Positions 1 through 64,000 of a stretch of 64,000 nucleotides of DNA are shown piece after piece. Within the stretch, counting starts at the first letter, position 1; each line of letters opens with the position of its first letter. Location: assembly GCF_003992725.1 (NCBI RefSeq), contig NZ_RZNF01000007.1, positions 1 through 64,000 on the forward strand. Direction: 5' to 3'. The DNA comes from Rhodomicrobium lacus (GTDB taxonomy: Bacteria > Pseudomonadota > Alphaproteobacteria > Rhizobiales > Rhodomicrobiaceae). The position numbers and the translations under genes are program-made. The notes under the pieces are model-generated. The model saw nothing but the letters and a program-made list of their open reading frames with translations. It was not told the origin of the DNA and ran no database searches.

Positions 1-74
1 CCTGTCCCGAAGCCCTTGTCGAGCGCGATCCGCATCGCGTCGCTCATGGTGCGCCCGCTTTCACCCCCACTCAT
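1..74 (-). CDS. Partial hypothetical protein, N-terminal 24 residues only
   Basis: An open frame starts with ATG at 74 on the minus strand and runs off the left edge. The start overlaps the stop of the ParA-like gene in an ATGA arrangement, so the two are probably co-transcribed and translationally coupled. The visible peptide begins MSGGESGRTMSDAMRIALDK. There is an internal Met at residue 10 that could be the true start. The fragment is too short to assign a family. In ParA-type loci this position could hold a partner or DNA-binding protein, but nothing here proves that. Confidence 0.4.
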   Translation of the reverse strand, partial: MSGGESGRTMSDAMRIALDKGFGT

Positions 75-703
75 TGCGCACCTCCCTGAGCTGCTGCCGC
101 AAGCTCCTTCACCTCGCGCCACAGCGCGGCCATCTCGGCTTGCGCCTTCGCATTCAGTTCGGGCCCGGTCTTGCCGTGGATCGGCGCTTCCATGAAGCAG
201 CGGTCGAACATGATCTTCGTCTTGAAAACCGTTCCGAACGCCGACAGCGCCGCCTCGGTCTGCTGTGCGAGATCATCGACGCTCTTGTGATAGCCGACTA
301 TGACGAAGCCGAACGGCTTCCCATGCTCGCGGCACAGATCGGACACCTGCCGTGCTCCCATCGCGTCGAAGAAACTCGTCCGCGTCGGGATCACCACCGC
401 ATCGGCGATTTTGATCGCCTCTTCGATGAGAGCGAGGTCGTAGGGCGAGGTGTCGATGAAGATCCAGTCGAAGATCGCCGCATAGCGCTGCACGTCGTCG
501 GCGAGTGCGCCCTCGCGGGACATGAGATAGGGAGCAGCCGGCTCGCCGCGCAGCGCCCACCACTGGCTCAAAGAGCCAAGCGTCTCGTCGAGATCGACGA
601 TGCCGACGCGGCGCGTTTCCTGCGTGGCAAGCACCGACAGTGCGGACACGAGCATGCTTTTGCCGACGCCTCCCTTTGTCGATGCGATCGTGATCGTCGT
701 CAT
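71..703 (-). CDS. ParA/MinD-family ATPase (AAA_31 type) on integrative element
   Basis: This 210-residue protein opens with a strand and a deviant Walker A motif (STKGGVGKS, residues about 8-16), typical of ParA-type ATPases that partition or position DNA. A Walker A' region (VGIVDLDE) and a Walker B-like stretch (WIFIDTSP) follow. The ATG at 703 is chosen because a GGAAGG ribosome site lies just upstream and the protein then begins directly with the P-loop strand; a longer frame would add 13 unconserved residues. It lies on the tRNA-Glu element with the integrase and points away from it. A role in maintaining the excised form of the element is plausible but inferred. Confidence 0.85.
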   Translation of the reverse strand: MTTITIASTKGGVGKSMLVSALSVLATQETRRVGIVDLDETLGSLSQWWALRGEPAAPYLMSREGALADDVQRYAAIFDWIFIDTSPYDLALIEEAIKIADAVVIPTRTSFFDAMGARQVSDLCREHGKPFGFVIVGYHKSVDDLAQQTEAALSAFGTVFKTKIMFDRCFMEAPIHGKTGPELNAKAQAEMAALWREVKELAAAAQGGAQ

Positions 704-987
704 GGGTCCTTCCGGATCACCCGCGTTCACCGCAGATTGCACTATTGCATCTGCTAGCAGATTTGATGCCTCTTGACCAGCGCGGGTCTTGCTCGACGAC
801 GGGTCTTGACGTTGAAAGATCGAGTTGGAATCGGGGTTTCCGTGGCTTCTCGCCCTCCGCCGAGGTCGTCACCCGAAAAATTAGGTGCTAGACAAGAAAG
901 TGCTTTGCGCGTTCAGAGTGAACGCTATAATGCGGTTGATAGCAAATTCTATGCTAGCTACTAACGACGCATCACTCGGGGGCACCC

Positions 988-1167
988 ATGTCTCGGATCG
1001 GCGATGTTGCATCACCACTGGCGCTTCGAGCCAGCCAGGCAGCGGCGAGGCTCGGCGTGAGCGAAAGCCAACTGCGCCAATGGGTGCATGAAGGCAAGGT
1101 GCACAGACCATATCGTCTCCGCAAAAACGTGGTTCTCTTCGACGCGGCGACCCTCGCGACCGATTGA
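988..1167 (+). CDS. Small helix-turn-helix protein, excisionase/AlpA-like
   Basis: This 59-residue frame starts with ATG at 988. Its core reads as a MerR/excisionase-type winged helix: ASQAAARLGVSESQLRQWV (residues about 20-38), followed by a basic segment HEGKVHRPYRLRKNVVLFD. Such proteins are DNA-binding directionality factors or regulators next to integrases. It lies divergent from the ParA-like gene and upstream of the integrase on the same strand, which fits an Xis or AlpA role. No strong ribosome site is visible, although GGGGG precedes the ATG by several bases. Function is inferred from the fold pattern and position. Confidence 0.6.
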   Translation: MSRIGDVASPLALRASQAAARLGVSESQLRQWVHEGKVHRPYRLRKNVVLFDAATLATD

Positions 1168-1173
1168 GACCGG

Positions 1174-1254
1174 ATGAAGGAAGAGGCGGAAGGCATTACG
1201 TCGGACCCTGCGCCGGAAATCGAACGCAATCCGTGGGATGAGGCGCTCGTATAA
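1174..1254 (+). CDS. Possible 26-residue acidic peptide between HTH gene and integrase
   Basis: A short open frame begins seven bases after the stop of the excisionase-like gene and encodes an acidic peptide with many Glu and Asp residues and no transmembrane stretch. Its only support is the tight spacing to the preceding gene, which would suit co-transcription. No ribosome site beyond weak purines is seen, and it may be non-coding. Confidence 0.2.
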   Translation: MKEEAEGITSDPAPEIERNPWDEALV

Positions 1255-1301
1255 GGTGCCGGGAGCGGGAAACAGGGGATGTATTTCGAGGTTAGATAAT
1301 T

Positions 1302-2468
1302 ATGGCCTTTGTGAAATTCAGGTACATCACGCGGGATCGCGATCGACACGGCACCGTGCGCTTTTACTTTCGCCGCCCCGGAAAGCCGAAAATCCGGCTT
1401 CGCGGGTTGCCCGGCTCGGAAGAGTTTCTGGCGGCGTACAAGGCTGCTCTTGGGGAGCAAGGACCCGTCTCCAAGGCCGAGAAGAGTTTCGAGTGGCTGT
1501 GCGAGCGCTACTATAAATCGGTCGCTTTCCAATCGCTCGAGGACTACACCAAGCGACGCAAGCGCACAGCCCTCATCGAAATCTGCGCCATCATTGGCGG
1601 CAACGGCCAGAAACTCGGGGACGCCCCCTTCGCCGCCATGAAGAGAGTTCATGTCCGCAAGCTTCGGGATATGAAGGCCGATCTCCCGGAGGCGGCGAAT
1701 TTCCGCCTTAAGCAGCTTTCGGCCTTGTTCGCCTGGGCGCTGAAGAACGATCTCGTCGCGACCAACCCGGCTGAAAAGGTGGAAAAGCTGAAAAGCGGGT
1801 CGGACGGCTTTTACACCTGGACCGACGACGATGTGGACGCCTTCGAGGCGCATTGGCCCGTTGGCTCGAAGCCACGGCTCGCAATGGCGATCATGCTTTA
1901 TCTTGGCGTGCGCCGCTCGGATGCCGTGCGGATTGGCAAAAAGCACGAGAGCAGGGATGGATTGTTTGTCACCTTCTCTCAGTTCAAGGGCCGGAAGAAC
2001 GGCGCAAAAGTTCTGACGTTGCCGATCCTGCTGCCGCTGCGCGCCGTCCTCGATGCGAGCGCGCTTGGGGCCGAGACGTGGCTTGAAACGGCCTACGGGA
2101 AGCCGCACAGCGCAGCGGGCTTTGGCAACATTTTTCGTGAGTGGTGCAGAGAGGCAGGACTGCCGCAATGCTCGCCGCATGGGCTGAGGAAGATTGGCGC
2201 GGTACGCGCGGCCGAAGCCGGCGCAAGCGAGCATGAGTTGATGGCGATGTTCGGCTGGGACGACGCCAATATGGCGCGCATTTACACCCGCAAGGCCGCG
2301 CAAAAGAAGCTCGCGGCAAGCGGCGCGGCCAAGCTCAGCCTGGAGAGCATTGTCCCACCCTCTGTCTCACCAGAAAGAAAGGGTAACGAAATCAATGACT
2401 TGAAGAGGTATTGGCGCCCCGTAGGAGAATCGAACTCCTGTTTCAGCCGTGAGAGGGCCGCGTCCTGA
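1302..2468 (+). CDS. Tyrosine-type site-specific recombinase (integrase)
   Basis: This 388-residue protein has the usual phage-integrase layout: an N-terminal basic beta-rich arm-binding part (1-55), a SAM-like core-binding domain (about 60-165) and a catalytic domain. Catalytic residues can be read: the first Arg in YLGVRRSDAV (204/205), the HxxR box HGLR (His293, Arg296), Trp319 in the His/Trp position, and the nucleophile Tyr328 in ARIYTR. The enzyme would integrate and excise the element at tRNA-Glu. The last 18 or so codons are the antisense of the tRNA gene, so the C-terminus is encoded by the attachment site. ATG at 1302 follows a weak ribosome site (CGAGG, 1287-1291). Confidence 0.93.
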   Translation: MAFVKFRYITRDRDRHGTVRFYFRRPGKPKIRLRGLPGSEEFLAAYKAALGEQGPVSKAEKSFEWLCERYYKSVAFQSLEDYTKRRKRTALIEICAIIGGNGQKLGDAPFAAMKRVHVRKLRDMKADLPEAANFRLKQLSALFAWALKNDLVATNPAEKVEKLKSGSDGFYTWTDDDVDAFEAHWPVGSKPRLAMAIMLYLGVRRSDAVRIGKKHESRDGLFVTFSQFKGRKNGAKVLTLPILLPLRAVLDASALGAETWLETAYGKPHSAAGFGNIFREWCREAGLPQCSPHGLRKIGAVRAAEAGASEHELMAMFGWDDANMARIYTRKAAQKKLAASGAAKLSLESIVPPSVSPERKGNEINDLKRYWRPVGESNSCFSRERAAS

Positions 2469-2486
2469 CCGCTAGACGAACGGGGC
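2412..2486 (-). tRNA. tRNA-Glu (CTC anticodon)
   Basis: On the minus strand the sequence folds as a full cloverleaf: a seven-base acceptor stem pairs 2480-2486 with 2416-2422, the T-loop reads TTCGATT, and the anticodon loop CCTCTCA gives anticodon CTC, decoding GAG. The 3' CCA is encoded (2412-2414). It is the insertion target of the element to its left, and its antisense strand supplies the end of the integrase frame. Confidence 0.95.
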
Positions 2487-2791
2487 GAGCGAGCGCTTAC
2501 ATTAGAGTGCGCCGCGTCAGCGATCAAGCGCTAAAACAGAAGACGCACACCGAAACTTGTGCAGCTGGAAGCGGTCGGCTCGCCGCTGGAGATTGGCACT
2601 TTGACAATTCGTCGCCCGGCTTGATGGCTGTTTGGAATTCCGAAGCTTGCATGCCAGCTCGCGAACGAATGTCCGAGCTTAGGCCAGGCATCGGTTCGGT
2701 CGGATACGCAACGACCGGTTATGTTCACGAACGAAGGAATAGCGCCGGCTGAAAGCCCGACCTCAGGGCGTAAATGGCCGCGAGCTGTATC
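2487..2791. other. Intergenic stretch, no convincing gene
   Basis: This stretch of about 300 bases lies between tRNA-Glu and the small membrane protein gene to its right. It must carry the tRNA-Glu promoter, reading leftwards. The short open frames in it have no ribosome sites or recognisable protein signatures. Confidence 0.5.
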
Positions 2792-3166
2792 TTATCGGCG
2801 AGGGACTTGAAACCTGCCGCGCTCAATCCCATTTAGCGGGTCCAGTACGACAATCGTGTCGCTTCCCTCCCCCTTGTAGTGCAGAATGATTGATCCGTTA
2901 TCGGCGGATACGCTCTTGAGTTCGCCCTGCCCGAAAGCGAGCGTTTGGGCGTAGGGCGTGGTCGTGATCGAGGCCGGGTTCGCGGCAATGGATTTGGTGG
3001 CCGATGCCGGGCTGGAGCTGAGTTTAGCTGCTTGCCGCGCCACACCGTAAACGAGCGCGATGATGCCGGCGATCAGCAAGGTCGTCATGATCGTGACGGC
3101 GATCTTGAGCATGCGGACGCGTTCGGGTGTCCAGGGGCCGGGGACCGGGCTTTGAGCGTTTGTCAT
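2792..3166 (-). CDS. Small single-pass membrane protein, DUF6476-like
   Basis: A 124-residue protein with a proline-rich cytoplasmic N-terminus, one transmembrane helix at about residues 22-43 (ITMTTLLIAGIIALVYGVA is its core) and a periplasmic beta-rich tail ending in a DPLNG...GRFQ motif. Rhizobial proteins of this kind, which I recall as DUF6476, are commonly found divergent from an RluD-type pseudouridine synthase, as here. The function is unknown. The divergent start of the neighbour is only about 55 bases away, so the promoters overlap. Confidence 0.7.
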   Translation of the reverse strand: MTNAQSPVPGPWTPERVRMLKIAVTIMTTLLIAGIIALVYGVARQAAKLSSSPASATKSIAANPASITTTPYAQTLAFGQGELKSVSADNGSIILHYKGEGSDTIVVLDPLNGIERGRFQVPRR

Positions 3167-3220
3167 GGGGTAGCGGATCCAGTCCGGGTACGGCGTTCAA
3201 GAGGGGCAGCAGACGGTTTG

Positions 3221-4300
3221 ATGACGAGCGACGATTTTTCTCCCGCCCGGCACGAAGCTTCCGAAGACGATGCCGGCGTGCGCCTCGATCGTTTCCTCGC
3301 AAGCCGGATAGAGACACAAAGCCGGGCACGCCTGCAAGATCTTATTCGCGCGGGACACGTGTTGCGCCTTGCTGCCGGGCACGGGGCGGAGCCCTCGACC
3401 GATCCAAGTGCGAAGGTCCGTCCTGGCGACACGTTCCAGGTCACGACGCCGCCCGCTGAGGATTACGCCGTCGAGGGCGAGGCCATCGACCTCGATGTCG
3501 TTTACGAGGACGCCAGCCTGATCGTGATCGATAAGCCGGCGGGCCTCGTTGTGCATCCGGGTGCGGGCAATCCCAACGGCACGCTCGTCAACGCGCTGAT
3601 CGCGCATTGCGGCGACAGTCTTTCAGGCATTGGCGGTGTCACGCGGCCCGGGATCGTGCATCGGCTCGACAAGAACACGAGCGGGCTGATGGTCGTCGCC
3701 AAAACCGACAGGGCTCATCGCAGCCTTGCGGCGCAGTTCGCCGATCACGGCAGGACGGGCGCGCTCCGCCGCGAATATCTGGCGCTGGTGTGGGGCGAGC
3801 CGCAGCCGAGATCCGGGCGAATCGAGGCGCAGATCGCTCGTCATCCGGGATCGCGCGTCAAGATGACGGTCGTCCGCAACGGTGGACGCGAGGCCGCCAC
3901 GGTTTATGCGACCGAGCGCGTCTTCCGGATTGGAAAACGGGAAAGCCAAAGCGCCGCAGCAACCGGAAAAGGGAACAATCCGGCTGCCTTGAGTGTCCTT
4001 AGCTGCAAGCTTGAAACCGGTCGCACTCATCAGGTGCGGGTTCATCTCGCACATATCGGCGTCCCGTTGGTAGGGGATTCCGTTTACGGGTCTGGGTTTA
4101 GAACAAAAGCACTCGCCCTTCCGGGGGAAGCGGCAAGACAGTTTGCGTGTGCCGAAAGACAGGCGCTCCATGCTGCTGGCTTAAGGTTCGAACATCCTTT
4201 GTCGCGGAAGGTTCTATCTTTCGAGAGCCCGCTGCCCGAAGACATCGCGCAATTGTGTAATGCTCTTGAAAGGTTCGATGCAAAACTGTCCAAGAATTAA
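3221..4300 (+). CDS. Ribosomal large-subunit pseudouridine synthase, RluA/RluD family
   Basis: This 359-residue enzyme converts uridines in 23S rRNA to pseudouridine. An N-terminal S4 RNA-binding domain (about 20-90, VRLDRFLASRI onwards) is followed by the catalytic domain with the RluA-family signature GIVHRLDKNTSGLMVVAK; the Asp of HRLD is the catalytic residue. DKPAGLVVHPG and LETGRTHQVRVHLAHIG are further family blocks. ATG at 3221 is chosen because translation upstream of it is not conserved-looking and overlaps the divergent gene. In rhizobia an RluD-type gene often precedes rpoH, as here (gap about 100 bases). RluD is more likely than RluC, but the exact target sites cannot be read from sequence. 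Confidence 0.9.
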   Translation: MTSDDFSPARHEASEDDAGVRLDRFLASRIETQSRARLQDLIRAGHVLRLAAGHGAEPSTDPSAKVRPGDTFQVTTPPAEDYAVEGEAIDLDVVYEDASLIVIDKPAGLVVHPGAGNPNGTLVNALIAHCGDSLSGIGGVTRPGIVHRLDKNTSGLMVVAKTDRAHRSLAAQFADHGRTGALRREYLALVWGEPQPRSGRIEAQIARHPGSRVKMTVVRNGGREAATVYATERVFRIGKRESQSAAATGKGNNPAALSVLSCKLETGRTHQVRVHLAHIGVPLVGDSVYGSGFRTKALALPGEAARQFACAERQALHAAGLRFEHPLSRKVLSFESPLPEDIAQLCNALERFDAKLSKN

Positions 4301-4403
4301 GATGAAGTCGGAAAGCGGTGAGCGTAAGGTGAGATCAATCGTTCCGGAAACGCGAACGAGTTCTCCAACGGCAGCGGTTCATCCGATGCGGAGGGTTTGA
4401 AGC

Positions 4404-5330
4404 ATGAGTTCATTGCCGTCAGTCGCCGCAAGCGGTGGTCTCGCCCGGTATCTCGAAGAGATCCGGCGTTTTCCGATGCTTGAGCCTCAGCAAGAATACA
4501 TGCTCGCCAAACGTTGGCAAGAGCATGAAGATGCAAAGGCAGCGCAGAAGCTTGTGACGTCGCACCTTCGCCTTGTGGCTCGTATCGCCATGGGCTACCG
4601 CGGCTATGGCCTGCCGATCGGTGAGGTCATTTCCGAAGGGAATGTGGGCCTCATGCAGGCCGTCAAACGCTTCGATCCCGACAAGGGCTTCCGCCTTGCC
4701 ACCTATGCTATGTGGTGGATACGCGCCGCCATTCAAGAATATATTCTGCGCTCCTGGAGCCTCGTGAAGATGGGCACCACGGCGAGCCAGAAGAAGCTTT
4801 TCTTCAACCTGCGCAAGGCGAAGAGCCAGTTGCAGGCGCTGGAGGAAGGCGATCTGCGCCCCGATCAGGTCAAGACCATCGCGACCAACCTCGGCGTACC
4901 GGAAGAGGACGTGGTGTCGATGAACCGTCGCCTTGGCGGCGACGCGTCGCTGAATGCTCCGCTTCGTGCCGACTCGGAAAGCGGTGAGTGGCAGGACTGG
5001 CTCGTCGATGAAGGCCCGGATCAGGAGACGCAACTCGCCGAAAGCGAGGAGATGAGCCGTCGCCGTGAATATCTCAAAGCGGCGATGGAAGGCCTGAACG
5101 AGCGCGAACGCCGCATTTTCACGGCGCGCCGCCTTGCTGACGATCCGCTCACGCTCGAAGAGCTTTCGGCCGAGTTCAACGTCAGCCGTGAGCGAATCCG
5201 ACAGATCGAGGTGCGCGCTTTCGAGAAGGTGCAGAAGGCGGTTCAGAAGGCCGCTCTCAAGGCGGAAGCGCCACGCAGTCCGGTTTCCGGTGGCGGCATG
5301 CCGGCGTTCCAGGCTTCGGCGGCGAATTAA
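4404..5330 (+). CDS. rpoH: RNA polymerase heat-shock sigma factor sigma-32
   Basis: This 308-residue sigma-70-family protein directs RNA polymerase to heat-shock promoters. It has region 2 (SHLRLVARIAMGYRGYG to the AMWWIRAAIQEYILRSWSL block), the RpoH box (QKKLFFNLRKAK) that distinguishes sigma-32 from housekeeping sigma and is tied to core binding and FtsH control, and region 4 with a helix-turn-helix (TLEELSAEFNVSRERIRQIEVRA). The length fits alphaproteobacterial RpoH. ATG at 4404 follows GGAGGG (4390-4395). A hairpin terminator lies 22 bases after the stop. A sigma-32-like promoter before dnaK in this window is a probable target. Confidence 0.97.
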   Translation: MSSLPSVAASGGLARYLEEIRRFPMLEPQQEYMLAKRWQEHEDAKAAQKLVTSHLRLVARIAMGYRGYGLPIGEVISEGNVGLMQAVKRFDPDKGFRLATYAMWWIRAAIQEYILRSWSLVKMGTTASQKKLFFNLRKAKSQLQALEEGDLRPDQVKTIATNLGVPEEDVVSMNRRLGGDASLNAPLRADSESGEWQDWLVDEGPDQETQLAESEEMSRRREYLKAAMEGLNERERRIFTARRLADDPLTLEELSAEFNVSRERIRQIEVRAFEKVQKAVQKAALKAEAPRSPVSGGGMPAFQASAAN

Positions 5331-5351
5331 TCGCTACGGCTCAAGATGTCG

Positions 5352-5380
5352 AAAAGCCAGCCCTCGCGCTGGCTTTTTTT
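5352..5380 (+). terminator. Rho-independent terminator after rpoH
   Basis: A perfect ten-base-pair stem (5352-5361 with 5368-5377) with a six-base loop runs into seven T residues. It lies 22 bases downstream of the rpoH stop codon on the same strand. Confidence 0.9.
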
Positions 5381-5612
5381 GTGTCTCGGTGCGCTTCTTC
5401 TCGGCCGGTCGCATTCGTTCGGTGCGCCTCGCTTCGCGGGTGGAAGGCTGCACCGGATAACCTTTTCATTTATTGGCGGCCCCGCTCAAATTGGACATCC
5501 CGCATAGACCGAAGATTTCACCCGGTTGTACTACTCAGTGGGTATGGACGCGCCTGGTCGACTGCATTTGAATGGATCGAAACGAGGCTTGGCCTCGAAT
5601 GGGAGAACGACC

Positions 5613-7223
5613 ATGCCTGCTGCGCCGATCCTGCACCTCGCTTTGCCCGAAGGCATGAAGATCGCTGGCCCGATCGAACGGGGCTACGACCGGGTGCTGA
5701 CCGCGCCTGCCCTCGAATTCATCGCAGAGCTTCACCGCCGCTTTGAACCCCGGCGGCACGAACTCATGCAGGCGAGAGTCGCCAGACAGGCGGCGTGGGA
5801 CAGCGGCGCGCTTCCCGATTTCCTGCCGGAGACGAAAAAGATCCGCGAGGTGGACTGGACCATCGCGGCCATCCCGGACGACCTCACCGACCGTCGCGTG
5901 GAGATCACCGGGCCAACGACGCGCAAGATGATCGTCAACGCGCTGAATTCGGGCGCGAAAGCGTTCATGGCCGATTGCGAGGACTCGCTGTCGCCCACTT
6001 GGGCGAACGTCGTCGAAGGCCAGATCAACCTTGCCGATTACTGGCGCGGCGAGATCGATTTCACCGAGGAAGATACGGGCAAATCCTACGCGGTGGGGCC
6101 GAACCCGGCTGTGCTGATAGTGCGCCCGCGCGGGTGGCATCTCGTCGAACGGCATGTGACGGTCGACAAGCAGCCGGTGGCGGGTGCGCTGTTCGATTTC
6201 GGCCTCTATTTCTTTCACAACGCGAACGCGGCACTGGCGAAAGGCAGCGGCCCTTACTTCTATCTCCCGAAGATGGAAAGCCACCTCGAAGCGCGACTCT
6301 GGAACGAAGTCTTCCTGTTCGCCGAAGAACACCTGCAGCTTCGCGCCGGCACGATCAAGGCAACGGTTCTGATCGAGACGTTACCGGCCGTCTTCGAAAT
6401 GCATGAAATTCTCTACGAGCTTCGTGACCATATCGTCGGCCTCAATTGCGGGCGCTGGGACTACATATTTTCATATATCAAGACGCTCCGCACGAAGGCA
6501 GACCGTATCCTGCCCGACCGCGGGCAGGTGGTGATGAGCAGGGCGTTTCTCAAAGCCTACGCGGAACTTCTGATTCAGACGTGTCACCGGCGCGGGGCGT
6601 TCGCCATGGGCGGCATGTCGGCGTTCATCCCGAACCGCCGGGACCCGGACGTGAACGAGAAGGCTCTTGCCGCCGTTCGCGAGGACAAGCTGCGCGAGGT
6701 GACCTATGGCCATGACGGCACGTGGGTGGCGCATCCCGATCTCGTGCCGGTCGCGCTTGCCGTTTTCGACGAGCACATGCCGCAAAAGAACCAGCTTTCC
6801 AGGTTGCGCGAAGATGTCGCAATCGGGCAGGCGGACCTTCTCCAGCCGCACGACGGCACGCGCACGGAGGAAGGGCTTCGCGTCAATACGCGCGTCGGCA
6901 TACAGTATATCGAGGCATGGCTGCGCGGGAATGGCGCTGTGCCTTTGTATAATTTGATGGAAGACGCGGCGACGGCAGAGATTTCCCGTACGCAAAACTG
7001 GCAGTGGCTGCATCATGGCGCGAAGCTGGAAGATGGACGCAAGGTTACGCCCGAGCTGATCGAGGAGATCATCTCCGACGAGATGCTCAGGCTCCATGAA
7101 AAGCTTGGCGCCGATTTTGACAACGGACGCTTTCAGGAAGCGATCGTCTTGTTCCGCGACCTTGTCATGAGCGGAGAGCTCAACGCGTTTCTGACGCTTC
7201 CTGCCTATAAGCTGATCGAATGA
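5613..7223 (+). CDS. aceB: Malate synthase A
   Basis: This 536-residue enzyme condenses glyoxylate with acetyl-CoA to malate in the glyoxylate cycle. It matches the A-type in length and in family blocks: TGPTTRKMIVNALNSGAKAF with the acidic MADCEDS, LIETLPAVFEMHEILYELR, GLNCGRWDYIFSYIK, and MGGMSAFIPNRRDP. ATG at 5613 follows a GGGAGAACG ribosome site (from 5601); an upstream in-frame ATG would add 29 residues of non-family sequence. It is monocistronic here, and no isocitrate lyase gene is in the window. Confidence 0.96.
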   Translation: MPAAPILHLALPEGMKIAGPIERGYDRVLTAPALEFIAELHRRFEPRRHELMQARVARQAAWDSGALPDFLPETKKIREVDWTIAAIPDDLTDRRVEITGPTTRKMIVNALNSGAKAFMADCEDSLSPTWANVVEGQINLADYWRGEIDFTEEDTGKSYAVGPNPAVLIVRPRGWHLVERHVTVDKQPVAGALFDFGLYFFHNANAALAKGSGPYFYLPKMESHLEARLWNEVFLFAEEHLQLRAGTIKATVLIETLPAVFEMHEILYELRDHIVGLNCGRWDYIFSYIKTLRTKADRILPDRGQVVMSRAFLKAYAELLIQTCHRRGAFAMGGMSAFIPNRRDPDVNEKALAAVREDKLREVTYGHDGTWVAHPDLVPVALAVFDEHMPQKNQLSRLREDVAIGQADLLQPHDGTRTEEGLRVNTRVGIQYIEAWLRGNGAVPLYNLMEDAATAEISRTQNWQWLHHGAKLEDGRKVTPELIEEIISDEMLRLHEKLGADFDNGRFQEAIVLFRDLVMSGELNAFLTLPAYKLIE

Positions 7224-7279
7224 AACGGGATGTCTTACCAAAGCAGTAAAACGGGTTTTAAAAACGCAATCTTGGATTG

Positions 7280-7325
7280 CTTCCATAAAAATGGCTACCA
7301 AAGGTAGCAGACAGGAAGGTTTTTT
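7280..7325 (+). terminator. Candidate terminator between malate synthase and sciP
   Basis: An inner six-base-pair hairpin (7294-7299 with 7303-7308) is flanked by a five-base outer pairing (7280-7284 with 7314-7318) and then by six T residues. The stem is interrupted, so terminator strength is uncertain. Confidence 0.4.
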
Positions 7326-7337
7326 ATACCAACCCGG

Positions 7338-7352
7338 TTAAGCACGTTTTAA
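7338..7352 (+). promoter_or_regulatory. CtrA binding site (TTAA-N7-TTAA) upstream of sciP
   Basis: Two TTAA half-sites are separated by exactly seven bases, the full CtrA consensus. The site ends 51 bases before the sciP start codon. In Caulobacter sciP transcription is activated by CtrA and SciP then restrains CtrA-activated promoters, so the same loop is likely here. Confidence 0.8.
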
Positions 7353-7403
7353 ATAGGTCGCAATAAAGTTCACCTCAGGTCTTTGATCGCGTGTGAGAGT
7401 ACT

Positions 7404-7679
7404 ATGACCGACTTGTTCCGCCCTCGCCTTCGCTATGTGCTCGGCCCCGACGGGAGTCCGCTCACCATAGCGGATCTTCCACCTCCGAATACGAAACGCT
7501 GGGTTATCCGCCGCAAGGCTGAGGTGGTCGCGGCTGTTCGCGGCGGCCTTTTGAGCCTCGACGACGCCTGCAAGCGCTACAAGCTGACGATCGACGAGTT
7601 TCTGAGCTGGCAACGTCTCATAGACCGGCACGGCTTGCCGGGCCTTCGGGCGACGAAGGTTCAGGACTATCGGAACTGA
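7404..7679 (+). CDS. sciP: CtrA inhibitor protein SciP (DUF1153)
   Basis: This 91-residue helix-turn-helix protein matches SciP nearly throughout: RPRLRYVLGPDGSPLTIADL, then NTKRWVIRRKAEVVAAVRGG, then SLDDACKRYKLTIDEFLSWQ. In Caulobacter SciP binds DNA and/or CtrA at CtrA-dependent promoters and prevents recruitment of RNA polymerase, closing the CtrA window in G1 phase. ATG at 7404 gives the conserved start MTDLFRPR; an upstream ATG at 7383 would add seven unconserved residues. A perfect CtrA box lies just upstream. It is a single gene facing a convergent small envelope gene. Confidence 0.95.
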   Translation: MTDLFRPRLRYVLGPDGSPLTIADLPPPNTKRWVIRRKAEVVAAVRGGLLSLDDACKRYKLTIDEFLSWQRLIDRHGLPGLRATKVQDYRN

Positions 7680-7700
7680 GGCGCAAAAGGCGGCGGCTTC

Positions 7701-8000
7701 CTATTGCGCCGCCTTGCCCTGCTCACCGGCGTTGTCGAGGAACAGCAACCCGTCTTCAAGTGATACGGTCTCGGGTCCGTCGAACTCGTAATCCTCGCCA
7801 TCGGCCAAACGGATCACGCAGCTTTTTTCGCAAAGCGTGAGCTGCTCCCCCGCCTTGATGACCTGCTCCGCCTGTTTGTCGCCTTCAATGACGATCAAGG
7901 TCTGATCGGTAGCTTCGCGATTGATCACGGATATGCCGAAAGCGGACGCCGGCAACAGCGCGAAAGGCGCGATCATGAATATCCTGCAAGCAAGCCGCAT
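7701..8000 (-). CDS. Small exported protein of unknown function
   Basis: The 99-residue product starts with a clear signal peptide (basic MRLACR, hydrophobic stretch, predicted cleavage after PASAFG near residue 22). The mature part is acidic, with two Cys residues close together (LCEKSC, about 57-61) that could form a disulfide, and an LADGEDYEFDG segment. It is probably periplasmic. The ribosome site GAGGAACCC precedes the ATG. I do not recognise the family. It converges on sciP with about 20 bases between the stops. Confidence 0.65.
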   Translation of the reverse strand: MRLACRIFMIAPFALLPASAFGISVINREATDQTLIVIEGDKQAEQVIKAGEQLTLCEKSCVIRLADGEDYEFDGPETVSLEDGLLFLDNAGEQGKAAQ

Positions 8001-8059
8001 GGGTTCCTCTAGTCAGGTGTGACGACGGTGACACGCGCTATGCTTACAGGAGGAAGCCG

Positions 8060-8082
8060 AAAAAGGGGAAGAGTTCTCTTCC
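8060..8082 (-). terminator. Terminator on minus strand after the small Lys-rich gene
   Basis: A seven-base-pair stem (8067-8073 with 8076-8082) is followed on the minus strand by CC and five T residues. It lies 22 bases past the stop of the 31-codon frame at 8104-8199, which supports that frame being transcribed as a unit. Confidence 0.6.
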
Positions 8083-8103
8083 TCCTTTTCCTCGTGCAAA
8101 ATT

Positions 8104-8199
8104 CTATTTTTTTCCGGCTTTTTTTGGCGGGGCCTTCTCTTCGGCTTTGCCTTTTGGCTTCGGGGCTTCCTTCGGCTTCGCTTCAGGTTTCTTTGCCAT
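8104..8199 (-). CDS. 31-residue Lys/Pro/Glu/Ala-rich peptide
   Basis: An ATG at 8199 opens a short frame that ends in TAG at 8104. The peptide begins MAKKPEAKPKEAPKPKG and stays rich in Lys, Pro, Glu and Ala, with no hydrophobic segment, so it would be a soluble, highly charged, probably disordered protein. A terminator-like hairpin follows on the same strand and AAGGG precedes the start by about nine bases. The composition could partly reflect the GC-rich DNA. I do not know its function. Confidence 0.4.
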   Translation of the reverse strand: MAKKPEAKPKEAPKPKGKAEEKAPPKKAGKK

Positions 8200-8324
8200 C
8201 GTCGTATCACCCTTGAAGAACGCGCCAAATCGAATAGGCGCATTACGGAGTTTGCGAGCAACTTCGCCGGAGTGCAATACAAATTTGTTCCGGGCAGTAG
8301 AAGCTGTTCAAGCCAGAGAGAACA

Positions 8325-9437
8325 ATGAGCATGAGCCGCCTTGCCCACTTTGCCACCTTATGTATATCCGCCGCCGTTGCTTGCTCCTTCGATGCCCTGG
8401 CGCAGGGTCACGAGACAGGCGGGGCATGCTGGTCGGCCGTCGAACTGGCTGGCAAGCCGGGAGAAAAGGCTATCCACCGAGAGACTTACGATCCCGCGAT
8501 CGAACCGCGCAACGAAGTTGCCCAGCTTGCGCCCGTGGCGCCGGCCCTGCGCGGGTCCATTCGCAGCGTGAAACTTCCGCCCGGTGAAAAGTTGGTAGCC
8601 CTCACTTTCGACCTCTGCGAAAACGCGTGGGAGGTGTCGGGCTATGACGCGCCTATCATCGACACGCTGCGGAAGTCCGGCGTGAAGGCGACATTTTTTG
8701 CGAGCGGAAAGTGGCTCATGGATCACAGCGAGCGCGCCCAGCAGCTCATGGCCGATCCGCTGTTCGAAGTGGGCGCACATAGCTGGACGCACCGGAATTT
8801 CCGCCTCCTGCCGCCGGACGAGATGCGGCGCGACCTTGCGCTGAATCTCCACGCGGATGACCACCTTCGCCGAAAGCTTTCGGGGCGAAGCTGCTACAGG
8901 CCCGGCCCAGGCCCGGTCGACGCCAGCCGCCCGCTCGTCTTTCGCTTTCCTTTCGGCACATGCAACACCGAGGCGCTCGACGCGGTAAACGACGCCGGGC
9001 TGCTCGCCATCCAGTGGGATATCCCGACCGGAGACCCGGCGCCCACCCAGAGCGCCGAAGCGATCGCGAAGAGCGCCGCCGCCGCGAAACCCGGCTCGAT
9101 CATCGTGATGCACGCGAACGGGCGCGGCCACCACACAGCCGAAGCGCTGCCGCGCATGATCGAGGAGCTGCGAAAGCGCGGCTTCGGCTTTGCTACGGTG
9201 AGCGAACTGATTGCGAAGGGCGAGCCTGTAATCAAGGATAGCTGCTACGAGCTGAAGCCGGGGGACAATGTGAAATACGACAAGCTCTTCCCGCTTGACC
9301 GCGCGCATAACGCGGCACCGCCCCCGGTTGCCGGCAGTAAGCACGCCCCCGCGCCGACCGGCTGGGGCGCGGATGTCAAGAGCACCGCTCCGGCAACCAC
9401 GCACCCGGCCGCCCCGATCACGGCGGACAGGCCATGA
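8325..9437 (+). CDS. Exported polysaccharide deacetylase (NodB-type)
   Basis: This 370-residue protein has an N-terminal signal peptide (cut near residue 27, DALAQG) and a NodB-like domain at about 80-290. Members remove N-acetyl or O-acetyl groups from polysaccharides such as chitin-like polymers or peptidoglycan in the periplasm. The first catalytic/metal motif reads LTFDLCEN instead of TFDDG: Asp96 is kept, but the second Asp that normally binds metal is Leu. The HxxxH metal pair is present (HSWTH, His152 and His156). The C-terminal 75 residues are Pro/Ala-rich and low in complexity. Its stop overlaps the GNAT gene start (ATGA). Substrate unknown. Confidence 0.85.
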   Translation: MSMSRLAHFATLCISAAVACSFDALAQGHETGGACWSAVELAGKPGEKAIHRETYDPAIEPRNEVAQLAPVAPALRGSIRSVKLPPGEKLVALTFDLCENAWEVSGYDAPIIDTLRKSGVKATFFASGKWLMDHSERAQQLMADPLFEVGAHSWTHRNFRLLPPDEMRRDLALNLHADDHLRRKLSGRSCYRPGPGPVDASRPLVFRFPFGTCNTEALDAVNDAGLLAIQWDIPTGDPAPTQSAEAIAKSAAAAKPGSIIVMHANGRGHHTAEALPRMIEELRKRGFGFATVSELIAKGEPVIKDSCYELKPGDNVKYDKLFPLDRAHNAAPPPVAGSKHAPAPTGWGADVKSTAPATTHPAAPITADRP

Positions 9438-9943
9438 CGACATCAACGAACAGCCCTTTCGATAACGTGAGCCACGATCTCGGCGACGCGCTCATCTTGA
9501 GGCCGCTCAAGCCTAGCCACGCAAAGGCGCTCGGCGCCGCGATGGCGGCGATACCGCCCTGGTCGGTCGTAAACTGGAGCGCGCCCAGCATCGCCGCGTC
9601 GCTGCAACGGGAGGTTCCCGCCCTTCAGCGTTTCGAGGTTCTGCAGGACGGGCGTCTCGCGGGTATCGTCGCGATCCAGCATCCGTTCCTGCACGGGCCG
9701 TATCTCCAGCTTTTCTGCGTGCTGCCGGAGTTTCAGGGGCGCGGACTTGGGTGCCGCCTGCTGCAATGGATGGAGGACGAGGCGCGAAAGGGCGGCGCCC
9801 GTCAGCTCTGGCTCTGCGTCTCCACGTTCAACACGCGCGCGGAAGCACTCTATCGCCGCTTCGGTTTCGAGAGCGTCGGCGTGCTCGACAAGCTCGCGAT
9901 CGACGCATCGGACGAGATATTCATGCGCAAGCGGCTGTTCTGA
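9434..9943 (+). CDS. GNAT-family N-acetyltransferase
   Basis: This 169-residue protein has the GNAT fold: beta strand YLQLFCVLPEFQGRGLGCRLL contains motif A with the acetyl-CoA pyrophosphate-binding QGRGLG loop, and NTRAEALYRRFGFESVGV is the motif B end. It would transfer an acetyl group from acetyl-CoA to an unknown amine. Its ATG overlaps the deacetylase stop by ATGA, so translation is coupled. Pairing a deacetylase with an acetyltransferase is suggestive of cell-wall sugar modification, but the deacetylase is exported and this protein is cytosolic, so a joint role is not shown. Confidence 0.85.
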   Translation: MTTSTNSPFDNVSHDLGDALILRPLKPSHAKALGAAMAAIPPWSVVNWSAPSIAASLQREVPALQRFEVLQDGRLAGIVAIQHPFLHGPYLQLFCVLPEFQGRGLGCRLLQWMEDEARKGGARQLWLCVSTFNTRAEALYRRFGFESVGVLDKLAIDASDEIFMRKRLF

Positions 9944-9958
9944 AGCCGGCCGCCGCGC

Positions 9959-10948
9959 CTAGGCCACCTCAAGCACGACGCGACCGCGGATCTTTCCCGC
10001 AAGGATGTCCTCGGCAAGCGTGACGGCATCCTTCCAGGGATGCGTCGTGGTGAGGTCCGCGAGTTTCGCGCGGTCGAGATCTTGCGCAAGCCGCGCCCAG
10101 GCTTCGAGCCGCTTCGCCTTCGGCGCCAGCACGGAATCGATGCCCGCCAGCGTCACGCCACGCAGGATGAATGGCGCGACGCTTGCGGGCAGGTCCAGGC
10201 CTTGCGCGAGCCCGCAGGCGGCGACCGTGCCGCCGTATTTCGTCTGCGCGAGAACATTCGCGAGCGTATGGCTGCCGACGGAATCGACCGCGCCCGCCCA
10301 TCGCTCGCGCCCGAGCGGCTTGCCCGGCGCCGAAAGCTCCTGCCGCGCGACGATCTCAGACGCACCGAGCGACTTCAGGTAGCCTTCCTCTTCCGGGCGT
10401 CCGGTCGAGGCGATCACCGTGAAGCCGAGCTTCGACAGCAGCGCCACCGCGACACTGCCGACGCCGCCGGAAGCGCCCGTGACAAGGACCGGCCCCTTGT
10501 CGGGCGTCACGCCATGCGCTTCGAGGGCCAGCACGCTCAGCATCGCGGTATAACCCGCCGTGCCGATGGCCATCGCCTCCGCGCGCGAAAGCCCGGCGGG
10601 CAGCGGCACCAGCCAATCGCCCTTCACTCGGGAGAACTGCGCATAGCCGCCGAGATGGGTTTCGCCCGTGCCCCAGCCGTTCAGCACCACCTCATCGCCG
10701 GTCTTGAATTCAGGATGCGACGAGCTTTCCACGATCCCTGCGAAGTCGATGCCCGGTACCATGGGCCAGCGCCGGACCACCGGAGCCTTGCCCGTGATGG
10801 CGAGACCGTCCTTGTAATTCACGGTCGAATGCGTGACGCGCACCGTGACATCGCCCGGCATGAGGTCCGCTTCCGAAAGCTCGGTCCACGCGACGGTCTG
10901 GCCGCTGTCGGTTTTCGTGAGAAGGAGCGCTTCGAACTTTTCCGTCAT
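9959..10948 (-). CDS. acuI: NADPH-dependent acrylyl-CoA reductase / MDR oxidoreductase, AcuI/YhdH type
   Basis: This 329-residue medium-chain reductase belongs to the YhdH/AcuI group. It has the N-terminal GroES-like domain ([24 protein letters not shown]) and a Rossmann domain with [18 protein letters not shown] for NADPH. It lacks the zinc-binding residues of true alcohol dehydrogenases. AcuI reduces acryloyl-CoA to propionyl-CoA, detoxifying an intermediate of DMSP or 3-hydroxypropionate metabolism; relatives may reduce other 2-enoyl compounds, so the substrate is inferred. ATG at 10948 gives the family start [10 protein letters not shown]. It converges on the GNAT gene. Confidence 0.85.
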
Positions 10949-11284
10949 GGCCGAACTCGTCGCTATGGGAACGGGAATGCCCGCTTACGGGCGGCTTTCG
11001 CGATTATAGGAATGTTTGCCCCTTCCCGCGACATGGCGCGCCACAGCCTTTAGGCGCACCCCCAAAAAAAGCAAAGCGCTGCTAAAGCGGAGGCAAACCG
11101 CAAAACAGTTCGGTTGCATGCGGGTTCCAATTGGGACGGCGTCGCGCTCGGCAATAGCTTAGAGCAATGATTTGCCTTATATCGCAGCACGTTAGGTGCA
11201 CCGCACAATGGAAAACATTTGCACTTCCGCCTAAGAGGACCGATCCTTTTCCGAAGGGTCAAACATCACGAAGGAGGCATGCAG
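10949..11284. other. Intergenic stretch between acuI and a short membrane gene
   Basis: About 330 bases, less GC-rich in the right half than the flanking genes. It should hold the divergent promoters of acuI and of the short membrane peptide gene. I see no gene with a ribosome site and no clear terminator. Confidence 0.4.
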
Positions 11285-11368
11285 ATGTCCTTGTCTGTTG
11301 AGCTCGTTCGAATCGCAACGCTTGGGGTCTTCGCGTTTCTCGCGGCATTCGTGCTCGGTGTACTCTGA
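11285..11368 (+). CDS. 27-residue single-pass membrane peptide
   Basis: A near-perfect Shine-Dalgarno sequence AAGGAGG (11271-11277) is followed after seven bases by ATG at 11285. The encoded peptide is MSLSVELVRIATLGVF plus a further hydrophobic run FLAAFVLGVL, i.e. one transmembrane helix with almost nothing else. A second ATG at 11279 lies one base from the ribosome site and is unlikely to be used. The gene is followed at a distance by nagZ on the same strand. The function is unknown; the strong ribosome site makes translation likely. Confidence 0.6.
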   Translation: MSLSVELVRIATLGVFAFLAAFVLGVL

Positions 11369-11552
11369 CCGGTGCCGGTGCGTCGTCTGATGCGGGCCCC
11401 TTCGGTCGGCATCCCGGAGACGTGATGCGCATCTTCCCTGCCAGCCGCGATCCCGTTAACCCTCGCAAATGACCGCGCAACCGCGCGTTGTCCCCCCTCC
11501 GAAACGAGCCTATAGTCTCGTCGCAAACGAATATGCGACCCCGGAGGCATTC

Positions 11553-12566
11553 TTGACACGGCGTGCATTCATCTGCGGTCTGGCAGGCCATGCGCTGAAG
11601 CCCGAGGAGCGGGCTTTCCTCAGCGAGACGCGGCCCGCCGGCGTCATTCTTTTCGGACGGAACGTCGACAGTCCCGATCAGGTCGCTGCGCTCATCGCCG
11701 AGGCGCAGGAGGCGGTCGGCGGCGACGGGCGCATGATCGTCATGGTGGATCAGGAGGGCGGGCGCGTGCAGCGCCTTCGCGAGCCGCACTGGCCGAAATA
11801 TCCGCCCGCGCGTGCCTTCTGCGCTATCGATGACGCGGACCAAAGCGCCCAAGCGGCGAACCTTTGTGCGCAGGCCATGGCGGCGGATCTCGCAAGCCTC
11901 GGCTTCAATACGACCGCAGCGCCCGTGCTCGATGTGCCCGTCCCCGGCGCGGACAACATCATCGGGGACCGTGCCTATGGGGAGGATGTCGAAACCGTGA
12001 TCGCGCTCGGCCGCGCGGTGGCCGACGGGCTTCTCGCGCAGGGCATCCTGCCGATCATGAAGCACATCCCAGGGCATGGCCGCGCCATGGCGGACAGCCA
12101 TCTCGCGCTGCCGGTCGTCCACACGCCGCTTGCCGAGCTTGAAGCGCACGATTTCGCGCCCTTCCGCGCGCTGAACGACCTTCCCATGGCGATGACGGCG
12201 CATGTCGTTTTCACCGCCGTCGACCCCGCTGCGCCCGTCACCGTCTCCGAGAAGGCGATCCGCGACGTGATCCGGGGTTATATCGGTTTCGACGGCCTTC
12301 TGATGAGCGACGACCTCACCATGAAGGCGCTGAAGGGCACGCCGGGCGAAAATGCGCGCGCGGCACTCGCGGCGGGTTGCGACCTCGCGCTTCACTGCAC
12401 CGGCGATCTCGATGAGATGCGCGCCGTGGCTGCCGAGTCGCCCGTGCTCGAAGGCGATGCGCGGCGGCGTTTCGAGGTCGCTCTCGCCCGCGTGAAGGCA
12501 CCACTGAGCTACGACCTTGCTGCAGCTGAGGAAGCCCGCGCCAAATCGCTGGCAGCCTTCGCGTGA
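11553..12566 (+). CDS. nagZ: Beta-N-acetylhexosaminidase NagZ (GH3)
   Basis: This enzyme of about 337 residues removes N-acetylglucosamine from muropeptides in cytosolic peptidoglycan recycling. GH3 landmarks are clear: GVILFGRNV, IVMVDQEGGRVQRL, and the NagZ-specific loop KHIPGHGRAMADSH whose His/Asp pair assists catalysis, then LLMSDDLTMKA with the nucleophile Asp. I choose TTG at 11553 because GGAGG (11543-11547) sits five bases upstream and the protein then matches the usual NagZ start. An in-frame ATG at 11469 would add 28 residues and has no ribosome site. scpA follows 42 bases downstream, a common alphaproteobacterial order. Confidence 0.93.
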   Translation: MTRRAFICGLAGHALKPEERAFLSETRPAGVILFGRNVDSPDQVAALIAEAQEAVGGDGRMIVMVDQEGGRVQRLREPHWPKYPPARAFCAIDDADQSAQAANLCAQAMAADLASLGFNTTAAPVLDVPVPGADNIIGDRAYGEDVETVIALGRAVADGLLAQGILPIMKHIPGHGRAMADSHLALPVVHTPLAELEAHDFAPFRALNDLPMAMTAHVVFTAVDPAAPVTVSEKAIRDVIRGYIGFDGLLMSDDLTMKALKGTPGENARAALAAGCDLALHCTGDLDEMRAVAAESPVLEGDARRRFEVALARVKAPLSYDLAAAEEARAKSLAAFA

Positions 12567-12608
12567 ATCGCTCAAAGTGATCGAGCGAGGTGTCAAGCGG
12601 AGATTCGC

Positions 12609-13568
12609 GTGAGCGACGAGACGGATAACGGCGGAAGCAACGAAGCGCGGGCGGCGAAGCCGGAACGCGGCGCCGACGCCGTCGATAGCTGGGACGCGCC
12701 GGAGCGTATCGAGCCGGAAGACGAGGCTGACATCCTCCTTCTCGAACTCGACGGCTTCGAAGGCCCGCTCGACCTGCTCCTGCAACTCGCGCGCACGCAG
12801 AAGGTCGATCTCGCGAAGCTATCGATCCTCGACCTTGCGAACCAGTACCTCGCCTATATCGAGGCGGCGCGCGCGCTTCGGCTTGAAATCGCCGCCGACT
12901 ATCTGGTGATGGCGGCTTGGCTCGCCTACCTGAAATCGAAGCTTCTTCTGCCGGAACAGGAACAGCCGCAGGACGGGCCATCCGGCAAGGAACTCGCGGC
13001 GCAACTCGCCTTCCGCCTGAAGCGCCTCGAAGCAATGCGCGAAGCCTTGGCGAGCCTGATGGGCCGCAAGCGCCTCGGCGTCGACCTTTTCTCGCGCGGC
13101 ATGCCGGAAGGAATCCGCATCGTGCGGTCGAGCGTCTATCAGGCCAGCATCTTCGACCTGCTGAAGGCGTACGCCGAGCAGCGCCAGCGCACCGCCGTCA
13201 CGGAGGTGAAATGGGGCGGGCGCGTGGTGTGGTCGATCAAGATGGCGCGCGACCGGCTGTCGAAGCTCCTCGGCAAATTGCCGGACTGGGCGGAACTCGA
13301 CACCTTCCTTGAAGAATACAAGCCGTCGCCGACGCTCGGCAAGACCGTCACGGCGTCGAGCTTCGGCGCTACGCTGGAGCTTGCGCGCGAGGGCTATCTC
13401 GAACTGCGGCAGGATCGGGCCTTCGGGCCGCTTTACCTGAAGTGGCTGACCGACAAACCGAACGGCATGGATGTGCTTGGCGTCGACGTGACGGGCGACG
13501 AGCCCCGGGGCGGCGCCACTGAAGAAGCAGGCATCGCCGACGTCGGTCCCGCCGAAAACGCGGCCTGA
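12609..13568 (+). CDS. scpA: Segregation and condensation protein A
   Basis: This 319-residue kleisin subunit would bridge the SMC ATPase heads and bind ScpB in chromosome condensation. Its conserved N-terminal block LDGFEGPLDLLLQLARTQKV (about 45-65), the helix IAADYLVMAAWLAYLKSKLL, and the C-terminal winged-helix part FGATLELAREGYLELRQDRAFGPLYL are visible. It has an acidic 40-residue N-terminal extension. It follows nagZ as in many Rhizobiales, but the usual next gene, scpB, is absent here; the sequence after the stop shows no ScpB-like frame. Confidence 0.92.
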   Translation: MSDETDNGGSNEARAAKPERGADAVDSWDAPERIEPEDEADILLLELDGFEGPLDLLLQLARTQKVDLAKLSILDLANQYLAYIEAARALRLEIAADYLVMAAWLAYLKSKLLLPEQEQPQDGPSGKELAAQLAFRLKRLEAMREALASLMGRKRLGVDLFSRGMPEGIRIVRSSVYQASIFDLLKAYAEQRQRTAVTEVKWGGRVVWSIKMARDRLSKLLGKLPDWAELDTFLEEYKPSPTLGKTVTASSFGATLELAREGYLELRQDRAFGPLYLKWLTDKPNGMDVLGVDVTGDEPRGGATEEAGIADVGPAENAA

Positions 13569-13752
13569 TCCCGCGCTTGTTCTCAGCTTACGCCCGCACC
13601 GGACACACACGATCGGCTGCAGACTCAGCCCACGTAGAATCGGGCGTCGATGCGCTGAGTCGGACCGGGTGGACATCCCCACGACCGAATTCGGCGAGCG
13701 CGAGCCGGGGGCGCGGTTCGCGGCGTCCGATCTTGCGATAAGGTCAATAAAA

Positions 13753-13780
13753 GACCCCGTTCGTCGAGACGAACAGGGTC
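13753..13780 (-). terminator. Terminator on minus strand downstream of the 13885-14247 gene
   Basis: A long inverted repeat with a five-pair and a seven-pair arm broken by one mismatch (13753-13765 with 13768-13780) is followed on the minus strand by a T-rich run. It lies about 105 bases beyond the stop of the small exported protein gene. The rest of 13569-13884 shows no gene. Confidence 0.7.
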
Positions 13781-13884
13781 CAGCTTCAGGCTCGTGGGGA
13801 AAGCATCTTGGGGGGATGCTTGCCGTGGATTTTTCCGTTTCTTGCCCCTGCGAGCAAGTCACGTTTTGTTGCAAAATCTTCCGC

Positions 13885-14247
13885 TCAGAATCCGTCGTTC
13901 CGGCAGGGGCGGGCGACGATCACGCAGCGCTTGAGATTCCAGATCTGCTGGCCACCGCCGACACGCGCCGGGTCGCAATGATACTCAACGACCTTTGCAT
14001 TTTCCCAGGTGATGAAGCGCTCGCCATGCGCGTTGATGACCTGCTCCTGCCAACGCTTGATGGCCGAACGGCGCGCCGAGCGGATGACATAATAGGCATC
14101 GCCGGCGGCGCGAACCGGTTCGCGGCAGGCGGCTCGTGCTTCCCTCTCCCTTTCATACTGGCTGGACTTGCGCCCGTGTTGCGCGGACGCCGGAAGTGTC
14201 ATCGTGGCAGTTACCGCCACGGCCAATAGAACTGCTAGAAATCGCAT
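13885..14247 (-). CDS. Small exported protein of unknown function
   Basis: This 120-residue protein starts with a signal peptide (MRFLAVLLAVAVTATMTLP, cleavage near ASAQH at 22-23). The mature part is basic, with conserved-looking Tyr/Arg-rich helices and three Cys residues (ACREP, YHCDP, LKRCVIV plus RPCRNDGF at the end), which suggests disulfides in the periplasm. I do not recognise a named family. It is a lone gene with its own terminator and faces scpA across a region without genes. Confidence 0.65.
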   Translation of the reverse strand: MRFLAVLLAVAVTATMTLPASAQHGRKSSQYEREREARAACREPVRAAGDAYYVIRSARRSAIKRWQEQVINAHGERFITWENAKVVEYHCDPARVGGGQQIWNLKRCVIVARPCRNDGF

Positions 14248-14616
14248 GTCTCACTCCATCTTGCGAGCAAAGCTATCACTGCGGAGAAGCAAGCGATCAT
14301 CGGCAATGCCCCCGCTTTCCGACTGAAAAAGGCTGCGGCGCTCAGCTTCCGCCAGCTTGATCGGGTAACATAACGGGGGCGCGAAGCAAGGCGACGGTTG
14401 GTCAATAAAGAGTTACCGCCAATGCTTTACTGTTGAAATATATGTCAAAGTTTCATTTGGCCGCACTTATGGACATATTTACCGTGGAAAACATGTGAGA
14501 AGCGCAAGCTCGGACGCAATTGCGCCTTTTATATATGGAGCACGGCGGATGAACGGCTTGCCATGCTGCGGTTCGGGGTGCGCGTCCAAACCGGTGCCCA
14601 CATTCAGGCACCGAAA
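14248..14616. other. Intergenic stretch, no gene seen
   Basis: Between the small exported protein gene and the ilvC terminator lie about 370 bases with locally lower GC content around 14400-14530. It should contain the promoter of the exported protein gene at its left side. No ribosome site plus frame or tRNA-like fold is visible. Confidence 0.4.
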
Positions 14617-14648
14617 CAAAAAAGGCCGGCCCCCGAAGGGAACCGGCC
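14617..14648 (-). terminator. Rho-independent terminator after ilvC
   Basis: On the minus strand a GC-rich hairpin (14624-14648, with a TTCG tetraloop-like apex) runs into six T residues. It lies about 65 bases beyond the ilvC stop codon. Confidence 0.85.
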
Positions 14649-14711
14649 TCGATTTTGCCGCTGATGAGCTTGCGCGTCTTTTGAAGCACGCAAACGCGTC
14701 AAGGGTGTCGT

Positions 14712-15827
<1,116 letters not shown>

Positions 15828-15934
15828 TTAGAAAGCCGCCGCCCAAAGGTCAATCGAACTTCCCTCGATTTTTGCGGGCAAGATCCTCCGCTGCGCCGAG
15901 AGTTTGCGCGAAGGCGGCCTGCCTTCACGGGCTG

Positions 15935-16483
15935 CTACATTCCTTCGGGGCCGCGCGAGATGGCGGCGACGCCGGTTCGCGCGATCTCGACGAGGCCCAG
16001 CGGCTTCATGAGGCCGATGAACGTGTCGATCTTCGATACCTTGCCGGTGATCTCGAAGACGAAATGATCGACCGTCGCATCCACCACCTTCGCGCGGAAG
16101 GCTTCGGCGAGGCGTAGGCTTTCGACGCGCTTGTCGCCCTTGCCAGCAACCTTGACGAGCGCAAGCTCGCGCTCGATGGGATCGCCCTTAACGGTGAGGT
16201 CGGTCACACCATGCACCGGCACGAGGCGACCGAGCTGGCTCTTGATCTGGTCGATGATCTCGACGGACCCTGTGGTGACGATGGTGATGCGCGACGCGCC
16301 GGCCTCGCGGCTCACCTCCGTCACAGTCAGGCTGTCGATGTTGTAGCCGCGCCCGGCGAACAGGCCGATGACACGCGCGAGAACGCCCGGCTCGTTGTCG
16401 ACGAGCACCGAAATCGTATGCCGCTCAACGCGTTCCTGCGGATTGTCCAAGGGCATCGCCGGACCCCATTCCATCTTGTTCAT
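15935..16483 (-). CDS. ilvN: Acetolactate synthase small (regulatory) subunit
   Basis: The 182-residue protein is the ACT-domain regulatory subunit of acetohydroxyacid synthase and confers valine feedback inhibition. The ACT domain HTISVLVDNEPGVLARVIGL...RGYNIDSLTV is at about 23-95, followed by the small-subunit C-terminal domain. ATG at 16483 (MNKMEWGP) has GAGGTGGG upstream; a TTG 15 bases earlier lacks spacing. It lies 71 bases after the large subunit on the same strand, as expected for an ilvIH-type operon. Confidence 0.96.
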   Translation of the reverse strand: MNKMEWGPAMPLDNPQERVERHTISVLVDNEPGVLARVIGLFAGRGYNIDSLTVTEVSREAGASRITIVTTGSVEIIDQIKSQLGRLVPVHGVTDLTVKGDPIERELALVKVAGKGDKRVESLRLAEAFRAKVVDATVDHFVFEITGKVSKIDTFIGLMKPLGLVEIARTGVAAISRGPEGM

Positions 16484-16554
16484 TCTATCCCACCTCAACT
16501 TTGGGCCGCGTCGGCGGGCTTCGCGGCGGGAAGCCGGACGCCCGACGGACCGCT

Positions 16555-18318
16555 TTAGACGAGCGCCTTGCCCTTCGAGAAGGCGAGTTCGATGTCTTCG
16601 CTGGCGAGTTCGTCGCCGAACAGCATGTTGTTGTGCGCCTCACCCGACGGAATCATCGGGAAGCAATTGGCGAGCTTCGACACACGGCAGTCGAACAGCA
16701 CAGGCTTCGGCGAATTGATCATCTCGATGATCGCGTCGTCGAGTTCGTCGGGTTTCTCGGCACGGATGCCGACGCAATGATAAGCCTCGGCCAGTTTCAC
16801 GAAGTCGGGCAGCGCCTCGGCGTAGGAATGGGAATAACGCCCGCCGTGCAGCAGTTCCTGCCACTGGCGCACCATGCCCATATATTCGTTATTCAGGATG
16901 AAGATCTTGATCGGCAAGCCATACTGCGCCGCCGTCGACATCTCCTGCATCGTCATCATCACCGAAGACTCGCCCGCGATGTCGATGACGAGGCTTTCCG
17001 GGTGCGCCACCTGCACGCCGACAGCCGCCGGCAGGCCGTAGCCCATCGTGCCGAGACCGCCGCTTGTCATCCAGTGGTTGGGTTCGTCGAAGCGGTAGAA
17101 CTGCGCCGCCCACATCTGATGCTGGCCGACCTCGGTCGTGATGTAGGTGTCGCGGTTCTTCGTGAGTTCGTAAAGCCGCTCCACCGCGTATTGCGGCATG
17201 ATCACGTCATCGCGCTTCTTGTACTTGAGGCAGTCGCGCGAGCGCCAACCCTCGATCGATGTCCACCAAGCCTTGATCGCCTTCTTGTCGATCTGTGGAG
17301 CGCGCGAGCGCCAGACGCGAAGCAATTCTTCGAGCACGTAGCCGCAATCGCCGACGATCGGGATGTCGGCGCGAACGTTCTTCGAGATCGACGACGGGTC
17401 GATGTCGATGTGGATCTTCTTCGAGTTCGGCGAAAAGGCGTTCAGCCGCCCGGTGATGCGGTCGTCGAAGCGCGCGCCGACGCAGATCATCACGTCGCAA
17501 TCGTGCATCGCCATGTTGGCTTCGTAGGTGCCGTGCATGCCGAGCATGCCGAGCCACTGCTTCGACGAGGCCGGATAGGCGCCAAGCCCCATCAGCGTGG
17601 ACGTGATCGGGAAGCCCGTCAGGTCGACGAACTCGCGCAGGAGCTTCGAGGCCGCCGGACCGGAGTTGATGACACCGCCGCCCGTATAGAAGATCGGCTT
17701 CTTCGCGCCCGCGATGAGGTCAACCGCGTCGCGGATCGCCTGCGGGCTGCCCTTCACCTGCGGGCGGTAGGTTTTGTGAACGACCTTGTTCGGGCCGATA
17801 TAGGTGCCCTTCGCGAACTGGACGTCCTTCGGGATATCGATGACGACCGGACCGGGGCGGCCATTCTGCGCGACATAGAACGCCTCGTGCAGGATGCGCG
17901 CGAGGTCGTTCACGTCCTTGACGAGATAATTATGCTTCGTGCAGGGGCGCGTGATGCCGACCGTGTCGCATTCCTGGAAGGCGTCGGAGCCGATGAGGCC
18001 GGTGCCGACCTGCCCCGTGATGCAGACGAGCGGGATGGAATCCATCAGCGCGTCGGCGAGCCCGGTGACGGCGTTTGTCGCGCCGGGGCCCGATGTGACG
18101 AGCACGACGCCAACCTTGCCGGAGGAGCGCGCATAACCTTCGGCCGCGTGGGTCGCACCCTGCTCATGCCGCACGAGGAAGTGCTTGATGCCGCTCTGCT
18201 TGAAAATCTCGTCGTAAATCGGAAGTACGGCGCCGCCCGGATAGCCGAAAATATGTTCGACGCCCTGATCGGCGAGGGCCTGCAGAACAATTTCTGCGCC
18301 CGTCATCGCGCGTGCCAT
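16555..18318 (-). CDS. ilvI: Acetolactate synthase large (catalytic) subunit
   Basis: This 587-residue thiamine-diphosphate enzyme condenses two pyruvates, or pyruvate and 2-oxobutyrate, in the first common step of branched-chain amino acid synthesis. It has the N-terminal IFGYPGGAVLPIYD block with the catalytic Glu in RHEQGATHAAEGYAR, the FAD-linked middle domain, and the ThDP motif GESSVMMTMQEM...NNEYMGMVRQWQ. In the usual ThDP motif GDG, this protein reads AGESS. ATG at 18318 follows a TGGAGT ribosome site; a longer frame upstream is not conserved. The gene name ilvI (or ilvB) depends on nomenclature. ilvN and ilvC follow. Confidence 0.97.
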   Translation of the reverse strand: MARAMTGAEIVLQALADQGVEHIFGYPGGAVLPIYDEIFKQSGIKHFLVRHEQGATHAAEGYARSSGKVGVVLVTSGPGATNAVTGLADALMDSIPLVCITGQVGTGLIGSDAFQECDTVGITRPCTKHNYLVKDVNDLARILHEAFYVAQNGRPGPVVIDIPKDVQFAKGTYIGPNKVVHKTYRPQVKGSPQAIRDAVDLIAGAKKPIFYTGGGVINSGPAASKLLREFVDLTGFPITSTLMGLGAYPASSKQWLGMLGMHGTYEANMAMHDCDVMICVGARFDDRITGRLNAFSPNSKKIHIDIDPSSISKNVRADIPIVGDCGYVLEELLRVWRSRAPQIDKKAIKAWWTSIEGWRSRDCLKYKKRDDVIMPQYAVERLYELTKNRDTYITTEVGQHQMWAAQFYRFDEPNHWMTSGGLGTMGYGLPAAVGVQVAHPESLVIDIAGESSVMMTMQEMSTAAQYGLPIKIFILNNEYMGMVRQWQELLHGGRYSHSYAEALPDFVKLAEAYHCVGIRAEKPDELDDAIIEMINSPKPVLFDCRVSKLANCFPMIPSGEAHNNMLFGDELASEDIELAFSKGKALV

Positions 18319-18397
18319 AGAAAAACTCCAGTCAAACGCGGCCTTTTCGACCGCCCCACCTTCGGATGCTGGAAGCCGTACATGGAAGCGACAGGAC

Positions 18398-18427
18398 AAA
18401 AAACCACCGCGAGAGCCAAGGCTCTCG
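18398..18427 (-). terminator. Hairpin plus T run between miaA and ilvI
   Basis: On the minus strand an eight-pair hairpin (18410-18427) is followed after six bases by six T residues. It lies about 70 bases past the miaA stop and 90 bases before the ilvI start. It probably terminates miaA transcription. It could instead be an attenuator of the ilv operon, but the short frame around it is not rich in Leu, Ile or Val codons. Confidence 0.65.
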
Positions 18428-18497
18428 GGCGCTTCTGCTGTCCATGCTCATGTTAATGTGACGGCAACCACGCTTCTGTTGCGATTGCGCTAATCCT

Positions 18498-19448
18498 TTA
18501 GCAAGATGCGGTCAAGCGATTTCGGATAAATAGATTGATTTCACCTTTTGTTCCTTGCATTTCTTGCGCAAAATGCACACCTTGCGAAATAAAATTATTC
18601 CTGATCCAGGTGAGCTGACGTTTCGCGTAATTGCGTGTCGCCGTCTTCGCGCGATTGGACGCTTCGTCGAGTGAAATCTCACCGCGCGCGAAGGCGATCA
18701 GAGGCGGCAGGCCAACCGCGCGCATCGCGGGAAGCGACGCATCAAGGCATAGCGCATCGACAGTCCGCGCTTCCTCGATAGCGCCTGCCGCGATCATGCG
18801 GTCGAACCTTTCGTCGCAGCGACGGTAGAGCGCGGCGCGGTCCCTCTCGACCACGACCGGGAGCACGTCCGCCGCCGATAGCAGCGGCGGTTCCTTCCGA
18901 GCGTGCCACCAGGAGAGCGGGCGGCCGGTCGCTTCCAGCACTTCGAGAGCGCGCGCGATGCGCTGCGGATCGCTCGGGCGGATGGTTGCGGCAGTGGCGG
19001 CGTCGCGGCGCAGAAGGTCGGCGTGAAGCGCCTCCGCCGGTTCCGTCTCGGCGCGCAGCCTGTAATGTGCGCGGATGTCGGCCGCGATCTCGGGAATGGC
19101 GGACAGACCCTCGGTCAGCGCCTTGAAATAAAGCCCCGTGCCGCCGACGATCACCGGCAGAAGCCCCCGTGCCCTGGCCTCCGCAAGCTCGCGCGCGACA
19201 TCCGCGAGCCACAGCGCGGTCGAATAGGGTTCGCGCGCGGGGCGAAACCCGTAAAGCCGGTGCGGCGCCCGCGCCTCTTCCGCAGGCGCCGGCCGGTTCG
19301 TGACGATGCGAAGTTCCGCGTAGACCTGCATCGAATCGGCGTTGATCACCACGCCGCCGAACCGCTGCGCCACGTCGAGCGCCAGCGCCGACTTGCCGCT
19401 CGCCGTCGCGCCGATGATCAAGACTGCTTTCGGTTTGTCGTCCGTCAT
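18498..19448 (-). CDS. miaA: tRNA dimethylallyltransferase
   Basis: This 316-residue enzyme adds a dimethylallyl group to A37 of tRNAs reading UNN codons. The P-loop is GATASGKS near the start, followed by NADSMQVYAEL (substrate Asp), a Thr in VGGTGLYFKAL, and the C-terminal helix block AIEEARTVDAL...AVGLPPLIAFARGE with NYAKRQLTWIRN. ATG at 19448 places the P-loop at the expected distance; the frame extends 34 residues further upstream without conserved sequence. It is divergent from serB, an arrangement common in Rhizobiales, and upstream of the ilv genes on the same strand. Confidence 0.96.
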   Translation of the reverse strand: MTDDKPKAVLIIGATASGKSALALDVAQRFGGVVINADSMQVYAELRIVTNRPAPAEEARAPHRLYGFRPAREPYSTALWLADVARELAEARARGLLPVIVGGTGLYFKALTEGLSAIPEIAADIRAHYRLRAETEPAEALHADLLRRDAATAATIRPSDPQRIARALEVLEATGRPLSWWHARKEPPLLSAADVLPVVVERDRAALYRRCDERFDRMIAAGAIEEARTVDALCLDASLPAMRAVGLPPLIAFARGEISLDEASNRAKTATRNYAKRQLTWIRNNFISQGVHFAQEMQGTKGEINLFIRNRLTASC

Positions 19449-19576
19449 CGCGGAGCCTTGAAGATGCAGCAGCCACGAGCGGCAAACCTGCCCTTGCGGC
19501 ACGGGTTCCCCCTGCGATATGAAGAGCGCATTCTTTTCGCACTTGCACATAAAAACCGGATCAAGTCAGTCTCCCC

Positions 19577-20485
19577 ATGGACATCGCCATCACACTCACT
19601 GCCGCGCCCGAATCGAAGGATCTTCTCCTCGATCTCTCCGCGCAACTGCAACGCGACCTGAATGGCGATCTCGAATTCGGCTGGCTGTCCGAAGGCGAGG
19701 CGCTGGACCTGATCCTGCCGCTCGGGCCGGACGAAAAGGTTGCCGAAGCCGACCTGAAACAGGCGGTCGCGGCTGCGGTCGGCGATGCGCCGGTGGACTT
19801 CTGCGTGCAAGCTGCACAGGGCCGCAGGAAGCGCATGCTCATCGCGGACATGGACTCGACCATCATCGCGCAGGAATGCCTTGACGAAATCGCCGATTTT
19901 GCCGGCATAAAGCCGCAGGTCGCAGCGATCACCGAACGCGCCATGCGCGGCGAACTCGATTTCGCCGACGCGCTGCACGAACGCATCGCGCTCCTGATCG
20001 GCTTACCGAAGACCGAGCTTTCGCGCGTACTCGCCGAGCGCATCACGCTCAATCGCGGCGCGCAGGCGCTGGTCGAGACCATGAACGCGCATCGCGCGCA
20101 TACGGTGCTGGTATCGGGCGGCTTTACCTATTTCACGCGCGCCGTCGGCGGCATGGCCGGTTTCGCGAAGAACCGCGCCAACCAGTTCATCTGGGAAGAC
20201 GGCAAGCTCGCAGGCGTGGCCGAGCCGATCCTCGGACGCGAGGCGAAGCTCGCGGCACTGAACGAAGAGGCCGCCGCGAATGGCCTTTCGCCGGAGGACG
20301 CCATCGCGGTCGGCGACGGCGCGAACGACCTTTCCATGCTGAAAGCGGCGGGCCTCGGCGTTGCCTTTCGCGCGAAGCCCGTCGTGGCGGCGGAAGCGGA
20401 CACCCAGGTGCGCTACACCGAACTGACGACACTGCTGTTTTTCCAGGGCTACAAGCGCGCGGATTTCGTGACCTCGATCACGTGA
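19577..20485 (+). CDS. serB: Phosphoserine phosphatase
   Basis: This 302-residue HAD-superfamily enzyme carries out the last step of serine synthesis. After an 80-residue N-terminal domain it shows motif I ADMDSTII (nucleophile Asp91, acid/base Asp93), motif II LVSGGFTYF, a Lys in motif III, and motif IV VGDGANDLSMLKAAG. The C-terminal end TTLLFFQGYKRADF is typical of rhizobial SerB. It starts at ATG 19577, divergent from miaA with about 130 bases between start codons. Confidence 0.96.
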   Translation: MDIAITLTAAPESKDLLLDLSAQLQRDLNGDLEFGWLSEGEALDLILPLGPDEKVAEADLKQAVAAAVGDAPVDFCVQAAQGRRKRMLIADMDSTIIAQECLDEIADFAGIKPQVAAITERAMRGELDFADALHERIALLIGLPKTELSRVLAERITLNRGAQALVETMNAHRAHTVLVSGGFTYFTRAVGGMAGFAKNRANQFIWEDGKLAGVAEPILGREAKLAALNEEAAANGLSPEDAIAVGDGANDLSMLKAAGLGVAFRAKPVVAAEADTQVRYTELTTLLFFQGYKRADFVTSIT

Positions 20486-20529
20486 AGCAGTCGGCAGCGC
20501 CGAAAGGCGCCGCCTGCCCTTCTGCATAG

Positions 20530-21189
20530 CTACCGCGCTGCGATCCCCTCGCGCGCTGCGCCCTGGCCCCAGTCGTGCATCGCGGGCAGGTCCAGCACCT
20601 CATGCGCATAGGCTGCCGCCGTGCCGTCGTCGCCGAACGCGGCGAGGTCGACGCCGTAAGTGCGAAAACGTGTCGCAACCGGCGCATACATCGCATCCGC
20701 GATCGAGAACGCGCCGAAAAGGAACGGGCCGCCCGCGCCGTAAGCCTTGCGCGCATCCCGCCACACAGCAACGATGCGTGCGATATCGGCCTTCGCCGCA
20801 TCCGAGGGCTCGACGCCATCGACGCGCGCGTGAAAGTCCATCGACAGCTCTTTTCTCAACGCGTGGAAGCTCGAATGCATCTCGGCCGCGACCGAGCGGG
20901 CGACGGCACGGGCCGCCGCATCGTCCGGCCAGAGCTTCACATGCGTTGAAATTTCAGCCAGGTATTCGCAGATGGCGAGGCTGTCCCACACCGTGAGCGG
21001 GCCGCGCTTCAGCACGGGCACGCGCGCCGAGGGCGAATGCCGCGCGATCTGCGCCGCGCTGTCGGGCTGCCGAAGCTGAACGTGCTCCTCGCGGAACGGA
21101 ATGCCAGCCACCTTTGCCGCAAGCCACGGACGAAGGCTCCAGGACGACCACGCCTTGTTTCCGATCACGAGAACGATTTCGTTATGCAC
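20530..21189 (-). CDS. Glutathione S-transferase family protein
   Basis: A GST-fold protein of about 219 residues. The thioredoxin-like N-terminal domain starts EIVLVIGNKAWSSWSLRPW, where the Ser after Trp is the likely catalytic residue, with RVPVLKRGPLTVWDSLAICEYLAE as the glutathione-binding Pro and Ser blocks; an all-helical domain follows with FSIADAMYAPV. I take GTG at 21189, which has GGAGG upstream; a TTG frame begins at 21243. It converges on serB. The substrate is unknown: it may detoxify electrophiles or be a stress protein. Confidence 0.88.
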   Translation of the reverse strand: MHNEIVLVIGNKAWSSWSLRPWLAAKVAGIPFREEHVQLRQPDSAAQIARHSPSARVPVLKRGPLTVWDSLAICEYLAEISTHVKLWPDDAAARAVARSVAAEMHSSFHALRKELSMDFHARVDGVEPSDAAKADIARIVAVWRDARKAYGAGGPFLFGAFSIADAMYAPVATRFRTYGVDLAAFGDDGTAAAYAHEVLDLPAMHDWGQGAAREGIAAR

Positions 21190-21452
21190 CTGCCGGTCCT
21201 CCGCGCTTTTGAATATAAATCCCGAAGCGCGGGATCGAGGCAAGTGGCGAAGCGTCCCAAGGCATCATCGTATAAGCTTGAGCAGAGTGTGGGCGGACCC
21301 GCGAACGCGAGGGTTGCGGCGCAATTGCGTCGCCAGCGGCGAGCGTTTAAAAGGTGCAGTAATCGCGCTTTGCGATTTATAGCGTTATTGCCGCACCTCA
21401 TGGGTGCGAAGCCGCAAACAGTGTGCGAACCGCACATAGAGAGAGCCTCGCC

Positions 21453-22838
21453 GTGAACATTTGCATGATCGGTGCCGGATATGTCGGCCTTGTCTCCGCC
21501 GCCTGTTTTTCAGAATTCGGCTGGGACGTGACCTGCGTCGAAAAGGACGCCTCCAAGCTCGACAAGCTGAACGGCGGCGAAATTCCGATCTACGAGCCGG
21601 GGCTCGACGTGCTCGTGGATAAGAACGTGCGCTCCGGGCGGCTGCGTTTCACCTCCGAGTTGGCCGAAGTGGCGCGCGCGGCCGATCTCATCTTCCTTGC
21701 GGTCGGAACCCCGATGCGGCGCGGCGACGGCTACGCAGACCTCTCCTACGTCTATCAGGCGGTCGAGGAAATCGCCCCCCATCTGACGGGCTTCACGGTC
21801 ATCACCACCAAATCGACGGTGCCCGTTGGCACGAGCCGGGAGATCGAGCGCCGCGTTCGCCGCCTCCGCCCGGACGCCGATTTTGCGGTTTGCTCGAACC
21901 CCGAGTTCCTCCGCGAAGGCTCGGCCATTCAGGACTTCATGCATCCCGACCGCGTGCTCGTCGGCGTGGACGACAACCGCGCGCGTGAGGTTCTGGAACG
22001 CCTTTACGAGCCGCTCCGCCTGCGCAGCGCGCCCGTGATGTTCGTCAGCCGCGAGAGCGCGGAGCTGGCGAAATATGCGGCGAACGCCTTCCTTGCCATG
22101 AAGATCAGCTTCATCAACGAGATTTCCGATCTGTGCGAAGAGGTTGGCGCGAATGTGCAGCAGGTGGCGAGCGCCATCGGCTCCGACCGCCGCATCGGCG
22201 ACAAGTTTCTGCATCCGGGGCCGGGCTACGGCGGCTCGTGCTTCCCGAAGGACGTTTCCGCACTCGCTCGCACCGCGCGCGAGGCTCGCTCGCCGCTGAC
22301 GCTCGTCGAGCAGGTCGAGAAAGTGAACAACGAGCGCAAGATCGCCATGGCGCACCGCGTGATCCGCGCGCTTGGCGGCGATGCCGCGGGCAAGACGGTG
22401 GCGGTGCTGGGCGTCACCTTCAAGCAGAACACCGACGACATGCGCGACGCGCCGAGCCTCGTGATCGTGCCGATGCTTCAGGAGCGCGGCGCGACGGTGC
22501 GCGTCTACGACCCGCAGGGCCGTCATCAGGCCGAGCCGCTGTTGCCGGGCCTCGTCTGGTGCGAAAGCGTACTCGAAGCGGCCGAAGGGGCGGACGCTGC
22601 CGTGGTGCTCACCGAATGGAACGAGTTCCGCGCCGTCAACCTTCCCGCGCTCAGGGAGAAGATGCGCGGCGACGTGCTGGTGGACCTTCGCAACATCTAC
22701 CGTGCCGACCTCGCGCGCGACGCGGGCTTTGCTTATACGAGCGTCGGCCGTCCCGACAAGCCGCGCGCGAACGGCGTATCGACCTTCGGCAACGACGGCA
22801 TCCTCACCGAGGGAACGGACGACACGGCGACGGCGTAA
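21453..22838 (+). CDS. UDP-glucose 6-dehydrogenase
   Basis: This 461-residue enzyme oxidises UDP-glucose to UDP-glucuronate, a precursor of exopolysaccharide and lipid modifications. The NAD-binding motif ICMIGAGYVGLVSA is at the N-terminus; the catalytic Cys263 is in GPGYGGSCFPKD; AVLGVTFKQNTDDMRDAPS is the C-terminal UDP-binding block. GTG at 21453 gives the family start MNICMIGAGYVG. The upstream 260 bases separate it from the divergent GST. It is monocistronic here, and no polysaccharide cluster lies next to it. Confidence 0.95.
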   Translation: MNICMIGAGYVGLVSAACFSEFGWDVTCVEKDASKLDKLNGGEIPIYEPGLDVLVDKNVRSGRLRFTSELAEVARAADLIFLAVGTPMRRGDGYADLSYVYQAVEEIAPHLTGFTVITTKSTVPVGTSREIERRVRRLRPDADFAVCSNPEFLREGSAIQDFMHPDRVLVGVDDNRAREVLERLYEPLRLRSAPVMFVSRESAELAKYAANAFLAMKISFINEISDLCEEVGANVQQVASAIGSDRRIGDKFLHPGPGYGGSCFPKDVSALARTAREARSPLTLVEQVEKVNNERKIAMAHRVIRALGGDAAGKTVAVLGVTFKQNTDDMRDAPSLVIVPMLQERGATVRVYDPQGRHQAEPLLPGLVWCESVLEAAEGADAAVVLTEWNEFRAVNLPALREKMRGDVLVDLRNIYRADLARDAGFAYTSVGRPDKPRANGVSTFGNDGILTEGTDDTATA

Positions 22839-23004
22839 GCCGGGCGCAGCCGTTTCGTCGGCGCGGCGGCAGCCCCCCTTGCAGCATAATCCTGTTCGGC
22901 GCGGCTGCCCTTCGCGCCAATCCATCACGCTCGGCAATCTTCCCCCGAGGGGAGGTGTCGCGATCTCGTGTCCCGCTCGACGCGCGTGTGCACCTATTTG
23001 CCCC

Positions 23005-23019
23005 TTAACGCGCTCTTAA
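23005..23019 (+). promoter_or_regulatory. CtrA binding site (TTAA-N7-TTAA) upstream of the class A PBP gene
   Basis: Two TTAA half-sites are spaced by exactly seven bases in the gap between the UDP-glucose dehydrogenase and PBP genes, about 100 bases before the PBP start. A third TTAA (23030-23033) follows. The downstream gene would come under cell-cycle control. Confidence 0.65.
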
Positions 23020-23120
23020 TCACACTCGCTTAACTTTCATAAAACTATCCGCGTGGGCAGCGCGGGTGGTGCGCCCGGTTCTTCGGGCGTGCGTGAGTTG
23101 GGCGTTTGTGAGGGTGTTGC

Positions 23121-25271
23121 GTGGCCGAGTGGCGTGTGGGCCAAGGCGAAGAGCGTGCGGCCTCTTTCGGGACGGCGGCCGGTCGGCATGTGCGCGCGGC
23201 AGCGGGCTTCATCCGACGCGCGCTTGCGAGGGGCCTCCGCGCCACATTCGCCGCGATCTGGAAAACCATCCGCGCATTCTTCCTCTGGCTCGTCGTCAAG
23301 TCGCCGCTGGCGGAACCGCGCCGCAGCGCGCACCGCCCGCTGCTTCAACTCATCCCCTGGTTGATCGTCGCCGTCGGCTGGGGCGCGATAACACTTCTGG
23401 CCGTCGTCACCTATTACGCCACTGTGCTGCCCGATCCGCGTCAGGCCATGGTGCTGCGCTTGCCGCCGAACCTCACCATTCTGGCGCGGGGGGGCGAGTT
23501 CATCGCCGAGCGCGGCATGCGGCGCAATTACGTGCCTTATGCCGAGATCCCTCCGAACATCGTCAAGGCGGTGCTCGCGACGGAAGACCGGCGCTTCTTC
23601 TACCATTTCGGGCTCGATCCCATCGGCCTGGCGCGCGCCGCGAGCAGAAACTGGAATTCCGGCGAAGTGGTGCAGGGCGGGTCCACCATCACGCAGCAGC
23701 TCGTGAAGAACCTTTTCCTCCAGCCGAAGCGCACATGGACGCGAAAGGCCGAGGAATTCATCCTCGCGATCTGGCTTGAAAGCCGCTTCTCGAAGCAGCA
23801 GATCCTCGAATTTTATCTGAACCGCGTTTATTTCGGCGGCGGCAATTTCGGTATCGGCGCGGCGGCGCACTCCTATTTCGGCAAGGAGCCGAAAGACGTG
23901 ACGCTTGCCGAAGCCGCGCTGCTCGCGGGGCTGATCAAGGCGCCGTCCTATTATTCGCCGACGTCGAACATGGACCGCGCGCGCGACCGATCGAAGGAGA
24001 TCCTGCGCATTCTCGCGGAGACGGACCAGATCGACATCAACCAGTATGCCGAAGCGCTGGCGCACCCAGCTGAACTGAAGGTGCCGCCGTCGAAACCGGG
24101 CTTCGGCTTTGTGGCGGACTGGGTGGCGGAAGTTGCCCCCATGCTGACGGGCGAAACGGACCGCAATCTCGTGGTAGAGACGACCATCGACGCGGGCCTT
24201 CAACTCGCGGCGCGGACTGCGGTCGAAGATATCATCCGTAACAAGGGCCGCACCGCGCGCGCCACCGAAGCTGCCGTGCTGTTGATGACACCGGACGGTG
24301 CGATCAGGGCGATGATCGGCGGGCGCAATCACGCGGAAAGCCAGTTCAACCGCGCCGTGCGCGCCATGCGGCAGCCCGGGTCGGCGTTCAAGCCGTTCAT
24401 CTATCTCGCCGCCGTCGAATCGGGATGGATGCCGGACATGAAGATCGAGGACCGCCCCATCGAGGTCGATGGATGGAAGCCCTCGAATTTCGGCGATATT
24501 TACCGCGGCGAAATCACGCTGCGTCAGGCGCTCACACATTCGAGCAACATGGCGGCCGTGCGTCTCGCGAAGGCTGTCGGCACCGACCGCGTGGTGGAGG
24601 TCGCAAACCGCCTCGGCGTGATGTCGGCGAAGAATGTCGGGCTCACGATGGCGCTCGGCACCTCTGAAACGACGCTGCTCGAAATGACCTCGGGCTTTGC
24701 GGTGTTTGCCAATGGCGGCTTCTCCGTCGTGCCGGAGATCGTGGAGCGCATCCGCGACGATCAGGGCCGCGTGCTGTTCGAGCGGTCCAAGGCGCCGCCG
24801 CCGCGCATCGTATCTCCGCGCGCCATCTCCGCCATGAACGACATGATGAATTCCGTTGTCGCGGGGGGCACTGCCATGGCGGCCTCGCTCGATTTCTACC
24901 CGGCCGCGGGCAAGACCGGAACGTCGCAGAAATACAAGGATGCGTGGTTCATCGGCTATACCGCGCAGTGGGTCGGCGGCGTGTGGATGGGCAACGACAA
25001 CGCAAGCCCCATGCGCGGCGTCACGGGTGGCTCGCTTCCCGCCGAAATCTGGAAGCAGATCATGTTGAAGGCGCACGAAGGGCTGATGGCGAAGGCGCTG
25101 CCGGGGACGGCCCTGCCGCCCGAGTTCATCCAGCATACGGCCGACGCCATCGGGCTTTCAAACGTGCCGGCTCGAAATCCTTTCCGCCGCCGCGAGGTTT
25201 CCGACGCCGAGGCAGTACCGGCCGCGCCGTCGGCGCTGGCTCCGGGACGACCGCGCCGGGCACCGCTCTGA
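23121..25271 (+). CDS. Class A penicillin-binding protein (transglycosylase-transpeptidase, PBP1A family)
   Basis: This 716-residue bifunctional enzyme polymerises and cross-links peptidoglycan in the periplasm. A basic cytosolic tail (1-75) precedes one membrane helix (about 76-98). The GT51 domain has EDRRFFYHFG (catalytic Glu155) and GGSTITQQLVKN; the transpeptidase domain has SAFK (Ser421, Lys424), SSN (474-476) and KTG (598-600). The C-terminus ends in a basic Pro/Ala tail. GTG at 23121 has GAGGG six bases upstream. A CtrA box lies upstream, pointing to cell-cycle timing. The cytosolic tail is long for the family. Confidence 0.95.
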   Translation: MAEWRVGQGEERAASFGTAAGRHVRAAAGFIRRALARGLRATFAAIWKTIRAFFLWLVVKSPLAEPRRSAHRPLLQLIPWLIVAVGWGAITLLAVVTYYATVLPDPRQAMVLRLPPNLTILARGGEFIAERGMRRNYVPYAEIPPNIVKAVLATEDRRFFYHFGLDPIGLARAASRNWNSGEVVQGGSTITQQLVKNLFLQPKRTWTRKAEEFILAIWLESRFSKQQILEFYLNRVYFGGGNFGIGAAAHSYFGKEPKDVTLAEAALLAGLIKAPSYYSPTSNMDRARDRSKEILRILAETDQIDINQYAEALAHPAELKVPPSKPGFGFVADWVAEVAPMLTGETDRNLVVETTIDAGLQLAARTAVEDIIRNKGRTARATEAAVLLMTPDGAIRAMIGGRNHAESQFNRAVRAMRQPGSAFKPFIYLAAVESGWMPDMKIEDRPIEVDGWKPSNFGDIYRGEITLRQALTHSSNMAAVRLAKAVGTDRVVEVANRLGVMSAKNVGLTMALGTSETTLLEMTSGFAVFANGGFSVVPEIVERIRDDQGRVLFERSKAPPPRIVSPRAISAMNDMMNSVVAGGTAMAASLDFYPAAGKTGTSQKYKDAWFIGYTAQWVGGVWMGNDNASPMRGVTGGSLPAEIWKQIMLKAHEGLMAKALPGTALPPEFIQHTADAIGLSNVPARNPFRRREVSDAEAVPAAPSALAPGRPRRAPL

Positions 25272-25382
25272 TGGGCGCCTTGGCGAATGAATGTCCGTCT
25301 CCGGGTTGATTTAGCCACCTGACGCCCTAAGCTCGTCATTGAGCGTAACGCGTCACCTTCAACCTGGAGAGGAGGCGGAGAG

Positions 25383-26261
25383 TTGAGCCTGAAAGTCATT
25401 TTGCTGGCGACGGATTTTTCGACCCGTTCCGATCGAGCACTTCGCCGCGCAGCCATGCTCGCGAAGGCAACCGGCGCGCGCATTGTCGTCACCCATGTCA
25501 TCGACGACGATCAACCCGAAAAGCTTGTGTCTCTGGAGCGGCAAACGGCCGACACCATGCTGCGGGAGATAGTCGGGTCGCGCGCTGAATTGGCAGGCAT
25601 CGGCGTTTCGCACGTGGTTGGCTCTGGCGAGCCTTTTGTCGGCATCGCGTCGGTCGCTCTCGATACGGCGGCCGATCTCATCATCGTCGGGTCGCATCGT
25701 CGCCAGATTCTGAGAGATGTCTTTGTCGGGACGACAGCCGAGCGCGTTATCCGCTTCGGCGAAATCCCTGTCCTGATGGTGAATGCGGAGCCTCATGCTC
25801 CTTATGCGCGGACTGTCGCCGCAATCGACCTGTCGGATTGCTCGAAGGGCGCAGTTATCGTTGCCGACCGCTTCGGCATGCTCGAACCCGGACGCACGAT
25901 CCTGCTGCATGTCTTCGACCCCGCAGCCAAGGGCATGCTTTCCTACGCGGGCGTGGATGCGGCCACAATCGAACGCTATGTCTCCGCTGAGGAGAACGAT
26001 ACAAAACGTGCCATCGAGGGTTTTGTGGCTTCCGCGGGGCTTGATCCGCGCGCTTATCCGGTGATGCTCAAGGAGGGGCGGACAGCCACGGTGATCCGGG
26101 AAACCGCCTCGGAAATTCCGAGCCTCGCCGTGATCGGCACGAATGGCCGAAGCGGCCTTTTGAAGGTGCTTCTCGGGAGCGTGGCGGAGGAGGTGCTGCA
26201 AAAGGCAGAATACGACGTGCTTGTCGTCCCGCCGAAGGCGCCGCTTGAAAGCGCCGCGTAA
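25383..26261 (+). CDS. Tandem universal stress protein (two UspA domains)
   Basis: The 292-residue protein has two Usp folds, about 1-140 and 145-285. Domain 1 begins LKVILLATDFSTRSDRALRR and ends with LIIVGSHRRQ...FGEIPVLMVN; domain 2 ends IPSLAVIGTNGRSGLLKVLL and GSVAEEVLQK...DVLVVPP, carrying the G-2X-G-9X-G(S/T) ATP-binding pattern. Start is TTG at 25383 with GAGGAGG upstream, a strong site for a weak start codon. Tandem Usp proteins act in stress survival and some bind ATP. It is monocistronic after the PBP gene. Confidence 0.92.
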   Translation: MSLKVILLATDFSTRSDRALRRAAMLAKATGARIVVTHVIDDDQPEKLVSLERQTADTMLREIVGSRAELAGIGVSHVVGSGEPFVGIASVALDTAADLIIVGSHRRQILRDVFVGTTAERVIRFGEIPVLMVNAEPHAPYARTVAAIDLSDCSKGAVIVADRFGMLEPGRTILLHVFDPAAKGMLSYAGVDAATIERYVSAEENDTKRAIEGFVASAGLDPRAYPVMLKEGRTATVIRETASEIPSLAVIGTNGRSGLLKVLLGSVAEEVLQKAEYDVLVVPPKAPLESAA

Positions 26262-26487
26262 TCAAGCGCCGCGAGCGCCGGGAGGATTGGCGCGCGCCTG
26301 CCGCACTCGGACAGGCGGCGCTCCTGCATGGACCAGCACAAATCGGCGCGGCACGCCGCTGTAGGTCTTGGGTGCCGGCCGCTTTCTGCATCAAACCGGA
26401 CCCGATTTAAGCAGGCCGAAGCGGCTTTAAGACGCCGGACAAAATAGAAAGCTGCGCGCGCCCAAGTCCATCACAAGCGGATAAGCT

Positions 26488-27624
26488 CTAGGGCTTGCCC
26501 GCTCGATCCCAGAATGCCTTGATTTTACTGAGGAAACCGATGGTGTCAGGGTGCGTCGTATCGTTCGACGCCTTCTCGAATTCCTTCAGCAACTCTTTCT
26601 GCTTGCGCGAGAGATTCTGCGGCGTCTCGACCTCGACCTGAACGTAAAGGTCGCCCGTCAGCTTGGAACGAAGCACCGGCATTCCCTTGCCGCGAAGGCG
26701 GAACTGCTTGCCCGTTTCCGTCCCCTCGGGGATCTTCACCCGCGCGCGGCCGCCGTCTATGGTTGGCACCTCGACCTGCCCGCCGAGCGCCGCCGTCACC
26801 ATGGTGATCGGCACGCGGCAGAAGAGATCAGCCCCATCGCGCTGGAAGATGTCGTCCGGCAGTATCGACAGGAAAATGTAGAGGTCGCCCGCAGGGCCGC
26901 CGCGAACACCGGCCTCGCCCTCGCCCGCAAGCCGGATGCGCGTCGAATCCTCGACACCCGCCGGGATGTTGACCGAAAGCGTACGCTCGCGCGTTACACG
27001 TCCGCTGCCGGAGCAGACGGTGCACGGCTTCTGAATGATTTCGCCGCGACCCTGACAGGTCATGCAGGTTCGCTCGATGGTGAAGAAGCCTTGGCTCGCG
27101 CGCACCTTGCCAAAGCCCTGACAGGTCGGGCAGGTCACGGGGCTGGAACCGGATTCGGCACCGGCGCCGCCGCACGCCTCGCACGTGACGGAGGCGGGCA
27201 CGCGGATCTGCGCCGTCTTGCCGTAAAAGGCTTCGGCGAGAGAAATCTCCATGTTGTATTTGAGGTCGGAGCCGCGCTCCTTGGCGCTGCGCCCGCGTGT
27301 TCGGCGCCCACCCATGAACTCGCCGAACAGGTCGTCGAAGATCTCCGACATCGACGCCGAAAAGTCCGAGCCGAAGCCGTAACCGCCATTGGCACCGGCG
27401 CCCTCGAAGGCAGCGTGTCCGAATTGATCGTAGGCCGCGCGCTTCTGCGGATCTTTCAGCGCCTCGTAAGCCTCGTTGACTTCCTTGAACTGAATTTCGG
27501 CCGTGGCGTTACCCGGATTGCGATCCGGATGGCATTCTTTTGCTAGCTTCCGAAAAGCGCTTTTGATTTCGTGATCGGCTGCGCCCTTTTTCAGCCCGAG
27601 CACCTCGTAATAATCGCGCTTCAT
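26488..27624 (-). CDS. dnaJ: Chaperone protein DnaJ (Hsp40)
   Basis: This 378-residue co-chaperone stimulates DnaK ATPase. The J domain has the HPD triad (residues 32-34, in CHPDRNPG); then a Gly-rich linker; then four zinc-binding CxxCxGxG repeats ([32 protein letters not shown]); then the C-terminal substrate-binding domain. ATG at 27624 gives the conserved start [10 protein letters not shown]. It follows dnaK by about 140 bases, which contain a strong hairpin, so the two can be co-transcribed with altered stoichiometry. Confidence 0.97.
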
Positions 27625-27729
27625 GGTGTCTTGTTGAGATCCTTGATCATCGAACATTCGCCGCCAAAAGATCAGCTTAAGCTTCGCGGACGCAACTCAC
27701 GCCCCGTTCCGGACCGCCGGACGCGATGC

Positions 27730-27755
27730 GGCGGGAAGGATTTCGCCTTCCCGCC
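27730..27755 (-). other. Intercistronic hairpin between dnaK and dnaJ
   Basis: A perfect ten-pair GC-rich stem (27730-27739 with 27746-27755) with a six-base loop lies nine bases past the dnaK stop. It has no T run after it on the minus strand, so it is more likely an RNA-stabilising or processing element at the dnaK 3' end than a strong intrinsic terminator. Confidence 0.6.
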
Positions 27756-27763
27756 GTCCACTC

Positions 27764-29707
27764 TTAAGCCGACTTCTTCTTGTCGTCCTTGACTTCCTCG
27801 AACTCGGCATCGACCACGCCGTCAGATGCCGGAGAGCTGCCGCCGGCGGGACCGGCCTGCGGGCCGCCCGCTCCGGGAGCCGCGCCGCCTGCATCGCCGC
27901 CAGCCTGACGGTAAAGCGCTTCGCCTAGCTTCATCGCGGCCTTTGCCAACTCGTCCGCCTTGGCGGTGATCTGCGCAGCATCCTCGCCCGCGGCAGCCGT
28001 TTTCAGTTCTGCAACGGCAGCCTCGACGGCCTTCTTGTCGCTCTCGGAAACCTTGTCTCCAAGTTCGACCAGCGTCTTCTCGGTTGAGTGAATCAGCGCT
28101 TCGGCCTGGTTCTTGGCCTCGACCAGCTCGCGGCGCTTCTTGTCCTCCGCGGCGTGGCTTTCGGCTTCCTTGACCATGCGGTCGATCTCGGTGTCGGACA
28201 AGCCGCCCGACGCCTGAATGCGGATCGACTGAGCCTTGCTCGTAGCCTTGTCGAGGGCTGACACATTCACGATGCCGTTCGCGTCGATGTCGAACGTCAC
28301 TTCGATCTGCGGCACGCCGCGCGGCGCCGGCGGGATGCCCACGAGGTCGAACTGACCGAGCAGCTTGTTGTCCGCCGCCATCTCGCGCTCGCCCTGGAAC
28401 ACGCGGATCGTCACCGCGTTCTGATTGTCCTCGGCGGTTGAGAAGACCTGGCTCTTTTTCGTCGGGATCGTCGTGTTGCGGTCGATGAGGCGCGTAAACA
28501 CGCCGCCCAGCGTCTCGATGCCGAGTGAAAGCGGCGTGACGTCGAGCAGCAGCACGTCCTTCACGTCGCCCTGAAGCACGCCCGCCTGAATGGCGGCGCC
28601 CATGGCCACGACTTCATCCGGATTGACGCCCTTGTGAGGCTCCTTGCCGAAGAAGTTCTTCACGATCTGCACGATCTTGGGCATGCGCGTCATGCCGCCG
28701 ACCAGCACGACTTCATCGATCTCGGCAGCCTTCAGACCCGCGTCGCGAAGCGCGGCCTCGCAAGGTCCGATGGTCCGCTGAACGAGGTCGTCCACCAGGC
28801 TTTCGAGCTTGGCGCGCGTCAGCTTCATCGTGAGATGCTTCGGACCGCTGGCGTCCGCCGTGATGAACGGCAGGTTGATTTCGGTCTGCTGGGCGCTAGA
28901 AAGCTCGATCTTCGCCTTTTCGGCTGCTTCCTTCAGGCGCTGGAGCGCCAGCTTGTCGTTGCGAAGGTCGATGCCGTTCTCGCGCTTGAATTCGCTCGCG
29001 AGGTAGTCGACGAGGCGCATGTCGAAGTCTTCACCGCCGAGGAACGTGTCGCCGTTGGTCGACTTTACCTCGAACACGCCATCGCCGATTTCGAGCACCG
29101 AGATATCGAACGTGCCGCCGCCAAGGTCGTACACCGCGATGGTCTTCGATTCTTTCTTCTTGTCGAGGCCATAGGACAGCGCCGCTGCCGTCGGCTCGTT
29201 TATGATGCGAAGCACTTCGAGACCCGCGATACGGCCGGCGTCTTTCGTGGCCTGACGCTGGGCGTCGTTGAAGTAAGCAGGAACCGTGATGACGGCTTTC
29301 TCGACCTTTTCACCGAGATATGCTTCGGCCGTTTCCTTCATCTTCTGAAGAATGAAGGCGGAAATCTGCGAAGGAGAGTATTTCTTGCCGTTAGACTCGA
29401 CCCACGCGTCGCCATTGTCGCCGCGAACGATCTTGTAGGGGACGAGGTTCATGTCCTTCTTGACGACTTCGTCATCGAAGCGGCGACCGATCAGGCGCTT
29501 GATCGCAAAAAAGGTGCTTTCGGGATTCGTAACGGCCTGACGCTTGGCGGGCAGGCCGATCAGACGCTCGCCGTCATTGGTAAACGCCACCATGGACGGC
29601 GTGGTGCGAATGCCCTCAGAATTCTCGATGACCTTGGGATGGCTTCCCTCCATGACGGCCACGCAAGAATTGGTCGTGCCCAAGTCAATGCCAATCACTT
29701 TCGACAT
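27764..29707 (-). CDS. dnaK: Chaperone protein DnaK (Hsp70)
   Basis: This 647-residue ATP-driven chaperone folds and refolds proteins with DnaJ and GrpE. The N-terminal phosphate loop [15 protein letters not shown], the ATPase blocks [17 protein letters not shown] and [17 protein letters not shown], the adenosine motif [14 protein letters not shown], and the linker [16 protein letters not shown] are all present. The C-terminal lid ends in a Gly/Ala/Pro-rich tail with [15 protein letters not shown] sigma-32-like promoter lies about 120 bases upstream. dnaJ follows. Confidence 0.99.
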
Positions 29708-29827
29708 GGTTTAGAACCTCGTGCTGCTCATTCTGTCGCGAGACGCCAGGCCGCTTAAAGCCAGCCACCCCGTATTTGTTCGATGTCTTCGTCCCGCGCC
29801 GAGAATGTTTATCTCGAATTGGTGATC

Positions 29828-29856
29828 ATATAGGGGAGCGCTTGGAGCCGCGCAAG
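29828..29856 (-). promoter_or_regulatory. Candidate sigma-32 (RpoH) heat-shock promoter of dnaK
   Basis: On the minus strand a CTTG element (29856-29853) is followed after 16 bases by CCCCTATAT (29836-29828). This matches the sigma-32 pattern of CTTG-type -35 and CCCCATnT-type -10 with normal spacing. It lies about 120 bases before the dnaK ATG, so the 5' leader would be roughly 110 bases. Confidence 0.6.
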
Positions 29857-30251
29857 CACCAGCGGCTCGCCGCAACGCTTCCGACGCGCTTCACGAACAG
29901 GATATTGTCTTGGGCGCCGAAATATGACGCCGTCACGAGCATTTCGCCGCATGAGGGGATCGGCAAAATCGAGCAAATTCCTTCGCAAGGCATGCTTGCG
30001 GATGTGGCCACCATGGGGCGATAGTGTGGCGATCGCATAAAAACGTCTTGGTTTCCCGTCATAGCCCTTCCGCCGAGCCGGTCGGCGTTACGGTCGTCGT
30101 GCCATTTGGACCTTGCGCGTCCCGAAGGACAGGGCAACAATAAGTCTTTCACGGTCGGTTTCGCGCGGCTGCTCCACACGGCCGCTCGCCGACTCCACGT
30201 TCGCCCGCCGCGGCGGGCGCCGCCTTCAAGACGCAAGTCCAAGGAGCGTCC
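29857..30251. other. Intergenic stretch between dnaK promoter and DUF2794 gene
   Basis: About 400 bases. It should hold the promoter of the DUF2794 gene, reading right. Long open frames here on either strand are without ribosome sites and run antisense into the DUF2794 gene, so I call no gene. Confidence 0.4.
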
Positions 30252-30629
30252 ATGGACGATACTCTGCCAAGCGCATTCGGCCCGGCGAGCGGCGTGCATC
30301 CCCTCACGAAACCGCAGCCCGGCCTTCCCTCCGTCACCGCCTTCAATCGCCACGAACTCAGCACGATTTTTTCCGTCTACGGCGCAAAGGTTGCCGAAGG
30401 AGAGTGGCGCGATTATTCCATCGACTTCCTCAAGGACCGCGCGGTGTTCTCCGTGTTTAGGCGGTCGACCGAAATGCCCCTGTACCGTATCGAAAAGAAT
30501 CCGCGGCTCACCAAGCGGCAGGGCGCATACAGCGTCGTTGCCACGAGCGGGCTCATCCTGAAGCGCGGGCACGACCTCGCCAAGGTGCTCCGGGTGCTCG
30601 ACCGCAAGCTACGCCTCGTCCAGAGCTGA
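30252..30629 (+). CDS. DUF2794-family protein
   Basis: This 125-residue protein matches the alphaproteobacterial DUF2794 family, whose hallmark blocks are visible: GEWRDYSIDFLKDRAVFSVFRR, PLYRIEKNP and RQGAYSVVATSGLILKRGHDLAKVL. The function is unknown. The N-terminal 35 residues are Pro-rich and probably disordered. ATG at 30252 has AAGGAGCGTCC before it. It is monocistronic and convergent with the Pls-type synthetase. Confidence 0.88.
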   Translation: MDDTLPSAFGPASGVHPLTKPQPGLPSVTAFNRHELSTIFSVYGAKVAEGEWRDYSIDFLKDRAVFSVFRRSTEMPLYRIEKNPRLTKRQGAYSVVATSGLILKRGHDLAKVLRVLDRKLRLVQS

Positions 30630-30831
30630 TCCGCGAGCGCGGTTCGGACAGAGGTGAGACATGACTGCTGCTGGTGTCCTCGTCCGGCATGAAGGGTTGA
30701 AGGGAATTTTTAAGCCGGGTGACGCGGTCGTTCGAGCTTGCCAGCATCGATGTTGCCCGACGCCACCGCCGCAGCGGGCTCATCCCTGAACGGGAGAGTT
30801 TCCCTGAAGGCGCTGCCGATCGAGGACCCGG

Positions 30832-33800
30832 TCAAACGGCTGAGGCGGGTTGCTGGGTGTGCTCATCGCAGGGGATCGCGCCCGGCACAGACAGTCCGGA
30901 GCCCCCCTCAAGGCCGCGCCCGACCGAAACGCCACCGCTGTTCGTTTCAAGAACCGGCAGGCGCTTCAGCGTGTGCGCCCGAGGAACGGGCGAGGCCGGA
31001 ATCCCTACCGAATACGATCCCTGCGCAAGCGTTTCCCCTTTCATCAGCACCGACAATGGCCCAAGAACGGCGCCCTTTTCCATGGAGGTACTGTAAAGCA
31101 CGATAGCCATATTCCCGACGGTGCATCCCTCACCGATCACGAGCTTGTCCGCCTTCATCACGCGATCTTCGAAAAGATGCGTCTGGACGGTCGCGCCAAG
31201 ATTGAGAGCCGCATGATCGTGGATCTCCACGAGGTCAAATTCCGAGAACAGGGTTGTGTGCACGAACACCCAGCGGCCCACCTTGCAGCCGAATAATCCG
31301 AGGCAGTGCCCTGCATAGGGCGTTCCGAGAACCGGCTCCATGACGTTGGCCGCAAGCGACTCGAACACGCCGTTTATCACCTCGGTAAACCACACATAGC
31401 TCGACCATAGAGGCTTGATAACGGGATGAAACGTCCCGCGCAGCACCAGCTTGACCGCAGCGGAGACGAACAGCAACCCCATCGCCGACGCAAGGGACAG
31501 AAGCGGCGTGAAAAGGACCGTTTCTTCGAGTGCGTGCGTGTTGCGAATGGCGATCAGCGCATAGCAGAATGCGACAAGGGCCGCGCCGGAAAGCCATCCC
31601 GGAAGGCAGATGCGGAGGAAGTCGACGCAGGCGCGCGCGAGCACCATCGAACGTGGCGGCTCGTAAGTCTTTGAGGGCGCGAAAGCGAAAGACTGCTGGA
31701 CCGCAGACGGAGGCAATTCGAAGCCCGGCGAGCCAAGCCAGCGGCGGTTGGCTTCCAGCGGCGCTTTCGTCTGGGGCGGTGTCGACAGCACGCCGACGAG
31801 ACTATCGTCGCCGATCGTTGTGCCCCCGGGGACGAAGGCGCTGTTGCCGACGAAGGTCTGCTCGCCGATGTTCACCGCCTCGATCGACAACACGCCGCCA
31901 TGGATGCGACCGCCGCCGATGATGCAGGCATCGGCGAGAAAGCTGCCGCGCTTTACGGTGAGAAGGTCGGGACTGAACTGCATCACCGTCGAAACCTCGA
32001 CGCCCTTGCCAATCCTCGACCCGAACAGGCGGAGTACGGCCGGAAAGAACAGCGTGGCGTAAAGCGGCTGAAGGATTTCACGCGTGTTGTTCAGAAGGTA
32101 GCTGAGGAACCAGTGCCGCAGATAGGTCAGACTGCGCACAGGGTAAGTGCCCTGCCGTATCCTCCCCAGTATAATGCGCTTTGTCAGCACGGCGCAGGCG
32201 ATGTACCACAGCACACCGAGCGGCACCGCGACGAGAAGAGCGCCAGCGCCAGCGTATAGCCCATAATTGATGAGGGCGATGGCCACGAGTGCGATAGGCG
32301 GGAGCAGCGCCACGATCAGAAAATAGCCCATCAGATAGATCAGGACGAGATGGATCAGCCCCCACAGCCTCTCGCCGCCGCGGGGCGCCGTGTTGCCGGT
32401 CGGCAGACTGAAGTCGGCATGGACGGCAGGCACGCCGCGCCACTTCTCATCGGCTCGAAGGCGTGCGCCATCGGCGAGGAAAGACATGTCGTCGAGCGCG
32501 GAACCTGCCGCCATTTCGACGTCGAGACCAAGCGCGCAGTGCTGTCCGATGAAGCAGCGTTCGCCGATGGTGAGAGGGGCGATTATGAGCATCCCGTCTT
32601 CCACGCGGCAGGCAAGCAATTGCGTTTCGGCGCCGATGCAAGCGCCGTCGCCGATCGTGACGAGATCGAAGGCCGTGCAATGCGCCGTTCCGATGACGCA
32701 ATTCCTGCCGACACGCGCGCCCATGGCACGATAATAAAGGCTCATGAGCGGCGAGCCCGCGAACATGGGTGCCCAGCTCAGCCTCTGAAACTTGCCAACA
32801 AACCACCAGCGAAAATAATACAAGCTCCAAAGCGGGTAACGGCCGGGCTTGTATCTGCCGATCACCAGCCATTTCGAAAGGATGCTCAATAACAGCATGG
32901 ACGGCCAGATCAGGAACCCGGCCGCGCTCAGGATCAGCGCAGCATGCTCGGCAGTGGTCGTGCCTTCATAAGCCGATTTCAGAACGAGCACGGTCAGCGT
33001 TACAGGCGCGCTGAGGACGAGATAATATAAGCCGACTGAAAGCGTCTGCAGCCCCACGCAGAGCCAACGTTCCCAGGGTGGAACGAGCTTGAATGCGCGC
33101 AGGCTCGGCAGTTCATCTCGCTGGCCTCTGCCGGAACTCTCAACCCCTGCCGGCTGCTCATAGCCTTCGAGCGCCCCGGCAAGGGCTCGTATGGTTCGGT
33201 GCTGGTACAGGTGGCGCACCGACACGGAAGGCAGCCCGAGGCGTTCGCGCATTTCGGAGGCGACACGCGCCGCCAGCAGGGAATGGCCGCCGAGATCGAG
33301 GAAGAAATCGTCATCGACCGACACCGAAGGAGCGCCGAGGCACATTCCCCACACTTCGGCGATGGCGCGCTCAAAGTCCGTTTCAGGAGCTGCCATCTGG
33401 CGTTCGCCCTTCAGAAGCGTCTGCGGCAGCGGAAGCTGCTTGCGATCCACTTTGCCGCTCGTCATCAGCGGCAGCGCATCGATTACGTCCAGATACTTCG
33501 GAACCATGTATTCTGGCACACGGCGGCGCAGTAATTCCGCAAGCTCGGCGCGAATTTCGCCCGTGATCTCAGCGTTCGGCACGATAAAGGCGCCGAGTTC
33601 CCTGGAGCCGTTCAACTCGAAGACATTCACCGAAGCGGCAGCGACTCTCGGATGATCGAGAAGCACCGCTTCGATTTCCGGCAACTCGATCCTGAAGCCG
33701 CGAAGCTTGATCTGACCGTCGAGGCGCCCGAGGAAATAGAGTTCTCCGCGATGTCCGAGGCGCACCATATCGGATGTGCGGCAAAGCCGTCCGCGCTTGC

Positions 33801-34944
33801 CAGACAGACAGTCGGGCAGGAAGCGCTCGGCTGTCTGGCTCGCGCGGTTTATATAGCCGGGGGACACAGCCTCGCCGCCGATGTAAAGCTCACCTTCTTC
33901 GCCGGGCCGCACCGGTCTTCCGCTTTCATCGAGGACGTAAATCGAATAGCCGGGCATGGCCGTGCCGATGCTGACGGGCTGACCCTCTCGGCATTCAGCA
34001 AGCGTCGCCACCACCGTCGCCTCGGTCGGACCGTAAGTATTCAGCATACGACGGCCCGGCTTGGCCCATCGGGTGACGAGATCTGGCGGGCAAGCCTCGC
34101 CGCCGAGCACCAGAAGCCGCACGTTCGGCAGATCGCGCGGGATCATCGCGAGAAACGACGGCACGGTCGAGAAATAGGAGACGCCCTCCTGCTCGATGAA
34201 GTCGGCAGCGTCGGAAGGGGAGCGTCCGATATCCTCCGTCGGGACGACGAGCGTTGCACCCGTTGAAAAGGCAGCCCAGATTTCTTCGACGGACGCATCG
34301 AACGCCACCGAAAACCCTTGATAGATCCGGTCGCTTCTCTTCACGCCGTAACTGGCTTTCATCGCCTTGACGAAGGCAAGTGCATTTCTGTGCGTGATCT
34401 TCACGCCCTTCGGGCGCCCAGTCGAGCCCGAGGTGTAGATGGCATAGGCCGCACTTGTCTGCCGCACCTGAACCGGGACGAGGCAAGCGGCTCCGATGCG
34501 ACGGCGTGCGGCGCGCTCCTCATCGGCGTCGAGAAGCAGCCACTTGACGCTGTCGATCCTCTCCGCATTCTCACGCCCCAAGGTGCCTTCAGACAGGACC
34601 AACGACACGCGCGCGTCATCGCAGATATCGACAATTCGTTCAGCGGGAAATTTCGGGTCGAGCGGCACGTAACCGGCGCCCGCTTTCAAAATACCGAGGA
34701 TCGCGGCAAATAGATTTACCGACTTCCGGAAGTATATCCCGACGAGACTCCCCGGTTTAACGCCATTGTCGATGCAGCGGCGGGCAATTTTCGATGAGAG
34801 TCTGTCAAGCTGTGAATATGTAAGCGAAATGGAATCGCATTTTACGGCAACGCCGTGAGGCCACCTCTTCGCCTGCTGTTCGAACACGTGATGCAAAAGC
34901 ATCGGACTGCGCATGCGATCATGAAACAAACGTCTTCTCGCCAT
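30832..34944 (-). CDS. Pls/PosA-family single-module non-ribosomal peptide synthetase
   Basis: A 1370-residue protein. Residues 1-510 form an adenylation domain (A3 YTSGSTGRPKGV, A5 NTYGPTEATV, A7 RTSDMVRLG, A8 GRLDGQIKLRGFRIE, A10 Lys498); a carrier domain follows with Ser555 in LGGHSLLAA. The rest (about 640-1370) has several membrane helices and three left-handed beta-helix hexapeptide domains (GARVGRNCVIG, GSRIGKGVEVS, GCKVGRWVFVH regions). This is the architecture of epsilon-poly-lysine synthetase, which links amino acids without condensation or thioesterase domains. By my alignment the specificity residues are D, A, E, T, V, G, T, V, V, K (216, 217, 220, 260, 279, 281, 303, 311, 312, 498), suggesting a basic amino acid. 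ATG at 34944 has GGGAG upstream. Confidence 0.9.
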   Translation of the reverse strand: MARRRLFHDRMRSPMLLHHVFEQQAKRWPHGVAVKCDSISLTYSQLDRLSSKIARRCIDNGVKPGSLVGIYFRKSVNLFAAILGILKAGAGYVPLDPKFPAERIVDICDDARVSLVLSEGTLGRENAERIDSVKWLLLDADEERAARRRIGAACLVPVQVRQTSAAYAIYTSGSTGRPKGVKITHRNALAFVKAMKASYGVKRSDRIYQGFSVAFDASVEEIWAAFSTGATLVVPTEDIGRSPSDAADFIEQEGVSYFSTVPSFLAMIPRDLPNVRLLVLGGEACPPDLVTRWAKPGRRMLNTYGPTEATVVATLAECREGQPVSIGTAMPGYSIYVLDESGRPVRPGEEGELYIGGEAVSPGYINRASQTAERFLPDCLSGKRGRLCRTSDMVRLGHRGELYFLGRLDGQIKLRGFRIELPEIEAVLLDHPRVAAASVNVFELNGSRELGAFIVPNAEITGEIRAELAELLRRRVPEYMVPKYLDVIDALPLMTSGKVDRKQLPLPQTLLKGERQMAAPETDFERAIAEVWGMCLGAPSVSVDDDFFLDLGGHSLLAARVASEMRERLGLPSVSVRHLYQHRTIRALAGALEGYEQPAGVESSGRGQRDELPSLRAFKLVPPWERWLCVGLQTLSVGLYYLVLSAPVTLTVLVLKSAYEGTTTAEHAALILSAAGFLIWPSMLLLSILSKWLVIGRYKPGRYPLWSLYYFRWWFVGKFQRLSWAPMFAGSPLMSLYYRAMGARVGRNCVIGTAHCTAFDLVTIGDGACIGAETQLLACRVEDGMLIIAPLTIGERCFIGQHCALGLDVEMAAGSALDDMSFLADGARLRADEKWRGVPAVHADFSLPTGNTAPRGGERLWGLIHLVLIYLMGYFLIVALLPPIALVAIALINYGLYAGAGALLVAVPLGVLWYIACAVLTKRIILGRIRQGTYPVRSLTYLRHWFLSYLLNNTREILQPLYATLFFPAVLRLFGSRIGKGVEVSTVMQFSPDLLTVKRGSFLADACIIGGGRIHGGVLSIEAVNIGEQTFVGNSAFVPGGTTIGDDSLVGVLSTPPQTKAPLEANRRWLGSPGFELPPSAVQQSFAFAPSKTYEPPRSMVLARACVDFLRICLPGWLSGAALVAFCYALIAIRNTHALEETVLFTPLLSLASAMGLLFVSAAVKLVLRGTFHPVIKPLWSSYVWFTEVINGVFESLAANVMEPVLGTPYAGHCLGLFGCKVGRWVFVHTTLFSEFDLVEIHDHAALNLGATVQTHLFEDRVMKADKLVIGEGCTVGNMAIVLYSTSMEKGAVLGPLSVLMKGETLAQGSYSVGIPASPVPRAHTLKRLPVLETNSGGVSVGRGLEGGSGLSVPGAIPCDEHTQQPASAV

Positions 34945-35506
34945 CGTTCGGCTCCCGCATACGCGCAACGCTGCGCTCCGGCTCTGGTCGAGCTTAAGGT
35001 TTATTGAAAGGGTCTCCGGACCGGCGAACCATGCGGCGCCGCCCCATGAAGCCAAGGCTCACCATCGAGATCAGAGGCAGAGCGTCAGATAGGTTTCGCG
35101 CTGTGCGGCACAGCAAGCTTCATGGCTGACACGCGGGACAGAGTTTCTAATAACGATCCGGAAAGTAATGGTGCTGCTTGCTTTGAGAGATGCGCGCTTC
35201 ATCGGATTTACGCTCACAAATCAACTTTTATGATCCGACTTATAGTTCAAACATATAAACATACATCTAAGATCATGTTTTTTCATTATGCGAATTGCTT
35301 GTATAGAATTATGACAAGCATTAGCGCTTCAATTATTTGTATTGAAGAAACATTCAGAAAGACTCGACAGCCGCTCCCGATCCGTAGCGCGCGTTGGTCC
35401 GGTTTTCCGCAATCGTCACGCGGGCGCCTTGCTTTCCGCGTTTGCGCTTCCTAAAACCATTCAAGAGAACAAGCGCGCTCGTCAGCCCGAGCGGAACGGA
35501 CCGATC
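34945..35506. other. Intergenic region with AT-rich island before leuC
   Basis: About 560 bases separate the divergent Pls-type gene and leuC. From about 35195 to 35350 the GC content drops to roughly 30 percent by direct count (16 of 60 bases at 35221-35280, 18 of 60 at 35281-35340) against a strongly GC-rich background. No gene with a ribosome site is visible. It should hold the promoters of both neighbours; a leuC attenuator was sought and not found. Confidence 0.55.
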
Positions 35507-36913
35507 ATGGCAAAGACACTTTACGATAAAATCTGGGACGACCACGTCGTTGAAACGCAAGCGGACGGCACAAGCCTTCTCTACATCGACCGCCATCTCG
35601 TGCACGAGGTGACGAGCCCGCAGGCGTTCGAGGGACTTCGCACCGCCGGGCGTCGCGTTCGCGCGCCGCAGAAGACGCTGGCGGTCGTGGACCACAACGT
35701 GCCGACGACGGACCGCAGCCACGGCATCGACGACCCGGAAGCAGCCTTGCAGGTCCAGACGCTCGGCGAGAACTGCGCCGAATTCGGCATCGAATATTAC
35801 AATGAACTCGACAAGCGGCAGGGCGTCGTCCACATCGTCGGGCCCGAACAGGGTTTCACGCTGCCCGGCACGACCATCGTCTGCGGCGACAGCCACACCT
35901 CGACGCATGGCGCTTTCGGCGCGCTCGCGCATGGCATCGGCACGTCCGAGGTCGAGCATGTGCTCGCCACGCAGACGCTGATCCAGAAGAAGGCGAAGAA
36001 CATGCGCGTTACGGTCGACGGCATCCTGCCGGACGGCGTGACCGCGAAGGACATCATCCTTGCCATCATCGGCGAGATCGGCACGGCGGGCGGCACCGGC
36101 TACGTCATCGAATATGCGGGCGAAGCCATTCGCGCGCTGTCGATGGAAGGCCGCATGACGGTCTGCAACATGTCCATCGAAGGAGGCGCGCGCGCCGGCC
36201 TTGTCGCGCCGGACGAGAAGACCTTCGCCTATATCGCGGGCCGTCCGCGCGCGCCGAAGGGCGCCGCCTGGGAACTCGCGCGGAAATACTGGGAAACGCT
36301 GCCCTCCGACGCGGGCGCGCATTTCGACCGTGAAATCAAGCTCGACGCTTCTTCGCTGCCGCCCATCGTCACCTGGGGCACGAGCCCTGAAGACGTGGTG
36401 TCGATCACCGGCACCGTACCCGACCCGGCGAAGGTCGCCGACGAGGGCAAGCGGGCGGCCGTCTCGCGTGCGCTCGCCTATATGGGCCTTGAGCCGGGCA
36501 TGAAGATGACGGACATCGCCATCGACCGCGTGTTCATCGGCTCCTGTACCAACGGGCGCATCGAAGATCTGCGTGCCGCCGCCGCGATCGTCGAAGGCCG
36601 CCGTGTCGCCGAAACGGTGAAGGCCATGGTGGTGCCGGGTTCCGGCCTCGTGAAGGAGCAGGCCGAAGCCGAAGGGCTCGACGAGATCTTCCTCGCGGCT
36701 GGCTTCGAGTGGCGCGAACCGGGTTGTTCGATGTGCCTTGCGATGAACGCCGACAAGCTCAGCCCCGGCGAGCGCTGCGCTTCGACCTCCAACCGCAATT
36801 TCGAGGGCCGTCAGGGCTTCAAGGGCCGCACGCATCTCGTCTCGCCCGCGATGGCGGCTGCGGCTGCGGTCGCGGGCCGGTTCGTCGACGTGCGCGAATT
36901 CGGCAAACGCTGA
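35507..36913 (+). CDS. leuC: 3-isopropylmalate dehydratase large subunit
   Basis: This 468-residue aconitase-family subunit isomerises 2- to 3-isopropylmalate in leucine synthesis. Three Cys ligands of the 4Fe-4S cluster are visible: one in [13 protein letters not shown] and two in [11 protein letters not shown]. The substrate motif [14 protein letters not shown] is also present. ATG at 35507 gives [10 protein letters not shown]; a longer frame adds 55 unconserved residues. A strong terminator follows. The small subunit leuD is not adjacent but lies 14 kb to the right, a separation known in rhizobia. Confidence 0.98.
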
Positions 36914-36930
36914 GCACTTCCTGAAATTGA

Positions 36931-36965
36931 ATCCCGCGCGTAACCATGCGCGCGGGATCTTTTCC
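36931..36965 (+). terminator. Rho-independent terminator after leuC
   Basis: A ten-pair stem (36931-36940 with 36949-36958) with an eight-base loop is followed by CTTTTCC. It lies 18 bases after the leuC stop codon. Confidence 0.75.
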
Positions 36966-37217
36966 CTGCGATCAGCACAGCACTCACCGCATCGGGGCGC
37001 GGTTCTTAACTGCAAACGGCCCTTGATGAGATCCGGTCAAGCCGTCCGGCGCGGAGCGGATGCGGCCGCTTTTGCTCGCGAAGGTATCCCTTGCCTATCA
37101 AGAGAGCGGCGAAATCGGGATGTGTGATTGTCGATCAGCTTTTCTGCGTCGATCGAGTCCGGCAAAACGCGCCTCAGCCATTGTTTGGCGCGTCTTGTCG
37201 GAAACCGGTCGCGCGCT

Positions 37218-38483
37218 TTAAAGCCAGCCCGCGAGCGGTTCGGCGCGCAGCATATCGTCATAGGTCGGGCGCGGACGCACCACCGCATAATCGGCGCCGT
37301 TCACGAGCACCTCGGGGACGAGCCGCCGGGTGTTGTAGGTTGACGACTGCGCCGCGCCGTAGGCGCCCGCCGTCATCACCGCAATGAGATCGCCCGGAGC
37401 GACGTCCGGCATATCGCGGTCTTTCGCGAGAAAATCGCCCGTTTCACACACAGGGCCGACGACATCGGCGCGTCCGGCGCTGGCGTTTCGCTGCGCTTCG
37501 TTCACGGGCCAGATGTCGTGATAGGCATCGTACAGCGTCGGACGAACGAGGTCGTTCATGCCCGCATCCACGATGACGAAGCGCTTTTCGCCGCTGTGCT
37601 TCGTGTAGATGACCTGCGAGACGAGAATGCCCGCATTGCCGACGATGATGCGCCCAGGCTCGAACAGCAGTTTTGCGCCGAGGCGGTTCGACAGGCCGAT
37701 GACGATTTCGGCATAATCGCTCGGGAGCGGCGGAAGTTCGTGGTCCCAGCGATAGGGAATGCCGAGACCGCCGCCGAGATTGACATAGGAAATCGTGTGC
37801 CCATCGCGGCGCAAATCTTCCACGAGGTTCGCCATCAGGTCGAAGGCGTCGCGGAACGGCTCCATATGCGTGATCTGGCTGCCGATGTGCATATGCACGC
37901 CCGCCACGTCCAGGCCGGGAAGATCGCGGGCGAGCGCGTAAAGCGCGCGGGCATCACGCCAGCTTACGCCGAATTTGTGTTCGGACTTGCCCGTGGAAAT
38001 CTTGGCGTGCGTCTTCGCGTCCACGTCCGGGTTGATGCGGAACGCGATGCGCGCCGTCTTGCCCCGTTCGCTCGCCACCCGCGACAACGCGCGAAGCTCT
38101 GCCTCGCTCTCGACGTTGAAGCCGTAAATCCCCGCGTCGAGCGCGAAGGCCATCTCGCCCTCGGTCTTGCCGACACCCGAGAAGACGATCTTTCCCGCCG
38201 GGATGCCAGCCGCCAGCGCGCGCCGGATCTCGCCTTCCGAGACCACATCCGCGCCGGAGCCGAGCTTCGCCAGCGTGCGGATCACGGACAAATTGGAGTT
38301 GGCCTTGATGGCATAGCAGACGAGCGCATCCTGGCCGGTGAAAGCGTCCGCGAACACGCGATAATGGCGCTCTATCGTGGCGGAGGAATAGCAGTAAAAC
38401 GGTGTGCCAACCTCACGAGCGATAGCGTCGAGAGCGACACCTTCGGCATGAAGGATGCCGTTCTTGTAAGAAAAATGATGCAT
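37218..38483 (-). CDS. lysA: Diaminopimelate decarboxylase
   Basis: This 421-residue PLP enzyme makes lysine from meso-diaminopimelate. The PLP Lys is in ALVCYAIKANSN; HMHIGSQI, the Gly-rich phosphate loop VNLGGGLGIPY and EPGRIIVGNAG bind cofactor; the catalytic Cys of the C-terminal barrel is in PVCETGDFL, with AGAYGAAQSSTYN. It is the last gene of the argH-lptM-lysA unit and follows the small lipoprotein gene by nine bases. This could supply lysine to the Pls-type synthetase, an idea based on proximity only. Confidence 0.97.
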   Translation of the reverse strand: MHHFSYKNGILHAEGVALDAIAREVGTPFYCYSSATIERHYRVFADAFTGQDALVCYAIKANSNLSVIRTLAKLGSGADVVSEGEIRRALAAGIPAGKIVFSGVGKTEGEMAFALDAGIYGFNVESEAELRALSRVASERGKTARIAFRINPDVDAKTHAKISTGKSEHKFGVSWRDARALYALARDLPGLDVAGVHMHIGSQITHMEPFRDAFDLMANLVEDLRRDGHTISYVNLGGGLGIPYRWDHELPPLPSDYAEIVIGLSNRLGAKLLFEPGRIIVGNAGILVSQVIYTKHSGEKRFVIVDAGMNDLVRPTLYDAYHDIWPVNEAQRNASAGRADVVGPVCETGDFLAKDRDMPDVAPGDLIAVMTAGAYGAAQSSTYNTRRLVPEVLVNGADYAVVRPRPTYDDMLRAEPLAGWL

Positions 38484-38492
38484 GACGCGAGT

Positions 38493-38666
38493 TTAACGCA
38501 GAAGCGGGTCCAGAATGAAGGGCCGATCCGGGTCAACCTTTCCTTTTGCGTCTTTCGGCACATCCGGCGGCGGAAGCGGACGTTGAAGGTCGGTTCTCTT
38601 GCCGCAGGCCGACAGCCCGAGCGCGAGCACAAAAGCCAGTACCAGATTGCGACTCAAGCCAGTCAT
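38493..38666 (-). CDS. lptM: Small outer-membrane lipoprotein, LptM/YifL type
   Basis: A 57-residue protein with a lipoprotein signal peptide ending in the lipobox LGLSAC (Cys21), followed by the short GKRTDLQRP and Pro-rich tail found in LptM-like proteins. LptM in E. coli helps assemble the LptD/E LPS transporter. ATG at 38666 is chosen because the signal peptide starts there; a longer frame upstream is not a signal sequence. It sits between argH and lysA, its regular place in Rhizobiales. Confidence 0.85.
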   Translation of the reverse strand: MTGLSRNLVLAFVLALGLSACGKRTDLQRPLPPPDVPKDAKGKVDPDRPFILDPLLR

Positions 38667-38794
38667 CGTTTCCCCGTCACCGCGCCCGAAGCTTATGTCG
38701 AAGGCTTGACCAAGCCTACACCTCGCGTACATCGCTGACGGTCAAACGAATGGTGCCGCCCCGCAGTCTCATCCACGCGATCCCTGCTCCGTCT

Positions 38795-40192
38795 TTACCG
38801 CGAAGTTCCGGCGGCTTCCAGCTTCTTCAGCCAGATTTCGGCCGCCGCCTTCACATTTTGCGGCGCTGTGCCTCCAAAGCTGCGGCGGCTTTCCACAGAC
38901 TTATCCACGTTCAGCACGTCGAAAATGCGTTCCGTGATACGCGGTTCGACGGCCTGCATGTCCTTCAGCGGCACTTCGTGGAGATCGACACCCAGATTTT
39001 CGGCGTGTTTCACGATCCGGCCCGTGACGTGATGCGCCTCGCGGAACGGAAGCTGTGCATGCAGCACGAGCCAGTCGGCAAGGTCGGTCGCGGTCGAGAA
39101 GCCTTGACCCGCGGCGTCGCGCATGCGGTCCGGCACGGGTTCCATGTCTTCGATCATGCCCGTCATCGCGGCGAGGCCGAGCGACAGCGCGTCGATGGCG
39201 AGGAACACGGCTTCCTTGTCTTCCTGCATGTCCTTGGAATAGGCGAGCGGGAGCCCCTTCATCACGGTCAGGAGCGAGACGAACGCGCCGGCGACGCGGC
39301 CCACCTTCGCGCGCACGAGTTCGGCGGCGTCGGGATTGCGCTTCTGCGGCATGATCGACGAGCCGGTGGTGAAGCGGTCGGACAGCGTGATGAACCGGAA
39401 GCCCGCACTGAACCAGACGACGATTTCTTCAGACAGGCGCGAGAGGTGCGTGGCGCAGATCGCGGCGGCGGCGAGCGCCTCAAGCGCGAAGTCGCGCGAG
39501 GACACGGAGTCGAGCGAGTTCGCGAGCGGACGCTCGAACCCGAGCGCTGAAGCCGTCATGTGCCGGTCGATGGGGAAGGATGTGCCCGCAAGCGCGGCCG
39601 CTCCGAGCGGGCTTTCGTTTACGCGCTTTCTTGCATCGGCGAAGCGGCCCCGGTCGCGGTCCAGCATCTCGACATAGGCGAGGCAGTGGTGGCCGAACGT
39701 GACCGGCTGGGCAACCTGCATGTGCGTGAAGCCGGGCATGATGGTCGCGGCGTGAGCGTCCGCCTTCCTTGCGAGCGCGAGCTGGAGCGCCGCGATCTGC
39801 TCGTCGAGGTGGTCTATCGCGCCGCGAATATAAAGGCGGAAATCCGTCGCCACCTGATCGTTGCGCGAGCGGCCCGTGTGGAGCTTGCCCGCGACCGGCC
39901 CGATGAGGTCCTTCAGCCGCGCTTCGACCGCCATGTGGATGTCTTCATATTCGCGGCGAAACTCGAAGCGCCCGCCCTCGATCTCCTCGCGCACGACATC
40001 GAGACCCGCGACGATCGCGTCTGCCTCTTCCGCCGTCACGATCCCGCACGCGCCGAGCATCTTCGCATGCGCCTGAGACGCGCGGATGTCTTCGGCGTAG
40101 AACCGCTGGTCGAACGAAATGGAGGCGTTGATTTCCTCCATGATCTCGGCGGGCTTTGTCTCGAAGCGCCCGCCCCACATTTTATTGGCCAT
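38795..40192 (-). CDS. argH: Argininosuccinate lyase
   Basis: This 465-residue enzyme of the fumarase superfamily splits argininosuccinate to arginine and fumarate. It has the family signature [12 protein letters not shown] (catalytic Ser loop), [17 protein letters not shown], and TSFPIDR. I place the start at ATG 40192 ([10 protein letters not shown]); an ATG at 40201 has GAGG closer by and cannot be excluded. lptM and lysA follow on the same strand. Confidence 0.97.
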
Positions 40193-40579
40193 CGCTGTCA
40201 TTCGCCTCGCGGAACGAATTCGACATTTGAGCCCCGGTTGTTGCGAGCGCTCTCTCAAATGTCAAATGAAGGCTCCACGACAATCATAGAGTTGTTAGCG
40301 TTCCCCCATGATCGACAATTGCTCGCAAGGATGTGGCAACCGGATGCAAATGCCGAACGAGGACCGCTAGAGGGCTTAAAGCGCAGCATTAGCGCGCTGC
40401 CGCCGAATGTACAAGCGGGCTTGAACACCAATATATCAGCTTTTTCAGCAGCCTAAAATTTGGGCACCAACCCGGCCCCTGCGTACCGGCCGGGAACGCC
40501 TGCGCGGCTCAAGTATTGATATCACGACGGTCTTTTGGCGCACAGTGCTTCAGCGCCGTCCGCCGGATGGAGGATTATC
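40193..40579. other. Divergent regulatory region between argH and the 40580 gene
   Basis: About 390 bases between two divergent genes. It should contain both promoters. I see no additional gene, terminator or CtrA-type site in it. Confidence 0.4.
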
Positions 40580-40891
40580 ATGGAACGTGGCATTGAGACG
40601 ACCCGACGCAGCCGCATCGATCTTGCCGAATGGCGCGGCAGGGACGTGACACGGAACTACGAGCTGGGCGAGAGCATGGTGCCCGCCGAACGCCTGAGAC
40701 GCTCGCGCGAGCGAACTGAAATCTTCAGCGCCAGCCATGAGGGCGATACGGGGGAGGAAGGTCGCGTTGACGTTCAGACTTTCCCGACCGCGAGAGACAT
40801 GATGGCACTCGGCTATGCCTACGCTTATGGAAAGGGTCTGGCCGATCGCAGGACGAAGACACTCCGCGTGCGCGGGATGGGCACGCGCTGA
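40580..40891 (+). CDS. Hypothetical protein, 103 residues
   Basis: ATG at 40580 follows a strong GGAGG ribosome site (40568-40572). The protein is basic and charged, with many Arg and Glu residues, no signal peptide and no membrane helix. Its C-terminal part (RDMMALGYAYAYGKGLADRR) looks like an amphipathic helix. No family is recognised. It lies between argH and tlpA, which are often direct divergent neighbours in related genomes (from memory), so it may be an insertion. Confidence 0.6.
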   Translation: MERGIETTRRSRIDLAEWRGRDVTRNYELGESMVPAERLRRSRERTEIFSASHEGDTGEEGRVDVQTFPTARDMMALGYAYAYGKGLADRRTKTLRVRGMGTR

Positions 40892-41047
40892 TCGATTTCG
40901 CTGATGTGTGAAGGGCGAGGTTGCAGGGGCGATCTCGCCTTTGATCGTGCTGGCGGCAACTCTCCGCCTCGTCGTTGCGTTCGACAAATGTTTTGCGTCC
41001 TTCAGGCGCCTTGACTGAACGACGCGCCTGATGAAAAGCTTCCGCTT

Positions 41048-41692
41048 ATGGGAACCGGGAACGACGACGGCGGAGCGCGGAGGCAGGGCCTCATCATCTA
41101 TGGTCTTGCCGCGGCCGGGGCGCTCGCGGTGATGGTGGTCGGCATGCTCATGGATCGCGCTTCGATCGTACCCGACGAGCCGCGTGCGGGGGCGGTCACG
41201 GTTCCGGCGCCCGCCGAGTCTGGCAAGTTCATCCGGCACGCAAGACCCGTCACCCTGCCTGCAATTTCTTTCAACGACGCGGACGGTAAGGCGCGCTTCC
41301 TTTCGGAGTGGCGGGGCAAGGTCGTGCTGCTTAACATCTGGGCGACGTGGTGCCCTCCCTGCATCCGCGAAATGCCCGCGCTCGACAAGCTTCAAGCCCA
41401 GAAGGGCAGCGAGCATTTCGCTGTCGTGGCGGTCAGCACCGATCGCAGCGGCCTTGGCAAGCCGAAGGCCTTTTATGATCGTGTCGGCATCAAGAATCTC
41501 CCGCTCTTCAATGAGGCGAGCGGCGACTTGAGCGTCGCTCTCGACGCGGACCGCCTCCCCCTGACGATCATCCTCGACAGCGAAGGCCGCGAGGTTGCGC
41601 GCTACTACGGCGCGGAGGAATGGGACAGCGAGGAGGTCTTCGCCAAGGTCATGGCGATGGCGGGGGCGAAATCGGCAGCGACGCGCCGCTGA
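41048..41692 (+). CDS. tlpA: TlpA-type membrane-anchored thiol-disulfide oxidoreductase
   Basis: This 214-residue protein has one N-terminal membrane anchor (about 14-35) and a periplasmic thioredoxin fold with the active site WCPPC (Cys102, Cys105) in NIWATWCPPCIREMP and the cis-Pro region DADRLPLTIILD. TlpA-type proteins reduce copper chaperones and cytochrome-oxidase subunit II during oxidase maturation. Divergence from argH is a known rhizobial arrangement. It overlaps nothing and is followed by the convergent ATP-grasp gene. Confidence 0.92.
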   Translation: MGTGNDDGGARRQGLIIYGLAAAGALAVMVVGMLMDRASIVPDEPRAGAVTVPAPAESGKFIRHARPVTLPAISFNDADGKARFLSEWRGKVVLLNIWATWCPPCIREMPALDKLQAQKGSEHFAVVAVSTDRSGLGKPKAFYDRVGIKNLPLFNEASGDLSVALDADRLPLTIILDSEGREVARYYGAEEWDSEEVFAKVMAMAGAKSAATRR

Positions 41693-41747
41693 GGCGCAGC
41701 GTGCCGCCAGCTCCAACGCGTCTGGAAAGTGTGCCCCGTCGACAAGC

Positions 41748-42758
41748 TCACCCGAACGACTGCCGCCTCAGACTGTACTCGATCACATGCCCGAGGACAT
41801 CGGCCTGGCTGAGCCCGTGCTGCGAGGCCGCAAGGCAGATCGAGCCGCTGCGCCCGATATGACAGCAGATATTGAATTCGAGGAAGACGCGTCGTCCGGT
41901 CTCGGGATCGAAGCGGTAATCCATCCGGAAATAATCCATCGGGCCGGCGGCGCGCCACAGCGCGTCGACATCGTTGCGGAGAGCTTCCTCGACGTCGCCC
42001 GCCTCGAACATCTCATAGCCGAGCGGATCGCTGCGCTTGAGGTCTTCGGTGATGATGCCGCCAGCCTTGTCCGAGCGCGGACGCACGACGCCGAGCACGA
42101 GAGGACCGCCCGCGCTTCCCAGCGCCGGAACGGTGATATCGAGTCCGGGCGCATAGCCCTCGACGAGCACGGCCATGCCCCGCGCCATCAGCTTTGCCGC
42201 CACGCGCGCGGCGCCCGCCCAATCGTCCTGAATCGACTCGGCGCTGACGCCCTCGGATGCCGCGCCGAACCGCTGCTTGACGAAATACGGGCCGGGAAAG
42301 CCGGGGGGCGTTTCGAGCGCAGCCTCGTCGGCGTAGACCGCACCCTCGGAAACCGGAATGCCGATGGCCTTCGCCGCGAGCTTCGCAAGCCACTTGTCCT
42401 CGGCGAGAGCGCGAATGTTCGGTCGCGCGCCGACATAAGGGATGCGCAGATATTCGCAGAGCGACGGGATGAACACTTCGGGATTGTTGATCGGCATGCG
42501 GTTGTAGAGCGAGAAGACGATGTCGGTTTCGCCCTTCCCGGCGAGAAGCGCGAGCGGCTCGCTCGTGGTGCGGATGCGATAGCCGAGGTCGCGCAAGGTG
42601 CGGAACACGCGCGCGTAATAGCCCGGATAGCCGCCATCGCCTTCAAAGCCGCGCGCCGCGAAGTCCGGCTCAAGCGGCGCGTGACGTGCGATGAAAAGAA
42701 TGCGCGTTGACGGTGTCAGAGGGGGGACGAGCAGATGTTCGGAAATCGAAGGACGCAT
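41748..42758 (-). CDS. ATP-grasp ligase, D-alanine-D-alanine ligase-like
   Basis: This 336-residue protein has an N-terminal pre-ATP-grasp domain (ILFIARHAPLEPDFAARG) and an ATP-grasp fold with GPYFVKQRFGAASEGVS, an ATP loop, and a metal-binding end DPETGRRVFLEFNICCHIG. True Ddl enzymes have an EVNT-type motif with an aromatic/Met pocket, which is altered here, so this is probably another carboxylate-amine ligase; the substrate is unknown. ATG at 42758 has GGAGCC upstream; the frame continues further upstream without conservation. It is convergent with tlpA. Confidence 0.8.
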   Translation of the reverse strand: MRPSISEHLLVPPLTPSTRILFIARHAPLEPDFAARGFEGDGGYPGYYARVFRTLRDLGYRIRTTSEPLALLAGKGETDIVFSLYNRMPINNPEVFIPSLCEYLRIPYVGARPNIRALAEDKWLAKLAAKAIGIPVSEGAVYADEAALETPPGFPGPYFVKQRFGAASEGVSAESIQDDWAGAARVAAKLMARGMAVLVEGYAPGLDITVPALGSAGGPLVLGVVRPRSDKAGGIITEDLKRSDPLGYEMFEAGDVEEALRNDVDALWRAAGPMDYFRMDYRFDPETGRRVFLEFNICCHIGRSGSICLAASQHGLSQADVLGHVIEYSLRRQSFG

Positions 42759-43034
42759 GAGAGGCTCCGTTCGGGGGCGGCCTGCCCGGAGAAAACACCG
42801 TCCGAAGGCAGACGATCGACTCGATGAGAAAATAATCCGTTTCGCTAAACAATTCGAATGCTCTCGCAGCGAGGCCGGCTTTCGAGGGAGCGAGTTTCTG
42901 CTGACTTCTCCGTGAGCAGGCTCCTGTCGCATGGCTGCACCCGCTTTTGCGGATCGTTCGGCTCGACTGACGCTGTAACCGGATTTGTGCCGGGGCGGAT
43001 GAACGAAGCCGGGAGCGCGCCGAGGTTTGCGGGC

Positions 43035-43433
43035 TCAATCGCTTTCGAGCTGCCACGCCTCTTTCACCGCCGGGTGAACAATGTTCGAATGGAGCGCAAG
43101 CAGGATGAGCTTCGCATCGAGGCTTTCCTCGTCGGCAAGCGCCGCCTCGATCCGGCGTTCCGCATCGCCTGCGGCGTCATCCCCATTCGCGACTGCGAAC
43201 GCGTCCGCGCCGAGCGCGACATAGCCGACAAGTTCAGCCGCGTGGCGATAATCGGGCTCGCGGGGATTCTCCCCGTGCGCGTCCATCAGAAGCGAGACGA
43301 CGGTCAGCTTGACGGCTTCCGGCACGAGATTGGGATGGAGGTCGACGGCGCGCAACGCCTTGTCGAGTGTACGCAGGCTTTCGGATCGTCCGAACCGGCC
43401 GAAAACGCCGAGGAAAGGAGTGCTTCGAGCCAT
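43035..43433 (-). CDS. Hypothetical protein, 132 residues
   Basis: A soluble, mostly helical protein starting MARSTPFLGVFGRFGRSESL from ATG 43433, with GGAAACC just before. The middle AVKLTVVSLLMDAHG and C-terminal SLDAKLILLALHSNIVHPAVKEAW blocks look conserved, but I cannot name the family. No signal peptide or membrane segment is seen. It is divergent from the ABC permease pair. Confidence 0.6.
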   Translation of the reverse strand: MARSTPFLGVFGRFGRSESLRTLDKALRAVDLHPNLVPEAVKLTVVSLLMDAHGENPREPDYRHAAELVGYVALGADAFAVANGDDAAGDAERRIEAALADEESLDAKLILLALHSNIVHPAVKEAWQLESD

Positions 43434-43629
43434 GGTTTCCTGTGCCTTTCGCGATACGCGCCGAAACCGGCGCGCGCACTGTTTTCGTGCCACCGATTGA
43501 GGCTCCCTTCAAGCGCGACGCGCCTCGGAGTTTCTCGAACGCAATCCCTTGCGATTTCGGGATCGCCGCTTGCCGGGCGCAAGGCTTCGCGCTTAAGCTT
43601 TTCCGGTTTCGTGCGAAGCGGGGAGCGGC

Positions 43630-44325
43630 TTGGACGGGGTCATCTCAGAATGGAGCGGCGCGCTGGCCCAGGGCGCGGCCATGACGGTCGGCCTTGCACT
43701 GGCGACGCTTCCCTTCGGGCTCGCGCTGGGGCTCGCCGCGGCGCTGGCCAGGACCTCGCATATCGCCGCCGCGCGCGGCCTCGCCGAAGCCTACACCACC
43801 GTTTTTCGTGCGCTGCCCGAACTGCTCACGCTGCTTGTCATTTACTTCGGCGGCCAGATGCTGCTTCAGAAGATCGCCGCCGCCACGGGCTTGCCGGTAG
43901 CTGTGCAGGTTTCGCCTTTCGTTGCGGGCCTCGTGGCGCTCGCGCTCGTGTTCGGCGCCTATTCGAGCGAGGTCTTTCTCGCGGCGCTGACGGCAGTCGA
44001 GCGGGGGCAGATAGAGGCGGCGCGAAGCTTCGGCATGTCGTCTCGTCAGGTTTTTCGCCGCGTGCGGCTGCCTCAGGCGCTCCGTTTCGCCCTCCCCGGC
44101 CTCGGCAATAACTGGCTCGTGCTGTTGAAAGACACGTCGCTTGTGTCCGTCATCGCGCTGAACGACCTCCTGCGCGAGACCACCATCGCGGTGCAGGCCA
44201 CGCGCGAGCCGTTCAAGTTCTACGCGGTGGCTTGCGCGATCTACCTCGCCATGACGGCGCTTTCGACACTCGCCATCGCACGGGCCGAACGCGCGGCGGG
44301 GCGCGGCTTCAGGGGCGCGCGATGA
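43630..44325 (+). CDS. Polar amino acid ABC transporter permease (HisQ/ArtQ type)
   Basis: The 231-residue protein has about five membrane helices and the permease signature EAARSFGMSSRQVFRRVRLPQ (EAA loop), which contacts the ATPase. The start is TTG at 43630 with GGGAG upstream. Its stop overlaps the ATG of the second permease. No binding protein or ATPase gene lies next to the pair. The substrate is probably a polar or basic amino acid or opine, inferred from the family. Confidence 0.9.
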   Translation: MDGVISEWSGALAQGAAMTVGLALATLPFGLALGLAAALARTSHIAAARGLAEAYTTVFRALPELLTLLVIYFGGQMLLQKIAAATGLPVAVQVSPFVAGLVALALVFGAYSSEVFLAALTAVERGQIEAARSFGMSSRQVFRRVRLPQALRFALPGLGNNWLVLLKDTSLVSVIALNDLLRETTIAVQATREPFKFYAVACAIYLAMTALSTLAIARAERAAGRGFRGAR

Positions 44326-45011
44326 TCAACTGGAGCCTGTTCGAGCGCTTCGGCCCGCGCATGGTGGAAGGGTTCGCCGTAACGCTGGAGCTTGCCTTCG
44401 GCTCTGCGCTGCTCGGCCTGCTGATCGCGGCGCCGGTCGCGCTCGGGCGTGCGTATGGCGGGCGGGCGCTGTCGGGGGCGCTGTTCGGCTATACTTATAT
44501 GATGCGGGGCACCCCGCTGCTCGCGCAGCTCTTCCTCGTCTATTACGGCTCCGCGCAGTTTCAGGCGAGCCTCGACGCGGCGGGGCTGTGGTGGCTGTTC
44601 CGCGATCCGTTCTACTGCTCGCTCCTCACCTTCACGCTGCACACCGCCGCCTATCAGGCGGAAATCCTTGCCGGGGCCGTTCGCGCCGTGCCGCGCGGGC
44701 AGGTCGAGGCCGCAAAGGCCGCCGCGATGCCGCCTGCGCTCGTTGCGCGTCGCATCGTGCTGCCGCAGGCCGCCCGGCTCGCTCTGCGCCCTCTCGGCAA
44801 TGAACTGATCCTGATGGTGAAGGCGAGCGCGCTGGCAAGCGTCGTCACGGTCTACGACCTGCTGGCAACAGCAAAGCTCGCGTTCCAGCGCACCTACGAC
44901 TTTCAAGCCTATATCGCGGCGGCGCTCGTCTATGTGCTCACGGTGGAGATCATCCGCCGTATCTGGAACGCGCTCGACCGGCGGCTGAACCGTCACCTCG
45001 CGCGGGCATAA
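44322..45011 (+). CDS. Polar amino acid ABC transporter permease (HisM/ArtM type)
   Basis: The 229-residue partner permease starts at ATG 44322 overlapping the previous stop (ATGA). It carries the EAA loop as VEAAKAAAMPPALVARRIVLPQ-like sequence near residue 130, about five membrane helices, and an MMRGTPLLAQLFLVYYG block characteristic of this family. It should heterodimerise with the upstream permease. A solute-binding protein and a HisP-type ATPase of the matching family occur at 61-63 kb. Confidence 0.9.
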   Translation: MINWSLFERFGPRMVEGFAVTLELAFGSALLGLLIAAPVALGRAYGGRALSGALFGYTYMMRGTPLLAQLFLVYYGSAQFQASLDAAGLWWLFRDPFYCSLLTFTLHTAAYQAEILAGAVRAVPRGQVEAAKAAAMPPALVARRIVLPQAARLALRPLGNELILMVKASALASVVTVYDLLATAKLAFQRTYDFQAYIAAALVYVLTVEIIRRIWNALDRRLNRHLARA

Positions 45012-45222
45012 CCATTTCGCGCGGTCGGCGCGAGACAGACGCGCAATCCCGATGCAAGGGCCTTACGCCAAAGCCCGGTCACAGCTATGGTTGCATGGCG
45101 ATTTGAATTGCGAAGCGGCTTCGGTCAAGCGATTGATGGAGGCGTGAGGGCGGTTTTTTCGGCGGGGATGCGCCGCGGAGAAGACGGGTCGCAGCTCAGG
45201 AAGGCGGGCTTGAGGGGTTCCG

Positions 45223-46023
45223 ATGCGGGTTTGGCTGAAAGCGCTCTTGTTGTTCGGCCTCATGGTGGCGACACCCTTCGCCATTCAGGCGATGATCGGT
45301 CGCCCGCCGCGGTGGTTCGACGCGGCACCCTATATCCCGATCACCGATTACATCCCGAGCGCTCAAACGCTGATCTACATCGTCGGCGTTGCCGGGGTGG
45401 TCGCCATCGTTTTCAACTATATCTTTTACAGCACCGAGCTTGAGAAAATTTACGGCTGGCTGAAGCTGGCCGAGCGGGAGATGAACGTCATTCTGAAGGG
45501 CGTGGACGCAAGCGGCGGCAAGGGCCGGGCGGACGAACGGATCGATTGGTGGAACAAAATCAATAGCAAGGATCCCTTCTCAAAAACACCCGACGAAATC
45601 TTCACGCTGAACGAAAAGGATGCGGCGAACAGAGGTGCGCCCGGCGGCAAGGCGCAAATGACGGCAATCCTCCTGCGCGAAATCTACGACGGCGACATCG
45701 AACTCGCGCAAACGAAGATCGAGGCGGAAATGATCGCCAACGACGGCAAGCCGCCCTTCGTCGTCGCGGGTCTGCGAAACATCCTCGGGCTGGACGAATT
45801 TCTGGCGGCGAAAGTGCAGTACGAAAAAGACAAGGTAGCCGGGGTGGTCCGTGAGGAACCCCGCTTCAGCGATTTCGGCGTCAACTGGGCGGCGTTGCTT
45901 CTCGCCGTGCGCCTCGGCGGCTTCCCGCGCGACATTGCAATGTCAACGGGCACGGCTCCCAACAAAACGACCGTGTACAATCGGGATGCACTGGAACTGC
46001 TCACCCGAGTCCCGCGAGTTTAG
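45223..46023 (+). CDS. Membrane-anchored protein of unknown function
   Basis: This 266-residue protein has two hydrophobic N-terminal segments (about 5-24 and 48-68) and a charged, mostly helical soluble domain. Segments such as KGRADERIDWWNKINSKDPF and FVVAGLRNILGLDEFLAAK look structured, but no family is recognised. Start ATG 45223 has GGGG in front of it at modest distance. It is alone between the ABC permeases and tRNA-Pro. Confidence 0.55.
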   Translation: MRVWLKALLLFGLMVATPFAIQAMIGRPPRWFDAAPYIPITDYIPSAQTLIYIVGVAGVVAIVFNYIFYSTELEKIYGWLKLAEREMNVILKGVDASGGKGRADERIDWWNKINSKDPFSKTPDEIFTLNEKDAANRGAPGGKAQMTAILLREIYDGDIELAQTKIEAEMIANDGKPPFVVAGLRNILGLDEFLAAKVQYEKDKVAGVVREEPRFSDFGVNWAALLLAVRLGGFPRDIAMSTGTAPNKTTVYNRDALELLTRVPRV

Positions 46024-46169
46024 GCTCGCAACAACGCCCGTGACCTGTGCGTGATCCGCCATACAAGGCAAATTGCCGCGTACGCGTCGGTCGGATCTTC
46101 AGGTTAGGATTGTGGTGCGTCCCGCTCGTCCATCGCGAGGCGGCGTTGTCAAAACCGGCATCTCACGAG

Positions 46170-46246
<77 letters not shown>

Positions 46247-46405
46247 ACAGATCTGAACCCGTACAGCACAAAGAATTCGAGAGCAAGCGCCGTCTGAAGG
46301 GCTCCGGCCGCGAAATGCAACCGGAGAACGGACGAAAACGGGATCTCTCCTTGCTTGAATGCCACGCGCGGCTGCCGTGACCGGCTCACGCGATCACCTT
46401 CCGCG

Positions 46406-47155
46406 TCATATCGTGCGGCCGCCGTCCACCTCCAGGACGACGCCCGTTACGAAGGCGGCTTCGTCGGAGGCGAGATAAAGCGCGGCGTTCGCAATGTCGG
46501 CGGGCTCGGACAGCCGACCGAGCGGCACCGTCGCTGTGAATTTCGCGCGATTGTCCGGCGTATCGGGCAGGCCCATGAACTGTTCGAGCAACCCCGTCAC
46601 GCCCATCACCGGCGCGATGCAATTGACACGAATCCTCTTCGGCGCAAGCTCCACCGCCATCGAGCGCGACAGCAGGTTCACCGCGCCTTTCGAGCCATTG
46701 TACCAGGTGAGGCCGGGGCGCGGCCGGATGCCCGCCGTGGAGCCGATGTTGAGGATCACCCCGCCGCCGCGCTTCTCCAGCACCGGCACGGCGGCGAACG
46801 CCATGTGATAGATCGACTTCACGTTGATCGCGTAGACGCGGTCGAATTCGTCTTCCGATACCTCCAGCATAGGCCGGTTCTTGTGGCTCCAGCCCGCGTT
46901 GTTCACGACGATGTCGAGGCCGCCGAAGGCGTCGAGCGTTGCGGCAACAGCGGCGTCGATGTCGGCGCGCCTGGTGACGTCGGCCGTGATCGCGATGGCG
47001 GAACCGCCGATCTCGCGCGCAACCGCCCGCGCCCCCTCGGCATTGATGTCGAGCACGGCGACCTTCGCGCCTTCTCGGGCGAACACGCGGGCGATTTCCG
47101 CGCCGAAACCCGACGCCGCGCCGGTCACGATGGCAATCTTGTTCTGTAGCCGCAT
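46406..47155 (-). CDS. SDR-family oxidoreductase (FabG-like)
   Basis: This 249-residue short-chain dehydrogenase/reductase has the coenzyme motif VTGAASGFGAEIA, the NNAG motif, a catalytic Ser in NIGSTAGI, and YNGSK for Tyr and Lys (Tyr-x3-Lys). NAD preference is suggested by Asp at the end of strand 2 (VAVLDIN). ATG at 47155 has GGGAGG five bases upstream. The substrate is unknown; relatives include glucose and 3-oxoacyl reductases. It is downstream of the tyrosine phenol-lyase-like gene on the opposite side of a short gap, same strand. Confidence 0.9.
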   Translation of the reverse strand: MRLQNKIAIVTGAASGFGAEIARVFAREGAKVAVLDINAEGARAVAREIGGSAIAITADVTRRADIDAAVAATLDAFGGLDIVVNNAGWSHKNRPMLEVSEDEFDRVYAINVKSIYHMAFAAVPVLEKRGGGVILNIGSTAGIRPRPGLTWYNGSKGAVNLLSRSMAVELAPKRIRVNCIAPVMGVTGLLEQFMGLPDTPDNRAKFTATVPLGRLSEPADIANAALYLASDEAAFVTGVVLEVDGGRTI

Positions 47156-47272
47156 CCATTCCTCCCGCTTTTTTTGCAAGTCTAGCAGGCGCGAGGGACG
47201 GCGGAAATGGGCGAAGCGGAGGCGGCTTGGAGAGGGCGGGAGCGTCGCCGTCCGCCCTCTCCCATGATCCGG

Positions 47273-48721
47273 TTAGAGGCTCTCGCCGAAATCCGCGCGG
47301 AACTTGGCGACGAGCTTTTGCTGCCAGTCGGATACCGGCTTCAGCCGCCCGTAGAAGAAGCGCAGGATCTCCGGCTCTTCGACGAAGACAAGCCCGCCGA
47401 TCAGCTTGCGGTTCTGATAGAGCCAGTCGATGCGGTCGATGGCGTAGTCGATCTGCGACCGCGTGAACACGCGGCGCGGCAGGGCGAGGCGCAGCAGTTC
47501 CATGTTCGAGAAGACTTCGCTGCCATCCGGGTTGCGCTGCTCGGACAGGGTGCCGCGTTCCATGCCACGCACGCCCGACGCGATGTAACAGGCCGACGCG
47601 AGCGCGCCAGCGCGATACTCCGCCTGCGGAACGTGATCGAGGAAGCGCATCGCATCGATGTGACAGCCGAGACCGCCGGCCGGCGTGATCACAGGCACGC
47701 CGCGCTTCACGAGTTCGCCCACCATATAGGCGATGAACTGCGGACCCTGGTTGATCATGTCCTCGTCCATCGTCTCTTCGAGACCGACGGTCAGGGCCTC
47801 GATCTCGCGGACCGACATGCCGCCATAGGTGAGGAAGCCTTCATAAAGCGGCACGAGCCCCCGCATGCGCTTGTAAAGGCCCTCGTCGCGGATGCAGATG
47901 CCGCCGCCGCGTACGCAGCCGAGCTTGCGGGCGGAGAAGTAGATGATGTCGCAGAGGTCGGCGACGCGGCGGGTGATTTCGCGGATCGAGAGATCCTTGC
48001 AGGCGTCCTCGCGCTCCTTCAGGAAGTAGAGGTTGTCCGCGAGCAGGCTCGCGTCGAGCACGAGGATCAGGCCGTACTTGTCGCACACACGGCGGACGTC
48101 CGCGAGATTCGCGAGCGAAATCGGCTGGCCGCCGATGAGGTTGGTGCCCGCTTCCATGCGCACGAAGGCGATCTTGTCCGCGCCTTCCTTCTTGACGAGG
48201 GCTTCGAGCGCGCCCGTGTCGATGTCGCCCTTGAACGGGAGATCGCTCGTTACCTCGAGCCCCGCCTTCGTGACAAGCTCTTCCACCACGCCGCCGTTCA
48301 GCACGATGTGCGCCTTCGTGGTCGTGAAATGATAGTTCATCGGCACAATGGCGCCGGGCTTCACGAAGGTCTGGGCGAGGATATTCTCGCAAGCGCGGCC
48401 CTGATGTGCGGGCAGGATGTAGTGCATGCCGAAAAGTTCGCGGAGCTTCGCTTCGAGACGCGTGTAGGTGGCGCTGCCCGCGTAGCTGTCGTCCGCGACC
48501 ATCATGGCGGCGAGTTGCTGGTCGCTCATGGCGTTCACGCCGCTGTCGGTCAGCATGTCCATGAAGACATCGCAGTTCTGCAACAGGAACGTGTTGTTGC
48601 CCGCCTCGTCGATCGCCTTGAGCCGGTCCTCGACCGGCAGGAGATTGAGCTTCTGGACGATGCGGACCTTATGCATCTCTAGCGGAATGCTTTCGCCGCT
48701 GTGGAATTTAATTCTGGGCAC
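47273..48721 (-). CDS. Beta-eliminating lyase, tyrosine phenol-lyase-like (variant active site)
   Basis: This PLP enzyme of about 482 residues belongs to the tryptophanase/tyrosine phenol-lyase family, with family blocks LTDSGVNAMSD, THQGRA-type PAHQGRACENI, GGQPISLANLADVR and EGFLTYGGMSVREIEAL. PLP Lys is Lys266. Residues matching tyrosine phenol-lyase rather than tryptophanase are Thr133 (in HFTTT), Arg389 (in GMERG) and Phe455 (LRFF, where tryptophanase has His). But the usual Lys before the PLP Lys is Arg265, and the Arg at position 217 of tyrosine phenol-lyase is Leu226. GTG at 48721 has GAGG upstream; ATG 48676 is the alternative. Function may therefore differ from phenol release. Confidence 0.85.
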   Translation of the reverse strand: MPRIKFHSGESIPLEMHKVRIVQKLNLLPVEDRLKAIDEAGNNTFLLQNCDVFMDMLTDSGVNAMSDQQLAAMMVADDSYAGSATYTRLEAKLRELFGMHYILPAHQGRACENILAQTFVKPGAIVPMNYHFTTTKAHIVLNGGVVEELVTKAGLEVTSDLPFKGDIDTGALEALVKKEGADKIAFVRMEAGTNLIGGQPISLANLADVRRVCDKYGLILVLDASLLADNLYFLKEREDACKDLSIREITRRVADLCDIIYFSARKLGCVRGGGICIRDEGLYKRMRGLVPLYEGFLTYGGMSVREIEALTVGLEETMDEDMINQGPQFIAYMVGELVKRGVPVITPAGGLGCHIDAMRFLDHVPQAEYRAGALASACYIASGVRGMERGTLSEQRNPDGSEVFSNMELLRLALPRRVFTRSQIDYAIDRIDWLYQNRKLIGGLVFVEEPEILRFFYGRLKPVSDWQQKLVAKFRADFGESL

Positions 48722-48914
48722 GGGGACCTCTTGTGAAATTTTTCGTTGACCCGGCGCAAACGTAACAACCTTTGCCTCGGCAATCCCATGTGGAAATAAG
48801 ACGCGGCGCTTCGACTTTAGCCGGATGCGGGGCATGGTCGTCCGACATGCGCCACGGACCCGAAAATCCGCCCCGCGGGTTCCCTCGACGAATGAAGCTC
48901 CGACGGAGAACCAT

Positions 48915-49742
48915 ATGGCTTCGCGCGAACGCATGATCCGCACCTACGACAAGGCGCTGGCGAGCCCGGGCTATCGCCAGTATTTCGACAACAGCGGATT
49001 CTACAATTTCGGCCTGTGGGACGGGGAGCCTTCCTCGCAGCGCGAGGCAAGCGAAGCGCTGATCGACGAACTCGTGTCGTTGATCGGGCAAGCGAGTGGC
49101 CGGATTCTGGACGTCGCCTGCGGGCCCGGCGCCACCACGCAGAGGCTCTGCCGAACCTATGAGCCGCGCAACGTCACGGCCATCAACATCTCGGACGCGC
49201 AACTCGCCTCGGCGCGCGAACGCGCCCCGGGCTGCACGTTCATCAAAATGGACGCGGCGCATCTCGACTTCCCCGCAGAGAGTTTCGATGCTGTCATGTG
49301 CGTCGAGGCAGCTTTCCACTTCAGCACGCGCCAGTCTTTTCTGCGAGAGGCCGCGCGCGTGCTGAAACCCGGCGGAACGCTCGTCATGACCGACATGCTG
49401 TTTCGCGGATTCATGAAGCCCATCGGCAATTTCGGGCAGGTGCCGCCCGAAAATTTCATGCGCGACCTCGATGAATATCGGCGGCGAATGGAGAAAGCCG
49501 GGTTTGTGAATATCGAGGTGAAGGATGCAACGCATGCATGTCTCGGCGGCTTCCGCCGCCACCTCTCTCGCTGGCCGGCGGAGGAACGGCGAAAGCGGCA
49601 TATGTCCTTCGGGCAATCGGTCGTGGCAGGGGTGGTGAGCCGCTCCATCGCGCGATACTTCGCGACGGTATGCAGAACCTATGTCATTGCCGCCGCGACA
49701 AAGCCGGGCCTGGCGGACGAACGGCGATTGCGCGCCGCCTGA
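48915..49742 (+). CDS. SAM-dependent class I methyltransferase
   Basis: This 275-residue protein has motif I ILDVACGPGATTQRL, NISDAQLASAR, motif II FDAVMCVEAAFHF and AARVLKPGGTLVMTD, which is typical of Methyltransf_11-type small-molecule methyltransferases. The pattern around FGLWDGEPSSQREASEALID resembles methyltransferases acting on tocopherol, sterol or natural-product phenols or indoles, judged by resemblance only. ATG at 48915 has GGAG upstream. It is divergent from the lyase with less than 200 bases between, and it is followed by an amidase. Confidence 0.88.
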   Translation: MASRERMIRTYDKALASPGYRQYFDNSGFYNFGLWDGEPSSQREASEALIDELVSLIGQASGRILDVACGPGATTQRLCRTYEPRNVTAINISDAQLASARERAPGCTFIKMDAAHLDFPAESFDAVMCVEAAFHFSTRQSFLREAARVLKPGGTLVMTDMLFRGFMKPIGNFGQVPPENFMRDLDEYRRRMEKAGFVNIEVKDATHACLGGFRRHLSRWPAEERRKRHMSFGQSVVAGVVSRSIARYFATVCRTYVIAAATKPGLADERRLRAA

Positions 49743-49844
49743 ACGAGCAGGGGCCAATCGCGACAGCCCGCAGCCGAAAATTGGCGAAGAGGCGTGAAAT
49801 CGGCTAAGCCCTCGGCGCGTGCAATGAATGAAAGGGCTGGCGGG

Positions 49845-51314
49845 ATGAGCGGCTTCGCGGATTACGACGCTTACGACGCGGTGGGCCTCGCGGAGCTTGT
49901 GCGGCGGCGCGAGGTTTCGGCGGGCGAGCTTCTCGCCGAGGCACAGGCGCGCGCGGACGCCGTGAACCCGGCGCTGAACGCCATCGTGTATCGCCGCGAT
50001 GCGGAAGCCGCGCGCGAGGCCGACGCCATGCCGCCGGATGCGCCGCTTGCGGGCGTGCCGTTCCTTGTCAAAGACCTCGGGCCGCCGCTCGGCGGCGCGC
50101 CACTCACCTGCGGCTCGAAGCTTTTCGCGAATTACGTGCCCACCTATGACGGCGAGATCGTCAAGCGTTTCAAGACGGCGGGCCTCATCGCCTTCGGCAA
50201 GACGAACGTGCCGGAATTCGGCCTCGTGCCGGTGACGGAACCGGCGCTGTTCGGCCCCTGCCGCAACCCGTGGGATACCGAGCGCACGCCGGGCGGCTCG
50301 TCGGGTGGCGCGGCGGCAGCCGTGGCGTCGGGCGTGGTGCCCGTGGCGCATGCGTCGGACGGCGGCGGCTCGATCCGCATCCCGGCGAGTTGCTGCGGGC
50401 TTGTCGGCCTCAAGACGTCGCGCGGGCTGAACCCTGTCGAGCCGTTCACGCCGGATTACATCGTCGACCATGTGGTGAGCCGCACCGTGCGCGACAGCGC
50501 CGCCGCGCTCGATGCCACCAGTGGGCGAGATGCAAACTTCCTCGCAGGCCTCGATGCGCCGCCGCCGCGCCTTCGCGTCGCGGTGGTGCGTTCCGCGATG
50601 CTGGCGGGTGCCGTTTCGCCGGTCGTTAAGGACGCGCTGGACGAGGCCGCGCGCCTCCTCGCCTCGCTCGGCCACCATGTCGACGACGCGGAACCGGCGC
50701 TCGATTACGACGCTTTCGCCTCCGCCTTCCTGATCGAATGGGCGGCTGGCGCGCGGGTCATGCTCGACAAGTTTCCGGCCGCCGTACTTGGCCGCGCCGC
50801 CACAAGGGATGATGTCGAGTTCGGCACCTGGACGCTCGCGACCATCGGCGGCCACCTCATGGCGCAGCGCACCGAGGCGCAGGCGGTCCTACGCGCGGAA
50901 AGCGCGAAGCTGATCGACTTTTTCGCGCACTACGATGTGTTGCTCTCCCCCGTGCTCGCCACGCCGCCGCTCCACATCAGCGAGGCGGGCGCGCCGTTTC
51001 CCGAGAAGACGGCGGCGAAGATCGCAGACGCGGCAGGCTCGCCGCAGCGCATGCGAACCATCGTTCGAGCGGTCGCCCGCAAGAGTTTCGCATTTGCCGC
51101 TTTCGCCGCGCCGTTCAACATGTCTGGCCAGCCCGCGATTTCGCTGCCGCTGTGCGAGACGCCGGACAGCCTTCCAATCGGCATTCAGGTTGCGGGACGT
51201 GTGGGCGATGACGGCCTTCTGCTTCGCCTCGGACGCGAACTGGAGCAGGCCGCCCCATGGACGCAAAGGCGCCCGCGCGTATGGTCGGGCGCATCCGCTC
51301 GCCAACCCGCTTGA
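49845..51314 (+). CDS. Amidase signature family hydrolase
   Basis: A protein of about 489 residues with the Ser-cis-Ser-Lys triad typical of the family: Lys in VPFLVKD, the Gly/Ser loop PGGSSGGAAAAVASG, and DGGGSIRIPASCCGL with the nucleophile Ser. It hydrolyses amides or esters; the substrate is unknown. I start at ATG 49845; in-frame ATG 49824 and GTG 49794 add short, unconserved sequence. It follows the methyltransferase with a gap of about 100 bases and could be co-transcribed. Confidence 0.92.
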   Translation: MSGFADYDAYDAVGLAELVRRREVSAGELLAEAQARADAVNPALNAIVYRRDAEAAREADAMPPDAPLAGVPFLVKDLGPPLGGAPLTCGSKLFANYVPTYDGEIVKRFKTAGLIAFGKTNVPEFGLVPVTEPALFGPCRNPWDTERTPGGSSGGAAAAVASGVVPVAHASDGGGSIRIPASCCGLVGLKTSRGLNPVEPFTPDYIVDHVVSRTVRDSAAALDATSGRDANFLAGLDAPPPRLRVAVVRSAMLAGAVSPVVKDALDEAARLLASLGHHVDDAEPALDYDAFASAFLIEWAAGARVMLDKFPAAVLGRAATRDDVEFGTWTLATIGGHLMAQRTEAQAVLRAESAKLIDFFAHYDVLLSPVLATPPLHISEAGAPFPEKTAAKIADAAGSPQRMRTIVRAVARKSFAFAAFAAPFNMSGQPAISLPLCETPDSLPIGIQVAGRVGDDGLLLRLGRELEQAAPWTQRRPRVWSGASARQPA

Positions 51315-51359
51315 TCCTTTCGCCGCGCGCGCTAAAAGAACAGGAAAAGGAAAATTCCC

Positions 51360-51965
51360 ATGGAAAAATTCACCACGCTGACGAGCGTCGCCGCTCCGCT
51401 TCCGCTGATCAACATCGACACCGACATGATCATCCCGAAGCAGTTCCTGAAGACGATCAAGCGCACGGGTCTCGGCAAGTCGCTGTTCTACGAAATGCGC
51501 TATGATGAGGCGGGCAACGAGAACGCGGATTTCGTGCTGAACAAGCCCGCCTATCGCGCGTCGAAGATCCTCGTCGCGGGCGACAATTTCGGCTGCGGTT
51601 CGAGCCGCGAGCACGCGCCGTGGGCGCTGCTCGATTTCGGCATTCGCTGCGTGATCTCGACCTCGTTCGCCGACATCTTCTACAACAACTGCTTCAAGAA
51701 CGGCATCCTGCCGATCAAGGTCAGCCCGGAAGACCTCGCGAAGTTGATGGACGACGCCGAGCGCGGATCGAACGCCACGCTGACGGTGGACCTTGAAGCG
51801 CAGGAAATTCGCGGCCCGGATGGCGGCGTGGTGCGCTTCGACATCGATCCGTTCCGCAAGAAGTGCCTGATCGAGGGCCTCGACGACATCGGCCTCACAA
51901 TGCAGAAGGCCGACAAGATCGAGCTTTACGAAACCACGTCGCAGCTTTCGCGCCCCTGGGCTTGA
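51360..51965 (+). CDS. leuD: 3-isopropylmalate dehydratase small subunit
   Basis: This 201-residue subunit completes the LeuCD aconitase-family enzyme. The family motifs [12 protein letters not shown] and [13 protein letters not shown] are present. ATG at 51360 has AGGAAAAGGAAAA upstream. It is followed by a terminator and stands apart from leuC by 14 kb; leuB is not in the window. Confidence 0.97.
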
Positions 51966-51990
51966 GCCGCGCGGCATGGAACGATGCAAG

Positions 51991-52015
51991 GGCCGGGCAT
52001 TCCCCGGCCTTTTTA
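51991..52015 (+). terminator. Rho-independent terminator after leuD
   Basis: A seven-pair GC-rich stem (51991-51997 with 52003-52009) with a five-base loop runs into five T residues. It starts 26 bases after the leuD stop and overlaps the stop of the convergent trhA-like gene. Confidence 0.85.
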
Positions 52016-52666
52016 GTTGGTAAGCACCGCCGCGCGGATCGCGAAGAACTGCGTGGCCGCGCCCGCGAGCACGAACACGTGCCAGATCACATTGTGGAAG
52101 CGCATCCATTCCATGAGATGGAACGGAACGCCCGCAGTGTAGACCACGCCGCCCGCGATGAGGAGCGTCAGCGCGTCATCGGGGAGCGTGCGCACAAGCG
52201 GGCGCAACGCCACGAGCACGATCCAGCCTTGCGCGAGATAGAGCGCGACAGACAGCTTGTCGAACCGGCGCGGAAAGCGCAGCTTCACGAAGACGCCGAG
52301 AGCCGCGATAGCCCAAACGGCGGCCAGCATGCCCGCGCCCGCTCCGCCGCCGACCACGACCGCGAAAGGCGTGTAGCTGCCGGCGATCATGACGAAGATC
52401 GCGGCGTGATCGGCGCGTCGCAGAAACTCCTTCGCACGCCGTTCCGGTGTGAGATTGTAGGCCGCCGATGCCCCGAACATGGCGATGAGGCCGAGACAAT
52501 AGACGATCAGGGCGGCAAGGTGCGAATCCGGCACCGTCCCTGCCGCCTCCACGAGGAGCCAGCCGCTCGCGAGCGCGGCAAAGGTCACGCCCGCCGCGTG
52601 CACACCGGCGTCGGCGATCTGTTCGGCCCTGGTGTAGGTGGGGAAAAGGAAACGCGCGTCTTTCAT
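52013..52666 (-). CDS. PAQR/hemolysin III (TrhA)-family membrane protein
   Basis: This 217-residue protein has seven predicted membrane helices and the PAQR family residues: IADAGVHAAG, the Ser/Asp/His set in SAAYNLTPERR and RRADHAAIFVMIAGSYTPF, and the C-terminal HxxxH region FHNVIWHVFVL. Bacterial members influence membrane fluidity. ATG at 52666 is the first Met of the conserved start. The gene is independent of the DUF3422 gene upstream (a gap of about 100 bases, same strand). Confidence 0.9.
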   Translation of the reverse strand: MKDARFLFPTYTRAEQIADAGVHAAGVTFAALASGWLLVEAAGTVPDSHLAALIVYCLGLIAMFGASAAYNLTPERRAKEFLRRADHAAIFVMIAGSYTPFAVVVGGGAGAGMLAAVWAIAALGVFVKLRFPRRFDKLSVALYLAQGWIVLVALRPLVRTLPDDALTLLIAGGVVYTAGVPFHLMEWMRFHNVIWHVFVLAGAATQFFAIRAAVLTN

Positions 52667-52764
52667 GCGGTCAGCTTGCGCCGGCGAGGAGGCATAGTCA
52701 TGACGCCCGAGGCGTCCGAGCGATGTCCAAGCGCCGGCTTGCGACAACACAACCGCCGACGCTC

Positions 52765-54045
52765 CTACTTCGCCAGATGCGCCTTCACGCGGCTCGTGCC
52801 CCAGAAGACGAGCGCGGCCACGATCGGGATGCTTGCCCCCATGATGATCTCGGGGTTGAAGGCGATCAGTTCCGCCGTCTTCAGGCCCTTGGCGGCATAA
52901 CCGACCAGCCCCACGATGTAATAGGTGATGGCCGCGACCGACAGCCCTTCGACCGTTTCCTGCAAGCGAAGCTGAAGCTGCGCACGGCGGTCCATCGAGG
53001 CGAGCACGGCCTGATTTTGCTGTTCGAGGGTTACGTCCACCTTGGTGGAGAGAAGCTGCGTCGCCTGCGCCACGCGCGTCGAGAGCGATTCCTGGCGCGC
53101 GGTTGCGGCGGCGCAAGTGCTCATCGCCGGTTCGAGGCGGCGCTCGGTGAACTCCTGGAACATCTGAAGACCCTCGATGCGGCCCTCGCGCAGTTCGGCG
53201 ATGCGATGCTTCACGATGTCGTAATAGGCGGCAGCAGCCGCGAAACGGTAGGCGCTGGTGGAGCGGCGATTTTCGATCTCGGCCTGGAGCGTCGTCAGAC
53301 GTTCCAGAAGCTCCGGCTCGTTGATATCGCCGGGCTTGACGAGCGCCGCCGTGATCCGGGCCAGTTCCCCCTCGCATGTCGACAGGAACGGCGAAAGATC
53401 GCGCGCGAGCGGGAAAGCCAGAAGCGCCATCATGCGGTAACTGTCGATTTCCAGAAGGCGCTGCGCGAGGCGCCCCGCCTGCCGGGGCGTCAGCGAGATG
53501 TCCTGCATCAGAAAGCGGGTGAAGCCGTCGTCGTGAATGCGAAAATCCGTGTAGGCTCGGCCCGCGCCGCTCGCCACGGTCGCGCCGACAAGCACGTTCC
53601 CGCCGAAATAGCGCGCCGAGATTTCATCGGGATCGGGCAGCGAATCCGCGCCGCGCACGAGTTCGACGTTCGCGGCGACGATCAGCGAGCCGGGCAAACC
53701 CGCCACCCAGTCGTCGGGAAGCGCCTTGATGGCCGGATGGCCGAAAAGCTCGCCGTTCGGACCTTCCGTGAAAACCATGAAACGCGAGAATTCGGAGTGG
53801 CGCTCATAAGTAAAGCGAAACGAACCGAAGTTTTCGCTGTAGTGGGTCGCCTTGTCGTCGGGCACCGGCCGCCCGAAGCGCTCGGCAAGCTCCTGAACCT
53901 TGCGGCCGATGTCTCCGCGCGTGGCTTCGTCGGTCTTGAAGGCGAGGTAGGAAATGCGGCACGGGGCGTTCAGCGCCTCGGGCGTGCGGGCGTGCACCTC
54001 GTCGTTGAGGACAATGCGCAGGGGATGATTCGTCGGCAGCGTCAT
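52765..54045 (-). CDS. DUF3422-family membrane protein
   Basis: The 426-residue protein matches the proteobacterial DUF3422 family in the opening NHPLRIVLNDEVHARTPEAL and in HYSENFGSFRFTYERHSEFS. The central part is helical, with predicted coiled coil near AALVKPGDINEPELLERLTT. Two hydrophobic helices near the C-terminus (about 365-385 and 400-418) anchor it in the membrane. The function is unknown. ATG at 54045 gives the conserved start. It is divergent from the exported methyltransferase-like gene. Confidence 0.88.
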   Translation of the reverse strand: MTLPTNHPLRIVLNDEVHARTPEALNAPCRISYLAFKTDEATRGDIGRKVQELAERFGRPVPDDKATHYSENFGSFRFTYERHSEFSRFMVFTEGPNGELFGHPAIKALPDDWVAGLPGSLIVAANVELVRGADSLPDPDEISARYFGGNVLVGATVASGAGRAYTDFRIHDDGFTRFLMQDISLTPRQAGRLAQRLLEIDSYRMMALLAFPLARDLSPFLSTCEGELARITAALVKPGDINEPELLERLTTLQAEIENRRSTSAYRFAAAAAYYDIVKHRIAELREGRIEGLQMFQEFTERRLEPAMSTCAAATARQESLSTRVAQATQLLSTKVDVTLEQQNQAVLASMDRRAQLQLRLQETVEGLSVAAITYYIVGLVGYAAKGLKTAELIAFNPEIIMGASIPIVAALVFWGTSRVKAHLAK

Positions 54046-54266
54046 AAGCGGTAACTGTGGTATTCGCGCCCGCCCGTCAAGGGCGTCTTTGCTGCGTCGC
54101 AGCACTGTGAGGCGTTCTTGCATCGCAGGGAGCAACTATCGCCGTAGGGGGGCTGGACATCGGCTATGGGATTTGGCTTTGGTTGGCCGGTGACCGCCTT
54201 ACATCAGGGAGCGCCGACAGCACCGCGCGAACTGGCGGGCAGGTCTTCGAGAGGGAAAGCGAATAT

Positions 54267-54944
54267 ATGTTTCTGCGTCGGCTTCTGATTTGCGCGTTGT
54301 TTATAAGTATACCACTGGGTTTCTCGGTCGCGAACACGCCGGGAGGGGCGGCAAGATGGTCGACGAAGCCATATGCCTTCTCCACGAACTGGTTCGATAG
54401 CCGGATCCCGTCCTGGACGCGCCTCCTCAATGAAGTGAAGGGAAAACCGGGACTTCAGTATCTCGAGATAGGCACTTTTGAAGGACGCTCCGCATTGTGG
54501 GTGCTGGAAAACATCCTGACGCACCCGACTTCAAAAATAACAGTCATCGACGCCTTCGAGGAAGAAGGAATTCAACAGCGATTTTCATCGAACGTCGATT
54601 TGTCGGGGCAAGCGGACCGTTTTCAGGTTCTTGTGGGGCCGTCCAGCCAGAAACTCAGGGAATTGCCCCTGAACACCTTCGATCTGGCCTTCATAGACGG
54701 GTCCGGGAAAGGCGTATCCATGTTGGCCGATCTCGTCGGCGTCTGGAACCTCGTAAAGCTGGACGGCATAATCATTTGCAGCCGCTATGCTTTGACCGAC
54801 AAGCTGAGACGAGATTTGAAACTGAAGCCCAATGATCCGGGGCCCTATGAGGCGATAGACGCGTTCCTGAAGGTCCACAAGAACTACCTATCTGTTCTGG
54901 CCTTTCACGAGGATCAGGTTATCTTCCGAAAAATCCGCCAATAA
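54267..54944 (+). CDS. Methyltransferase-fold protein with N-terminal signal/anchor
   Basis: The 225-residue protein has an N-terminal hydrophobic signal (MFLRRLLICALFISIPLGFS) and then a class I SAM-methyltransferase fold: LQYLEIGTFEGRSALWVLE (motif I), KITVIDAFEEE (acidic residue end of strand 2), FDLAFIDGSGKG (motif II), LVKLDGIIICSRYAL. This pattern is like Methyltransf_24 enzymes that often modify sugars or lipids. SAM is cytosolic, so a methyltransferase with an export signal is odd; it may be a membrane anchor with a cytosolic domain. The gene appears somewhat less GC-rich than its neighbours. Purines AGAGGGA precede the ATG. Confidence 0.75.
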   Translation: MFLRRLLICALFISIPLGFSVANTPGGAARWSTKPYAFSTNWFDSRIPSWTRLLNEVKGKPGLQYLEIGTFEGRSALWVLENILTHPTSKITVIDAFEEEGIQQRFSSNVDLSGQADRFQVLVGPSSQKLRELPLNTFDLAFIDGSGKGVSMLADLVGVWNLVKLDGIIICSRYALTDKLRRDLKLKPNDPGPYEAIDAFLKVHKNYLSVLAFHEDQVIFRKIRQ

Positions 54945-55052
54945 GAGCTTGGGTCGATTGGCGGCCTGACAGTCGTAGCCGCTGTTGAGGGAGGTCGGCA
55001 ATCGGCTTAGGTTGCGCTATTCTCACCCCGTCCTCAAGCACCCGGTTCTTTC

Positions 55053-56573
55053 ATGACACCCTTCCGCATCATCGCCGCCGCAATCGCGCTCGCTTGCATC
55101 GCGTTCGGCCTCTGGCGGCTCGAAGGCGCGACGCACGGTCTCGCCGTGACTCGGATGCAGGCGGGCGATACGCCGGTGACGGTGTTCCGGGCGGAGACGA
55201 CCGCGAAAGGCCCGGTGGTGCTGATCGCGCACGGCTTCGCCGGATCGCAGCAGCTCATGCAGCCCTTTGCGATCACGCTCGCGCGCAACGGCTATATCGC
55301 CGTCACCTATGACAGCCTCGGCCACGGCCGGAACCCGGAGCCGATGCGGGGCGACATCACGAAGGTCGAGGAAGGGCCGACGCCAAGGCTTCTGGCGCAA
55401 CTCGGCGAGGTGGCGGCACTCGCGAAAGCGCTGCCCGAGAGCGACGGGCGCATCGCCGTGCTCGGCCATTCCATGTCGAGCGATATCGTAGTGCGATTCG
55501 CGCAGGCGCATCCCGAGGTGGCGGCGGTGGTCGCGGTGTCGATGTTCTCGCCCGTGGTCACGCAGACGAGCCCGAAGAACCTCGCCGCCATAGACGGCGC
55601 GGCGGAATTCGGCATGCTGCATGACGAGGCGCGCCGCGTGGTCGGCATGGTGTCGGGCGGCGCGGCCGAACCCGGCGTGATCTACGGAAGTTTCGCGGAC
55701 GGCACCGCGCGCCGCTTCACGCTGTCCCCCGGCGCGGAGCATATCGGCGTGCTTTACAGCGCGGCGAGCATGGAAGCGGCACTCGATTGGCTGAACCGCG
55801 CATTCGGGCTAAGCGGAAACGCACCGGTCGAGGATCGCGGCACGGCCATAGCGCTGCTGTTCTTCGGCGTCACGTTACTGGCGTGGCCGCTTGCCTCGCT
55901 TCTGCCGCGTGTGTCGCAGGCGCCGCTCGGCGCGGGGCTTTCATGGCGGCGTTTCTGGCCGGTCGCCCTAGCGCCGGCGCTGCTGACGCCGCTCATCCTC
56001 TGGAAAATGCCGACGGGATTTCTGCCGGTCGTGCTCGGCGACTACATCGCGATGCACTTCGCATGCTACGGGATCATCACGCTCGCGGCGCTCTGGATCG
56101 CGACGCGCGGCAAGGGCATGGCGAGGCCGCCGGTCAACGTGGCGTTCGTGGTCGCGGCGATGCTCGTCGCAGCCTACAGCATCCTAGCCTTCGGGCTGCC
56201 GCTCGACCGCTACGTGCTCTCGTTCTTCCCGATCCCGGAACGCCTGCCGCTTCTGTTCGCGGTGCTTGGCGGTACGATCCTGTTCTTTCTCGCGGACGAA
56301 TGGCTGACGCGCGGAAACGGCGCAGCGACCGGCGGATACCCGGCGACCAAAGCGCTGTTTCTCGCTTCGCTCGCGCTCGCCGTCGCGCTCAATTTCGGGA
56401 AGCTGTTCTTCCTGATCCTCATCATCCCGATCATTTTCGTGTTCTTCGTCATCTATGGGCTGTTCAGCGGATGGGTGAACCGGCGCACGAACGATCCGCT
56501 CGTCGCGGGGCTCGCCAATGCGCTCGCCTTCGCCTGGGCGATTGCCGTCACGTTTCCGCTTGTAAGCCCGTAA
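55053..56573 (+). CDS. Alpha/beta hydrolase fused to a multi-pass membrane domain
   Basis: A 506-residue protein. After an N-terminal helix, residues about 30-265 form an alpha/beta hydrolase with oxyanion block VVLIAHGFAGS and nucleophile elbow GHSMSSD (Ser, with later GAEHIGVLY supplying the probable His). Residues about 275-506 contain seven or so membrane helices. The hydrolase domain would lie on the periplasmic side if the first helix is a signal anchor. The substrate and role are unknown. It is monocistronic. The fusion is intact, with no sign of a frameshift. Confidence 0.85.
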   Translation: MTPFRIIAAAIALACIAFGLWRLEGATHGLAVTRMQAGDTPVTVFRAETTAKGPVVLIAHGFAGSQQLMQPFAITLARNGYIAVTYDSLGHGRNPEPMRGDITKVEEGPTPRLLAQLGEVAALAKALPESDGRIAVLGHSMSSDIVVRFAQAHPEVAAVVAVSMFSPVVTQTSPKNLAAIDGAAEFGMLHDEARRVVGMVSGGAAEPGVIYGSFADGTARRFTLSPGAEHIGVLYSAASMEAALDWLNRAFGLSGNAPVEDRGTAIALLFFGVTLLAWPLASLLPRVSQAPLGAGLSWRRFWPVALAPALLTPLILWKMPTGFLPVVLGDYIAMHFACYGIITLAALWIATRGKGMARPPVNVAFVVAAMLVAAYSILAFGLPLDRYVLSFFPIPERLPLLFAVLGGTILFFLADEWLTRGNGAATGGYPATKALFLASLALAVALNFGKLFFLILIIPIIFVFFVIYGLFSGWVNRRTNDPLVAGLANALAFAWAIAVTFPLVSP

Positions 56574-56627
56574 CCGATGGGCAAGGACGCTGCCCTATAA
56601 CGGCTGTTATTGTCCTCGATATCCCTT

Positions 56628-57539
56628 ATGACTGCACTTGAGAAAACATCGCCCGATGGTTCGTTCATGACGTCTTTCACGTTGCCCGCAGCGGCATGGT
56701 TCGGAATATCCGCCTGTGTCGCGGTGTCCTGCGGCCCCACGCAGGCACAGGAGAAGCCGGCCGATGCCATCGAACTCGCTCCTCACCGGGCCGTGTACGA
56801 ACTCGTTCTCGAAAGAACCGGCGCAGGCTCCAACATCAGCGACATTCGCGGCGAACTGGTCTACGACTTCACCGGCTCGGCGTGCCAGGGCTACACGCTC
56901 AACACGCGGCTGGTGACGGAAATATACGACCGCGAGGGCAAACAGAGCACCACCGATACGCGATCCGAGAGCGTCGAGGACGGGGAAGGCCGTCGTTTCC
57001 GCTTCAACACATCGCAGTACATGAACAAGAGCACGAAGCCCGCCGACGCAACGTCCGGGCTCGCAGTCCGCTCGCCACAGGGCGCTCGCGATGCCGTGAC
57101 GGTGACGCTCTACAAGCCGAAGAAGGGTTCGTTCACGCTGCCTGGAAACATCTATTTTCCGACGCAGCATTCCATCGCCATCCTGAAAGCGGCAAAGGCC
57201 GGAGAAACGCGCCTTCAGGCCGACTTTTTCGACGGTTCCGACAAGGGCACGAAAATTTACGAGACCACGACCGTGATCGGCGCGCCGCTGCAACTGGCCG
57301 CCAATTCTCAATTGCCTGCGGTCAAGAACGCGGAAAATCTGGACAGCATCCAGTCCTGGCCGGTTGTCGTCAGTTATTATGAGCCGAACGCCAAGAAAGA
57401 CGGTCTGCCGACATACGAGGTCTCTTTCCGCATCTATGCGAACGGTGTCAGCCGGAAATTGACGCTCGACTACGGAGCGTTCGCGCTCAGCGGCGAGTTG
57501 TCCGCGATCGAATTCCTGCCGTCCACGCCCTGCCGCTGA
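56628..57539 (+). CDS. eipB: Periplasmic envelope-integrity protein EipB (DUF1849)
   Basis: This 303-residue (or slightly shorter) protein matches DUF1849, exemplified by Brucella EipB, a periplasmic beta-spiral needed for envelope integrity. Blocks APHRAVYELVLERTGAGSNI, GELVYDFTGSACQGYTLNTR and AKAGETRLQADFFDGSDKG are visible. The two conserved Cys residues that pair in EipB are in SACQGY and at the last residues, TPCR. ATG at 56628 or 56667 could be the start; the signal peptide (AAAWFGISACVAVSCGPTQA) begins after the second. A lipoprotein-like Cys precedes the mature part. Confidence 0.9.
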   Translation: MTALEKTSPDGSFMTSFTLPAAAWFGISACVAVSCGPTQAQEKPADAIELAPHRAVYELVLERTGAGSNISDIRGELVYDFTGSACQGYTLNTRLVTEIYDREGKQSTTDTRSESVEDGEGRRFRFNTSQYMNKSTKPADATSGLAVRSPQGARDAVTVTLYKPKKGSFTLPGNIYFPTQHSIAILKAAKAGETRLQADFFDGSDKGTKIYETTTVIGAPLQLAANSQLPAVKNAENLDSIQSWPVVVSYYEPNAKKDGLPTYEVSFRIYANGVSRKLTLDYGAFALSGELSAIEFLPSTPCR

Positions 57540-57652
57540 TCTGAAAGCGCCTGTTTCGCTCGCGCGTTGCGGGCTTCGCTGCGTCCAGGAATACGGCCTG
57601 TTAAACCTCGCGATAACCATTCAGAGCGTTACCCGCGAGCCGAAAAATCGAA

Positions 57653-57667
57653 TTAAATGCGTGTTAA
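57653..57667 (+). promoter_or_regulatory. CtrA binding site (TTAA-N7-TTAA) upstream of the Flp pilin gene
   Basis: Two TTAA half-sites separated by exactly seven bases lie 71 bases before the pilin start codon. In Caulobacter the pilin gene pilA is CtrA-dependent, so direct control here is likely. Confidence 0.75.
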
Positions 57668-57738
57668 ATCTTGTACCCCTAACGTGCGTGGAGACGCCGC
57701 TTCCATGGAGGCGATGTCCGTATCGTCGGAGGTGTGTA

Positions 57739-57921
57739 ATGCGTGCGAAGCTTGAAGAATTCTGGATGGACGAACAGGGCGCGGCCGCCATCGAACTTGG
57801 CCTGATCGCCGCCGGTTTTTGCGTGGCGCTGATCACGCTCGCGGGCCAGATGAACGACGAGGTGAAGATCATGTTCGAGCGGGTGCGCGAAATGCTGCGC
57901 TCGTTCAACACGATGCAATAA
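57739..57921 (+). CDS. Flp/Fap-family pilin
   Basis: This 60-residue prepilin has a short charged leader, DEQGAAAIELGLIAAGFCVALI around the processing site (the Glu at position +5 after the Gly/Ala is present), and a single hydrophobic helix. Flp pilins form thin adhesive pili of the Tad type. A GGAGG ribosome site precedes ATG 57739. The next gene encodes a CpaA-like prepilin peptidase, which would process it. Other tad genes are not in the window. Confidence 0.92.
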   Translation: MRAKLEEFWMDEQGAAAIELGLIAAGFCVALITLAGQMNDEVKIMFERVREMLRSFNTMQ

Positions 57922-57942
57922 CCGCCGTTCAGGTGAGTGCCG

Positions 57943-58428
57943 ATGGAATCGTCCCTGACGTCGACGGTCGCGGCGGCCCTTCCCGTGATGCTTGTGTGGG
58001 CCGCCGCCGTCGATCTCCTGACGCGCGTGATACCGAACAGGCTGGTGCTGTTGCTGGCCGGATGCTTTGCCGTTTTCGCGCTGCTCGCCGGTCTCGATGC
58101 CGCGCGGGTCGTCTCGCACGCAGGATGCGCGCTTCTGGTTCTCGTTTGCGCCTATGGACTTTTCGCGTCCTCCCTTCTCGGCGGGGGCGACGCGAAGCTT
58201 CTTGCCGTGGCATCCCTCTGGATCGGCCCGGATCTGCTGCTTCCGTTTCTCGCCGGAACGGCACTCGCCGGAGGGGCACTGGCGCTGGTTTACATCGCGG
58301 CCGATTTCGCGAGCGACGTTCTTCGCTCCGACGCTCACACACGCGACCGTGCAACGGCGATCCCCTATGGCGCGGCCATCGCGGCGGGCGGCCTTGCCGT
58401 GATGCCGGAGTGGCTCGCCTCAATTTAG
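57943..58428 (+). CDS. cpaA: CpaA-type prepilin peptidase (A24)
   Basis: This 161-residue integral membrane aspartyl protease has the two catalytic Asp residues: Asp24 in AAVDLLTRVIPNRL and Asp83 in the GGGDAKLL motif. It lacks the N-terminal methylase domain of PilD, as usual for CpaA. It would cut the Flp prepilin. ATG at 57943 has AGGTGAG upstream; a GTG at 57937 is too near to that site. It follows the pilin by 21 bases. Confidence 0.9.
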   Translation: MESSLTSTVAAALPVMLVWAAAVDLLTRVIPNRLVLLLAGCFAVFALLAGLDAARVVSHAGCALLVLVCAYGLFASSLLGGGDAKLLAVASLWIGPDLLLPFLAGTALAGGALALVYIAADFASDVLRSDAHTRDRATAIPYGAAIAAGGLAVMPEWLASI

Positions 58429-58544
58429 CGGCTTTTTTGCACCGAAATTATCCTTCTCCGCCGTTTTCGCGTCCGGATCGCGCTCAAGCATTCTGCACGT
58501 TATAGGGGTGCATTTCTGCCGCCGATCCCCTATAGGTTCAAGGC

Positions 58545-59969
58545 ATGACGATTTCCTACGAAACCATTCACGACGACATTTCCGAGCTTCTTGCGCCCCA
58601 TGGCAAGGGCGCCATCAGAATCCGGGCTTTTCCCGGCGCCGAGCTTAGAGACGATTTCGCCCGCTTCGTCACGCCCTCACAGGCCGCCTGGCTCGAAGCC
58701 ATCGGATGGAAGGCGAAAACCGGCACGCATGCGCTTCTGCCGGGCGAAAACGGAATTGCCGAGGTTCTCTTCGCGCTTGGAGACGAGAAGCCCTCCCCCG
58801 CATCCGCGCTCGCGCTCGGCGCGCTGCCCGCCGCCTTGCCCGAGGGCACGTACGAACTTTCCGACTTTCCCGGCGCGCCCGAGGACGCCGTCCTTGCGTG
58901 GCTTCTCGGTGCGTACGAGTTCCGACGCTACTTCACCCGCGACCCGAAGCCCATCCGTGCACTCGTGCTGCCCGAGGGCGTCGACCGCGCGGCTGTGATC
59001 GCTCGCGCGCAGGCCGTGTGGTTCGCGCGCGAACTCATCAATATTCCCGCCAACGATCTCGGTCCGTCCGACCTCGCCGAGGCTTTTGCGGGCATGGCGC
59101 GCACCTTCAAGGCCGATGTGAAGATCCTTCGCGGCGCTGCGTTCCTCGAAAAGAACTTCCCGCTTCTGCAATCGGTGGGACGCGCCTCCACGCGCGAGCC
59201 CTGCCTAGCCGAACTTCATTGGGGCAACACGAAACATCCCAAGGTGACGCTGGTCGGCAAGGGCATCTGCTTCGATACCGGCGGTCTCGACATCAAGCCG
59301 TCGTCCGCGATGGCGCTGATGAAAAAGGACATGGGCGGCGCGGCGAGCGTAATCGCGCTGGGCGCGATGATCATGGCCGCCAGGCTGCCGGTGCGGCTTC
59401 GGATCCTCGTGCCAACCGCCGACAACAACATCTCCGGCAACGCGTTCCGGCCGGGCGACATCATCAGGAGCCGCGCGGGGCTTACAGTCGAGATTGGCAA
59501 CACGGACGCGGAAGGCCGCCTCGTTCTGGCCGACGCGCTGTCCTACGCCGACGAGGACGGCCCGGATCTGATCGTCGACATGGCCACGCTGACCGGCGCG
59601 GCGCGCGTGGCGCTCGGCCCCGATCTGCCGCCGTTCTATACGGACGACAGTGCTCTCGCGCACAGCATCTACAAGGCGGGCGCGCATGTCGGCGATCCGT
59701 TGTGGCGGCTGCCGTTCTGGATGCCATACGACCGCGACCTCAAGAGCAAGGTCGCCGATGTGAACCACATTTCAAACAGCCCGTTCGCCGGATCGATCAC
59801 GGCGGCGCTGTTCCTGAAGCGCTTCGTGAAGAACGCGAAACGTTATGTGCATCTCGATATTTTCGGCTGGACGCCGCGCGCACTGCCCGGCAAGCCCATG
59901 GGTGGTGAGCCGCAAGGCGCACGTGCCATGTTCGAGGTGATCCGCAACGAATATGGGAGAGGCGCATGA
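58545..59969 (+). CDS. Leucyl aminopeptidase family (M17) metallopeptidase
   Basis: This 474-residue cytosolic aminopeptidase has the M17 metal and substrate blocks: GKGICFDTGGLDIKPSSAMA with a nearby Lys-Lys-Asp (KKDMGGAA), and the signature NTDAEGRLVLADALSYA. Alphaproteobacterial relatives are about this length. It starts at ATG 58545 and overlaps the NlpC/P60 gene by ATGA, so the two are coupled. Peptide turnover or cell-wall peptide recycling is a possible joint role, based on context only. Confidence 0.94.
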   Translation: MTISYETIHDDISELLAPHGKGAIRIRAFPGAELRDDFARFVTPSQAAWLEAIGWKAKTGTHALLPGENGIAEVLFALGDEKPSPASALALGALPAALPEGTYELSDFPGAPEDAVLAWLLGAYEFRRYFTRDPKPIRALVLPEGVDRAAVIARAQAVWFARELINIPANDLGPSDLAEAFAGMARTFKADVKILRGAAFLEKNFPLLQSVGRASTREPCLAELHWGNTKHPKVTLVGKGICFDTGGLDIKPSSAMALMKKDMGGAASVIALGAMIMAARLPVRLRILVPTADNNISGNAFRPGDIIRSRAGLTVEIGNTDAEGRLVLADALSYADEDGPDLIVDMATLTGAARVALGPDLPPFYTDDSALAHSIYKAGAHVGDPLWRLPFWMPYDRDLKSKVADVNHISNSPFAGSITAALFLKRFVKNAKRYVHLDIFGWTPRALPGKPMGGEPQGARAMFEVIRNEYGRGA

Positions 59970-61252
59970 CACAGCTCGATCCTCGCCTTAACGCCTACCG
60001 GGAAGATCTCGCCGCCGCTTCGCTGCAAGACCGCGTGCGCGCGCAACGCTATGTTCAGGGCGAAGTGCGCCAGGTCGCCGCGCCGTCCGCGCCTGTCCGC
60101 GTCGCGCCCAAATTCGATGCCGAACAGGCTACCGAGGCGTTGTCTGGCGAACTCGTCACGCTTTATGAGGTTCGTGACGGCTTCGGCTGGGTGCAGCTTC
60201 AGGAAGACGGCTATGTCGGCTACATGCCGCTCGACGCGCTGTCCTCGCTGGTCGAGGACAACACGCACCGCGTAAGCGCGCGCCTCACCTATCTCTATCC
60301 CGTGCCGGACATGAAGCGTCCGCCCATCACGAAGCTCAGCTTTTCGGCGACGGTGCTGCCCATCAGCCGCGCGGATGGCCGCTTCCTTGAACTGTCGCGC
60401 GGCGGCTTCATATTCGCCGATCATCTGGTTGGCATCCGCGAGCGCGCGCGAGACTTCGTCCGGGTGGCTGAGCGCATGGTCGGCGTGCCCTATCTTTGGG
60501 GCGGCAAGACATCGCTCGGGATCGACTGTTCTGGCCTCGTGCAGGTTTCGTTGCAGGCGGCGGGCGTGCCCTCGCTTCGCGACACCGACATGCAAATGGC
60601 GAATGCAGGCGAGGCGCTGGACCCTGCCAATCTCGACGCCATCCAGCGCGGCGACCTGATCTTCTGGAAAGGCCACGTCGCCATCGCGCAGTCGCCGGAC
60701 TGGATGATCCACGCGAGCGGCCATCACATGGAAGTCGTCGTGGAGCAGATACGGCGCGCCGTGGAACGCTACGCCGAAGCGGGCAGCCCGGTTCTTGCGA
60801 TCATCCGTCCGAACCTTGAGCCGAAGGCGATGCCTGAGCCGCAGGATGCGGCGTCCGAACCTGTCGGGCCAAAGCCTCCGGCGCGGGCACAATCCGCGCC
60901 TGCTGCGCAACAGCGTGAAGCGCCGCAAAACATCCCGGCCACGGCGCCGACCGCTGCCCCGGCGGGTGCGGCCCCGGCCTGGCCATCGCCAGCACAAGGG
61001 GAACGCCCCGCCACGGCGCCTTCACCGGCCAGAAGCGAGAGGCAACGCGCGGCGCTGACGCAGGCGGTTGCCCCACAGGCAGCGCCGCAGAAGGCGGAAT
61101 CGCACGCCGCCCCGGCTCAGTCCCAGCTCGAAGCAGCCGCCAAGCGCGCGGCGCAAGAACTTGCCCGTCGTTCCACGGCTGAAAATGGCGCGCAGCAGCA
61201 GGGATCAGCCCAGCGCGGACCTGCGCCCGAAGCCCAGAAGGACGGTGCGTAG
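59966..61252 (+). CDS. NlpC/P60 (C40) family endopeptidase with disordered Pro/Ala-rich tail
   Basis: This 428-residue protein has an SH3b-like region (about 35-155) and a C40 cysteine peptidase domain at about 160-275 with Cys188 in GIDCSGLVQ, His237 in WKGHVAIAQ and His249 in MIHASGHH. It would hydrolyse peptidoglycan stem peptides or related D-amino-acid peptides. The last 145 residues are Pro/Ala/Gln-rich and low in complexity. There is no signal peptide, so it may act in the cytosol on recycled peptides. ATG overlaps the aminopeptidase stop. Confidence 0.92.
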   Translation: MTQLDPRLNAYREDLAAASLQDRVRAQRYVQGEVRQVAAPSAPVRVAPKFDAEQATEALSGELVTLYEVRDGFGWVQLQEDGYVGYMPLDALSSLVEDNTHRVSARLTYLYPVPDMKRPPITKLSFSATVLPISRADGRFLELSRGGFIFADHLVGIRERARDFVRVAERMVGVPYLWGGKTSLGIDCSGLVQVSLQAAGVPSLRDTDMQMANAGEALDPANLDAIQRGDLIFWKGHVAIAQSPDWMIHASGHHMEVVVEQIRRAVERYAEAGSPVLAIIRPNLEPKAMPEPQDAASEPVGPKPPARAQSAPAAQQREAPQNIPATAPTAAPAGAAPAWPSPAQGERPATAPSPARSERQRAALTQAVAPQAAPQKAESHAAPAQSQLEAAAKRAAQELARRSTAENGAQQQGSAQRGPAPEAQKDGA

Positions 61253-61441
61253 GAGCGTTATCGCTTCTCCTCGGAAAACGCGAAATCGCTCAGCAGTGTC
61301 ATACCGTAAATAGGAGGCCGCAGACCATCGGCCTGCCTCAAATCGGACCCGATCGACGCAGGCCCATCCCGCGCTTCTATCGACGCAAATTCACGGACGC
61401 AAACCGGTTTCCGGTCGCGCGCGCAGGCCACTCGCCGTTGG

Positions 61442-62215
61442 TCAGAACACCGGGAACGGGAAATATTTCGCGTTGATCTTCGCGTAGGTGCCGTCTTTCA
61501 CGATGCCGTCGATGGCGTCGTCGAATCGCTTCAACAGCGCGACGTCGCCCTTCCGCAGCGCGATCCCCATGCCGGAGCCGAAATAAGCCTCGTCTGACAG
61601 TTCCGTCGGCGCAATTTCGCAGCACTGACCTTCGGGCGACTTCAGCCAGTCATAAACGGCCAGCTTGTCGAACAGCACGTAATCCACACGCCCGGCTGAA
61701 AGGTCGCGATAAGCATCGGCCACGGTGTTGTAGAGCCGCACGATGGAGCGATGATATTTGTCTTCCAGGAAGGCGGAATGGTTCGTTGCCGTCTGCACGC
61801 CGACGGGCTTGCCGATCAGCGCTTTCGGCGACACGTCTTTCGCGTCGAAGCCCTTGCGCACGACGAAAACACTCGGCGAGCGGTAATAGGGCTTGGTGAA
61901 GGCCACCACATTCTTGCGGTCTTCGGTGATGTTGAGCGATGCGACGATGGCGTCGTATTTTTTCGCAAGCAGCGCCGGAACGATGCCATCCCAATCCTGA
62001 GCAGCAATCTCGCAGTCGGCCTGCATCTTCGCGCACAGCGCTCGCGCGATATCCACGTCGAAGCCCGCCACTTCTCCACTCGCATCGATGCTGCTGAAAG
62101 GCGGGTTCGTACCTTCGGTCGCGATGCGGATTTTCGTTTGAGCCGAAACGGAAAGCGGAACAAGGCAGGCGAGACAGGCAAGCGCAAGAAAGCGCATGAA
62201 GCGAGCTTTGACCAT
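61442..62215 (-). CDS. Amino acid ABC transporter substrate-binding protein (HisJ/ArtJ-like)
   Basis: This 257-residue protein has a signal peptide (MVKARFMRFLALACLACLVP, cut near SAQT at about 26) and the SBP_bac_3 fold: IRIATEGTNPPFSSIDASGEVAGFDVDIARAL, DWDGIVPALLAKKYDAIVAS, and GVQTATNHSAFLED. Polar amino acids are the usual ligands. It is the last gene of a minus-strand set, 15 bases after the ATPase. No permease gene lies beside it, whereas two orphan permeases occur at 43.6-45.0 kb. Confidence 0.93.
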   Translation of the reverse strand: MVKARFMRFLALACLACLVPLSVSAQTKIRIATEGTNPPFSSIDASGEVAGFDVDIARALCAKMQADCEIAAQDWDGIVPALLAKKYDAIVASLNITEDRKNVVAFTKPYYRSPSVFVVRKGFDAKDVSPKALIGKPVGVQTATNHSAFLEDKYHRSIVRLYNTVADAYRDLSAGRVDYVLFDKLAVYDWLKSPEGQCCEIAPTELSDEAYFGSGMGIALRKGDVALLKRFDDAIDGIVKDGTYAKINAKYFPFPVF

Positions 62216-62230
62216 GGGTTCGCCGGACGG

Positions 62231-63031
62231 TTAGGGTTCTTTGTCTTCTAACGTAGGCAGCGGAGTTTCACGCGTAAAGCCGCCTGCCCGGAAAGCTTCG
62301 AGAAATTGAACGAGGCGCGGGCTTCGCGGCGCGGCAAACAGGTGTACCGACGGGCCTTCTTCTTCGATGCGGCCATCCGCGAGAAACAGCGTTCGAGACG
62401 ACACGTCGCGGGCGAACGCCATTTCATGGGTCACGATGACGAGCGTGCGGCCCTCGTCCGCAAGCCGCCGGATCACGGCGAGCACCTCGCCCACGAGTTC
62501 GGGATCGAGTGCGGATGTCGGTTCGTCGAACAGGATCACGTCGGGATGGACGGCGAGCGCGCGGGCGATGGCGGCGCGCTGCTGCTGTCCGCCGGACAAT
62601 TCCGCCGGATAGGCGTCGGCGCGATGCCCGAGGCCCACCTTCTTCAAGAGCGCGTGCGCTTCCTCCACGGCCTCGGCGCGCGGGCGGCCATGCACATGCA
62701 CAGGCGCTTCGATCACGTTGCCGAGCACGGTCATGTGATGCCAGAGGTTGAAGCCCTGGAACACCATCGCGACGCGGCGGCGGAGCCGCTCCACCTGCCG
62801 CGCGTCGGGCTTCCTGCCAGGCTCGATGCGCACATGCTCGCCGCCCGCGACGATTTCGCCCGCGTCCGGCGTCTCCAGCAAATTGAGGCAGCGAAGAAAC
62901 GTGCTCTTGCCGGAGCCGGACGAGCCGATGATCGAAATCACCTCGCCCTTTTCGGCGGCGAGCGAAACACCCTTCAGCACCTGAACGGCGCCGAACTTCT
63001 TTTCGATGCCTCGCGCTTCGAGTGCGATCAT
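62231..63031 (-). CDS. Amino acid ABC transporter ATPase (HisP/GlnQ type)
   Basis: This 266-residue ATPase has Walker A GSSGSGKSTFLR, signature LSGGQQQRAAIARAL, Walker B VILFDEPTSALD and the His-switch VTHEMAF. It would energise a polar amino acid transporter with the adjacent binding protein and permeases elsewhere. The gene starts only 11 bases after the end of the nitrate/sulfonate-type ATPase, so all three minus-strand genes may be one transcript. Confidence 0.95.
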   Translation of the reverse strand: MIALEARGIEKKFGAVQVLKGVSLAAEKGEVISIIGSSGSGKSTFLRCLNLLETPDAGEIVAGGEHVRIEPGRKPDARQVERLRRRVAMVFQGFNLWHHMTVLGNVIEAPVHVHGRPRAEAVEEAHALLKKVGLGHRADAYPAELSGGQQQRAAIARALAVHPDVILFDEPTSALDPELVGEVLAVIRRLADEGRTLVIVTHEMAFARDVSSRTLFLADGRIEEEGPSVHLFAAPRSPRLVQFLEAFRAGGFTRETPLPTLEDKEP

Positions 63032-63042
63032 GCGAGCCGCCC

Positions 63043-64000
63043 TTAAGCCGAATTGTCCAGGCTGATCATCCCCGTCTCACCGTCATAGGCAAGCACTTCC
63101 GCGTAACGCGCCCAGTTGATGACGGTGTGAAGCGTGCGTTCGGCATCGTCCTCCGGCATGTTGTCTTCAAGTTCGTCCTGAAAACGGATGATCGAGGCGC
63201 GGCGGCTCGATCGCTCTTCGAGGATGCGACGGATATGGGCCACGAGCGGGACATAGGCGAGAAGATGCTGCGCGAACTGCGCCTTGCGTTCGTCGACGCC
63301 CGCATCGACGAAGCGGCGACCCGCGTCGCTGATCTTGAGGTCGCCTTCCGCGAGTTCGGCGAAGCGCAGGAGTTGCAGCGTTTCGGCGGCGGGGAAAAGC
63401 TCGTCCACCTCCATTTGCGCGCGTTCGGCCAGCGGCGGCAGGTCAGCGCGGCCATCGAACGGCGGCTCGGCCAGCGTTTCGAGCAGGCCCGCCAGCGTGT
63501 TCGTGGATACGTCCGGCAGGCTCATGTTGATGCCGGTGCCGGGGAACACGCCCTCGCCACGCGCGGGCGCGGCCGTGGGCTTCGCGGTCATGCGCGCGTA
63601 GATGTCGTCCACCATGGCGCGGAAGGCCGGATCGACGCGGTTTCGCGGCTGCGGCAGGTTCACCTTGATTTCGGCGATGACGCGACCCGGGTTCGACGAG
63701 AACACAAGGATGCGGTCGCTCATCAGCACGGCTTCCTCGATGTTGTGCGTGACGAGCAGGATCGACTGGATCGGCATGCGCCCTTCCATCCAGAGGTCGA
63801 GCAAGTCGGTGCGGAGCGTTTCCGCCGTCAGCACGTCGAGCGCGGAGAACGGCTCGTCCATCAACAGCACCTTGGGATCGACGACAAGCGCGCGCGCAAG
63901 GCCGACGCGCTGGCGCATGCCGCCGGAAAGCTCTTTCGGATAGGCGTTCTCGAAGCCGTCGAGGCCGATCAGGTCGATCGCGGCCAGCGCGCGCTTCCTG
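63043..64000 (-). CDS. Partial ABC transporter ATPase with C-terminal AAA-associated domain
   Basis: The 5' part lies beyond the window. The visible 319 residues contain the ABC signature [15 protein letters not shown], Walker [14 protein letters not shown] and the switch [11 protein letters not shown], as in nitrate/sulfonate/taurine-type ATPases. From about residue 140 of the visible part the sequence changes to a helical domain ([20 protein letters not shown] onwards) that matches an AAA-associated C-terminal domain found in some members. The substrate is unknown. The closest neighbours are amino acid transporter components. Confidence 0.85.

Follow-up and report, generated by a model that had tools for sequence, protein, structure and literature searches.

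A Pls/PosA-family synthetase with a lysine-type substrate pocket, predicted to make short epsilon-poly-lysine, in Rhodomicrobium lacus

Actinomycetes were the source of the known cationic homo-poly(amino acids) before PosA, the delta-poly-L-ornithine synthetase of Acinetobacter baumannii, was discovered (PMC10522769). PosA has three transmembrane (TM) helix pairs arranged with left-handed beta-helices; structures and mutants established that D and E at positions 1 and 3 of its specificity code are essential and that Ser313 at position 9 is important, and position 2 governs substrate length, with Ala for lysine, Met for ornithine and Phe for Dap/Dab (PMC10522769). PosA binds lysine too, so that the pockets of diamino-acid members overlap, and a Bdellovibrionales family member showed modest activity only, with arginine, indicating that substrate prediction from a code is fallible (PMC10522769). 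The epsilon-poly-L-beta-lysine synthetase of Streptoalloteichus hindustanus, whose code is written DGESISVVNK, was discovered via an adjoining lysine 2,3-aminomutase gene (PMC10522769). Alphaproteobacterial family members and lysine-type codes in many bacterial genera are already known from genome mining, and the proteobacterial CHPA synthetases, e.g. of rhizobia and Methylobacterium, carry DLEDIGTV[TVI]K (PMC10522769). In the literature that we found, no polymer of this kind has been demonstrated from an alphaproteobacterium, and our search returned nothing on Rhodomicrobium together with polylysine or nonribosomal peptides.

The window, i.e., the whole stretch of DNA analyzed, comprises 64,000 nucleotides of Rhodomicrobium lacus (contig NZ_RZNF01000007.1, positions 1 to 64,000). 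The first-pass annotation had placed a relative of Pls and PosA here, with the correct strand and coordinates. The 1370-residue translation starts at ATG 34944, preceded by GGGAG (other possible starts are TTG 35055 and ATG 34911), and a promoter scan upstream gave weak matches only, all on the plus strand. Pfam assigned residues 21–364 to AMP-binding (PF00501), 423–498 to AMP-binding C (PF13193) and 528–592 to PP-binding (PF00550), and found hexapeptide repeats; the protein is a lone adenylation–carrier (A-T) module without a classical condensation or thioesterase domain. Residues 633–1317 matched TIGR02353 (NCBIfam “Pls/PosA family non-ribosomal peptide synthetase”, NRPS_term_dom) with 530.4 bits, above the curated cut-off of 423.1 bits, and the protein thus belongs to this family. 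It is the sole Pls/PosA-type gene product of its genome, the other matches being confined to the A or the carrier region. The synthetase deviated at two of the 92 strongly conserved columns in an alignment of 93 homologues, and a dN/dS of 0.14 against two congeners established purifying selection; a pseudogene or chance open reading frame is ruled out by these two results. The orthologue of R. udaipurense JA643 had 87% protein identity, and its locus was collinear from the synthetase through leuC with 86.6% DNA identity.

Table 1 Positions in the window of the synthetase gene and its parts, with the evidence for each.
Feature	Position	Strand	Evidence
Pls/PosA-family single-module NRPS (A-T-membrane polymerization domain), 1370 aa + stop	30832..34944	-	TIGR02353; Pfam; 42% A-domain identity to 7wew; dN/dS 0.14
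Adenylation domain, residues 17–504	33433..34896	-	PF00501 (1.5e-82), PF13193; conserved columns nearly all intact
Stretch with the ten code residues, D216 to K498 (DAETVGTVVK)	33451..34299	-	Alignments; 7wew in the same columns is DAETIGTVVK
Carrier (T) domain, LGGHSLL with Ser555	33169..33363	-	PF00550 (8.3e-12); S555 conserved
TIGR02353 terminal polymerization domain	30994..33048	-	530 bits vs cut-off 423; AlphaFold pLDDT 88.9
TM helix pair 1	32860..33078	-	Hydropathy; AlphaFold
Left-handed beta-helix 1 (approximate limits)	32413..32715	-	Hexapeptide matches; AlphaFold
TM helix pair 2	32167..32373	-	Hydropathy; AlphaFold
Left-handed beta-helix 2 (approximate limits)	31723..32019	-	Hexapeptide matches; AlphaFold
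TM helix pair 3	31441..31653	-	Hydropathy; AlphaFold
Left-handed beta-helix 3 (approximate limits), with family-conserved Q1254, H1256, M1301, G1314	30991..31287	-	Hexapeptide matches; homologue alignment; AlphaFold

The terminal domain showed the architecture of the Pls/PosA family. Hydropathy revealed three hydrophobic pairs at residues ~628–696, ~859–927 and ~1109–1169, and an AlphaFold model of this domain (17 sequences; mean pLDDT 88.9, pTM 0.89) contained three pairs of long helices, each followed by a left-handed beta-helix, with hexapeptide matches in all three regions. The membrane region and three beta-helices noticed at first pass were thus borne out. Foldseek against the PDB returned partial matches to hexapeptide acyltransferases only, none at E ≤ 0.001, indicating no close solved match to the full fold there.

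Family members represented in the PDB include 7wew (“Epsilon-poly-L-lysine synthase”) and 8g95–8g98, which we take to be PosA. The code was derived by alignment to a solved Lys-type A domain, 7wew, reached via an actinobacterial homologue (L237, 654 bits to 7wew); in other PDB sequence searches, all of the alignments listed were to linear gramicidin synthetase. With positions numbered after PheA, the code residues are D216, A217, E220, T260, V279, G281, T303, V311, V312 and K498, giving exactly the DAETVGTVVK that had been read by eye. This differs from 7wew only at position 5 (V in place of I), the remaining nine of the ten residues being the same, and the A domains are 42% identical over 461 aligned residues. 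The Lys-like reading therefore stood, with a closer match than the bacitracin-type code first cited for it. The 7wew code, DAETIGTVVK, occurred in all 24 sampled actinobacterial members of the 7wew clade. For the fourth letter of the code, the PosA paper uses the residue just before that of the PheA-based reading (PMC10522769), so that T at position 4 becomes S and the code reads DAESVGTVVK. D216 and E220 are each conserved in at least 95% of the 93 homologues; with A217 between them, the synthetase has D, A and E at positions 1, 2 and 3. PosA shares the pocket D, E and T but has Met at position 2, Asn at 5 and Ser at 9, where both the synthetase and Pls have V. This pocket match to a poly-lysine enzyme makes lysine the likeliest building block, and the gene product is probably a cationic homo-poly(amino acid) synthetase with L-alpha-lysine as substrate and short epsilon-poly-lysine as product.

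Trees built with two programs placed the synthetase among Hyphomicrobiales proteins that are 50–53% identical over most of their length and have the codes DAET[IV]GTVVK; the members are from Hyphomicrobium sp. NDB2Meth4, Hyphomicrobiaceae SB17 (two copies), SZAS MAGs and a Xanthobacteraceae MAG. Actinobacterial Pls formed a separate deep clade, and the polymerization domain was only ~26–30% identical to members of that clade despite the common A-T and three TM pair/left-handed beta-helix architecture. A tree uniting actinobacterial Pls with the Hyphomicrobiales clade was rejected by the AU test (p-AU 2.7e-66), which was run after a tree had been inspected, the same grouping having been named beforehand in the first-pass annotation as a point on which its claim could fail. 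It is therefore ruled out that the synthetase belongs to actinobacterial Pls sensu stricto or groups with the characterized enzymes, and the two have the lysine code in common without being closely related. The rhizobial and Methylobacterium CHPA synthetases, alphaproteobacterial members of the same family, differ in having Leu at position 2 and fall in another clade (L069, L076–L082).

The gene neighborhood was examined in the window and at homologous loci. No regulator or exporter gene lies beside the synthetase, as had been noted at first pass, but partner genes of the relatives are present elsewhere in the genome. In congeners, a phosphopantetheinyl transferase (PPTase), a TPR protein, a BcsS-family outer-membrane protein (PF17036) and an M23-family protein adjoin the synthetase. 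Profile searches found M23 and BcsS genes both within ~5 kb of the synthetase in seven of eight other clade members (L071, L072, L100, L101, L102, L103 and L111, not L104) and at none of the other family loci examined, whereas an adjoining PPTase is common across the whole family. Gene order varies among the M23/BcsS-bearing loci, so the link to the synthetase is more than unbroken synteny. In R. lacus, the whole partner cassette is located on another contig (G000:C3, ~338.6–342.1 kb; 63–85% identity), and PPTase genes are present in the genome; the R. udaipurense locus divides cleanly between this site and the synthetase locus, which explains why the latter is bare. BcsS and M23 were present in all three Rhodomicrobium genomes with the synthetase and both absent from the two without it, one of which is only 88% complete. 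This partner pair is a new lead. A possible though doubtful extension is a Gram-negative poly-lysine system that is shared by Rhodomicrobium, Hyphomicrobium and relatives and equipped with a dedicated envelope module, in which the periplasmic M23-type protein and the BcsS-type outer-membrane beta-barrel, as a conserved partner set, might move the polycation across the outer membrane or tie it there.

Other substrates were weighed against L-alpha-lysine. Ornithine, Dab, Dap, diaminopimelate or arginine is improbable. The overlap of the PosA pocket with lysine and the V at position 5, where Pls has I, would allow such a substrate, but ornithine-type members in the homologue alignment have M at position 2 and N at position 5 (DMExNGTVxK) and Dap/Dab-type members have F at position 2. 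The gene lysA, whose product consumes diaminopimelate, does lie 2.3 kb away across leuC, as reported at first pass; it is not near the synthetase in Rhodomicrobium congeners, and it was dropped as a functional neighbor for that reason. L-beta-lysine, with epsilon-poly-beta-lysine as the product, is highly improbable. This reading draws on the tree, since the closest sister of the Hyphomicrobiales clade, with full support, comprises seven proteins with the code DGET[VI]SVVNK, close to that tied to epsilon-poly-beta-lysine (PMC10522769), from Planctomycetota, Myxococcota, Bdellovibrionota, Pilimelia and an alphaproteobacterial genome of the same order as R. lacus. A radical-SAM gene with a lysine-2,3-aminomutase C-terminal domain, or a close homologue, was found beside three of these seven synthetases (L068, L110 and L137); in the L108 genome both genes are at contig ends and adjacency cannot be read, the L109 genome has a 51% aminomutase homologue away from the synthetase, and a search of the L112 genome found none. 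Four positions that separate the two clades set the R. lacus code apart from the beta-lysine code, namely A/G at 2, G/S at 6, T/V at 7 and V/N at 9. A search with TIGR00238 (lysine 2,3-aminomutase family), positive in nine of 14 control genomes, gave no match in the three synthetase-bearing Rhodomicrobium genomes (G000, G001 and G002), and no aminomutase gene was found near the synthetase in sampled members of the Hyphomicrobiales clade. The differing code and the absence of an aminomutase rule out beta-lysine as the leading reading and favor alpha-lysine.

The product is a separate question from the substrate. Lysine could be activated but loaded on another acceptor, such as peptidoglycan, a lipid or a surface glycan, or joined into very short oligomers only, so that the enzyme would modify the envelope and make no free secreted polymer. 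The accompanying M23-type protein and BcsS-type barrel, their joint absence from the two Rhodomicrobium genomes without the synthetase, and the acyltransferase fold of the hexapeptide left-handed beta-helix are in keeping with such a role. We nevertheless regard it as unlikely, as the characterized family members produce free homopolymers (PMC10522769) and no acceptor is known.

For the preferred reading, short epsilon-poly-lysine from L-alpha-lysine, the following route is proposed. The A domain would form lysyl-AMP, with D216 binding the alpha-amino group, E220 and T303 gripping the side-chain amine and A217 leaving room for the C6 chain. Lysine would pass as a thioester to the carrier domain, which a PPTase, probably the one encoded on G000:C3, would have armed. 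The membrane domain, with its three TM pairs and three left-handed beta-helices, might then link lysines via their epsilon-amines at the inner membrane, giving short epsilon-poly-lysine. Poly-lysine is thus predicted, on the basis of the gene and its relatives, as an alphaproteobacterial product. If correct, the presence of such a lysine-using enzyme in a purple bacterium, a phototrophic member of the Alphaproteobacteria, would add Gram-negative bacteria to the poly-lysine makers and raise the question of how a polycation can exit the cell while the outer membrane stays undamaged. The two sister clades, one with the alpha-lysine code and the other with the beta-lysine code and aminomutase genes, provide a natural pair for studying what makes the pocket select one lysine or the other. 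The lysine code was also found in several deep lineages, namely Actinomycetota, Bacteroidota, Verrucomicrobiota and the genomes of L269 and L270, in a tree whose root is not fixed; this scattered distribution is consistent with the code being an old or recurrent state.

In R. udaipurense and in G001, one of three Rhodomicrobium genomes with the synthetase, the synthetase adjoins a cassette encoding an M23-type periplasmic protein, a BcsS-type outer-membrane barrel, a TPR protein and a phosphopantetheinyl transferase (PPTase), whereas in the window's genome (G000) cassette and synthetase lie on different contigs. The PPTase–synthetase junction is thus a rearrangement breakpoint. In the Hyphomicrobiaceae bacterium SB17, one genome encodes two diverged synthetases with the lysine code (loci L100 and L104), only one of which is adjoined by the M23/BcsS pair. 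A further clade (L069, L076-L082, L092-L096, L267) carries the code DLET[IL]G[ST]VVK, the type of rhizobia and Methylobacterium in PMC10522769, and in part of it a PPTase adjoins the synthetase.

The M23-type proteins compared retain HSGVD/HTG[IV]D as well as a His further along the chain, but ExH (PEVHWE) stands in place of the usual HxH motif. Their role may therefore be that of an altered peptidase or of a binding protein.

A second adenylation-domain gene of G000 has its own PPTase nearby and marks an NRPS locus separate from the window's synthetase. In the window, a 394-aa protein matched D-Ala-D-Ala ligase at 47 bits (cut-off, 243) and gave no Pfam match; it is possibly an unusual ATP-grasp ligase.

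The AAT-family neighbour of beta-lysine-code synthetases may encode an enzyme that tailors or degrades poly-beta-lysine. The synthetases near aminomutase-like radical-SAM genes carry the Dap/Dab-like code DFECLGTVTK.

Coordinates of the features in the window, its genome and homologous loci
Feature	Location	Strand	Remark
M23/BcsS/TPR/PPTase cassette	G000:C3 ~338645-342067 (= L182:6645-10091)		
M23-type genes compared	L071:5022-5879; L182:6645-7616; relatives		L182, G000's own copy
394-aa protein	window 41748-42932	-	weak D-Ala-D-Ala ligase similarity
Second adenylation-domain gene	G000:C2 ~4-13 kb		28% identical to synthetase A domain
AAT-family gene (PF03417, penicillin acyltransferase type)	L068:6256-7293; L108:5376-6359; L110:7878-8909		adjoins beta-lysine-code synthetase
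Aminomutase-like radical-SAM genes	L083:12742-13860; L098:14070-15536		1-3 kb from synthetases

Follow-up and report, generated by a model that had tools for sequence, protein, structure and literature searches.

A divergent subfamily of tyrosine phenol-lyase homologues, found in Rhodomicrobium lacus and across several phyla, may be tyrosine-forming rather than tyrosine-degrading

We examined a 64,000-nucleotide stretch of Rhodomicrobium lacus DNA (contig NZ_RZNF01000007.1, positions 1 to 64,000 of the forward strand; referred to here as the window) and identified in it, at 47273–48721 on the minus strand, a gene for a 482-residue PLP enzyme of the tyrosine phenol-lyase (TPL)/tryptophanase family, which belongs to a divergent and widespread subfamily and is not a one-off. 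In some Clostridia and Halanaerobiales the gene of this subfamily is preceded by a T-box leader with a tyrosine specifier, and the subfamily may form tyrosine instead of degrading it. Judging from the sequences, we regard it as a good possibility, a little short of probable, that the enzyme represents a third deep branch of the TPL/tryptophanase family, carried mostly as a stand-alone gene across phyla and supplying L-tyrosine from phenol and serine (or from pyruvate and ammonia). The assignment of phenol and serine as the substrates, and of an effect to each of the substitutions described below, is speculative.

The coding sequence starts with GTG at 48721 and ends with TAG at 47275–47273, the strand being a point that the earlier note on this DNA did not give. 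In the 3.88 Mb host genome the gene looks monocistronic. An SDR gene follows it after about 100 bp, and a methyltransferase gene (48897–49742) is divergent from it; this methyltransferase gene also adjoins the subfamily gene in Rhodomicrobium udaipurense (L061) and is not a general partner; R. udaipurense and Rhodomicrobium sp. Az07 were the same-genus relatives in the comparison. Elsewhere in the window, at 71–2468, a ParA-like ATPase and a phage-type-integrase-like protein (named by eye) possibly mark the edge of a mobile island.

By its score, its type I fold and its PLP lysine and aspartate, the encoded protein is a member of the beta-eliminating lyase family. It passed PF01212 (173 bits, cut-off 27) and the NF009709/PRK13238 'tryptophanase' model (605.8 bits, cut-off 285), the name of which is a loose umbrella. 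However, it fell below the equivalog cut-off of TPL (EC 4.1.99.2; PDB 2ez1, 2ycn and 1c7g), with 434 bits against the 720.7 required by TIGR02618, and missed by far those of the tryptophanase TnaA (tryptophan indole-lyase, TIL; EC 4.1.99.1), with 348.7 bits against 825.8 for TIGR02617 and 391.6 against 750 for NF053783. The protein has 40% identity with C. freundii TPL, the fold of which it shares over the whole length, and 35% with E. coli TnaA, which is of the same family and fold. Its AlphaFold2 model (mean pLDDT 85.2) matched TPL 2ycn with a Z of 49.8 and an rmsd of 1.9 Å over 451 residues.

Residue equivalences were read from the alignment to C. freundii TPL (2ez1), all codons being on the minus strand. 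The earlier note had described a TPL-type enzyme in which two active-site residues are changed, and the alignment bore this out at each position: Leu226 (codon at 48044–48046) stands at Arg217 of TPL, near the PLP-contacting Asp223 (D214 in TPL), and Arg265 (47927–47929) at Lys256, immediately before Lys266 (47924–47926), which corresponds to the PLP Schiff-base lysine Lys257. In TPL, we take Arg217 to touch the PLP ring oxygen and Lys256 to lie on the phosphate side. The three residues that had been called TPL-type aligned likewise, Thr133 (48323–48325) with T124, Arg389 (47555–47557) with R381 and Phe455 (47357–47359) with F448, so that the window protein lacks the corresponding tryptophanase markers Asp137, Ile396 and His463.

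Six changes came in addition to those already described, namely E69D, D258L, N262R together with an adjacent one-residue deletion (Arg271, 47909–47911), M288F (Phe296 in the window protein, as in tryptophanase), H343L and F346H, the last two being the ends of a subfamily-specific change at Leu351–His354 (47660–47671; His343 to Phe346 in TPL). On the other hand, the PLP-binding Lys, Asp, Asn and Arg404 are common to the subfamily and TPL, as are Tyr71, Thr124, Met379, Arg381, Phe448 and Phe449. A passage of PMC5805759 gives five positions that discriminate TPL from TIL, of which four are TPL-type in the window protein (T133, M387, R389 and F455) and one is TIL-type (M288F). The residues of the subfamily, as well as its regulation, do not suggest tryptophan cleavage. 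As for the monovalent-cation site, presumably built in TPL from the Glu69 side chain and the Gly52 and Asn262 carbonyls, G52 is kept, and the other two positions carry E69D and N262R with the deletion, as read from the alignment, since the metal is invisible in the model.

To describe the subfamily we used 82 rows, comprising the window protein, the order-mate L017 and the best 80 loci of named genomes from a contig scan, 70–95% identical to the window protein, with 40 other TPL/tryptophanase-type homologues as comparators. Leu217 and Arg256 (TPL numbering) were present in all 82 subfamily rows and in none of the 40 others; likewise, each of the eight changes was found in 82/82 and 0/40, except M288F, which 33 of the 40 comparators share. 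The TPL-type pocket (T124/M379/R381/F448/F449) was retained in all 82. In a sample of 391 Clostridia genomes, 29 had a member at 59–75% identity, whereas all other homologues were at 44% or less. Leu217 and Arg256 were again found in 29/29, down to 59% identity; five of these members carry D258F, and one carries N262K. Because the two residues are fixed in 82/82 rows against 0/40, and in these 29 further Clostridia members, the substitutions are not due to chance. The comparators all keep Arg217 and Lys256, save the very divergent L060 (genome G861), a third family copy in its genome with His at 217 and Asn at 256, which is possibly inactive, judging by these residues.

In a maximum-likelihood tree of 84 rows, 43 of them from the subfamily (unrooted, with midpoint rooting for drawing only), the subfamily formed a single clade outside TPL and TnaA with 100/100 support and a stem of 1.88 changes per site, compared with 0.18 on the TPL side and 0.59 on the tryptophanase/TnaA side. 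The suggestion that the enzyme comes from a divergent subfamily is thus upheld by the clade, its long stem, the identity gap in Clostridia and the missed TPL and TnaA equivalog cut-offs.

Some Proteobacteria members (Rhodoblastus, Pararhodospirillum) are nested among Firmicutes in the tree, which implies transfer. Hosts among the named loci include the purple phototrophs Rhodomicrobium, Rhodobacter, Rhodovulum, Rhodopseudomonas, Rhodoblastus and Pararhodospirillum, in addition to Thauera, Aromatoleum, Azonexus, Brachymonas and anaerobic or facultative Firmicutes. The gene is rare in Alphaproteobacteria: 5/199 order-mates have it, of which four, counting the own genome, are of the own genus, and among 385 class members it was found only in the own genome. 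Two metagenome-assembled genomes (MAGs), labelled Phycisphaerales (L068) and Clostridia (L086), carry members 80% and 77% identical to the window protein, respectively; the genes upstream of L068 are the same as in the Thauera loci, and its contig may be mis-binned. On the Rhodobacter sp. CZR27 plasmid NZ_CP023549.1 (232892–234337), a member divergent from an Rrf2-family regulator is annotated as 'tryptophanase', a public name that is probably misleading.

Perhaps the enzyme has the ordinary TPL function, splitting tyrosine into phenol, pyruvate and ammonia, with a drifted active site, compensated substitutions and T-boxes that are local recruitments in Clostridia. Every phenol-pocket marker save M288 is kept, the fold match to TPL is close and the patchy, single-gene distribution resembles that of a catabolic accessory gene, all of which would agree with a plain lyase. 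However, residues that are invariant in the 40 canonical comparators (L060 aside) are uniformly changed, the TPL equivalog cut-off is missed, and a mean column identity of 80% over 47 members from several phyla is not what drift leaves behind. Considering also the leaders described next, in which the regulatory sign is opposite in 12 loci, we think this explanation unlikely: a plain lyase fits the pocket, but it does not fit the T-box.

Rfam T-box leaders were identified directly upstream of the subfamily gene, on the same strand, in 12 Clostridia/Halanaerobiales loci (L086, L107, L111, L122, L129, L131, L134, L139, L142, L147, L148 and L161), the score of L161 being exactly at the Rfam gathering cut-off, while L162 showed the T-box hallmark only and stayed below the gathering score. 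For the hallmark, upstream sequence was scanned over at most 800 bases in all 80 named loci and at most 1200 bases in L142–L171; the Rfam search took in 29 of these 80 loci and 20 of the 29 Clostridia members. T-boxes stand before the gene in a minority of loci, and the hallmark scan of the named loci revealed none in Proteobacteria or Bacilli. The leaders occur at several places in the tree (L107/L111/L134/L142/L148; L122/L139; L161; L162), and were therefore gained or kept more than once.

The specifier is UAC (Tyr) in 12 of the 13 T-boxes, or 11 of the 12 Rfam leaders, as read from covariance alignments and the specifier-loop pattern and, for L142, L147, L148, L161 and L162, by eye from the sequence. 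L122 and L139 have a one-base spacer after GAA in the specifier loop; in most other T-boxes UAC comes directly after GAA and is followed by a purine, the distance to the lower helix being unchanged. For L086 the covariance alignment sets the triplet one base off (ACG), and UAC was read by comparison with close relatives. The bulge is UGGU throughout, which suits A73 tRNAs such as tRNA-Tyr. The sole T-box before a subfamily gene that does not read Tyr is that of L131 (9721–9941), with UGC or GCA. Cysteine as the amino acid sensed there (the UGC reading) is not favoured, since the UGGU bulge expects an A73 tRNA and tRNA-Cys has U73; alanine (GCA) is the alternative.

No T-box was detected upstream of the 40 canonical homologues of the same Clostridia sample, either by hallmark (0/40) or by Rfam (0/40); these control regions consisted of 39 that were fetched, one of them just 438 bases long, and L171. 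One chance hallmark match among the controls, in L173 at -843, lay inside coding-like sequence. By hallmark, the Clostridia sample gave 6/27 for the subfamily against 0/40 for canonical homologues (p=0.003), which became 5/26 against 0/40 (p=0.007) without the centre genome, picked after its T-box was seen, and 4/26 against 0/40 (p=0.02) when Rfam matches only were counted without that genome, kinship of the sequences being uncorrected in all three.

T-boxes turn genes on when the amino acid is scarce, which is the opposite of TPL, induced by tyrosine; therefore, the enzyme probably supplies tyrosine in the T-box-bearing bacteria, as far as their regulation tells. Where it can be read, the regulatory sign of the subfamily is that of a tyrosine supplier. 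The earlier note had suggested that there may be another substrate or another reaction, of which the reaction is backed by the tyrosine T-boxes (12 loci against 0/40 canonical homologues), whereas the substrate may still be tyrosine/phenol.

These leaders accord with the passages of PMC2494555 on T-box targets, which name tRNA ligation, biosynthesis and transport of the amino acid concerned and state that specifier codons agree with verified function. The same passages describe a Tyr T-box governing the Phe-to-Tyr hydroxylase of the B. cereus group, phenylalanine-4-hydroxylase, which is likewise a non-standard tyrosine-forming enzyme under such a leader and is unrelated to the subfamily. For the catabolic TPL, a passage of PMC1173090 reports TyrR as the activator in Erwinia and Citrobacter. 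No paper on this subfamily or its T-boxes was found in the literature searched, most subscription papers lying outside its scope; in the accessible parts of three papers, the T-box regulon paper PMC3766115 has no passage on tyrosine, the T-box passage of PMC7461572 concerns tryptophan synthase, and the TIL structure paper PMC11301627 has nothing on residues of the Arg217/Lys256 type.

The TPL/tryptophanase family is promiscuous, and the enzyme could instead act, as a lyase or by beta-replacement, on some other beta-substituted alanine such as an S- or O-linked derivative of cysteine or serine, in which case the tyrosine T-box would belong to a regulon not understood. Besides that promiscuity, the non-tyrosine specifier of L131 would suit such a role, and so would the fold of the thiocysteine lyase (SH) domains of the leinamycin/guangnanmycin synthases (PDB 9cen), distant relatives from the same Pfam family with a Z of 35.4 and 25% identity. 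However, the hydroxyphenyl pocket is invariant in the subfamily, whereas Arg381 is missing in the SH domains, according to a passage of PMC3870968, and the tyrosine specifier in 12/13 T-boxes also speaks against it. We consider this reading quite unlikely. The intact TPL-type phenol pocket rather suggests that the enzyme may still work on tyrosine/phenol, with the net reaction running the other way, and not on an unrelated compound, as far as pocket residues can tell.

An all-against-all BLAST of regions up to ±10 kb around the 80 loci and the window gene yielded no conserved operon partner. Mixed ABC ATPases were the commonest neighbour family (20 loci, at varied positions), and an arsM-like gene (named by eye) in five Rhodopseudomonas loci was a local feature. 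A DAHP synthase gene follows the subfamily gene in two of 81 loci, from two unrelated lineages: it starts 61 bp downstream in L122, a Bacillota MAG (NF006421, TIGR01361), and 35 bp downstream in L075, a gammaproteobacterial MAG (class II, TIGR01358). Roughly 0.046 such genes would be expected among 81 downstream neighbours, assuming two per 3500 genes. The two cases were spotted by eye in the neighbour lists and then confirmed, the family models having been run on part of the neighbours and those listed for L142–L168 having been read by eye only. These neighbours point to aromatic amino acid synthesis. In L116, L121 and L124 (Bacillota and Fusobacteria MAGs with common neighbours), cobalamin riboswitches lie divergently beside the subfamily gene, joined in L121 and L124 by a divergent BtuF-type transport block.

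We searched the host genomes for the standard tyrosine route. TyrA (PF02153) passed its cut-off in 21 of the 24 subfamily genome handles examined, own genome included (G004 and G919 being one genome); in most hosts, therefore, tyrosine does not come from this enzyme alone, and replacement of a missing TyrA was rejected as a general explanation. Among 45 genomes, TyrA was below cut-off in 5/29 with the subfamily (G927, G930, G933, G1069 and G952) and in 0/16 others, which is not a significant association (p=0.14), and its absence was not significantly tied to the T-box in the independent set (1/5 with a T-box, 1/21 without). PheA (PF00800) was missing in 7/29 subfamily genomes against 0/16 without the subfamily and, within the former, in 6/8 with a T-box against 1/21 without; minus the three genomes that prompted the idea, the counts were 3/5 against 1/21 (p=0.014).

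Chorismate synthase was kept in G927, G930 and G1069 and absent in G933 and G1035. The genomes of L111, L139 and L147 combine a chorismate synthase and a tyrosine T-box on the subfamily gene with PheA and TyrA that are not above cut-off. For the TyrA and PheA absences, MAG incompleteness is a real concern, except in G927, which is an isolate genome (Caloramator quimbayensis). Strains of this kind would need a tyrosine source other than prephenate. A second T-box was seen in L147 (1133–1369, minus strand), just downstream of the subfamily gene and ahead of an ABC-type substrate-binding protein; read by eye, it probably has the specifier UUC (Phe). Together, the two T-boxes may point to a locus for Tyr/Phe acquisition in this genome (G1069), which is without a PheA or TyrA match.

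Tyrosine could also be formed by an aminotransferase derived from a TPL ancestor, acting on 4-hydroxyphenylpyruvate and an amino donor, with Thr133 and Arg389 reading the para-hydroxyl. Such an enzyme accounts for the tyrosine T-box, the DAHP synthase neighbour and the kept hydroxyl-binding residues. However, the genomes of L111, L139 and L147 have no TyrA above cut-off to make 4-hydroxyphenylpyruvate, the complete lyase machinery including Tyr80 is retained, and no reason is given for the anaerobe-rich, patchy distribution. We therefore judge it improbable. With pocket and lyase machinery kept and the gene on at tyrosine scarcity, the simplest reading is that tyrosine is made by reverse TPL or from serine.

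TPL can make tyrosine in vitro, and from the clade and its tyrosine T-box context we infer the reaction to be of this kind. In the mechanism we propose, PLP on Lys266 would form an aminoacrylate from L-serine, or from pyruvate and ammonia, and phenol would sit in the retained TPL pocket (Phe45, Phe132, Thr133, Met387, Arg389, Phe455 and Phe456). With Tyr80 as the putative acid/base, phenol would add to the aminoacrylate and tyrosine would be released, TPL thus being run as a synthase. Loss of the arginine beside the PLP ring, together with the remodelled K256/N262/H343 region, would move the balance away from cleavage and towards synthesis, and a built-in arginine may stand in for the monovalent cation. 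The route would salvage phenol in a way comparable to the rescue of indole by tryptophan synthase. The persistence of phenol in anoxic habitats is in keeping with the hosts of the subfamily.

It is possible, if on the doubtful side, that this is a dedicated, horizontally spread tyrosine synthase of anaerobes and purple bacteria, salvaging phenol with serine and switched on by uncharged tRNA-Tyr in Clostridia. For the Rhodomicrobium host, a role in tyrosine supply would be an extrapolation by homology, the T-box evidence coming from Firmicutes. In R. capsulatus, a passage of PMC5359404 reports that rcc00516 'tpl', which probably belongs to the subfamily (L084, L085), is activated 2.4-fold by RegA in aerobic minimal, not rich, medium; this neither supports nor refutes tyrosine supply.

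The subfamily offers a natural experiment on the roles of the PLP-neighbouring Arg and Lys of TPL. If the proposed role is true, one widespread branch of a family known for the breakdown of aromatic amino acids would build such an amino acid, and the genomes that now count as positive for 'tryptophanase' or 'tyrosine phenol-lyase' would be given a wrong score for indole or phenol production. There would then be a tyrosine route that bypasses prephenate, by which strains without TyrA and PheA would use phenol from their neighbours, and the subfamily would provide a ready-evolved synthase for tyrosine analogues.
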